A DNA stretch of 42,460 nt, from positions 1-42,460 of the forward strand of contig JAGWAH010000027.1 of the NCBI GenBank assembly GCA_021296515.1, given 5' to 3'. Every line of letters starts with the position of its first letter. The stretch's first letter is position 1. Position numbers and translations under genes: made by a program. This DNA comes from Acidobacteriota bacterium (GTDB taxonomy: Bacteria; Acidobacteriota; Vicinamibacteria; Vicinamibacterales; UBA8438). The notes below the pieces were generated by a model. It did not search any database and was not told where the DNA came from. It saw only the letters and a program-made list of their open reading frames with translations. Positions 1 to 42,460 of this stretch are shown here, one piece after another.

Positions 1-59
1 ACGCCGAACAGCGCGAGCAGGAACAGGCGGGCGAATGAGCGGCGAGGTGCATGTTTCAT
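1..59 (-). CDS. N-terminal start of a membrane or exported protein, probably an ammonium transporter (partial)
   Basis: Reading leftward from the ATG at 59, the first 19 codons give a short basic stretch and then a hydrophobic run (MKHAPRRSFARLFLLALF), as in a signal peptide or first membrane segment. The rest lies outside the window. It starts 41 bp after the stop of the PII gene on the same strand. PII genes of the glnK type are very often followed by amt/amtB, and many Amt proteins carry a cleavable signal peptide, so an ammonium transporter is the natural guess. Nothing of the conserved Amt core is visible, so the identity is inference from position only. Confidence 0.5.
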   Translation of the reverse strand, partial: MKHAPRRSFARLFLLALFG

Positions 60-100
60 GACGTGGTCCTTGCTGGTCGTGCGTGGTCGTGCGCAGTTGC

Positions 101-831
<731 letters not shown>

Positions 832-842
832 TTCTTGGATTC

Positions 843-2390
<1,548 letters not shown>

Positions 2391-2485
2391 GGGGTGCGAC
2401 TTGCCGGAGGCCGGGGACGCCGGCCGTTCACGGGACGTTGCGGCGCGTGCGGTACGCGATCGAGTAGCCATCCCGCTGTGGCAAT

Positions 2486-2500
2486 TCAAAGAACGTGCCA
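2486..2500 (-). promoter_or_regulatory. Candidate sigma54 promoter of the activator gene
   Basis: The minus strand reads TGGCACGTTCTTTGA, preceded by T. It matches TTGGCACG-N4-TTGC at every defined position except the last (A for C at -12). It lies in the 196-bp gap between gltD and the activator, about 95 bp before the preferred start codon. A -12 C to A change usually weakens such promoters, so activity is uncertain. Confidence 0.5.
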
Positions 2501-2586
2501 ACACGAGTGCGACTACTGCCGTGGAAATCGGCCGGCGGTGCTCGTTTCGAGCCGGCGACGCTGTCCGCCGCCGGGCGGCGAGCACC

Positions 2587-4032
2587 TCAGACGGGCGCCG
2601 GCAGGTCGGATGTTCCCATCAGCCAGGCGTCGATGCCCCGCGCGGCGCTGCGGCCCTCGGCGATGGCCCAGACGATGAGCGACTGGCCGCGCTGCATGTC
2701 GCCGGCGGTGAACACGGACGGCACGCTGGTCATCCAGTTCTCGTCGCGCCAGACGTTGCCGCGGTCCGTCAGCCGGACCCCGAGCTCGGTGAGCAGACCG
2801 GGCCGTTCCGGTCCCAGGAAGCCCATCGCGAGCAGGACCAGGTCGACTTCCATCTCGAACTCGCTGCCGGCGACCCGGTCGAACGTCGGCCGGCCGCTCT
2901 CGCGACGCAACGCCACCTTGATACCGTGCAGGCGTTGGACGCGGCCGTCGTCGGTGCCCGAGAAGCGCTCGGTCGACACGGAGTACACGCGGTCGCCGCC
3001 CTCCTCGTGCGCCGCCGACACCCGGAAGACGTTGGGCCAGGTCGGCCACGGGTTGTCGGGGTCCCGCTGCTGCGGCGGCTGGGGCAGCAGCTCGAACTGC
3101 GCCACGGACGCCGCTCCCTGCCGGTGCGCCGTGCCGAGGCAGTCGGCACCGGTATCGCCGCCGCCGATGATGACGACGCGCTTGTCCTTTGCGTCAATCG
3201 CTTCGGCGGCGGGCACGACGTCGCCTTCGTTACGGCGGTTCTGCTGCGTCAGGTACTCCATCGCGAAGTGGATGCCGCGCAGCTCCCGCCCCGGCACCTT
3301 CAGATCGCGGGGCCAGCCGGCGCCGCCGGCGAGCAGCAGCGCGTCGTGCTCGGCGCGGAGCTGCTCGCCGGGGACGTCCGCGCCGACGTTGACTCCGGTC
3401 CGGAACCGCACCCCGTCGGCCGCCATGACGTCGACGCGGCGATCGAGGAAGCGCTTCTCCATCTTGAACTCGGGGATGCCGTACCGCAGCAGGCCCCCGA
3501 TCCGGTCCGCCTTCTCGAACACCGTGACCGTGTGTCCGACCCGGTTGAGCTGATCGGCGGCGGCGAGCCCGGCCGGTCCCGACCCGATGACGGCCACCGA
3601 CTTGCCCGTGCGCACCGCCGGCGGCTCCGGCGCGATCCACCCTTCGGCGAAGGCGTGCTCGACGATGGCCAGCTCCACGGACTTGATGGTCACCGCGTCG
3701 CCGTCGATTGCGAGCACGCACGATCCCTCGCACGGCGCCGGGCAGAGCCGCCCCGTCCATTCCGGGAAGTTGTTCGTCTTGTGCAGCCGGTCGATTGCGC
3801 TGCGCCACTTGCCGCGGTAGACCAGGTCGTTCCAGTCCGGGATCAGGTTGCCGAGCGGACATCCCTGGTGGCAGAACGGAATGCCGCAATCCATGCAGCG
3901 GGCGCCCTGCGCCTGCAGGTCCGGCGTCGCGTACGGCAGGTAGACCTCGTTCCAGTCGGCGACCCGCTCGCCGGCCGGCCGCTTCGGCGCCGCCTGTCGT
4001 TCGATTTCGAGGAACCCTTTCAGCTTGCCCAT
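2587..4032 (-). CDS. gltD: Glutamate synthase (NADPH) small subunit
   Basis: A 481-aa protein that passes electrons from NADPH through FAD and Fe-S clusters to the large subunit, which makes glutamate from glutamine and 2-oxoglutarate. The N-terminal ferredoxin-like region carries Cys46, 49, 54 and 58 (CMDCGIPFCHQGC) and Cys97, 101 and 105 (CPAPCEGSC). The FAD-binding GSGPAG is at 150-155, the NADPH-binding IIGGGDTGADC lies near 285-297, and a C-terminal FAD motif TAGDMQRGQSLIVWAI follows. GGAGA sits 5 nt before the ATG at 4032. It starts 11 nt after the gltB stop, so the two are co-transcribed. Confidence 0.97.
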   Translation of the reverse strand: MGKLKGFLEIERQAAPKRPAGERVADWNEVYLPYATPDLQAQGARCMDCGIPFCHQGCPLGNLIPDWNDLVYRGKWRSAIDRLHKTNNFPEWTGRLCPAPCEGSCVLAIDGDAVTIKSVELAIVEHAFAEGWIAPEPPAVRTGKSVAVIGSGPAGLAAADQLNRVGHTVTVFEKADRIGGLLRYGIPEFKMEKRFLDRRVDVMAADGVRFRTGVNVGADVPGEQLRAEHDALLLAGGAGWPRDLKVPGRELRGIHFAMEYLTQQNRRNEGDVVPAAEAIDAKDKRVVIIGGGDTGADCLGTAHRQGAASVAQFELLPQPPQQRDPDNPWPTWPNVFRVSAAHEEGGDRVYSVSTERFSGTDDGRVQRLHGIKVALRRESGRPTFDRVAGSEFEMEVDLVLLAMGFLGPERPGLLTELGVRLTDRGNVWRDENWMTSVPSVFTAGDMQRGQSLIVWAIAEGRSAARGIDAWLMGTSDLPAPV

Positions 4033-4043
4033 CGGTCTCCGTG

Positions 4044-8648
<4,605 letters not shown>

Positions 8649-8678
8649 CGGTTCCAGATCCGGAGACTCTGCCGCCGG

Positions 8679-9668
8679 CTACGGCGTGCCCGTGACGGAT
8701 GCCGCTCCGGCGCCCGCATATCGATCCTCGGCCTTGGCGGGACGGCCCGCCGGCGCATCGCCGGTCTGTCCCGCGCCGTCGAGCCGAAGCAGCCGGATGA
8801 ACTGCGTCACGGCCGGATTCAGTCGCCGCCGCCGGCGGTGGACGATGCTCAGCGGTCGCACGAAGGCGGCCTCGCCGTCGAGCGTGTCGAGGGCGACGGT
8901 CACCAGCGTCTGGCGCTCCACTTCGCGCCGCAGCGTAGATTCCGGAAGAATCGCGATTCCCGCGCCGTCCTCCACGGCCTGCTTGATGTTCTCGATCGTG
9001 TCGAACTCGGCCACGACCTCGAGGTCGACGCCGTGCCGTCGCAGATAGCGGTCGAGCTCGCGCCGGACCGGGAGTCCCCGGTCGAACGTCACGAACGCGG
9101 CGCCGTTCAGCTCCCACGGTCCGATCGCCGTCGTTCGTTGTGCGAAGCGGTGCGCGGGGGGACAGGCGACCGCCATGGTCTGCTGCCGCCACGGGACGAC
9201 CGTCAGGTCCCGGCCCGGCGTGGCGAACGCCAGCAGTCCGACGTCCGACTGATCGTTCTGGATGCGGGTCGGGATCTCGTCCGGGTGCATGTACTCGATG
9301 TCGACGTGCGCGCCGGGGACCGCTGCGCGAAACCGGTCGACGTACTGGCTGAGATCGTGCAGCCCGACGGAATAGATGGACGCCAGCCGGACCGTGTAGC
9401 CGGACGGGTCCTGTCGCCGCTGTACCGCTTCTTCGAGCTCGTGGTAGCGGTCGACGATCTCCTGGCAACCCTGGAAGAAGAGCTTGCCCTCCGGCGTCAA
9501 TTGCCACGGGCGGCGCGACCGGTCGATCAACTGCGCGCCGAGCCGCCGCTCGAGCTGACGCACCGCCTGACTGGCCGCGGACTGACTGACCGAGTTGGCC
9601 AGCGCGCCCCGCGAGAAGCTCTGGTGCCGAACCACGTCGCAGAAGATGTTGAGCGCCTCCAGATGCAT
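8679..9668 (-). CDS. LysR-type transcriptional regulator
   Basis: A 329-aa protein with the LysR winged helix at the N-terminus (about 2-61; ALANSVSQSAASQAVRQLE) and a periplasmic-binding-protein-like effector domain (about 90-300). The last 35 residues are a Pro/Ala/Gly-rich tail. It lies between gltBD and the sulfite reductase operon, so the target could be gltBD (30 nt downstream), sulfur genes, or both. The effector is unknown. The ATG at 9668 has a poor ribosome-binding site; a promoter-like TTGCCA-N17-TACAGT predicts transcription starting only a few nt upstream, so the mRNA may be almost leaderless. Confidence 0.88.
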   Translation of the reverse strand: MHLEALNIFCDVVRHQSFSRGALANSVSQSAASQAVRQLERRLGAQLIDRSRRPWQLTPEGKLFFQGCQEIVDRYHELEEAVQRRQDPSGYTVRLASIYSVGLHDLSQYVDRFRAAVPGAHVDIEYMHPDEIPTRIQNDQSDVGLLAFATPGRDLTVVPWRQQTMAVACPPAHRFAQRTTAIGPWELNGAAFVTFDRGLPVRRELDRYLRRHGVDLEVVAEFDTIENIKQAVEDGAGIAILPESTLRREVERQTLVTVALDTLDGEAAFVRPLSIVHRRRRRLNPAVTQFIRLLRLDGAGQTGDAPAGRPAKAEDRYAGAGAASVTGTP

Positions 9669-9677
9669 GAACCGGCC

Positions 9678-9723
9678 ACTGTACCTACGTCCGCTGCTAA
9701 TGGCAAGCGCCCCCTCTATTAGC
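9678..9723 (-). promoter_or_regulatory. lysR promoter with an overlapping inverted repeat
   Basis: On the minus strand TTGCCA (9701-9706) and TACAGT (9678-9683) are separated by 17 nt. An inverted repeat, GCTAAT at 9696-9701 and ATTAGC at 9718-9723 with 16 nt between, overlaps the edge of the -35. Such placement suits LysR autorepression, but the repeat is only 6 bp per arm. Confidence 0.35.
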
Positions 9724-10127
9724 GCAACTGATTCATGGGCTGCTGCGCGCAGGCGGAACGCCCGAAAACGTCGCTCTTGATTCGGACGATAGTGCCGGCG
9801 TGGACGAGCGTGTCATTGTGCAGGGTGGTTCCCTCGCTCCGCCCGGCGACTGGCTGTCGGAGGCGCCGCATCTCGTCAGAGCCGTGCTCGACGACCGGGT
9901 GCGCATTCGCGGAGTTCCCGCGTCACAAGGGCGTCATCGCGGCCGTATGTGCGATCGACGAGGCTCCGCTGCAGCGGAGCCGCGCGCGCGGCGCACCGAA
10001 GGCGGCATCGACATCCTGCCGGCGGAGGTCTTCGTGCGCCGTTTGTGGGCGGGCGAGTTGGCGCAACGGACGATGACCCTTCCGTTCATGTTCTTGCTCG
10101 ACGCGTTCGCGCCGATCAGGACGGTCT
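9724..10127. other. Intergenic region without a recognised gene
   Basis: About 400 bp between the lysR upstream region and the end of the sulfite reductase operon. Open frames exist on both strands (for example 9800-10186 +), but none has a recognisable motif, a convincing ribosome-binding site or a hydrophobic or signal pattern. They end in Arg/Ser/Pro-rich sequence typical of chance frames in GC-rich DNA. No clear terminator for the operon was seen. Confidence 0.5.
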
Positions 10128-10721
10128 TCACTCTACCCTGGACAGCAGCGTCGCGAGCGGTACCGCGCCCACGGTCTTCACGGTGAGGCCGAGGCGGGCC
10201 GGGTCGTCCAGCGGCTGGACTTCGACGTTCGAGCCGCCAAAGAGCCGGCCGCCGAATGCGACGAGGGCGTCACGCAGCGCGGTCTCGGTGTCGGCCGTCC
10301 GCGGCGCGGCCAGGCGGTCGTTGGCCGCGAACGCGATCTCGTTGCCCGGGAAGACGATGCCGCCGCCCGTCATGCGGGAGGTGTCGTGCTCCAGTCGCCG
10401 GGCCGCGGCAATCAGCGCCGCCGCCGCGACCGCCAGCCGCTCGCCGAAGGTCCCTTCGAGCGGCTGCTTGCGGGTGTAGGACAGACCGGGGCGCCCGCCG
10501 GTCTCGTCGAGCGCGTAGTTGGCCTCGTGGGCTATGAGCAGCACGCTCGGCCCATCGACGAGGTGCGTGTAGTCGGCCACGTCGATCAGGAGGCCGGGGA
10601 CCGCTCCCTCCTGAATCCAGCGGTGGAAGACCGGAATGATCGTGCTTGGGACGCCCGCCGACGCGGGCTCCGCGAAGATCTTCAGGCTGAAGCGCTGCAG
10701 CGCCGCGGCGTGGTATGCCAT
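10128..10721 (-). CDS. Conserved-looking hypothetical protein coupled to sulfite reductase
   Basis: A 197-aa soluble protein without signal peptide or membrane segment; I do not recognise the family. Its ATG follows the TAG stop of the upstream reductase gene with no base between, so it is very likely translated by re-initiation and made together with the reductase. Notable stretches are FHRWIQEGAVPGLLIDVADYTHL, LLIAHEANYALDETGGRPGL near residues 60-80, and an Ala-rich helix followed by RMTGGGIVFPGNEIAFAAN. The mixed alpha/beta character and position suggest a role with the reductase or its siroheme supply, but this is inference from operon structure only. Confidence 0.8.
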   Translation of the reverse strand: MAYHAAALQRFSLKIFAEPASAGVPSTIIPVFHRWIQEGAVPGLLIDVADYTHLVDGPSVLLIAHEANYALDETGGRPGLSYTRKQPLEGTFGERLAVAAAALIAAARRLEHDTSRMTGGGIVFPGNEIAFAANDRLAAPRTADTETALRDALVAFGGRLFGGSNVEVQPLDDPARLGLTVKTVGAVPLATLLSRVE

Positions 10722-12998
<2,277 letters not shown>

Positions 12999-12999
12999 G

Positions 13000-13842
13000 T
13001 CACACCTTCCTTGCCTGCTCGCGTGGGCCGTCGAGAGTCCGCGGGGCGCCGGCGTCGGCGGTTCGCGCCGGTGTCCGGGTCCCGCCGATGAGCGCGCTGA
13101 GGTTCGCCACTTCGCCGACCACGATGGTGCCGGGCGCGTCGGCCGGGGCTTCCAGGCGAGCGGTTCCGAGCTCGCCGAGGCGTCCCGTCCAGAGGTGCAT
13201 CCGCGGCGTCGAAGCGGCCAGCGCGACCGCTGCCGGCGTACGCGGATCCCAGCCGCGGTCGAGCAGCGTCGCGGCGATGCGCTCTCGATTCCGCAGGCCC
13301 ATCAGAACGATCACCGTCATCGATCCGGGAACCACCGCGCCCAGGATCGGCTCGAAGGCTCCAGCCGCATGGCCGGACACCACCGTGAACCCGGCCGCGA
13401 GTCCCCGGTGCGTCACCGGAATGCCCGACAATGCAGGGGCCGCGACCGCTGCCGTGATGCCCGGGACGACCTCGAACGGGATGCCGGCCGCCCGCAGGGC
13501 CAACGCCTCCTCGCCGCCGCGCCCGAGCAGAAACGGGTCGCCGTTCTTCAGCCGCACCACGCGCTTGCCGCGCCGTGCGCCGCGGATCATCACCTGGTGA
13601 ATCGTGTCCTGGTCCACCGCCGGCCGTCCGGCCCGCTTGCTGACGGAAAAGTGCTGCGCCCGCGTCGCCAGGGCCGTCACTTCCGGCGGCACCAGCCCGT
13701 CGTACAGCAGCAGGTCCGCCTCGGCGAGGCGCCGCGCCGCCTTCAGCGTCAGCAGCTCCGGGTCTCCGGGGCCGGCTCCGACGAGCGACACGAATCCGAG
13801 TCTGTCGCCGCGCGCCGCCGGTGAGCTCTTGCCGATCGTCAT
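13000..13842 (-). CDS. cobA: Uroporphyrinogen-III C-methyltransferase
   Basis: A 280-aa SAM-dependent enzyme that methylates uroporphyrinogen III twice to precorrin-2, the first step to siroheme. The family motifs VSLVGAGPGDPELLTLKA (near 20) and VVPGITAAVAAPALSGIPVTHRG (near 125-145) are present, as is RLKNGDPFLLGRGGEE. The ATG at 13842 overlaps the stop of the upstream dehydrogenase gene (ATGA), and its own stop is one base before the reductase ATG, so the three are translationally coupled. Together with the dehydrogenase it supplies siroheme to the reductase encoded next. A ferrochelatase function is not seen as a separate gene here. Confidence 0.95.
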   Translation of the reverse strand: MTIGKSSPAARGDRLGFVSLVGAGPGDPELLTLKAARRLAEADLLLYDGLVPPEVTALATRAQHFSVSKRAGRPAVDQDTIHQVMIRGARRGKRVVRLKNGDPFLLGRGGEEALALRAAGIPFEVVPGITAAVAAPALSGIPVTHRGLAAGFTVVSGHAAGAFEPILGAVVPGSMTVIVLMGLRNRERIAATLLDRGWDPRTPAAVALAASTPRMHLWTGRLGELGTARLEAPADAPGTIVVGEVANLSALIGGTRTPARTADAGAPRTLDGPREQARKV

Positions 13843-14456
13843 GACGTCGGTGTTCCCGGCGTCGCGGCATCGGACGCCCTGCAATCGTCGTCGCTATCGC
13901 GGGAATAGAGTCTGACGAGCGCCTCCAGCAGTTCCGGGCGCCGCGCTTCCATGGGTACCTGCCCGGCCCGCCACCGCTCGCGCATCCGCACCGCCTCGGA
14001 CAGCCAGCGCTCGAGCTCTTCCACCGGCAGAACCGCGTCGAGTCCTTCGCGCAGCAACCCGGCCAGGGCCGGCGCGCGCCCGTCGGTCGAGACGGCGAAG
14101 GTCACGCCCCCGCGCCGCACGACGCCGCCCAAGTAGAGGCTGGCGTTCGGCGGATCGTCGACCGCGTTGACGAACACGCACCGCGTCTCCGCTGCTCGCG
14201 CCACCGCGCGGTTGACCTCCGGCGTCGCCGCCGCCACGACCAGCCACGCGCCGTCGAGGTCGGACGGCCGGAACTCGCGCTCGACCCGCGTCACGTGCGC
14301 TGCTTCTGCCGCCTCGCCGACCCATGCCGGCGCGACGACGGTGACGTCGGCCCCCGCGTCGAGCAGTCCGCGCAGCTTCGCCGCCGCGACCGGTCCGGCC
14401 CCGACTACCACCACACGCCGGCCGCGGAGCTTCAAGAAGGCGGGGTAGAGATGCAT
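13839..14456 (-). CDS. Precorrin-2 dehydrogenase / sirohydrochlorin ferrochelatase-like (CysG N-terminal, Met8 family)
   Basis: About 205 aa. It starts with MHLYPAFLKLRGRRVVVVGAGPVAAAK, the NAD-binding Rossmann start of the SirC/Met8/CysG-N family, which oxidises precorrin-2 to sirohydrochlorin; some members also insert iron. The family Asp region is at NAVDDPPNASLYLGGVV. It is the first structural gene after the cysteine-rich leader. Two starts are possible: the ATG at 14456, which fits the family N-terminus, or a TTG at 14465 with GAGAA upstream. The C-terminus runs into a short polar tail ending in the ATGA overlap with cobA. Confidence 0.93.
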   Translation of the reverse strand: MHLYPAFLKLRGRRVVVVGAGPVAAAKLRGLLDAGADVTVVAPAWVGEAAEAAHVTRVEREFRPSDLDGAWLVVAAATPEVNRAVARAAETRCVFVNAVDDPPNASLYLGGVVRRGGVTFAVSTDGRAPALAGLLREGLDAVLPVEELERWLSEAVRMRERWRAGQVPMEARRPELLEALVRLYSRDSDDDCRASDAATPGTPTS

Positions 14457-14557
14457 CTTCGTCAACGGTTCTCAGCGCGCTGCCGCAGTTCGCGCCGTGC
14501 CGCCCGCACCCGGTCTTCCCCGGATCCGTTCGACGACCCACTCGCGGTTCAAGGCAC

Positions 14558-14591
14558 AAAAAAAGCCCGGAGGGCATCTGCCCCCCCGGGC
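14558..14591 (-). terminator. Intrinsic terminator in the leader of the siroheme/sulfite reductase operon (attenuator)
   Basis: On the minus strand the arms GCCCGGGGGGGC (14591-14580) and GCCCTCCGGGC (14575-14565) form about 11 bp with one G-U pair and one bulged G, around the loop AGAT, followed directly by seven Ts (14564-14558). It lies between the leader peptide stop (14624) and the first structural gene (14456), so it must be read through for the operon to be expressed. Confidence 0.9.
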
Positions 14592-14623
14592 CTCCGTGTC
14601 GTACGTCGTGTGCTGTGTCTCGT

Positions 14624-14725
14624 CTACGTAGCAGCGTGCAACGCGGTACGAACGTCGGCGTGGGGGAGCCCTTGGGGCCCCGTACAACAGCAGCAACAGG
14701 CGCAGACGACCGGTAGTGTCTTCAT
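14624..14725 (-). CDS. Cysteine-rich leader peptide (attenuator uORF) of the siroheme/sulfite reductase operon
   Basis: A 33-codon ORF beginning ATG and ending TAG. It encodes MKTLPVVCACCCCCT and then a polar tail with no further Cys. Six of the seven codons 8-14 are cysteine (TGC GCC TGT TGC TGC TGT TGT). It begins about 15 nt after the predicted start of transcription and ends 32 nt before the terminator hairpin. The operon it precedes makes sulfide for cysteine. The arrangement is that of the trp and his leaders: stalling at Cys codons when Cys-tRNA is scarce would favour antitermination. Cysteine-rich uORFs before sulfur genes are known in actinobacteria and some proteobacteria. The start has no strong ribosome-binding site. 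Confidence 0.85.
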   Translation of the reverse strand: MKTLPVVCACCCCCTGPQGLPHADVRTALHAAT

Positions 14726-14746
14726 CGCGGTGCTTGGCGTACGCTC

Positions 14747-14777
14747 ATTGTAGCCCGGCGGCACGGCAAGGCGTCAA
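14747..14777 (-). promoter_or_regulatory. Sigma70-type promoter of the cysteine-regulated operon
   Basis: The minus strand has TTGACG (14777-14772) and TACAAT (14752-14747), each one mismatch from consensus, with a 19-nt spacer (slightly long). The predicted start is near 14740, immediately before the leader peptide. Confidence 0.6.
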
Positions 14778-14887
14778 GCGGGCGGCGCGTTCCCGCGAGC
14801 GGGGCGCGGGGGTAGGCGCGGGGGTGCATGCTACAGTGCGCGGTTCTCCACGCTGCACGACCACGCACCAGAGAGGAACGACGCACC

Positions 14888-16612
14888 GTGTTCGATCACC
14901 TGATAGCTCCGCACGGCGGGGCCCTCGTCGATCTGTCCGCCAGCGAAGATCGTGTCGCCGCGCTGAAGGCGGCGTCGCGCGACTGGCAGTCGCACGATCT
15001 GACGCCGCGCCAGCTCTGCGACCTGGAGTTGCTCGCCAGCGGCGGGTTCTCTCCGCTGGTCGGTTTCCTCGGGCGCCGCGACTACGACCGGGTAGTTGCG
15101 GAGCTGCGTCTGGGCGACGGGACGCTGTGGCCGGTGCCGATCACGCTCGATGTCCCCGACGCGCTCGCGGCGTCGCTGTCGTCCGGATCGCGCCTTGCGT
15201 TGCGCGACGAGGAGGGCGTCATGCTGGCCGTCCTCGATGTCGAGGACGTCTGGCGACCGGATCGGGAGGCTGAAGCGGCGGCGGTGTTCGGCACCACCAA
15301 CCGGGAGCATCCGGGGGTGGCGCACCTGCTCGACCGGACGCAGCCCTGGTACGTCGGCGGGCGGGTGACGGCGGTGCAGCCGGTGACTCACTACGACTAC
15401 CGGCTGCTGCGCCACACGCCGGCGGAGCTGCGGGCGGCGTTCGCGAAGCTGGGCTGGACGAGGATCGTCGCGTTCCAGACCCGCAACCCGATGCACCGGG
15501 CGCACCAGGAGTTGACCCTGCGCGCGGCCAAGGAGGTCGAGGCGAGCCTGCTGATCCATCCCGTGGTCGGCCTGACCAGGCCGGGCGACGTGGACCACTA
15601 CACGCGCGTGCGGTGCTACCAGGCGCTGCTGCAGCGCTATCCGTCCAAGACGGCGCTGCTGTCGCTGCTGCCGCTCGCGATGCGCATGGGCGGCCCGCGC
15701 GAGGCGGTCTGGCATGCGATCATCCGCAAGAACCACGGTTGCACCCACCTCATCGTCGGGCGCGACCACGCGGGTCCGGGCAGCGACTCGGCCGGCGACC
15801 CGTTCTACGGGCCGTACGACGCGCAGGAGCTGCTGCGGCAGCACGAGGCCGAGCTCGGGGTGACGATGGTGCCGTTCCGGATGATGGTCTACGTCGAGGA
15901 CCGCGATTCGTACATGCCGGTCGACGAAGTTCCGCAGGGGACGCGCACCCTGAACCTGTCGGGCACCGAGCTGCGGCAACGGCTCGCCGGCGGGAAGGAC
16001 ATCCCGTCCTGGTTCACCTTCCCCGAGGTCGCCCGGGAGCTGCGGCGGAGCCACCCGCCGCGGGAGCGGCAGGGCTTCACCGTCTTCTTCACGGGGCTGT
16101 CGGGATCGGGCAAGTCGACGATCGCCAACGCGCTCCTGGTCAAGTTCCTGGAGTTCGGCGGCCGGCCGGTGACGCTGCTCGACGGGGACCTCGTGCGCAG
16201 GAACCTGTCGAGCGAGCTAGGCTTCTCGAAGGAGCACCGCGACATCAACATCCGGCGCATCGGCTACGTGGCGTCGGAGATCACCAAGAACGGCGGCATC
16301 GCGGTGTGCGCCCCGATCGCGCCGTACGACGCGGTGCGCAAGGACGTGCGGGCAACGATCGAGCCGCTCGGCGGCTTCGTGCTGGTGCACGTCGACACCC
16401 CGCTCGATGTGTGCGAGCAGCGCGACCGCAAGGGGCTCTACGCCAAGGCGCGGGCCGGCATCATCAAGGAGTTCACCGGGGTCTCCGATCCCTACGAGGC
16501 GCCGGCGGACGCCGAGCTGGCGATCGACACGACGGCGCTGACCCCCGACGAAGCGGCGCAGCGGATCATCCTGCACCTGGAGACAGCGGGGTACGTCGGC
16601 GCGGCGGATTAA
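14888..16612 (+). CDS. sat: Bifunctional sulfate adenylyltransferase / adenylylsulfate kinase
   Basis: A 574-aa fusion starting at GTG, with AGAGGAACG upstream. Residues 1 to about 385 are ATP sulfurylase, with the nucleotide-binding QTRNPMHRAH (197-206) and GRDHAGPG (291-298). Residues about 395-574 are APS kinase (CysC), with the P-loop GLSGSGKS (403-410), DGD (432-434) and the RDINIRRIGYVA segment. It converts sulfate and ATP to APS and then PAPS. It is divergent from the sulfite reductase operon, with a 160-bp intergenic region holding the promoter of that operon. No PAPS or APS reductase gene is in the window. An in-frame ATG at 14828 is further upstream but gives a non-family extension. 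Confidence 0.96.
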   Translation: MFDHLIAPHGGALVDLSASEDRVAALKAASRDWQSHDLTPRQLCDLELLASGGFSPLVGFLGRRDYDRVVAELRLGDGTLWPVPITLDVPDALAASLSSGSRLALRDEEGVMLAVLDVEDVWRPDREAEAAAVFGTTNREHPGVAHLLDRTQPWYVGGRVTAVQPVTHYDYRLLRHTPAELRAAFAKLGWTRIVAFQTRNPMHRAHQELTLRAAKEVEASLLIHPVVGLTRPGDVDHYTRVRCYQALLQRYPSKTALLSLLPLAMRMGGPREAVWHAIIRKNHGCTHLIVGRDHAGPGSDSAGDPFYGPYDAQELLRQHEAELGVTMVPFRMMVYVEDRDSYMPVDEVPQGTRTLNLSGTELRQRLAGGKDIPSWFTFPEVARELRRSHPPRERQGFTVFFTGLSGSGKSTIANALLVKFLEFGGRPVTLLDGDLVRRNLSSELGFSKEHRDINIRRIGYVASEITKNGGIAVCAPIAPYDAVRKDVRATIEPLGGFVLVHVDTPLDVCEQRDRKGLYAKARAGIIKEFTGVSDPYEAPADAELAIDTTALTPDEAAQRIILHLETAGYVGAAD

Positions 16613-16635
16613 GGCTGGCGAGGGAGCCACGTGCG

Positions 16636-17310
16636 ATGAGCCGGATATTCGAGCCGTCGGAGCGTTTCCGCGAAGCCGTTGCGCGCTTCGACCGCGCGAA
16701 CGCCGAGGATCCCAACGTCGAGACGGTGGACGGCGCCTCCCATCCGAAGGAGCTGCTCTACGCGCAGCGGATGTCTGCTGCGCTGGAGCGTTTCGCCCCG
16801 GAAGCATCGGAGGTCGTCCGCCTCGCGGCGCGGTGCCAGCACATCCGGCGCTGGACCGTGCCACGTGACACCTATCCGGAGGGCCGCGACGGCTACCGCC
16901 GCTGGCGTGCGGATCTTGGCCGCTTCCACGCCGAGACCGCGGGCGACGTCCTGCATGAGGTCGGATACGACGACGCCACCGTCGGGCGCGTGCAGGCGCT
17001 ACTCCGGAAAGAACGGCTGAAGGCCGATCCCGAGGTGCAGCTTCTCGAGGACGTCGTCTGCCTCGTGTTCCTCAGCCACTACCTCGCGCCGTTCGCGGCG
17101 CAGCATGAGGACGAGAAGGTCGTCGGGATCCTGCGGAAGACGTGGCGGAAGATGTCGGAGCGTCGATCTCGATCTCGCGCCGGAGCTGCGGGCGCTGGTG
17201 ACCCGCGCTGTCGATTGACCGGCGTTTTTTTCGTCGGCTGTCCCTGTCCCCGCCTACCAGCCGAACTTCCGCCGCACCGCCACCCGCTCCGGCGACACCT
17301 GCACGTCTAG
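16636..17310 (+). CDS. DUF4202 family protein with a probable frameshift near its end
   Basis: The first about 175 residues (MSRIFEPSERFREAVARFD..., with HPKELLYAQRMSAALERFAP and CQHIRRWTVPR) match DUF4202, a soluble family of unknown biochemistry that I recall beside sulfate activation genes. It starts 23 bp after the sat-cysC stop, with AGGGAG upstream. From about 17161 the frame becomes Arg/Ser-rich and runs to 17310, overlapping the convergent gene. The next frame (17162-17218) encodes VDLDLAPELRALVTRAVD and a stop, which looks like the true C-terminus. The repeat GATCTCGATCTC lies at the break. The native gene therefore probably ended at 17218; the shift may be real or a sequence error. 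Confidence 0.8.
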   Translation: MSRIFEPSERFREAVARFDRANAEDPNVETVDGASHPKELLYAQRMSAALERFAPEASEVVRLAARCQHIRRWTVPRDTYPEGRDGYRRWRADLGRFHAETAGDVLHEVGYDDATVGRVQALLRKERLKADPEVQLLEDVVCLVFLSHYLAPFAAQHEDEKVVGILRKTWRKMSERRSRSRAGAAGAGDPRCRLTGVFFVGCPCPRLPAELPPHRHPLRRHLHV

Positions 17311-17670
17311 ATCCCGCGTCACGCGGTTGTCCGGCAGCGTCAGCAGCACCGCGCCCAGGCCGACGGTGCCGATGGCGGCCCAGGCCAGCTTGGGGCGGGT
17401 GAACGTGGCTTCGGTCGTCGCGTCGCGGACGTCCGTGTCGAACGGCCAGTCCGGGCTGACGTAGACGCACTGTGTCGGCTGGTGCTGGTACGTGTGCCTG
17501 CTGTAGCCCTCGGGGCAGATGTCGGTTTCGTAGTCGAACGCCGCGATCACGAGACCCGCTCCCGCCAGGATGGACACGATGCCGGTCGTCTTGCGCGACT
17601 GCGCCGCCGCGGGCGATACCGCGGACAGCAGGACGGGAACGCACGCCGCAACCATGAGGGTCCTCTTCAT
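17254..17670 (-). CDS. Small exported or membrane hypothetical protein
   Basis: A 138-aa protein of no family I recognise. Residues 1-23 form a signal peptide (MKRTLMVAACVPVLLSAV, AAAQ cleavage). Two further hydrophobic stretches lie at about 28-45 and 96-112, separated by a polar region with two Cys (ICPEGYSRHTY, TQCVYV) that could form a disulfide outside the cytoplasm. The start is decided by AAGGAGG, which sits 9 nt before the ATG at 17670 but directly abuts the in-frame ATG at 17679. It converges with the DUF4202 gene. Confidence 0.75.
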   Translation of the reverse strand: MKRTLMVAACVPVLLSAVSPAAAQSRKTTGIVSILAGAGLVIAAFDYETDICPEGYSRHTYQHQPTQCVYVSPDWPFDTDVRDATTEATFTRPKLAWAAIGTVGLGAVLLTLPDNRVTRDLDVQVSPERVAVRRKFGW

Positions 17671-17777
17671 CGCCGCCATCCTCCTTGCGGACCCCTTGTC
17701 CGGCCGGCGCCCGCAGTAGTCCCTCGCCGTCCACCGCGCAGGTGATGGGCGCGGCGCGCACCTGGGCGCCGACCGTC

Positions 17778-18761
17778 TCATCGGTCAGCTCCTTCCGTAC
17801 GCCTCCCGGTTTCGGTCTCCAGGTCCATGCGGCGGCTCGCCCTCATCCGCCAGATTGCGGCGGCGATGCTGCCGACGACCGAGTGCATCACGGCGGACAT
17901 CGCGCTGGGGATGGCGACCAGCGGATTCGCGAAGTTCTGCCGTGCCAGTACGACGCCGAGCCCCGAGTTCTGCATGCCCACCTCGATCGCCGCGGTGCGC
18001 GCCGCCTGCTCCCGGCCGATCCACAGGCGGGCGACGGTGTACCCGAGCACGAAACCGCCGGCGTGCAGCACGAGCACCGCCAGCAGCAGGCGGGCGCCCG
18101 CCTCGATCACCTGCTCGCGTCCGCCGCCGATCACCGAGGCGGCAATCAGCACGATCGTCGCCACCGCCACCAGCGGCGCCACCGGCAGCACGCGCCGGCA
18201 GGCGGCAGGGAAGCGCGCCTTCAGCACGGCACCGGCCACGACCGGCAGGACGACCACCTGCACGGTGTCCAGCAGCAGGCCCCCCGCCGGCACGTCGATC
18301 CGGCTGCCGGCGAGCAGTGCGGTCAGGGTCGGCGTCATGATCACCGCCAGCAGCGTGGAGGCCGTCGTCATCGTCACCGACAGGGCGACGTCGGCGCGGG
18401 CCAGAAACGTGATGACGTTCGAGGCGGTGCCGCCGGGGCAGCACGAGACCAGGATGAGGCCCACGGCGAACGGCGTCGGCAGGTCCAGCAGCCAGCCGAT
18501 GCTCCACCCCAGCAGCGGCATCAGCGTATATTGAAGCGCGACGCCCGGGAGGACGCTGGTCCGCTCGCGCGCGATGCGGCGGAAGTCCTCGAAGCCCACC
18601 GTCATTCCCATACTCAGCATGATGACGCCCAGGCCGACGGTGATGAACGGCCCGCTGAACCAGGTGAACAGCTCGGGTCGGACCAGGGCGATGCCGCTGG
18701 CGAGGAGCAGCCAGAGCGGAAACGCGTTGGTGAGGACGGTCGGCACCGACAATTCGCGCAT
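17778..18761 (-). CDS. Bile acid:sodium symporter (BASS) family transporter
   Basis: A 327-aa integral membrane protein with about nine or ten hydrophobic segments. The BASS signature GLILVSCCPGGTASNVITF (near 100-118) and the second half-repeat EVGMQNSGLGVVLARQNF (near 265-282) carry the residues of the two Na+ sites in the family. Substrate cannot be told; bacterial members move bile acids, pantoate, 2-keto acids or sulfur organics. The start codon is unclear. The ATG at 18761 overlaps a good -10 (TACAAT) of a promoter with -35 TTGAAA, so translation may really begin at TTG 18752 or GTG 18746. The last about 20 residues are charged and cytoplasmic. Confidence 0.9.
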   Translation of the reverse strand: MRELSVPTVLTNAFPLWLLLASGIALVRPELFTWFSGPFITVGLGVIMLSMGMTVGFEDFRRIARERTSVLPGVALQYTLMPLLGWSIGWLLDLPTPFAVGLILVSCCPGGTASNVITFLARADVALSVTMTTASTLLAVIMTPTLTALLAGSRIDVPAGGLLLDTVQVVVLPVVAGAVLKARFPAACRRVLPVAPLVAVATIVLIAASVIGGGREQVIEAGARLLLAVLVLHAGGFVLGYTVARLWIGREQAARTAAIEVGMQNSGLGVVLARQNFANPLVAIPSAMSAVMHSVVGSIAAAIWRMRASRRMDLETETGRRTEGADR

Positions 18762-18787
18762 TGTATGGTTTCTCGATGAGCTTTCAA
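18760..18787 (-). promoter_or_regulatory. Promoter of the BASS transporter inside the divergent SDR coding start
   Basis: The minus strand has TTGAAA (18787-18782), a 16-nt spacer and TACAAT (18765-18760). The predicted start, near 18753, is downstream of the annotated ATG at 18761. The -35 lies within codons 3-4 of the oppositely oriented SDR gene. Confidence 0.5.
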
Positions 18788-19594
18788 CCGGATCTGTTGA
18801 AGCGCAAGGCCGCGCTGGTGACCGGCGGCGGCACCGGCATCTGCCGTGGACTGTCGCTGGCGCTGGCCGCGCACGGCTGCGACGTGGCGATCACCAGCCG
18901 CAGGGCGGAGCACCTGGAGCCGACCCGCCGCGAGCTCGAGGCGCTCGGGGTCCGGGCGCTGGCGGTCGCGGGCGACGTCCGGGATCCGGCCGCGGTCGAC
19001 GCCGCGGTCGCGCGGACCGTCGACGCGTTCGGGCGGCTCGACATCCTGGTCAACGGCGCGGCGGGCAACTTCCTCTGCCGGGCGGAGGACCTGTCGCCCA
19101 ACGCGTTCGGGGCGGTGGTGGACATCGACCTCAAGGGGACGTTCCACATGTGCCGGGCGGCGCTGCCGCACCTGAAGAAGCAGGGCGGCGTCGTGCTGAA
19201 CATCAGCGCCACGCTGCACTACTTCGGCACCGCGGCGCAGCTTCACGTCTCGGCCGCCAAGGCGGGCGTCGACGCACTGACCCGCGTCCTCGCGGTGGAG
19301 TGGGGGGAGTACGGCATCCGCGTCAACGGCATCGCACCGGGGCCGATCGCCGACACCGAGGGAGTGCGGCGACTGCTCGTCGGGCCGGCGAAGGACCGCG
19401 TGGTCGAGATGACGCCGTTGCGCCGTCTCGGCGCCATCGACGACGTCTCGAAGGCTGCGCTCTACCTCTGTTCGGACCTCGCTTCGTTCGTCAGCGGCGT
19501 CACCCTGGTGGTGGACGGCGGGCTCTGGCTGACGTCGAGCCGGATGGCGGAGGCGTGGGACGCCGCCGTCGCGGCCGCGAAGAACCAGGCGTAG
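18776..19594 (+). CDS. Short-chain dehydrogenase/reductase, 2,4-dienoyl-CoA reductase-like
   Basis: A 272-aa Rossmann oxidoreductase. It has the NADP-binding TGGGTGICRG (16-25) with R near 42, then NGAAGNF (near 94-100), and the catalytic Lys in QLHVSAAKAGVDALTR (near 155-170). The canonical YxxxK tyrosine is replaced: the position four before the Lys is His in HVSAAK. This, with the AAGNF and AVEWGEYGIRVNGIAPGPI segments, matches the peroxisomal-type 2,4-dienoyl-CoA reductases, which reduce dienoyl-CoA during unsaturated fatty acid oxidation. The ATG at 18776 has no ribosome-binding site and is 14 bp from the ATG of the divergent transporter, so the mRNA may be leaderless. Confidence 0.88.
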   Translation: MSFQPDLLKRKAALVTGGGTGICRGLSLALAAHGCDVAITSRRAEHLEPTRRELEALGVRALAVAGDVRDPAAVDAAVARTVDAFGRLDILVNGAAGNFLCRAEDLSPNAFGAVVDIDLKGTFHMCRAALPHLKKQGGVVLNISATLHYFGTAAQLHVSAAKAGVDALTRVLAVEWGEYGIRVNGIAPGPIADTEGVRRLLVGPAKDRVVEMTPLRRLGAIDDVSKAALYLCSDLASFVSGVTLVVDGGLWLTSSRMAEAWDAAVAAAKNQA

Positions 19595-19676
19595 CAGCGC
19601 CGCCGCGCCGCTGGCGAGGCGCCGTCATGGGAATGTCGTCGGATCCGGGCTGCGGGCCGCCGGAGGGCAGCGCGTC

Positions 19677-20114
19677 CTACACGCGCTGGTAGTCCGGACG
19701 CCACTCCTTGATCGCCTGCTTGATCGTCTTCTGGTCCGCCTTCTCGTCCAGGGCCCGGCGGACCAGGGCCGGCAATTCGTCGTCGCCGGCGAAGCGCAGC
19801 GCGACGCACTGCGCGGTCGACACCTCGTCGATGCGCGGCTTCAGGTCGTCCGGCAGCAGACGCTCCATGCGCAGGCGTTCCTCGAGGCGGATGACGCGGT
19901 CCTGGGCCTTCAGCGCGAACACGCGGGCGAAGAGCGCCGCCAGCACCATGGCGACGCCCGTGCCGATCCGGTTCAAGCTCTCCAGGGTGAGCCCCTCCAG
20001 GAGTCCGACCAGGCCCACGATCAGGTTGATGAGCAGCAGTGGCATCGCGACGTAGTGGAACAGGGGAACCAGCTTGGCGTGGTTGGCGTAGGTCTGGGGG
20101 CGCTTTTCGGACAT
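19677..20114 (-). CDS. DUF6526 family membrane protein
   Basis: A 145-aa protein. It begins MSEKRPQTYANHAKLVPLFHY, has two hydrophobic segments (about 19-38 and 48-65) and then a charged cytoplasmic half with LKAQDRVIRLEERLRMERLLP, which I recognise as the DUF6526 pattern. Function is unknown. GGGAG lies 7 nt before the ATG. It converges with the SDR gene and diverges from the pterin dehydratase gene. Confidence 0.85.
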   Translation of the reverse strand: MSEKRPQTYANHAKLVPLFHYVAMPLLLINLIVGLVGLLEGLTLESLNRIGTGVAMVLAALFARVFALKAQDRVIRLEERLRMERLLPDDLKPRIDEVSTAQCVALRFAGDDELPALVRRALDEKADQKTIKQAIKEWRPDYQRV

Positions 20115-20262
20115 GATTGATCTCCCGTGAGCGTGTGGGTCGATCGTCGGGTGACGAGTCGGACGGGTTCCTGCGATCCACTATAAACCGGCAGGCCGCC
20201 GGGCCCGCGGGCGCTCGGAACAGATTGGGAGGGGACACGGCCCGGGGGGCCGAGGAGGAGCG

Positions 20263-20592
20263 ATGAGTGAACTCGCGAAGCAAAAGTGCGTGCCCTGTCG
20301 CGGCGGCGTGCCGCCGCTGTCCGGCGCGGAGCTGGAGGACTTTCGGAGGAAGCTGGGGGGCGACTGGAGCGTCGTCGAGCAGCACCACCTGGAGAAGGTC
20401 TACAAGTTCGACGACTTCCGGCAGGCGCTCGACTTCACGAGTCGGGTGGGCGAGATGGCGGAGGAGCAGGACCACCACCCGGACATCTACCTGACGTGGG
20501 GGCGGGTGAAGATCACGATCTGGACGCACAAGATCGATGGCCTGACCGAGAGCGACTTCGTCTTCGCGGCCAAGGCGGACGCGTTGCGATGA
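20263..20592 (+). CDS. phhB: 4a-hydroxytetrahydrobiopterin (pterin-4a-carbinolamine) dehydratase
   Basis: A 109-aa cytosolic enzyme that dehydrates 4a-hydroxytetrahydropterin so that the cofactor of aromatic amino acid hydroxylases can be recycled; some homologues act in molybdopterin metabolism. The active-site motif EEQDHHPDI holds His71 and His72, with Trp79, His89 and Asp98 in the expected spacing (DIYLTWGRVKITIWTHKIDGLTESD). Two Cys at 9 and 12 (CVPC) are common in bacterial members. GGAGGAGCG is an excellent ribosome-binding site. No phenylalanine hydroxylase gene is nearby. It is followed by a decayed peptidase and a MOSC gene. Confidence 0.95.
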   Translation: MSELAKQKCVPCRGGVPPLSGAELEDFRRKLGGDWSVVEQHHLEKVYKFDDFRQALDFTSRVGEMAEEQDHHPDIYLTWGRVKITIWTHKIDGLTESDFVFAAKADALR

Positions 20593-20640
20593 CCGCATCG
20601 TTCTCGTTGCAGCTCGCCGGCAGCATCCTCGCGGCTGCGG

Positions 20641-20952
20641 GCTTGCCGGTGGGGAGGGGACTTTGCCAGGACCGGGTCGTTCGCCGGCAACGGATCGGGC
20701 GACTACGCGATCGCCTTCTCGACCGCGGCGGGTGTGCGGCGGCGGCCGGGCGACCGGGTGCGGACCGTGGAGGACCTGTCGAACCGCAACATGTCGGCCC
20801 TGTTTCAGGCGACGGTGGAAGCGACCGAAGAGGCGATCTACAACTCCCTGTTCAAGGCGGTCACGGTGAGCAGCCGCTGAGGGACGCCCGAGGCGTGGCC
20901 CATCGAGGCCGTGGTGGACGTGCTCGAACGCCACGGCGCGATCCGCCGCTAA
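20641..20952 (+). pseudogene. Remnant of a P1 family peptidase (DmpA/S58), C-terminal part
   Basis: The frame 20665-20952 reads ARTGSFAGNGSGDYAIAFSTA, then ATEEAIYNSLFKAVTV, then after a TGA stop (20878-20880) WPIEAVVDVLERHGAIRR and a final TAA. These are C-terminal hallmarks of the DmpA/BapA L-aminopeptidase family (about 350-400 aa). Only about 95 codons remain; the N-terminal two thirds and the catalytic Ser region are missing, and a stop interrupts the rest. Upstream to about 20641 the frame is still open but unlike the family. Its end overlaps the stop of the convergent MOSC gene. Confidence 0.75.
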
Positions 20953-21386
20953 TCGTCCCAGCGCACCGCGTCGCCTACCGCAACCTCTCCGTCGTCGAGC
21001 ACCTCGGCGAACGCGCCGCCGGCCCACGCCGGATCCAGCGCACCGCGCAGGCCCGGGCGGGCCGCGTCCATGTGCTCACAGGGACGGGTCTCGCCCCATA
21101 TCCGCAGGCGGCAGGATCCGACGCGCAGGGTCCGACCGCGCGTGTCGTCGAGATCGATGCCCTCGACGAGCATGTTGGCTCGGCGCAGGGTCGGATCGAT
21201 GTCGTCGGTCAGCGCCTCGTTCACCCCGTCCCACCGCCGGCGGGAGATGATCGTGACCTGGCGCTTCCCGCCCTGGTCGGCGTTGCCCACGAGGCCGCGT
21301 CCGGCGCGTAGCGTGGCGCGCTCGACCGCGTCCATCGGTCCCCGGTGAAACCGCTTGATCCACAGCCGTTCGAGTCGTGCAGTCAT
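20949..21386 (-). CDS. MOSC domain-containing protein
   Basis: A 145-aa stand-alone MOSC domain (the C-terminal domain of Moco sulfurases). It opens LERLWIKRFHRGPMDAVERATLRAGRGLVGN, the usual binding-site start, and has the conserved Cys103 in GETRPCEHMD, the residue thought to carry sulfur or bind the cofactor. The target molybdoenzyme is not in the window. The ATG at 21386 has a weak ribosome-binding site and is 26 bp from the divergent start of the AMP-forming-enzyme-like gene. Confidence 0.9.
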   Translation of the reverse strand: MTARLERLWIKRFHRGPMDAVERATLRAGRGLVGNADQGGKRQVTIISRRRWDGVNEALTDDIDPTLRRANMLVEGIDLDDTRGRTLRVGSCRLRIWGETRPCEHMDAARPGLRGALDPAWAGGAFAEVLDDGEVAVGDAVRWDD

Positions 21387-21412
21387 GCCCGCTAGTGTAA
21401 GATCACCGGTTG

Positions 21413-22516
21413 ATGAGTACGCTGACGACCGCTTTACAGGGCAGGGCCGACGCGGCGCGCGCGTCGCTCGACGCCTGGGTGCGCGAGGTGGTCGCGTGGC
21501 ATTTCGACCCGGCGACCGGCTGTCCGTTCTGGCTGCAGTGGGCCGAGAAGGCCGGTTGGGATCCCCGCAAGGAGGTCGAGCGCTTCGACGATCTCCGCAA
21601 GTTCGGCCACTTCGAGGACGAATGGCTGCGGGGCGGTCCGGTGCGCCGCTGGGTGCCGCGGGCCTACGCCGACAAGCCGATCTTCGTCTTCGAGACCGGC
21701 GGCACGACCGGCATCCCCAAGAGCCGCATCGCCATCGACGACTTCCGCACCGACTACGAGCTGTTCTCCGACACGCTGCCCGACGAGTGCTTTCCGCAGG
21801 GGGCCAACTGGTTGATGCTCGGCCCGAGCGGGCCGCGGCGGCTGCGTCTGGCGGTGGAGCATCTGGCGCAGCACCGCGGCGGCATCTGCTTTTGCGTCGA
21901 CCTCGACCCGCGCTGGGTGATCAAGCTGATCCGGAAGGGCTGGATGGATCACCTGAAGGCCTACCAGGCCCACGTCGTCGATCAGGCGATCACCGTGCTG
22001 TCGGCCGGCCACGACATCAAGTGCCTGTTCTCGACGCCGAAGCTGATCGAGGCGCTGGCGAACCGCCTGGAGGAAGAGGGCTCGAGCATCCGCGAGACCG
22101 GCATCACCGGCATCTTCGCCGGCGGCACCGAGTTCACGCCGCAGTGGAACCGGTTCGCGAACGAGGAGTTGCTCGACGGCGTCTACATGACGCCCACCTA
22201 CGGCAACACGCTGATGGGACTGGCGGCGAGTCCGCCGAGCGGAGCGGACGAGGGCTACAAGATCACGTATCATGCGCCGCAGCCGCGGGCCGTGCTGCAG
22301 GTCGTCGATCCCGACGACGCCGATCGGGCCGTCGACTACGGCGGCACCGGGCGCGTGATGCTGACCACGCTGACGAAGGAGTTCTTCGTGCCACGCTTCC
22401 TCGAGCGCGACGAGGGCGAGCGGGAGCCGCCCTGCGAACAGTATCCGTGGGACGGAGTGAGCGGGGTGCGGCCGTTCAGTGCGCTGGCGTCCTCCACCAC
22501 CGTCGGGGTCTACTAG
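21413..22516 (+). CDS. AMP-forming (acyl-adenylate) enzyme-like protein
   Basis: A 367-aa protein. The phosphate-binding loop of the ANL superfamily is seen as ETGGTTGIPKSR (94-105), and GIFAGGTEFTPQWNRF and YGNTLMGLA (near 235-270) are in the place of the adenine-binding motifs. It is shorter than CoA ligases (500-600 aa) and lacks an obvious C-terminal lid domain, more like phenylacetate-CoA-ligase-type or LuxE-type enzymes. The substrate is unknown. A ttg codon precedes the ATG directly; ATG 21413 is preferred. No strong ribosome-binding site. An aldehyde dehydrogenase lies 1.2 kb downstream on the same strand. Confidence 0.75.
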   Translation: MSTLTTALQGRADAARASLDAWVREVVAWHFDPATGCPFWLQWAEKAGWDPRKEVERFDDLRKFGHFEDEWLRGGPVRRWVPRAYADKPIFVFETGGTTGIPKSRIAIDDFRTDYELFSDTLPDECFPQGANWLMLGPSGPRRLRLAVEHLAQHRGGICFCVDLDPRWVIKLIRKGWMDHLKAYQAHVVDQAITVLSAGHDIKCLFSTPKLIEALANRLEEEGSSIRETGITGIFAGGTEFTPQWNRFANEELLDGVYMTPTYGNTLMGLAASPPSGADEGYKITYHAPQPRAVLQVVDPDDADRAVDYGGTGRVMLTTLTKEFFVPRFLERDEGEREPPCEQYPWDGVSGVRPFSALASSTTVGVY

Positions 22517-22637
22517 TCGGGGCCAGCCGGGAATCGCGATGAAGTCCGCCGCGCGGTCACGGTGTCGAGACACCGGCGCGGCGTGTTCCTGTGAGCAACC
22601 AGCGGGCGAGCATCCCATGCAAGGAGCGGGTGTAACG

Positions 22638-23168
22638 ATGCGAACCGATCTGCTACGCGTCAACTGGAAAGTCATGGCTGGCCTGGTCCTGGTGCCGGCG
22701 CTTGCGGTCTTCGGCTGCGGCGGCGGCGGTGGCGGCATGGAGGCCGAGCCCGAGATGGCCGACGAGCCGATGGAGGAGGAGGCGCCCGCGCCGACCGGAC
22801 CGCCGCGGGTCTTCTTCGTCGCGCCGCTGGACGGCGACCAGATCTCGAGCGACCACGACGTGGAGGTCGAGTTCGGCGCCGAGAACTACATGATCTCGGC
22901 CATTCCCGAGGGGTTCGACCCCGAGGCCGACGAGCCGCGGGCCGACATGGGCCACTATCACCTGGGCGTCGATACCGGCTGCCTGCCGGCCGGCGAGATC
23001 ATCCCGGAGGGCCAGGGCTGGGTGCACTTCGGCGACGGCTCGAACGTGTTCACGCTGCAGGTAGAGCCGGCCGCCTACGAGCTCACCGTGCAGATCGGCG
23101 ACGACCTGCACCGCACGCAGGAGGGGCTCTGCGAGACGATCAGCATCGAGGTAGCCGACGGGATCTAG
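22638..23168 (+). CDS. DUF4399 lipoprotein
   Basis: A 176-aa protein with a lipoprotein signal peptide (hydrophobic 12-26, Cys27 in AVFGC), a Gly run, and then an acidic Pro/Glu linker. The DUF4399 domain (about 60-170) contains PRVFFVAPLDGDQI, GHYHLGVDTGCLPAGEIIP and a C-terminal YELTVQIGDDLHRTQEGLC. The family is periplasmic and of unknown function; the conserved His residues suggest metal or ligand binding (inference). AAGGAG lies 11 nt before ATG 22638. A second, closely similar copy follows 85 bp later. Confidence 0.88.
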   Translation: MRTDLLRVNWKVMAGLVLVPALAVFGCGGGGGGMEAEPEMADEPMEEEAPAPTGPPRVFFVAPLDGDQISSDHDVEVEFGAENYMISAIPEGFDPEADEPRADMGHYHLGVDTGCLPAGEIIPEGQGWVHFGDGSNVFTLQVEPAAYELTVQIGDDLHRTQEGLCETISIEVADGI

Positions 23169-23253
23169 CCGGATCCCGTCCCGGACGTTTCGGGATGCGT
23201 CCGGCGAGGCGGCGGGAAGCCGTCTCCCCGGCCCTGGAAGGAGCGAGAGCGTG

Positions 23254-23703
23254 ATGCGATTCGACAGTTTGAGAACGATTGTGGTGACCGGTCTGGCGAT
23301 CGTGATGTTGGTGGCGGGCGCCGCAGGCGCGGCGGCCCAGGAGGCTCGGGTCTTCTTCGTGTCGCCGGCCGACGGCTCACAGCATTCGGAGGACGTTGTC
23401 AGTATCGAGTTCGGGGCCGAGAACTATCCGATCTCCGCCATTCCGGAGGGCTTCGATCAGGAGACGGGCACTCCGCGCGACGGTGTCGGTCACTACCACC
23501 TGGGCTACAACACGGGTTGCCTGCCGGTGGGCGAGATCATCCCGCAGGGCGAGGGCTGGCAGCACTTCGGCGACGGCTCGAGCACGACGACGCTGGAGAA
23601 CGCACCGGCCGGCACCTACGAGCTGACCGTGCAGATCGGCGACGATCAGCACCGGACGCAGGAAGGTCTCTGCGCGACCATCAGCATCGAGGTGACCGAC
23701 TAG
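23254..23703 (+). CDS. DUF4399 periplasmic protein (paralogue of the preceding lipoprotein)
   Basis: A 149-aa protein with an ordinary signal peptide (hydrophobic 9-27, AAAQ cleavage) in place of the lipobox. The mature part aligns with the upstream gene almost end to end without gaps and with most residues identical: GHYHLG, TGCLP, GEIIPQGEGW, HFGDGS and YELTVQIGDD..HRTQEGLC are shared. The pair looks like a tandem duplication with different anchoring, one copy in a membrane and one soluble. AAGGAG precedes both the GTG at 23251 and the ATG at 23254. Function is unknown. Confidence 0.9.
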   Translation: MRFDSLRTIVVTGLAIVMLVAGAAGAAAQEARVFFVSPADGSQHSEDVVSIEFGAENYPISAIPEGFDQETGTPRDGVGHYHLGYNTGCLPVGEIIPQGEGWQHFGDGSSTTTLENAPAGTYELTVQIGDDQHRTQEGLCATISIEVTD

Positions 23704-23744
23704 GCGCCGGCGATCCGCCAACGTACGCAGGAGCGGAGAGCACC

Positions 23745-25151
23745 GTGATTCATTTTCCAGCGCTCCGTTGGGGCACGCCCTACCGGAGCCTCGACATCGA
23801 CAAGGTCGTCCACTTCGACACCGGCGAGCCGGTGGCCGAGGTGAGCCAGGCGAACCCGGGCATCGTGGCGCGCGATCTGCGGAAGGCGGCCCGCGCCCGG
23901 CAGGTGCTTCGCGAGGTGCACCCGGCCGATCTCCTGCAGATGGTGAAGAAGGCCGCCGAGCTCTTCTCCACCGCCGAGCTGCCGCTCGGGGACGGCACGC
24001 AAACGCCGGACGAGTTCGTCCGGCAGCAGTCCGCCACCACCGGGCTTCCCGAGCACATGTGCCGGATGAACATGGAGAAGCTCCGGTACGTGCTAGACCA
24101 CATCGACGAGATCCTCGCCTCGCTGACGCGCCATCTCGACCCCGGCATCCTCGCACGGGGCTACGGAGAAGAGGACGGCGTGATGCGCAGCTACCAGGCC
24201 ACCACATCGGTGCTCGGGATGGTGCTGCCGTCGAACTCGCCGGGCGTGCACAGCCTGTGGCTGCCGATCATCCCATTGCAGATCGGTCTCGTACTCAAGC
24301 CCGGACCGCAGGAGCCGATGACGCAGGCCTTTTTCGAGGCGGGCGTGCCGCGCGAAGCCGTGGCCCTCTACCCGGGCCTCGGAGAGGTGGGGGCCGCGGT
24401 ACTGAACAACTGCCCGCGCAGCCTGATCTTCGGCGGGACCGCCACGGTGGAGCAGTACGCCGGCAATCCGGCCGTCCAGGTGCACGGCCCCGGGTTCAGC
24501 AAGATCCTGCTCGGCGACGACGAGGCGGACAACTGGGAGCAGCACCTCGACCTGATGGTCGACAGCGTACTGATCAACAGCGGACGGAGCTGCATCAACT
24601 GTTCCGGCATCTGGACCCCGCGCAACGGCCGGGCGATCGCCGCGGCGCTGGCCGAGAGGCTCGGGCCGATAGCGCCGTTGCCGCCCGAGGATCCGAACGC
24701 GGCTCTCGCGGCGTTCACGGTGCCGGGTCAGGCACCGGCGATCTCCGCCGACATCGACGCCGCGCTCGACGAAGGAGGCGTGGACGAGGTGACGGCGGCG
24801 CACCATCCCGACGGGCGTCTGGTGTCGCGCGAGCGGTGCGACTACCTCCGGCCGACGGTCGTCTACTGCCCGTCCCCCGACGTGGCGATGGCGAAGAAGG
24901 AGTACATGTTCCCCTTCGTCACCGTGGTCGAGTGCGAGCAGCGGAAGATGATCGGAGCGATCGGACAGACGCTGGTCGCGACGGGGCTGACCAACGATGC
25001 GCGGTTCGAGCAGGAGCTGCTCGACGCGCGGAACATCGACCGCCTGAACCTCGGTCCGATTCCGACGATCAAGCTCAACTGGCTGCAGCCGCACGAGGGC
25101 AACATCGTCGATTTTCTCTTCCGGCCGCGCGCATTCCAGCGCGCGTCGTAG
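23745..25151 (+). CDS. Aldehyde dehydrogenase superfamily protein
   Basis: A 468-aa protein starting at GTG with GGAG 7 nt upstream. The probable catalytic Cys is in NSGRSCINCSGIW (near residues 280-285). Other ALDH features are VLGMVLPSNSPGVHSLWLPIIPLQIGLVLKPGPQEP (near 155-190) and LIFGGTATVEQY (near 225). The N-terminal third is unlike classical ALDHs, suggesting an acyl-CoA reductase or other divergent branch. The substrate is unknown; together with the AMP-forming-enzyme-like gene upstream it could reduce an activated acid (inference). It is followed after 25 bp by an ABC transporter ATPase gene. Confidence 0.82.
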   Translation: MIHFPALRWGTPYRSLDIDKVVHFDTGEPVAEVSQANPGIVARDLRKAARARQVLREVHPADLLQMVKKAAELFSTAELPLGDGTQTPDEFVRQQSATTGLPEHMCRMNMEKLRYVLDHIDEILASLTRHLDPGILARGYGEEDGVMRSYQATTSVLGMVLPSNSPGVHSLWLPIIPLQIGLVLKPGPQEPMTQAFFEAGVPREAVALYPGLGEVGAAVLNNCPRSLIFGGTATVEQYAGNPAVQVHGPGFSKILLGDDEADNWEQHLDLMVDSVLINSGRSCINCSGIWTPRNGRAIAAALAERLGPIAPLPPEDPNAALAAFTVPGQAPAISADIDAALDEGGVDEVTAAHHPDGRLVSRERCDYLRPTVVYCPSPDVAMAKKEYMFPFVTVVECEQRKMIGAIGQTLVATGLTNDARFEQELLDARNIDRLNLGPIPTIKLNWLQPHEGNIVDFLFRPRAFQRAS

Positions 25152-25176
25152 GTACGGCAGGGAACGGGGGGCTGCC

Positions 25177-25848
25177 TTGCTCGAAGTCAGTCAGCTCACC
25201 AAGACGTACCCGACGGTCCGCGGGCCGTTGCCGATCCTGACCGACGTCTCGTTCTCGCTCTCGCGCGGGGACGCGGCGTCGATCATGGGCCCTTCGGGAA
25301 GCGGCAAGAGCACGCTCCTCTACATCGTGGGCGGACTCGAGCCGCCGACCAGCGGGAAGGTGACCCTCGACGGCGCCGATCCGTTCGCGCTCGACGAACA
25401 GAAGCAGGCCGCCTTTCGGAACTCGCAGGTCGGCTTCGTCTTCCAGGACCATCTCCTGCTGCCGCAGTGCACGGTGCTGGAGAACGTGCTGGTGCCGACG
25501 CTGGTCAATGCGCCGGATGCGGCCGTCACCGACCGCGCGCGGTTGCTGCTGGAGCAGGTCGGGTTGCAGGACCGCCTGGACCATCGGCCGGCCGAGCTGT
25601 CGGGCGGCGAACGCCAGCGGGTCGCCCTCGCGCGGGCGCTCATCCGGAAGCCGCCGCTCGTCGTCTGCGACGAGCCGACGGGGAACCTGGATCGCCGGTC
25701 GGCGGAAACCATCACGTCGCTCCTTTTCGAGTTGCACGAGCAGCAGAACAACGTGCTGCTCGTCGTGACGCACAATCCGGAGCTGGCCGGTCGCTGCCCC
25801 ATCCGCTACCGCCTCGACAACCAGAAGCTTGCCCCCGCGCCCGCATAG
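25177..25848 (+). CDS. ABC transporter ATP-binding protein (LolD/MacB type)
   Basis: A 223-aa ATPase. Walker A is GPSGSGKST (38-46), the Q-loop lies near FQDHLLLPQ, the signature is LSGGERQRVALARALI (near 143-158) and Walker B is LVVCDEPTGNLDRRS. This is the MacB/LolD/FtsE class, which energises FtsX-like permeases rather than solute import. The start is TTG at 25177, preceded by GGGAACGGGGGG. The permease gene begins 23 bp after its stop, so the two form one transporter operon. Confidence 0.93.
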   Translation: MLEVSQLTKTYPTVRGPLPILTDVSFSLSRGDAASIMGPSGSGKSTLLYIVGGLEPPTSGKVTLDGADPFALDEQKQAAFRNSQVGFVFQDHLLLPQCTVLENVLVPTLVNAPDAAVTDRARLLLEQVGLQDRLDHRPAELSGGERQRVALARALIRKPPLVVCDEPTGNLDRRSAETITSLLFELHEQQNNVLLVVTHNPELAGRCPIRYRLDNQKLAPAPA

Positions 25849-25871
25849 GCGCGGCCGGGGAGGAGGCGCGC

Positions 25872-28800
25872 ATGAGTCTGCTCGCACTCATCCGACGGAA
25901 CGTCCTGCACTACTGGCGCACCAATCTCGCCGTCGTGGCCGGCGTCGCGGTGGCGGTGGCGGTGCTCGCCGGCGCGCTGCTCGTGGGGGCGTCGGTACGG
26001 TCGAGCCTGCGTGCGTTGGCGCTCGAGCGCCTGGGCGCTATCGACCGCGTGGTGACCAGCGCCCGCTTCGTGCCGGAGTCCCTCGGCGCCGGCCTGCTGG
26101 CGGCCGATCGGCTGGACGGGCAGTTCGATGCCGCCGCGCCGCTGGTCGCGGTCGAGGGCTTCGTGACGCATCAGTCGAGCGGCCGGCGGGCGTCCGCGGT
26201 CCAGGTCTACGGCGTCGACGAGCGCTTCTGGGCCTTCCACGGTCTGGATCCGGCGGCGTTCGCACTGGGGCGCAACGCGGCGTTCGTGAGCGGCGGGCTG
26301 GCCGGCGAGCTGGAGGCCGTCCCGGACGACGCCCTGCTGGTGCGCGTCGAGAAGCCGTCGGCCGTGCCGCTGAGCTCGCTGCACGGCCGGCGCGACGACG
26401 TCGGCCGCACGTTGCGCCTGGGTATCGAGCGTGTGCTCGACGCCGCCGAGCTGGGCGAGTTCTCGTTCCGGCCGCAGCAGGGTCTGGCGCGCTCGGTGTT
26501 CGTGTCGCTGGAGCGGCTGCAGGGCGAGCTGGAGCAGGAGGGGCGGGTCAATACGCTGCTGCTCGGCCAGGGTCCGGGAACGGGGGGCGACGACGGATTG
26601 GGAGCGGTCGAGGACGCGGCGCGGCAGGCCGCGGCCGAGGCGGCGGTGCGTGACGAGGCGACCCTCGATGATCTCGGCCTCCGGGTTCGCGCAGTCACCG
26701 ACCATGCCGCGGTGGCCGTCGAGTCGGAAGCGGGGCTGTTGACCGACGCAACGGTGGCCGCGGTCGAGAGCGTGGCGTCCGGGCTGGGAGTGCGGGCCGA
26801 GCCGGTGCTCTCGTACCTGGCGAACCAGATCCGTAGCGGGGAGCGGGTCACGCCATACTCGGTGATCACGGCACGGGACCTCTCGGCAGTGGGCGGCGCG
26901 GACCTGCCCGCTGCTTCCGAGGCGGCTGCGCCGGTCATCCTGAATCAGTGGACGGCGGACGATCTGGATGTCGGGCCGGGTGATCCGCTGACAATCGAGT
27001 ACTACCTCTGGGCGGACGAGGGGCGTCTGACTACGCACGAAGCCGAGCTGCGCGTGGCCGGCGTCGTGCCGATCGCCGGCGCGGCCGCCGATCCCGACCT
27101 CACGCCGGACTATCCCGGGATCACGGAGGCGACCAACGTCATCGACTGGGACCCGCCGTTTCCGGTCGACCTCGAGTTGATCCGCCCGGTCGACGAGACG
27201 TATTGGGACGACTACCGGACGACGCCCAAGGCGTTCATTCCCCTGGCCGCCGGGCAGCAGATGTGGGCGTCGCGCTGGGGACGGGTGACGTCGGTCCGTC
27301 TGTACCCCGCGCCGGGCGAGGACCTCGCGGCGACCCGCGACCGGTTGGCCGCCGCGCTGCGCGAGGCGCTCGATCCGCTGGCTCTGGGGTTCGTCGTCTA
27401 CCCGGCGCGCTCCCTGGCGCTGGAGGCGTCGGCGGGGGTGACCGACTTCGGGCTCTACTTCATCTACTTCAGCTTCTTCCTGGTGGTGTCGGCGCTGCTC
27501 CTGGCGAGCCTCTTCTTCCGCCTCGGCGTGGAGCAACGCCTGCGGGAGTTGGGGCTGCTGCGTGCCACGGGGTTTCCGGCGCCCGCCATCCGCCGTGTGT
27601 TCCTGAGCGAAGCGGGCATACTGTCGGTAATCGGAAGCGCGCTCGGCGTCGTCGGCGCGTTGCTGTACGCGGAGCTCATCATGCTTGGGCTGCGGACCTG
27701 GTGGGTCGATGCGGTGGGGACGACGCGGCTGACTCTCGACGCCTCGCCGGCGATGCTGGGTGCCGGCGCGGCCGGCGGCGTGCTGGCCGCCCTGGGATCC
27801 ATCGCCTGGACGCTGCGCGCTCTGGCCCCGGCCTCGCCGCGCAGCCTGCTGACCGGTGCGGTCGCGGAGGTGACCGGGGTCGCGGAGGTCGTCGCCCCGG
27901 AATCGCCCTCCGGATCGCGGGCCTGGCGGATCGGCGCTGCGCTGACGGGCGCCGGGTTCGTCCTGGTCGCGCTGGCGGCGGCCGGGTCCATCGGCGCCAC
28001 GGGCGGCTTCTTCGGCGGCGGCCTGACGCTGCTGGCCGCCCTGCTCGTGCTGGCGTGGGCGTGGCTGAACCAGCGTCCGGGCCGCTACACGGACGGGTCC
28101 TGGTCGGTGTCGCAGGTGGGGTTCCGCAACGCATCGTACCGCCCGGGCCGCAGCGTGCTCTGCATCGCCCTGATTGCGTTCGCGGCGTTCATCATCGTGG
28201 CGGTCGATGCGTTTCGCCGCGAGGGCGCGGGCGACGTGCTGGACCGGTCTTCCGGCACCGGGGGCTACACCCTTCTCGCGGACACGCTCCTGCCGGTGGT
28301 GCACGATCCCACGACTCCGGAGGGACGGAGCGAGCTGTTTCTGGACGACCTGTTCGCGGAGGGCGAGCCGCTGGCCGGCGTGACCCTGGCGCGCTTCCGC
28401 CTGCGCCCCGGCGAGGACGCGAGTTGTCTGAACCTGTACCAGGCGAAGGATCCGCGCGTGCTGGCCCCGTCCGCGGCGTTCGTGGCCGAGGGCCGCTTCG
28501 GCTTCGGCGCAACCGCCGCCGAGACCCCGGAAGAAGAGGCCAATCCGTGGCTGCTGCTCGACCGCGAGTTCGACGACGGCGCCATCCCCGCCCTCGCCGA
28601 CGCCACGTCGCTGGCCTACGCGCTGCACCTGTCGATCGGCGATGACTTCGTGCTGAACCGCGACACCGACCGCCCGGTCACCCTGCGCATCGTCGGGGCG
28701 CTCTCGGACAGCATCTTCCAGCGCGAGCTGCTGATCGGCGAGCGTCACTTCCAGCGCGTGTTTCCCGACTACGACGGCTATCGCTTCTTTCTCATCGACG

Positions 28801-29297
28801 CGCCGCCCGAGCGCACAGGCGACGTGAGCGCGGCGCTCGAGGACCGGCTGGTCGACTTCGGATTCGACGTCGTCTCGGCCGCGGAACGCCTGGCGGCGTT
28901 TCATCGCGTCGAGAACACCTATCTGGCGACGTTCCAGACCCTGGGCGGACTCGGCCTCGTCCTCGGCACGTTCGGGCTCGGCGCGGTCCTGCTGCGCAAC
29001 GTGCTGGAACGCCGCCGCGAGCTCGCCCTGATGCGGGCGGTGGGCTACAACGCCGGCCACCTGTCGGTGATGGTGCTGGCGGAGAACGCCTTCCTGCTCT
29101 TCGCCGGGCTGGCCATCGGGGCCGGGTGCGCCATCGTCGCCATCGCTCCGGCGTGGTTGGAACGGGGGGGCGGGGTTCCGCTGCTCTCCCTCGGCGGCCT
29201 GCTCATCATCGTCGTCGCCACCGGCTTGGCCGCGTCGCTGGTCGCTACCGTCGCGGCGGTGCGGTCGCCGCTTCTCGGGTCGTTGCGAGCCGAGTAG
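25872..29297 (+). CDS. Large FtsX-like ABC transporter permease
   Basis: A 1141-aa membrane protein. A first membrane helix (about 16-38) is followed by a long extracytoplasmic region (about 40-520) and then an FtsX-like block (about 525-640) with GVEQRLRELGLLRATGFPAPAIRR. More helices follow near 640-780, then a second periplasmic domain (about 780-1000) and a C-terminal FtsX block (about 1010-1141) with ERRRELALMRAVGYN. About ten membrane segments in all. Such long two-FtsX permeases resemble those of lipoprotein, cell-envelope or macrolide-type mechanotransmission systems; the cargo is unknown. GGGGAGGAGG precedes the ATG. It pairs with the ATPase just upstream. Confidence 0.92.
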   Translation: MSLLALIRRNVLHYWRTNLAVVAGVAVAVAVLAGALLVGASVRSSLRALALERLGAIDRVVTSARFVPESLGAGLLAADRLDGQFDAAAPLVAVEGFVTHQSSGRRASAVQVYGVDERFWAFHGLDPAAFALGRNAAFVSGGLAGELEAVPDDALLVRVEKPSAVPLSSLHGRRDDVGRTLRLGIERVLDAAELGEFSFRPQQGLARSVFVSLERLQGELEQEGRVNTLLLGQGPGTGGDDGLGAVEDAARQAAAEAAVRDEATLDDLGLRVRAVTDHAAVAVESEAGLLTDATVAAVESVASGLGVRAEPVLSYLANQIRSGERVTPYSVITARDLSAVGGADLPAASEAAAPVILNQWTADDLDVGPGDPLTIEYYLWADEGRLTTHEAELRVAGVVPIAGAAADPDLTPDYPGITEATNVIDWDPPFPVDLELIRPVDETYWDDYRTTPKAFIPLAAGQQMWASRWGRVTSVRLYPAPGEDLAATRDRLAAALREALDPLALGFVVYPARSLALEASAGVTDFGLYFIYFSFFLVVSALLLASLFFRLGVEQRLRELGLLRATGFPAPAIRRVFLSEAGILSVIGSALGVVGALLYAELIMLGLRTWWVDAVGTTRLTLDASPAMLGAGAAGGVLAALGSIAWTLRALAPASPRSLLTGAVAEVTGVAEVVAPESPSGSRAWRIGAALTGAGFVLVALAAAGSIGATGGFFGGGLTLLAALLVLAWAWLNQRPGRYTDGSWSVSQVGFRNASYRPGRSVLCIALIAFAAFIIVAVDAFRREGAGDVLDRSSGTGGYTLLADTLLPVVHDPTTPEGRSELFLDDLFAEGEPLAGVTLARFRLRPGEDASCLNLYQAKDPRVLAPSAAFVAEGRFGFGATAAETPEEEANPWLLLDREFDDGAIPALADATSLAYALHLSIGDDFVLNRDTDRPVTLRIVGALSDSIFQRELLIGERHFQRVFPDYDGYRFFLIDAPPERTGDVSAALEDRLVDFGFDVVSAAERLAAFHRVENTYLATFQTLGGLGLVLGTFGLGAVLLRNVLERRRELALMRAVGYNAGHLSVMVLAENAFLLFAGLAIGAGCAIVAIAPAWLERGGGVPLLSLGGLLIIVVATGLAASLVATVAAVRSPLLGSLRAE

Positions 29298-29432
29298 CGT
29301 TGCGGTCCGGCGCGCCGGGTCGGGGCCGGATCCAACGTGGGATGTATATTGGAGGCAGGGCCGGCCGCCGCGGCGCGCTGCAGCGCCACGGCAGGCACGC
29401 GACGGGCCCGGAGCAGGACACGGAGTTCTCGA

Positions 29433-30185
29433 ATGATCACCACCGAGACTCGCGATCACGTTACGGTCGTTCGTTTGGAGCACGGCAAGGTCAACGCCTT
29501 CGACGTCGAGTTGATGAGACGCTGGATCGCCGAGCTCGCGCGGCTCGAGCAGGCCGACACGCGGGCCGTGGTCCTGACCGGCACGGGCACGGTCTTCTCC
29601 GCCGGCGTGGAGCTGCGCCGGCTGACGGACGGGGGCCGCGATTACGTCAAGGCGTTCCTGCCGTTGCTCGGCGACGCCTTCTTCAAGACGTTCACCTTCC
29701 CGAAGCCGCTCGTCGCCGCGGTCAACGGGCACGCCATCGCCGGCGGCTGCGTCCTGGCCTGCGCCTGCGACTACCGCTTGATGGCCGAGGGCAAGGGCCG
29801 GATCGGAACGCCCGAGCTGTCGGTCGGAGTGCCGTTTCCGAGCATGGCGCTGGAGATTCTGCGGCTCGTCGTGCCTGCCCACCGTCTGCAGGCGGTCATC
29901 TATCGCGGGCTCACCTGCACGCCGGACGATGCCGTGGCGAACGGCTTCGTCGACGAGCTGTCCGCTCCGGACGCGCTCCTCGGGCGCGCCGTGGAGGTCG
30001 CCGCGCATCTCGGTTCGCTGCCGAGCGCGTCGTTCTCTCTCACGAAGCGCATCATCCGCCAGCCCAGCCGGGATCGCGTGGTGCGCACCATGCGGTCGGT
30101 GGACGAGGAAGTGCAGGAGGCGTGGATGTCCGCCCCGGTGCAGGATGCCGTCCGCGCGTACGTCGAGCGAACGCTCCGCAGGTAG
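29433..30185 (+). CDS. Enoyl-CoA hydratase/isomerase family protein
   Basis: A 250-aa crotonase-fold protein. The oxyanion-hole motifs are FSAGVELRRL (near 50-60) and NGHAIAGGCVLACACDYRLM (near 97-116), and the position of the catalytic acids is around GTPELSVGVPFPSMALEI (near 128-145). Members hydrate or isomerise enoyl-CoA; the exact reaction cannot be told. The upstream frame is open to 29337, but GGAG 8 nt before the ATG at 29433 and the family start support the latter. A TATATT sequence at about 29345 may be the -10 of its promoter. Confidence 0.9.
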   Translation: MITTETRDHVTVVRLEHGKVNAFDVELMRRWIAELARLEQADTRAVVLTGTGTVFSAGVELRRLTDGGRDYVKAFLPLLGDAFFKTFTFPKPLVAAVNGHAIAGGCVLACACDYRLMAEGKGRIGTPELSVGVPFPSMALEILRLVVPAHRLQAVIYRGLTCTPDDAVANGFVDELSAPDALLGRAVEVAAHLGSLPSASFSLTKRIIRQPSRDRVVRTMRSVDEEVQEAWMSAPVQDAVRAYVERTLRR

Positions 30186-30383
30186 CCCGCAGGCCGTCCT
30201 CGGCGCGCCCGGTGTCGGCGCCGGGCCCGAATGCCGAAACAATCGGTATGGTGTGCTGCGTCCGGCGCGCGGCGCCGGGGCTCTTCCGTGGCGACACCTC
30301 GCATCGTGACCGAAACGCCGCGCGATGGCTTATCGTTTGGCAGGATGCGAGACGTTCGCATCCGTCTGCAATCAGGAGGCAAC

Positions 30384-33300
30384 ATGCTCCGACGATTCCC
30401 GATTTCGATGGTGACGTGGCTCGGCGCCGTGTTCACGATGACGGTGGCCGCGGCAGCGCCCGCGTCCGCGCAGACGAAGCTGCTTCGTTTCCCGGACATC
30501 CACGGCGACCAGGTGGTCTTCAGCTACGCCGGGGACCTGTGGCTCGCTTCTACCGAGGGGGGCTTGGCGGCCAGGCTGACCGCCCATCCCGGCCTGGAGC
30601 TGTTTCCGCGGTTCTCCCCCGACGGCTCCCGCATTGCATTCACCGGACAGTACGACGGCGACGAGCAGGTCTACGTCATCCCGGCGTCCGGCGGGGTGCC
30701 GCGGCAGCTCACGTACTATCCGGCACGCGGTCCGCTGGCGCCGCGCTGGGGCTACGACAACCAGGTCTACGACTGGTCGCCCGACGGGCGGGCGGTCCTG
30801 TTCCGGTCGCTGCGCTACAGCACCGACCTTTCGGACAGCCGGCTGTTCCTGGCGTCCGCCGACGGCGGGCTGCCGGTGCCGCTGCCGATGCCGGAGTCCG
30901 GGGCGGGAGACCTGTCGCCGGACGGGACGCGCGTCGTCTACTCCCCGTTGTTCCGCGACTTCCGGACCTGGAAGCGTTACGAGGGGGGCTGGGCGCAGGA
31001 GCTCTACATCTTCGATCGCGAGACGCACGTGGTCGAGCGGGTGACGACGCACCGGCGCGCCGACCGCGACCCGATGTGGATCGGCAACGCCATCTACTTC
31101 ACCTCGGACCGGGACGGCACGCTCAACCTGTACAGCTACGACCTCGCGTCGCGCGAGACGACGCAGCTCACCGACAGCGACACCTGGGACGTGCGCTGGC
31201 CGGGTGACGACGGCGCCAACCGCATCGTGTACGAGCTGAACGGCGAGCTGCAGATCCATGCGATCGACGAGGGGACCTCGCGGCCGATCTCCATCACGGT
31301 GCCGGACGACGGCCTGGCGATGCGGCCGTCGCGGGTGGCGGCGGCGGACCTGATCGAGGACGCGGAGCTGAGTCCCGGCGGAGCGCGGGCGCTCTTCGTG
31401 GCGCGCGGCGACGTCTTCACCGCCCCCATCGAGAACGGCCCCACCCGCAACCTGACGCGCAGCTCGTCGGCGCACGACAGGTGGGCGCGCTGGTCGCCGG
31501 ACGGCGGCCGCATCGCCTACGTGTCGGACGCGACCGGCGAGGACGAGCTCTATCTGATTGCGCAGGACGGATCCGGCGACCCGGAGCAGCTCACCACGGG
31601 CGGGCAGGCAATGCTGTACGCGCCGGAGTGGTCGCCGACCGGGAAGCACCTGGCCTACGGCGACAAGGACGGGAAGCTCTTCGTCATCGACGTGGAGACG
31701 AAGGAGATCGTCGAGGTCGCGGACGAGGCGCGCGGTCCGCTGCGCGACTACGTCTGGTCTCCCCGCGGCGGCTATCTGGCGTTCTCGATGACCGATCCCA
31801 CCGAGTTCAGCTCGATCTGGGTCTGGAGCCTGGCCGACCGTGCGCTGCACCGGATCACGGACGAGCTCTTCCACGAGTGGAACCCGGCGTGGGATCCCGA
31901 CGGCGACTATCTCTACTACCTCTCCGACCGGCAGTTCGCGCCGCAGCTCGGCTCCTTCGAGTGGAACTACCTGGTCGACCGCGAGACCGGCATCTACGCG
32001 CTGGCGCTCCGCAAGGACGTGGCGCATCCGCTGCCGCCCGAGAGCGACGAGGTGGAGGTGACCGGCGGGGAGGAGGAGGAGGAGGAGACCGAGGCCGACG
32101 GAGAGGAATCGGATGGCGCCGAGGACGGCGACGGCGCCAGCGACGAGGAGGCCCCCATCGCCATCGAGTTCGACGGGCTCTCCCGGCGCGTCGTGCGCCT
32201 GCCGGTGACTTTCGACAACTACGTCGGGCTGAGCGGCGCCGACGGCGGCGTCTTCTTCATCCGCGGCGGCGCGCAGTACTACGGCCGGGGCGGCGACGTG
32301 CAGCCGGCGCTGCAGCGTTTCACGTTCGACGACCGCGAGACCGAGACCATCGCCACGGGAATCGGCGGCTACGCCGTGTCGCGGGACGGCGAGAAGGTGC
32401 TGGTGCGTCAAGGAGGCGGCTGGAACGTCTACCCGGCGGGCGGCGGCGACGCCACCTCCGTGTCCACCCGGGGCCTCATGGTGGACCGGGTGCCGGCGGA
32501 GGAGTGGACGCAGATCTTCGACGAGGTCTGGCGCCGCTTCCGCGACTTCTTCTACGTCGAGAACATGCACGGCTACGACTGGAAGGCGCTGCGCGACCGG
32601 TATCGCCCGTTGCTGGAGCACGTCGCTCACCGGTCGGACCTGAACTACGTCATCGGCGAGATGGTGGCCGAGCTCAACGTCAGCCACGCCTACATCGCCG
32701 GCGGCGACTGGGAGACCCCCGACCGTCCGAACGTCGCCCTGCCGGGCGCCGTCTTCGAGCTCGACGCCGCGGCCGGGCGCTACCGCATCGCCGAGATCTT
32801 CGCCGGCCACAACGAGGAGCCGCGCTATCGGGCGCCGCTCACCGAGATCGGCGTCGATGCGGGCGTCGGCGACTACGTGCTGGCCATCGACGGCGAGGAG
32901 CTGCTCGGCTCCGACAACCCCTACCGGATGCTGCTGCACCGCGCCGACCGGCCGGTGCGCCTCACGCTGAACGCGGAGTCGACATTCGACGGGGCGCGCG
33001 AGGTGACGTTCACCCCGGTCACCGAGGAGCGCAGCCTCCGCTACCTGGCCGAGGTCGAGGCCAACCGCCGCAAGGTTTCGGAGATGACCGATGGCCGCGT
33101 CGGTTACCTGCACATCCCGGACATGGGCGCGCAGGGCATCCAGGAATTCGTCAAGTGGTTCTACGGGCAGGTCCGCAAGGACGGCCTCGTCATCGACGTG
33201 CGGGGCAACGGCGGGGGCAACGTCTCGCAGATGCTCATCGAGCGTCTCGGCCGCCGCCTCCTCGGCACCAGCTTCGCGCGGACCTACGACACGCCGGGCA

Positions 33301-33701
33301 CCTATCCGGCCGTGGCGTTCCACGGCCACCTCGTCTGCATCCTCGACGAGGACTCCGCCTCGGACGGCGACATATTCCCCTACCGCTTCCGCGAGGCCGG
33401 CCTCGGACCGCTCATCGGCAAGCGCTCCTGGGGCGGCGTCATCGGCATCACCAGCCACGGCCCGCTCCTCGACGGCGGCTCGGTCAACGTCCCGCAGTTC
33501 GGCACCAACGGCGCCGACGGAAGCTGGGTGGTCGAGAACGTCGGCGTGGAGCCGGACATCGAGGTCGAGAACGACCCCCGCTCGGTCATCGCCGGCCGCG
33601 ACCCGCAGCTCGAACGCGCGGTGGAGGAGGTGCTGCGCATGATGCGGGAGGACCCGAAGGCGCTGCCGGAGCGCCCGGCGCCGCCGGTCAAGACGCCGTA
33701 G
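30384..33701 (+). CDS. Secreted tricorn-type S41 peptidase
   Basis: A 1105-aa protein with a signal peptide (1 to about 31, ASAQ cleavage). Residues about 35-640 form WD/TolB-like beta-propellers with many repeated SPDGxRIAF-type strands. An acidic linker (about 560-592, runs of Glu/Asp) interrupts the second propeller. The C-terminal half has a core domain, a PDZ-like domain (about 790-875) and the S41 catalytic region. The nucleophile Ser is in SASDGD (near 991-993), the catalytic His is in LNVSHAYIAGG (near 767), and the Glu is expected near the C-terminal VENVGVEPDIEVEND. This fits tricorn protease homologues that degrade peptides. AGGAGGCAAC is a strong ribosome-binding site. Confidence 0.93.
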   Translation: MLRRFPISMVTWLGAVFTMTVAAAAPASAQTKLLRFPDIHGDQVVFSYAGDLWLASTEGGLAARLTAHPGLELFPRFSPDGSRIAFTGQYDGDEQVYVIPASGGVPRQLTYYPARGPLAPRWGYDNQVYDWSPDGRAVLFRSLRYSTDLSDSRLFLASADGGLPVPLPMPESGAGDLSPDGTRVVYSPLFRDFRTWKRYEGGWAQELYIFDRETHVVERVTTHRRADRDPMWIGNAIYFTSDRDGTLNLYSYDLASRETTQLTDSDTWDVRWPGDDGANRIVYELNGELQIHAIDEGTSRPISITVPDDGLAMRPSRVAAADLIEDAELSPGGARALFVARGDVFTAPIENGPTRNLTRSSSAHDRWARWSPDGGRIAYVSDATGEDELYLIAQDGSGDPEQLTTGGQAMLYAPEWSPTGKHLAYGDKDGKLFVIDVETKEIVEVADEARGPLRDYVWSPRGGYLAFSMTDPTEFSSIWVWSLADRALHRITDELFHEWNPAWDPDGDYLYYLSDRQFAPQLGSFEWNYLVDRETGIYALALRKDVAHPLPPESDEVEVTGGEEEEEETEADGEESDGAEDGDGASDEEAPIAIEFDGLSRRVVRLPVTFDNYVGLSGADGGVFFIRGGAQYYGRGGDVQPALQRFTFDDRETETIATGIGGYAVSRDGEKVLVRQGGGWNVYPAGGGDATSVSTRGLMVDRVPAEEWTQIFDEVWRRFRDFFYVENMHGYDWKALRDRYRPLLEHVAHRSDLNYVIGEMVAELNVSHAYIAGGDWETPDRPNVALPGAVFELDAAAGRYRIAEIFAGHNEEPRYRAPLTEIGVDAGVGDYVLAIDGEELLGSDNPYRMLLHRADRPVRLTLNAESTFDGAREVTFTPVTEERSLRYLAEVEANRRKVSEMTDGRVGYLHIPDMGAQGIQEFVKWFYGQVRKDGLVIDVRGNGGGNVSQMLIERLGRRLLGTSFARTYDTPGTYPAVAFHGHLVCILDEDSASDGDIFPYRFREAGLGPLIGKRSWGGVIGITSHGPLLDGGSVNVPQFGTNGADGSWVVENVGVEPDIEVENDPRSVIAGRDPQLERAVEEVLRMMREDPKALPERPAPPVKTP

Positions 33702-33738
33702 CGCGGGCACTGTTGACCCGACCGGGGACGGAGGCGCG

Positions 33739-33903
33739 ATGGGGCTGACGCGCGTCGAGCTGGAGAACTTCACGGCGTTCAGGAGCCTGAAGCTCGACCT
33801 GTGCCCGGGCGTCAACGTCCTCGTCGGCGCCAACGGCACCGGCAAGATTCTTACAGTTTCTCCAGGGTGTGCGCGGTCGCGTCCGGGCTATAATGCCCGT
33901 TAA
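33739..33903 (+). pseudogene. Truncated start of an AAA (RecF/OLD-like) ATPase
   Basis: After GGACGGAGGCGCG an ATG opens MGLTRVELENFTAFRSLKLD and then VNVLVGANGTGK, the typical N-terminus of AAA_15/AAA_21 ATPases (ENFxxFxxLxLDLxPGVNxLVGANGTGKT). It breaks right after GTGK, at about 33845, where the Walker A Thr should be. Twenty further unrelated codons run to TAA at 33903. No continuation is found downstream; the next gene begins at 33964. This is the relic of a deletion or recombination between the tricorn gene and the DUF1592 gene. Confidence 0.72.
33889..33894 (+). promoter_or_regulatory. -10-like TATAAT before the DUF1592 operon
   Basis: A perfect TATAAT lies 70 bp before the ATG at 33964, within the truncated AAA ORF. 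No convincing -35 is found at 16-18 bp. Confidence 0.35.
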
Positions 33904-33963
33904 CTCTCGTGCCGCCCCGTGCGGTGCGAATCGCTTGGCGCGTCGTGTCTGAAGGGACTGACC

Positions 33964-36408
33964 ATGTCGAAGATGCTGATGGCGCGTCTGGCGGGTCTGG
34001 CAGGACTGGCCGCGGCGGTGAGCTTCCAGCCGCTGGTGCACGCCGCCTCCCCGAGCCAGGCCGGTGTTGTCGCCGAACAGGCACGGGCGCCCGAGCCCCC
34101 GTCGCGGGAGCTGTTCGACCGCTACTGCGTAACCTGCCACAACGAGCGGCTCCAGACCGCCGGACTGATGCTCGACCGGCTCGACGTGAGCCAAGTCCAC
34201 GCCAACGCCGAGACGCTGGAGAAGGTCGTCCGCAAGCTGCGCAGCGGGCAGATGCCGCCGGAAGGGCGGCCGCGGCCCGACGCGGAGATCATCGACGCGT
34301 TCGCCGGCGCCCTCGAAGCGGTGCTCGACCACGCCGCGGCCGTCGATCCCAACCCCGGCCGGGTCGCCTCACGCCGGCTGAACCGGCTGGAGTACGTCAA
34401 CGCCGTCCGGGACCTGCTGGACCTGGAGATCGACGGCGAGGCGCTGCTGCCGAGCGACATGGCGGGCTTCGGGTTCGACAACAACGCGGACGTGCTGTCG
34501 ATCACCCCGGCGCTGATGGGCCGCTACATCGCCGCGGCCACCAAGATCAGCCGCACCGCGGTCGGCAGTCCCGACAACCGGCCGGTCATGCAGGTATACA
34601 GGGTCGGCTACGAGCGCCGGGACATCCGGCGCAGCGAGGACATGCCGTTCGCCACCCACGGCGGGCTGGCGGTGCGCCACACGTTCCCGCTCGACGGCGA
34701 GTACCTGTTCGCCATCCGACTCAAGCGCAACGAGACCATCGAGACGATAGACGGCATCGCCGAGGACGAGCACCAGATCGAGCTGCGGATCGATCACGCG
34801 CTCGTCCGCCGGTTCGACATCGGCGGCAAGTTCCCGGGGCCGGATCCCGGGATGCTGATCGCGGTGCCGGAGGACGACGTGGAAGGTCAGCGGCTGCACG
34901 AGTACCGCATGACCGCGGACCACGCGCTCGAGATCCGGGTGCAGGTATCCGCGGGCACGCGTCTGGTGTCCGCCGGCTTCACCGACTCGGCGCCCTCGCC
35001 GAACCTGCCGGCCGACCTGCCCGGCATCGACATGCTCTACATCTCCGGCCCGTTCAACGGAACAGTGCCGGAAGACACGCCGAGCCGGCAACGCATCTTC
35101 ACCTGCCGGCCGGCCGACGGCAGTGCGGCGGCGGAGGAATCCTGCGCCCGCGACATCATCGGCGCGCTGGCCCGGCGGGCCTACCGGCGCCCGGTGACCG
35201 ACGCCGACATCGATCCGCTGATGTCCGTCTATCGGGAGGGGCGCGCCGCGCGCGATTTCGAGGCGGGAGTCGAGCGCGCCCTCGAAGCGCTGCTCTCGAT
35301 GCCCAGCTTCCTGCTGCGGGTCGAGCGGCAGCCGGTGGACACGCGGCCCGGCGCCATCTATCGCCTGACCGACCTGGAGCTGGCCTCGCGGCTCTCCTTC
35401 TTCCTCTGGAAGAGCATCCCGGACGACGAGCTGCTCGATCTGGCGGCTGCCGACCGGTTGAGCGACCCGGCCGTGCTCGCCGTGCAGGTGCGCCGCATGC
35501 TGGCGGACCGCCGTTCCTCCCGCTTCCTGAACGACTTCGTCGGACAGTGGCTGCAGGTGCGCAACATCCACTCGCAGGATCCGGACGGCGCGTTGTTCGC
35601 GGGCTTCAACGACTCGTTGCGCGCGGCGATGGTGCGGGAGACGGAGCTCTTCTTCGAGAGCCAGGTCCGGGCGGACCGGCCCATCCCCGAGTTGCTGCAG
35701 GCGGACTACACGTTCCTGAACGAGCAGTTGGCGCGCCATTACGGCGTGGACGACGTCTACGGCAGCCGGTTCCGGCGCTACACGTGGAACGACGACCGCC
35801 GGCACGGGCTGCTGGGTCACGCCAGCCTGCTGACGGTGACGTCGTACGCCAACCGCACGTCGGTGGTGCTGCGCGGCAAATGGGTGCTGGAGACCCTGCT
35901 GGGTTCCCCACCGCCCCCGCCGCCGGCGAACGTGCCGCCGCTCGAGGAGAACGACCGTCGCAACCCGACGTCGCTGCGCGAGCGGATGGAGCTGCACCGC
36001 AGCAGTCCGGTTTGTGCGAGCTGTCACCGCCGGATGGACCCGCTCGGTTTCGCGATGGAGAACTTCGACGCGATCGGCCGCTGGCGAGAGGACGACGGCG
36101 GGGCGGAGATCAACTCCACCATCGAGTTGTCGGGGCAGGTCATCGACAGCCCCCGCGCCTTTCGGGAGGCGCTGCTGGCCGAGGGCGACAACGAGTTCAT
36201 CAAGGCGGTGGTGGAGAAGTTGCTGATCTACGCGCTCGGCCGCGGCGTCAACTACTACGACGCGCCGGCCATGCGACGGATAGCGCGCGAACTCGCGGAC
36301 GACGGGTACCGTTGGTCGTCGCTCGTCGAAGCGGTGGTCGCGAGCGACCAGTTCCGGATGCGGCGGGCGCCCCGTCCGGAGGAGAGCGTCGCCGCGAATC
36401 AGCAGTAG
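33964..36408 (+). CDS. DUF1592/DUF1588-type c-haem protein
   Basis: An 814-aa secreted protein (signal peptide about 1-30, VHAA cleavage). An N-terminal haem-binding CVTCH is at about 54-58. The planctomycete-type series follows: DUF1587 (about 130-185, RRLNRLEYVNAVRDLLDLEI), DUF1595/DUF1592 (about 390-660; LTDLELASRLSFFLWKSIPDDELL) and a C-terminal DUF1588/DUF1585 region with a second haem motif, CASCH, at about 685-689 (CHRRMDPLGFAMENFDAIG). The biochemical role is unknown; such proteins are thought to act in electron transfer or polymer oxidation outside the cytoplasm. The ATG at 33964 has AAGGGA upstream; an ATG at 33919 is less likely. It heads an operon with DUF1552 and a small c-type cytochrome. 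Confidence 0.93.
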   Translation: MSKMLMARLAGLAGLAAAVSFQPLVHAASPSQAGVVAEQARAPEPPSRELFDRYCVTCHNERLQTAGLMLDRLDVSQVHANAETLEKVVRKLRSGQMPPEGRPRPDAEIIDAFAGALEAVLDHAAAVDPNPGRVASRRLNRLEYVNAVRDLLDLEIDGEALLPSDMAGFGFDNNADVLSITPALMGRYIAAATKISRTAVGSPDNRPVMQVYRVGYERRDIRRSEDMPFATHGGLAVRHTFPLDGEYLFAIRLKRNETIETIDGIAEDEHQIELRIDHALVRRFDIGGKFPGPDPGMLIAVPEDDVEGQRLHEYRMTADHALEIRVQVSAGTRLVSAGFTDSAPSPNLPADLPGIDMLYISGPFNGTVPEDTPSRQRIFTCRPADGSAAAEESCARDIIGALARRAYRRPVTDADIDPLMSVYREGRAARDFEAGVERALEALLSMPSFLLRVERQPVDTRPGAIYRLTDLELASRLSFFLWKSIPDDELLDLAAADRLSDPAVLAVQVRRMLADRRSSRFLNDFVGQWLQVRNIHSQDPDGALFAGFNDSLRAAMVRETELFFESQVRADRPIPELLQADYTFLNEQLARHYGVDDVYGSRFRRYTWNDDRRHGLLGHASLLTVTSYANRTSVVLRGKWVLETLLGSPPPPPPANVPPLEENDRRNPTSLRERMELHRSSPVCASCHRRMDPLGFAMENFDAIGRWREDDGGAEINSTIELSGQVIDSPRAFREALLAEGDNEFIKAVVEKLLIYALGRGVNYYDAPAMRRIARELADDGYRWSSLVEAVVASDQFRMRRAPRPEESVAANQQ

Positions 36409-36462
36409 CCCATCGATACCGGGGTTTGTCCGAGCAACGGTTCGCAAAAAGGGAGTTCCGGC

Positions 36463-37797
36463 ATGTTGATCACGAAGAAGCATCTGCCCCGGCGCACGGT
36501 ACTGCGCGGCATCGGCGCGACGATCGCGTTGCCGCTGCTCGACGGCATGGTCCCGGCCCTGACCGCCATCAGCCGCACCGCGGCGGCGCCGATCAAGCGG
36601 CTGGGCGTCTTCTACGTTCCCAACGGAATGTCGATGCCCTACTGGTTCCCGAAGACCGCGGGGACGATGGAGAACCTGCCGCCGACGCTGCAATCGCTCA
36701 ACCACATCAAGGACCGCGTGCTGCTGTGCGGCGGGCTCGACGACGAGCCGGCCAACCTGGTCAAGGGCGGCGGCGACCACGCCCGGTCCGCCGGGACGTT
36801 TCTGACCGGGGTGCCGTTCAAGATCACCAACGGCGCCGACGTCTACGCGGCCGTGTCGATGGATCAGATGGCGGCGCGGGAGCTGTCGAAGGAGACGCAG
36901 ATCGCCTCGCTGGAGCTGGGCATCGAATCGAACGCGATGGTGGGCAACTGCGACGGCGGCGCGAGTTGCGCCTACACGAACACCATTGCCTGGCGGACGC
37001 CGACCACCCCGCTGCCGATCGAGAACGATCCGCGCGCGGTGTTCGAGCGGCTGTTCGGGACCAGCGGCAGCACCGATCCGGAGGCGCGCCGGGAGCGGCT
37101 GCGGCGCGACCGCAGCATCCTGGACGCGGTCGGCGCGGAGCTGCAGGATCTCGGGCGCGTCATCGGACCGGGCGACCAGGTCAAGCTGGACGAGTACCTG
37201 GACGCGCTACGCGACGTCGAGCGCCGCATCCGGATGGCGGAGGAGCAGAGCGCGCGCGAGTTGCCGGTCGTCGACCAGCCGGTCGGGGTGCCCAACGACT
37301 ACCAGGAGCATGCCCGCCTGATGATGGATCTGCTGGCCCTGGCGTATCAGACCGACCTGACCCGCATCAGCACGTTCATGTTGGCGCGGGAGGTGAGCGG
37401 GCGCGCCTATCCGGAAATCGGGGTGTCCGACTCGCATCACCCGCTGTCGCACCACCAGGACGAGCCGGCCAAGCTGGAGCGGCTGCACAAGATCAACGAG
37501 TACCCCTACCTGGTCGAGAAGTTGGCCGGCCTGCCGGAGGGCGACGGCACGATGCTGGACTCGACGCTGTTCCTCTACGGGACCGGCATCAGCGACAGCA
37601 ACACGCACTTCCACGACGACCTGCCGATTGCGCTGGTCGGCGGCAAGGCGGCCGGAATCCAGGGTGGGCGCTACATCCGCTACGCGGACGACACGCCGCT
37701 GGCCAACATGCACATCACCATCCTGGAGAAGCTGGGGGTGCCGATCGAGGCGCTCGGCGACAGCACCGGGAAGGTGGACCGGCTGACGGGTGTCTAG
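36463..37797 (+). CDS. DUF1552 domain protein
   Basis: A 444-aa protein with a Tat-like export signal (RRTVLRGIGATIALPLLDG, residues 10-28). DUF1552 covers most of the rest, with FYVPNGMSMPYWFP (near 50), GGGDHARSAGTFLTG (near 100-115), the His-rich SDSHHPLSHHQDEP (near 325-337) and STLFLYGTGISDSNTHFHDDLPIALVGG near 370-395. DUF1552 and DUF1592 proteins nearly always occur as neighbours; the fold resembles DUF1501/alkaline-phosphatase-like enzymes. The activity is unknown. GGGAG precedes the ATG. Confidence 0.92.
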   Translation: MLITKKHLPRRTVLRGIGATIALPLLDGMVPALTAISRTAAAPIKRLGVFYVPNGMSMPYWFPKTAGTMENLPPTLQSLNHIKDRVLLCGGLDDEPANLVKGGGDHARSAGTFLTGVPFKITNGADVYAAVSMDQMAARELSKETQIASLELGIESNAMVGNCDGGASCAYTNTIAWRTPTTPLPIENDPRAVFERLFGTSGSTDPEARRERLRRDRSILDAVGAELQDLGRVIGPGDQVKLDEYLDALRDVERRIRMAEEQSARELPVVDQPVGVPNDYQEHARLMMDLLALAYQTDLTRISTFMLAREVSGRAYPEIGVSDSHHPLSHHQDEPAKLERLHKINEYPYLVEKLAGLPEGDGTMLDSTLFLYGTGISDSNTHFHDDLPIALVGGKAAGIQGGRYIRYADDTPLANMHITILEKLGVPIEALGDSTGKVDRLTGV

Positions 37798-37809
37798 AGG
37801 AGTCCAGGC

Positions 37810-38301
37810 TTGAGAAGCTGGGTTGTGCGGGATCTTGCACTCGGTCTGTGCGGTGCGGCGATGCTGCTGGCCGGTACGGGCCTGCGCGCACAGGACGGTC
37901 CGAAGCCGTACCCGATCTACACCGCCGACCACCTGGCCGGCACGATGGAGACGCTCGGGCCGAACTTCGCCGCCGCGGTGCGCGCCCTGGAGGCGGGCGA
38001 CTATCTGGCGGCGAAGGAGCGGCTCGCCCGCGCGCGCGAGCAGCTCGCCACCACCATCACCTTCTGGCGCCAGCACGAGCGGGCGGACGGGATCGGCTTC
38101 GTGCGTACCGCCGTCCGCGGGATGGACGACCTCGACGCGGCGATGTCGGTGGATGCCGTCGATCCCGAGACCGCGTCGGGCTTCGCCGCCGATGTCCAGG
38201 CCACCTGCAACGCCTGCCACGCCATCTATCGCGAGCCGGATCCGGACGGAGGATTCCGCCTGAAGGTCGAGGCGGTCGAGCCCCGGGAGTCTGCGCCGTA
38301 G
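37810..38301 (+). CDS. Small c-type cytochrome (cytochrome c'-like)
   Basis: A 163-aa protein starting at TTG with AGAGGAG 7 nt upstream. A signal peptide (hydrophobic 9-25, RAQD) precedes an all-helical mature part of about 135 residues. The haem motif CNACH (133-137) is near the C-terminus, as in four-helix-bundle cytochromes c'. It begins 12 bp after the DUF1552 stop and so forms the third gene of the operon with two other haem or redox-type proteins; a role as their electron partner is inference. The seven residues before the end are Pro/Glu-rich. Confidence 0.82.
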   Translation: MRSWVVRDLALGLCGAAMLLAGTGLRAQDGPKPYPIYTADHLAGTMETLGPNFAAAVRALEAGDYLAAKERLARAREQLATTITFWRQHERADGIGFVRTAVRGMDDLDAAMSVDAVDPETASGFAADVQATCNACHAIYREPDPDGGFRLKVEAVEPRESAP

Positions 38302-38602
38302 AACCGGGGCAGACTCCTGAAGACCGGCATTCGTCGTCCGCACTATCATCCCCGGACCGGGGTCATGGAACACGGCAGCACGATGCAGACCGGGCCGCTC
38401 GGCTCCACCATTCACGTGCTGCGAGCCGATGCCGCGACGGTGACGGCGCTCGCGGCGATCGATGGAACCGGTCGTTCCCGCGGGTGTGTCTCGATCCCGT
38501 GCGGGGCCTCATCACATTGATGTTCCCACGCCGTATGCCGCGCGTTCCGGTTGACCAGCGCATCGCGGTGGGACCGCGCGCGCCTGGCGCCGCGGCGTCC
38601 CT
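38302..38602. other. Intergenic region without a recognised gene
   Basis: About 300 bp between the cytochrome operon and the convergent methyltransferase gene. A 51-codon + frame (38365-38520, starting MEHGSTMQTG) has no ribosome-binding site or recognised motif. No clear terminator hairpin with a T-tract was found. Confidence 0.5.
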
Positions 38603-39358
38603 TCAACGGGCACGCAGCACGAAGAACTCGTAACCGTAGAAATCCGCGTAGGCCCGCCAGACGTCTATCTCGTGCTGACACTGGTCCGCCAGTTCCCGGG
38701 CGTCCGGCGCGTCGGCGTAGCGCTGGCGGAATGCGGTCACGTTCGCCTGGAGGGGCCGGTAATAGTCGTCCCACCAGGCCGACGCGGGGAGCGGGAAGTG
38801 GCCCACCGTGTCGTACCCGCACGCAGCGATGGCCTCCAGCAGGGCTGGCGCCTCGCGGATCGCCGGGTACTCCTGTTTCCAGAACGCCGCGCATTCGCCG
38901 GGCGGGTCTGGTTTCCGCCAGCACACCTCGGTCAGGGCGATGTGTCCGCGGGGCGCGAGCAGCCGGCGCCAGCCGCGCAGGCCGGCTTCGAAGCCCATGC
39001 TGTAGATGGCGCCCTCGGACCAGATCAGGTCGAAGCAGCCGTCGGCGAAGTCGAGCTTCCGCATGTCGGCCACGCGGGCTTCCAGCCGGTCCGCGACGCC
39101 GAGGCGGTCCGCTTCACGATTCAGGGCGTCGACGAACGGCGGATGGTTGTCGACGGCGACGATGCGCGCCGCCGAGTTGCGCGCCAGCACCAGGGTCTGA
39201 CAGCCGGTGCCGCACCCGATGTCGAGCACGCGCGTCCGCGGGCCGACGCCGGGCACCAGCGCCAGGGCCCGGAGCGTGCTCGCGGTGTCTCCGGGTCCCT
39301 GCCGGGGCAGTCCGCTGAACAGCTCGAAGAACAGCGTCGTCATTCGGTCCGGCGTCAT
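38603..39358 (-). CDS. SAM-dependent class I methyltransferase
   Basis: A 251-aa protein with the SAM-binding motif I VLDIGCGTGCQT (near 45-56), then AVDNHPPFVDAL (motif II), the acidic ARVADMRKLDF and a later DLIWSEGAIYSMGF (motif IV). The C-terminal third (AWWDDYYRPLQANVTAFRQRYADAPDAREL) is typical of small-molecule methyltransferases, but the substrate is unknown. ATG 39358 is chosen with GGGGGGC upstream; ATG 39343 is also possible. It is 38 bp downstream of an MBL hydrolase gene on the same strand and probably co-transcribed. Confidence 0.88.
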   Translation of the reverse strand: MTPDRMTTLFFELFSGLPRQGPGDTASTLRALALVPGVGPRTRVLDIGCGTGCQTLVLARNSAARIVAVDNHPPFVDALNREADRLGVADRLEARVADMRKLDFADGCFDLIWSEGAIYSMGFEAGLRGWRRLLAPRGHIALTEVCWRKPDPPGECAAFWKQEYPAIREAPALLEAIAACGYDTVGHFPLPASAWWDDYYRPLQANVTAFRQRYADAPDARELADQCQHEIDVWRAYADFYGYEFFVLRAR

Positions 39359-39396
39359 GACTGCCCCCCGGGATGGCGAGGTCGGCGCGACCCTGC

Positions 39397-40050
39397 CTAC
39401 TTCAGGCCGTGCCGGGCCTTGAACGCGGGCCAGTCGCGTTTCAGCTCCAGGAACGCCTCGAGGTTCTCGCACAGCAGGAACGGGTTGGTCCGCTTCTCCA
39501 GCGCCAGGGTGGAACTCGGCCGCACGCCGTAGTCGTGACCCGGCCAGATGGTGGCGTCGTCCGGAAAGGTGTCGATGACACGCTGAAGACTGTTCCATTC
39601 GGTCGCGGCGTCCTCGTCGGTCCTGGTGCCGCCCACCTTGCCCACGAACACGAGATCCCCCGTGAAGAGCAGCCGGTGTGTCGGCTCGAAGAGGACGAGG
39701 TGGTCCGCGGCGTGCCCCGGCACGTGGATGCAGTCGAGGGCCAGCGCACCGATCGACAGCAGTGCCCCGTCGTCGAGCCGGACGCTCGGGTCGACCGGAC
39801 AGGCGGAGTGCGCGGCCACCGCCGCCCCGGTCAGACGCACGGCCTCGGCGTTTCCTTCCGTGTGGTCGGGGTGCCCGTGGGTGTTGACGACGTGCGTTAC
39901 CGCGAGTCCCTGCGCCGCGGCCCGCTCGGCCAGCACCGCCGGCGAGTACGAGGGATCGATCAGGACGGCGGCCCGAGCGTCGCGGTCGCCGAGGAGGTAG
40001 CCGAAGTTCCGGTCGCCGCCGGTGCGGATCTGTTCAAAAACAAGCTGCAC
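39397..40050 (-). CDS. Metallo-beta-lactamase-fold hydrolase (glyoxalase II-like)
   Basis: A 217-aa protein with the metal-binding HGHPDH motif (THGHPDHTEGN, near 60-70), then a second His in HVPGHAADHL, Asp in FTGDLVF and a C-terminal His in PGHDYG. It is similar in layout to hydroxyacylglutathione hydrolases and related thioester hydrolases; exact activity not assignable. The start is GTG at 40050. Upstream is an AT-rich stretch with TATACAAT ending just before the GTG, so the mRNA could be leaderless. Confidence 0.88.
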   Translation of the reverse strand: MQLVFEQIRTGGDRNFGYLLGDRDARAAVLIDPSYSPAVLAERAAAQGLAVTHVVNTHGHPDHTEGNAEAVRLTGAAVAAHSACPVDPSVRLDDGALLSIGALALDCIHVPGHAADHLVLFEPTHRLLFTGDLVFVGKVGGTRTDEDAATEWNSLQRVIDTFPDDATIWPGHDYGVRPSSTLALEKRTNPFLLCENLEAFLELKRDWPAFKARHGLK

Positions 40051-40203
40051 GATTGTATATTTTATGATCCCTGCGGTTGCGCCGGTACGGCCCCGGGGTA
40101 CGCTGTGGCGGGCGTCGCACGGACGCCGGTGCGAGCCGGAAGATCCGACCGCGGGAAGCTTGGTACGCCAGGAGCACTCACGAAGGAAAGGGAAGCGTGA
40201 ACC

Positions 40204-41287
40204 ATGCGTAAGTTTCTTCTTGTCATTGCCGTGGTAGTTGCGTCCGGCCTGTTCGCCGGACCGGCCCTGCTGGAGCAGACCTCGGGCCCGTACGAGGCGG
40301 TCGACGGCTGGCTGAAGCCGTTTGCGGAGGACGGATACGCGTTCGGGTCGCCGACGGGCGTCTTCGCGGAATCGCCCGATCGGATCTTCGTCGTGCAGCG
40401 CGGCGAGATCCGACTGCCGGACCCGGTGCCGGAAGGGTTCACCGGCTACGTCGGCTCGATCGGCCTGAACGCGCTCGAGGCGGGGGAGAACCGTGTTTGG
40501 CGCAACTCGATCTTCGTGGTCGACGGCGACGGCAACCTGATCGACGCCTGGACGCAGTGGGACGAGATGTTCGCGGGAGGCGCCGGCCCGCACAAGATCA
40601 AGATCAACCCCTTCGACCCGGACCGCAAGGTCTGGGTGGTCGACGAGACCAACCACCAGGTGCACGCCTTCTCGAACGACGGCTCCGAGCTGGTGATGTC
40701 GCTGGGCGCGGGCGGCCCGGGTGACGACGAGGCCCACTTCAACCGCCCGCAGGACGTGGCGTTCCTCGAGGACGGTTCGATCTTCGTCGCCGACTCCGAC
40801 AACTCGCGCGTCGTGAAGCTGGACGCGGAGGGCAACTTCGTCACCTCGTGGGGCGAGAACGGGAACGGCCGCGGCGAGTTCGACGCCGTGCACGGGGTGG
40901 CCACCGACAGCATCGGCCGCATCTACGTCGCCGATCGCAACAACGATCGGGTGCAGGTGTTCAACGAGACGACCCATCTCGCCCATCGCCACCTGGCCCG
41001 GCTTCGAGTTCCCGAACGACATCTACGCCACCGGCTACGAGGTCTGGATCGCCGACAACATGCCGACCCGGCTGGTCAAACTCGACTGGAACGGCAACCC
41101 GCTGTACGAGTTCGACGCGGCCGGCGAGGGGCCCGGGCAGTTCCGCGAGCTGCACCAGTTCTCGGTCGACGCCGAGCGCAACTTCTACGGCGTGGACAAC
41201 GTGCTCGGCCGGGTGCAGAAGTTCGTCCCCGGCGACGGGGCCGGCTTCACGGAGTTGATGGGGCGGCCGGATCCGGCGCTCCGATAG
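40204..41287 (+). pseudogene. Secreted NHL/six-bladed beta-propeller protein, frameshifted
   Basis: The ATG frame gives a signal peptide (MRKFLLVIAVVVASGLFAG) and then NHL-type repeats: VWVVDETNHQVHAF, SIFVADSDNSRVVKLD and RIYVADRNNDRVQVFNETT, to about 40972. Family sequence continues in the +1 frame with PISPIATWPGFEFPND, VWIADNMPTRLVKLDWNGNPLYEFD and a proper end at 41287. In the first frame the remainder is Arg/His-rich to 41340. The propeller is thus split by one extra base or two missing bases at ACGACCCATC. If intact it would have about 360 aa, resembling peptidyl-amidating-lyase/NHL proteins of unknown substrate. The break may be a sequence error. Confidence 0.8.
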
Positions 41288-41366
41288 GCATTGGGAGAAT
41301 CGGCCGCAATCGCGCCCCGACGGTCTCCAGGCGGGGGTGATTGGCCGGGTTCACTGCCATTCACGA

Positions 41367-41402
41367 GAGGGCCTGCTCGCGCGACGACGCGGGCAGGCCC
41401 TC
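41367..41402 (+). terminator. Strong hairpin after the propeller gene
   Basis: Arms GAGGGCCTGCTCGCG (41367-41381) and CGCGGGCAGGCCCTC (41388-41402) pair over 15 bp with one G-U, around a 6-nt loop, followed by GTTGTGT. The T-tract is weak. Position between the propeller stop (41287) and the next start (41426) suits a terminator. Confidence 0.5.
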
Positions 41403-41425
41403 GTTGTGTCCGACGAAAGACACCC

Positions 41426-41812
41426 ATGAGCAACGACCTGCACGACACCGGGATGGCGATCCGCCGACGCGTGCTCGGCGACGACTACGTCGACCGCGCC
41501 CTGGCCGGGGCGGACGCGTTCAACGAGGAGTTCCAGCGGCTCGTGACCGAGTACTGCTGGGGCAAGGTCTGGGGACGGTCCACCCTGACCGACCGGCAGC
41601 GCAGCCTGATCAACCTCGGGATGATCTCGGCCCTGAACCGGAGCGCGGAGTTCAAGACGCACGTGCGCGGCGCGCTGCGCAACGGCTGCACGGTGGCCGA
41701 GATCCGCGACACGCTGCTGCAGGTCGCCGTCTACTGCGGCATTCCGGCCGGGGTCGAGGCGTTCCGATTGGCTCGCGAGGTGCTGGAGGCCGAAGGGGTC
41801 GCGATCGAATAA
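41426..41812 (+). CDS. Carboxymuconolactone decarboxylase family protein
   Basis: A 128-aa protein of the PcaC/AhpD-like family. The family core is WGRSTLTDRQRSLINLGMISALNRSAEFKTHVRGALRNGCTVAEIRDTLLQ with His79, followed by VAVYCGIPAGVEAF. The alpha-helical trimer or hexamer of PcaC decarboxylates 4-carboxymuconolactone; many homologues have other or unknown activities. No other protocatechuate genes are present, so the specific PcaC function is doubtful. The ribosome-binding site is weak. Confidence 0.9.
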   Translation: MSNDLHDTGMAIRRRVLGDDYVDRALAGADAFNEEFQRLVTEYCWGKVWGRSTLTDRQRSLINLGMISALNRSAEFKTHVRGALRNGCTVAEIRDTLLQVAVYCGIPAGVEAFRLAREVLEAEGVAIE

Positions 41813-41881
41813 TCCCGTGTACCGGCACGCGGCGACCGCACGGTGCAGCACCCGCGCGGGGGGGTGACCGTGCGCTCCGCG

Positions 41882-42406
41882 TTATTGCGGCACATACGCG
41901 GGAGCGGGTCCGGCGAACTGGACGGACTCGTTGCCGGACGGGGCGCTCCCGAACATGCGGGCGGCCCGCTCGTTGACGGTCGGCGGAGAGCCGCTCGTCA
42001 GCACCAGCCAATCGGACACGACCCCCGCGTCCAGCGGTCCGATCCGCAGCTCCGCGACGTCGTCGACCGCCTCGCCGAACGCGCTTTCCTCCAGCGCGCG
42101 CCACTCGACGCGCACGGACGTGTCGCCCTTGTTGGTGAGCCGGTAGCGGTATTCGTAACCGTCCGCGGTTCGCTCGACCTCCGACTCGAAGATCACGTTG
42201 ACGTAGTACCACAGCTCGTACTCGACGTCGAACGCGCGCGTTCCGCGCGAGGTCACGAGGGGCTCCCAGGTCTCCGCCTGCTGCGCGCCGCCGGGCGATC
42301 CGAGCGCCAGGCAGGCCAGCGCTCCAACCACGAACGCCGCGGCGAAACGGCGACCGCCGGTGGTGGGGGTGACATGCCGGTCACGCGGTGCGCAATGGGC
42401 AGACAT
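41882..42406 (-). CDS. Exported hypothetical protein
   Basis: A 174-aa protein with a signal peptide (hydrophobic 21-36, GGAQQ cleavage) and a mature beta-rich part of about 130 residues (FDVEYELWYYVNVIFESEVERTADGYEYRYRLTNKG, then VEWRALEESAF). This looks like an Ig-like or other beta-sandwich secreted domain; I do not recognise the family. The start at 42406 lacks a ribosome-binding site, but TATAGAAT lies about 8-15 nt upstream on that strand, so transcription may begin almost at the ATG. It is divergent from the gene at the window end. Confidence 0.7.
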   Translation of the reverse strand: MSAHCAPRDRHVTPTTGGRRFAAAFVVGALACLALGSPGGAQQAETWEPLVTSRGTRAFDVEYELWYYVNVIFESEVERTADGYEYRYRLTNKGDTSVRVEWRALEESAFGEAVDDVAELRIGPLDAGVVSDWLVLTSGSPPTVNERAARMFGSAPSGNESVQFAGPAPAYVPQ

Positions 42407-42436
42407 GCGCCCATTCTATACACAGGAGGGATGCGG

Positions 42437-42460
42437 GTGTCGTCGCCGCTGGTGGAGACC
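42437..42460 (+). CDS. Start of an unidentified gene (partial)
   Basis: AGGAGGG at 42424-42430 is a strong ribosome-binding site. A GTG at 42437 lies 6 nt after it and opens MSSPLVET to the window end; an in-frame ATG at 42431 abuts the site and is less suitable. Too short to identify. Confidence 0.45.

Follow-up and report, generated by a model that had tools for sequence, protein, structure and literature searches.

A cysteine-codon leader with a covarying terminator and antiterminator recurs ahead of sulfur assimilation operons in a class of Acidobacteriota

Organization of the locus

The window, a stretch of 42,460 nucleotides from a bacterium of the Vicinamibacterales (Acidobacteriota), carries on its minus strand a gene for precorrin-2 dehydrogenase/sirohydrochlorin ferrochelatase of the Met8 or CysG N-terminal type (13839-14456; TIGR01470, E = 5.5e-38), which is the first structural gene behind the leader, a gene for uroporphyrinogen-III C-methyltransferase of the CobA or CysG C-terminal type (13000-13884; TIGR01469, E = 5.4e-73, above the cut-off) and a gene for a NirA-like nitrite/sulfite reductase (10722-12998) with NIR_SIR and ferredoxin-like half domains (PF01077, PF03460). 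The reductase scores under the NCBIfam cut-offs for sulfite reductases and for nitrite reductases alike, and sulfite is its likely substrate because of the adjacent siroheme synthesis genes, the bifunctional ATP sulfurylase/APS kinase that is encoded at 14828-16612 divergently from the leader operon, and the cysH genes of relatives. A conserved protein of no known family (10128-10721, minus strand), without a match in NCBIfam or Pfam searches, is encoded directly 3′ of the reductase in the genomes of the family that offer enough sequence, and by this synteny is a candidate partner in sulfite reduction. The window also holds a gene for a LysR regulator (8679-9668, minus strand), after which comes a glutamate synthase gene.

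APS/PAPS reductase (PF01507) had no match in the window genome G000, which is 88% complete, and in the relative G003 just a 90-residue remnant of the cysH gene is left (locus L034, 5324-5587), with the leader on one side and met8 on the other. Both genomes have retained the siroheme and reductase genes; sulfite may have another source in G000, or the PF01507 gene may sit in the missing part of the genome. As judged from these gene remains, cysH is partly decaying in the window's genus.

Reading the leader region base by base on the minus strand gives a promoter at 14777-14747 with TTGACG as -35 (14777-14772) and TACAAT as -10 (14752-14747), separated by a 19-bp spacer that is longer than the optimal 17. 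It is followed by a leader ORF of 33 codons (14725-14624; start ATG at 14725-14723, stop TAG at 14626-14624) encoding MKTLPVVCACCCCCTGPQGLPHADVRTALHAAT, in which six of the 33 residues are cysteine. These occupy codons 8 and 10-14, and the regulatory stretch reads TGC GCC TGT TGC TGC TGT TGT (14704-14684). Directly 3′ of it a putative protector hairpin (14681-14663) is formed by GGGGCCC (14681-14675) facing GGGCTCCCC (14671-14663). The intrinsic terminator (14591-14558) has the arms GCCCGGGGGGGC (14591-14580) and GCCCTCCGGGC (14575-14565) and seven Ts (14564-14558), and the first gene begins about 100 nt 3′ of it. Promoter, ORF, cysteine codons and terminator are all placed as the original prediction had placed them. 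The 8-bp antiterminator that it described, GCTCCCCC (14669-14662) with GGGGGGGC (14587-14580), is present with one G-U among its eight pairs, but it is merely the proximal block of a longer predicted helix between GCTCCCCCACGCCGACGTTCGTACCGCGTT within the leader ORF (14669-14640) and a 3′ strand (14609-14580) whose final part is the terminator 5′ arm.

Conservation of the leader in relatives

The cysteine run by itself is, as DNA, not improbable: the 3.3 Mb genome holds 4 stretches of five consecutive TGY codons and 6 of the reversed control pattern, and conservation is therefore the test. Searches of the window's own genome gave no further copy of the leader, and none of the other TGY x5 runs inspected there was a short leader ORF before a terminator. 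Leaders were sought protein-first in relatives, by way of the reductase orthologues, the location of the Met8 gene and the reading of the DNA upstream. All 24 leaders obtained in this manner (the window included), which span the window's family and four further families of its order, have a cysteine run and, 78-99 nt further on, an intrinsic terminator. A check of relatives for run and terminator had been proposed together with the original prediction, and both are kept in these 24 homologous leaders and in about 100 further copies. Four Met8-bearing loci gave no leader at the protein-first step; the contig ends too early at L035, G015 and G059 carry a leader elsewhere in the genome, and G039 showed none.

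The operon in most relatives opens with TauE or DUF2061, then cysH, ahead of met8, and the leader stays at the operon head whichever gene comes first. That it adjoins met8 in the window is probably because the first genes of the operon were lost. The tail from the run to the stop codon varies (39-63 nt) and the distance from run to terminator is constant (78-99 nt), and such a shifting stop codon within a fixed RNA distance points to an RNA device. The N-termini of the leader peptides differ even inside the window's genus. In 100 aligned copies codon positions 1 and 2 of the cysteine run are almost fixed and the third positions vary between T and C (47/41, 53/39, 91/5 and 80/17), which is the mark of selection on cysteine. 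The leaders use TGT in 319 and TGC in 178 of 497 cysteine codons, against 3 TGT and 47 TGC in the genes of the window; this preference may serve sharper sensing or keep the run unpaired.

An exact TTGAC -35 element lies at the same place in 91 of 107 homologous leaders. Since the first in-frame ATG, GTG or TTG comes 6-10 nt after the predicted -10 box in 73 of 96 leaders, the uORFs, by these predicted starts, mostly look leaderless, and a Shine-Dalgarno-like stretch is rare among them. In the window the ORF starts 21 nt after the -10 box, and this longer gap is typical of its genus.

Covariation of terminator and antiterminator

Leader tails paired with the terminator arm and the 15 nt preceding it more strongly than either control did, with a mean z of -2.97 against dinucleotide shuffles and of -2.96 against tails whose codons had been permuted. 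When all registers were scanned in 85 non-redundant copies, diagonal 139-141 ranked top with three blocks, GGCCCC-cGCc with GgC-GGGGcc, GGTC with GACC and GCGT with ACGC. Over 100 copies the antiterminator helix comprises about 19 pairs with interruptions, and 74% of its cells are paired, with 105 double-change cells against 59.8 in shuffles and a covariation score of 0.198 against 0.150. None of 500 shuffles, which ignore relatedness, reached the percentage, the cells or the score, and sliding the helix by one column lowered the paired cells to 55% and 42%. The terminator helix is 92% paired in the same 100 copies, with 88 double-change cells against 19.3 in shuffles. At one position the covariation is three-way, a leader C going with G in the arm and C or T in the distal strand and a leader T with A and T, and it holds when stratified by family (CMH p = 0.0003). 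An arm position that covaries with both partners indicates one strand common to two exclusive helices, and the covariation that had been suggested as a check on the original prediction is in this way present in both helices and across them.

The leader peptides have a conserved C-terminal motif, ELTVV or ADGRTALHA, which is explained by the RNA pairing and not by the peptide. Cognate pairs of tail and arm differ little from non-cognate pairs (-34.5 versus -31.9 kcal/mol), a weak contrast due to the likeness of the arms. RNAalifold on a MAFFT alignment recovered the terminator alone. The hairpin directly behind the cysteine codons, also part of the original prediction, is there in the window (it folds alone at -12.6 kcal/mol) and forms a conserved block in the alignment with 83% pairing, but its stability does not exceed that of shuffles, neither in the window (z = -0.5) nor over the 24 leaders (mean z -1.15).

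Effect of ribosome position on modelled folding

Stalling was modelled by masking the RNA up to 13 nt past the last cysteine codon and cutting the transcript just past the terminator 5′ arm. Mean occupancy of the arm by the leader was then 0.82 for ribosomes stalled on cysteine, 0.43 for ribosomes at the stop codon and 0.53 for free RNA, and it was higher in the stalled than in the stop state in 89 of 98 leaders (Wilcoxon p = 3e-15). The modelled fold thereby moves in the direction originally predicted, by which stalling on cysteine codons favours the antiterminator. For the full-length leader of the window the terminator probability was 0.72 when free, 0.77 with the ribosome at the stop and 0.08 when stalled on the last cysteine codon. 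Occupancy of its arm in the cut transcript stays nearly the same (0.77, 0.80, 0.78). Few leaders switch at equilibrium, that of the window among them; in full length, most remain biased towards the terminator even with a mask placed at the last cysteine codon (median 0.94), and folding order during transcription must therefore matter.

Distribution and downstream genes

A first covariance model, built from 23 leaders, was run against 162 genomes of the order and had matches in 117 of them (E <= 0.01). Among 80 further matches of this model that were fetched, 77 had a terminator behind a cysteine-containing ORF, which was cysteine-rich in nearly every case. The other three (L245, L256 and L257) had no convincing cysteine leader and were rejected as false. 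The cysteine content of model matches is partly built in, as the model contains the cysteine codons, and the protein-first searches are unaffected by this. With a second model, built on 100 clean copies, the class-wide tally came to 117 of 193 genomes (E <= 0.001) and took in another family of the class, f16. There are often 2-4 copies per genome, with runs of 3-6 cysteines. At E <= 1e-6 the element occurred in 37 of 41 genomes with the reductase and in 2 of 19 without (Fisher p = 2e-9; n = 60). Rfam gave no match at gathering thresholds for the element of the window. Beyond the class model matches are scattered, few and mostly weak; L280, ahead of ATP sulfurylase, and L281, ahead of cysH, look real.

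Genes downstream of the copies were called by third-position GC in this GC-rich DNA, followed by clustering and Pfam searches. The first gene was most often siroheme synthase (34 copies) or a member of a group joined by cysD, cysH and TauE-cysD (30 copies), followed by TauE (12 copies, plus 4 of a second type), DUF2061 (6), cysK (4), TlpA-like redoxin (4), RimK-like ATP-grasp (4 in the clustering and Pfam count), 1-Cys peroxiredoxin (3), a PF03601 transporter (2) and porin O/P (1). In genus g13 it was a sulfonate-type ABC binding protein, assigned by sequence resemblance and not by family search. Given these sulfur genes, the copies form a predicted cysteine regulon of several sulfur operons beyond that of the window. 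Siroheme synthesis and sulfite reduction had originally been proposed as one leader-led unit, for which the genes were confirmed, but in the lineage as a whole the element precedes several sulfur operons.

The position of the element ahead of RimK-like ATP-grasp genes (L232, L248, L250, L251 and L284) and TlpA-like redoxin genes (L241, L246, L254 and L258) suggests roles for these in cysteine or thiol metabolism. At L194 two divergent cysteine leaders stand back to back about 140 bases apart (22-143 on the minus and 284-411 on the plus strand), a layout that may put two sulfur operons under the control of a single intergenic region. On contig G092:C1 two leaders follow one another on one strand at a spacing of 2.2 kb (61983-62122 and 64169-64309; L254 and L198), one ahead of a TlpA-like redoxin gene and the other ahead of a TauE gene.

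Proposed mechanism and alternative explanations

The features of an attenuator were found together at these loci: a short ORF in which codons for the pathway's end product cluster (24 of 24 leaders, with the third-position variation), an intrinsic terminator between this ORF and the first gene and, by covariation, a mutually exclusive antiterminator that uses the terminator 5′ arm. ORF, terminator, antiterminator pairing and association with sulfur genes are shown by the comparison of sequences, from which translation of the uORF, stalling, cysteine as the signal and the sign of the response are inferred. The element is very probably a ribosome-mediated transcription attenuator that responds to cysteine via charged tRNA-Cys. 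Transcription would start just 5′ of the leader ORF with a ribosome trailing the polymerase. With ample Cys-tRNA the ribosome would clear the cysteine run, reach the stop codon and mask the distal antiterminator strand, whereupon the terminator would form and transcription end ahead of the first gene. With scarce Cys-tRNA it would stall on the cysteine codons and mask the left half of the adjoining hairpin; the freed 14669-14640 would pair with 14609-14580, which includes the terminator 5′ arm, and the polymerase would read through into the siroheme and sulfite-reductase genes.

A cysteine-responsive translation attenuation as in mycobacteria, in which a stalled ribosome exposes the first gene's start site and the T-run hairpin is incidental, would suit uORFs that are leaderless-looking and poly-Cys like the mycobacterial ones. 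It is nevertheless improbable, as the hairpin has a T tract and is conserved and covarying, covariation links its 5′ arm to the leader, the first gene of the window lies about 100 nt downstream and the downstream genes differ among copies. That the uORF instead encodes a small functional cysteine-rich protein, serving as a metal or redox ligand, could be read from its six cysteines and its own promoter and terminator, and is very improbable in view of the variable tails and N-termini at a constant run-to-terminator distance, the lack of conservation outside the cysteine run except where the RNA pairs, and the position of the uORF ahead of sulfur genes. No better placed is a ligand-binding riboswitch, for a sulfur metabolite for instance, that overlaps an ORF by chance: the alternative structures do end in a terminator as a riboswitch's would, but there is no Rfam match and no conserved unpaired core besides the cysteine codons, and these codons vary synonymously. 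A chance TGY repeat next to the terminator of an upstream gene can practically be dismissed, however common TGY x5 may be in a GC-rich genome, since the arrangement recurs about 100 times and the upstream gene, ATP sulfurylase/APS kinase, is divergent and leaves the hairpin nothing to terminate.

Relation to known systems

A close relative among known systems is the uORFC-8-2 motif of Rhodobacterales, a two-Cys leader with a terminator ahead of cysS (PMC8632094). It shares with the present attenuator the cysteine codons in a uORF, a U-run terminator and an attenuation via charged tRNA-Cys that was proposed on computational evidence. It differs in having two tandem cysteine codons at about 14-15, as opposed to runs of 3-6, and in being alphaproteobacterial and found solely before cysteinyl-tRNA synthetase. 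The present leaders stand before sulfur assimilation genes in Acidobacteriota at several loci per genome, and were not assigned to that motif.

Cysteine leaders were predicted in Mycobacterium and others, in Mycobacterium without conserved terminator hairpins (PMC1262725). The mycobacterial polycysteine leaderless uORFs of Canestrari 2020, as described in PMC9094748 and PMC13236596, are likewise leaderless-looking and precede cysteine and sulfur operons. The difference, according to PMC13236596, which cites Canestrari 2020 for M. smegmatis, lies in translation attenuation there, as against an intrinsic terminator with a covarying antiterminator here; assignment to a translation-level type without intrinsic terminator was rejected, as all aligned leaders have a terminator. 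The classical trp, his and leu attenuators of Proteobacteria likewise place regulatory codons in a leader ORF and use an antiterminator that competes with a terminator, together with a protector whose counterpart here is putative. Here, by comparison, the amino acid is another one, the uORF mostly lacks a Shine-Dalgarno sequence and has, by the predicted starts, almost no 5′ leader, the putative protector comes right behind the cysteine codons and the antiterminator is long and interrupted. A survey of terminators also found premature terminators upstream of genes in Acidobacteria, and almost none of the attenuators predicted there had an associated function (PMC2965389).

The open-access papers searched yielded no report for Acidobacteriota, in agreement with the statement made at the outset for this lineage, and none of a sulfur regulon under terminator-based cysteine leaders, an absence that is not proof. 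The novelty would lie in the combination of a leaderless-looking poly-Cys uORF, an intrinsic terminator and a long interrupted antiterminator in a class-wide regulon. More tentatively, and with somewhat less than even confidence, the element may be a new RNA family in which leaderless uORFs drive intrinsic termination as the main cysteine control of a whole class, with many copies in one regulon that covers sulfate activation, siroheme, sulfite reduction, sulfite export, cysK, peroxiredoxin and sulfonate uptake. The attenuator would show that sulfur assimilation is commonly governed by cysteine-sensing transcription attenuation throughout a class whose members are mostly uncultured, assign a function to many attenuators of a phylum in which such functions were almost entirely lacking (PMC2965389), and join the leaderless poly-Cys uORFs of mycobacteria with terminator-based attenuation, which have so far been described apart. 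The covariance model would be a marker for cysteine-controlled genes that can place unknown genes in sulfur metabolism.

Cysteine leaders outside the class

Among named reductase loci, 80 in all and drawn from many phyla, 31 terminators were found upstream of the reductase, and 11 of these come after an ORF with at least 4 cysteines in 6 codons; leucine gave 3 and every other residue 1 or 0. Such leaders occur in other Acidobacteriota (L073, L076, L144 and L145 included) and in Chloroflexota (L095, L097, L104, L122 and L140 included). They match the covariance model weakly or not at all, and antiterminator pairing is mixed among them, being clear for L132 and L145 and not for L095, L097, L104 and L122. 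They may be independent inventions, and on the broader reading above, leaders with terminators in other Acidobacteriota and in Chloroflexota would amount to a repeated origin of the same solution.

Some leaders outside the class alternate cysteine and methionine codons, as in L097 (MMTFGMFCMCMACMCMCCM). In L097, L104 and L122, all from Chloroflexota, such alternating codons are followed about 105-133 nt behind the run by a terminator, before the same reductase, and it is possible that these leaders sense both sulfur amino acids.
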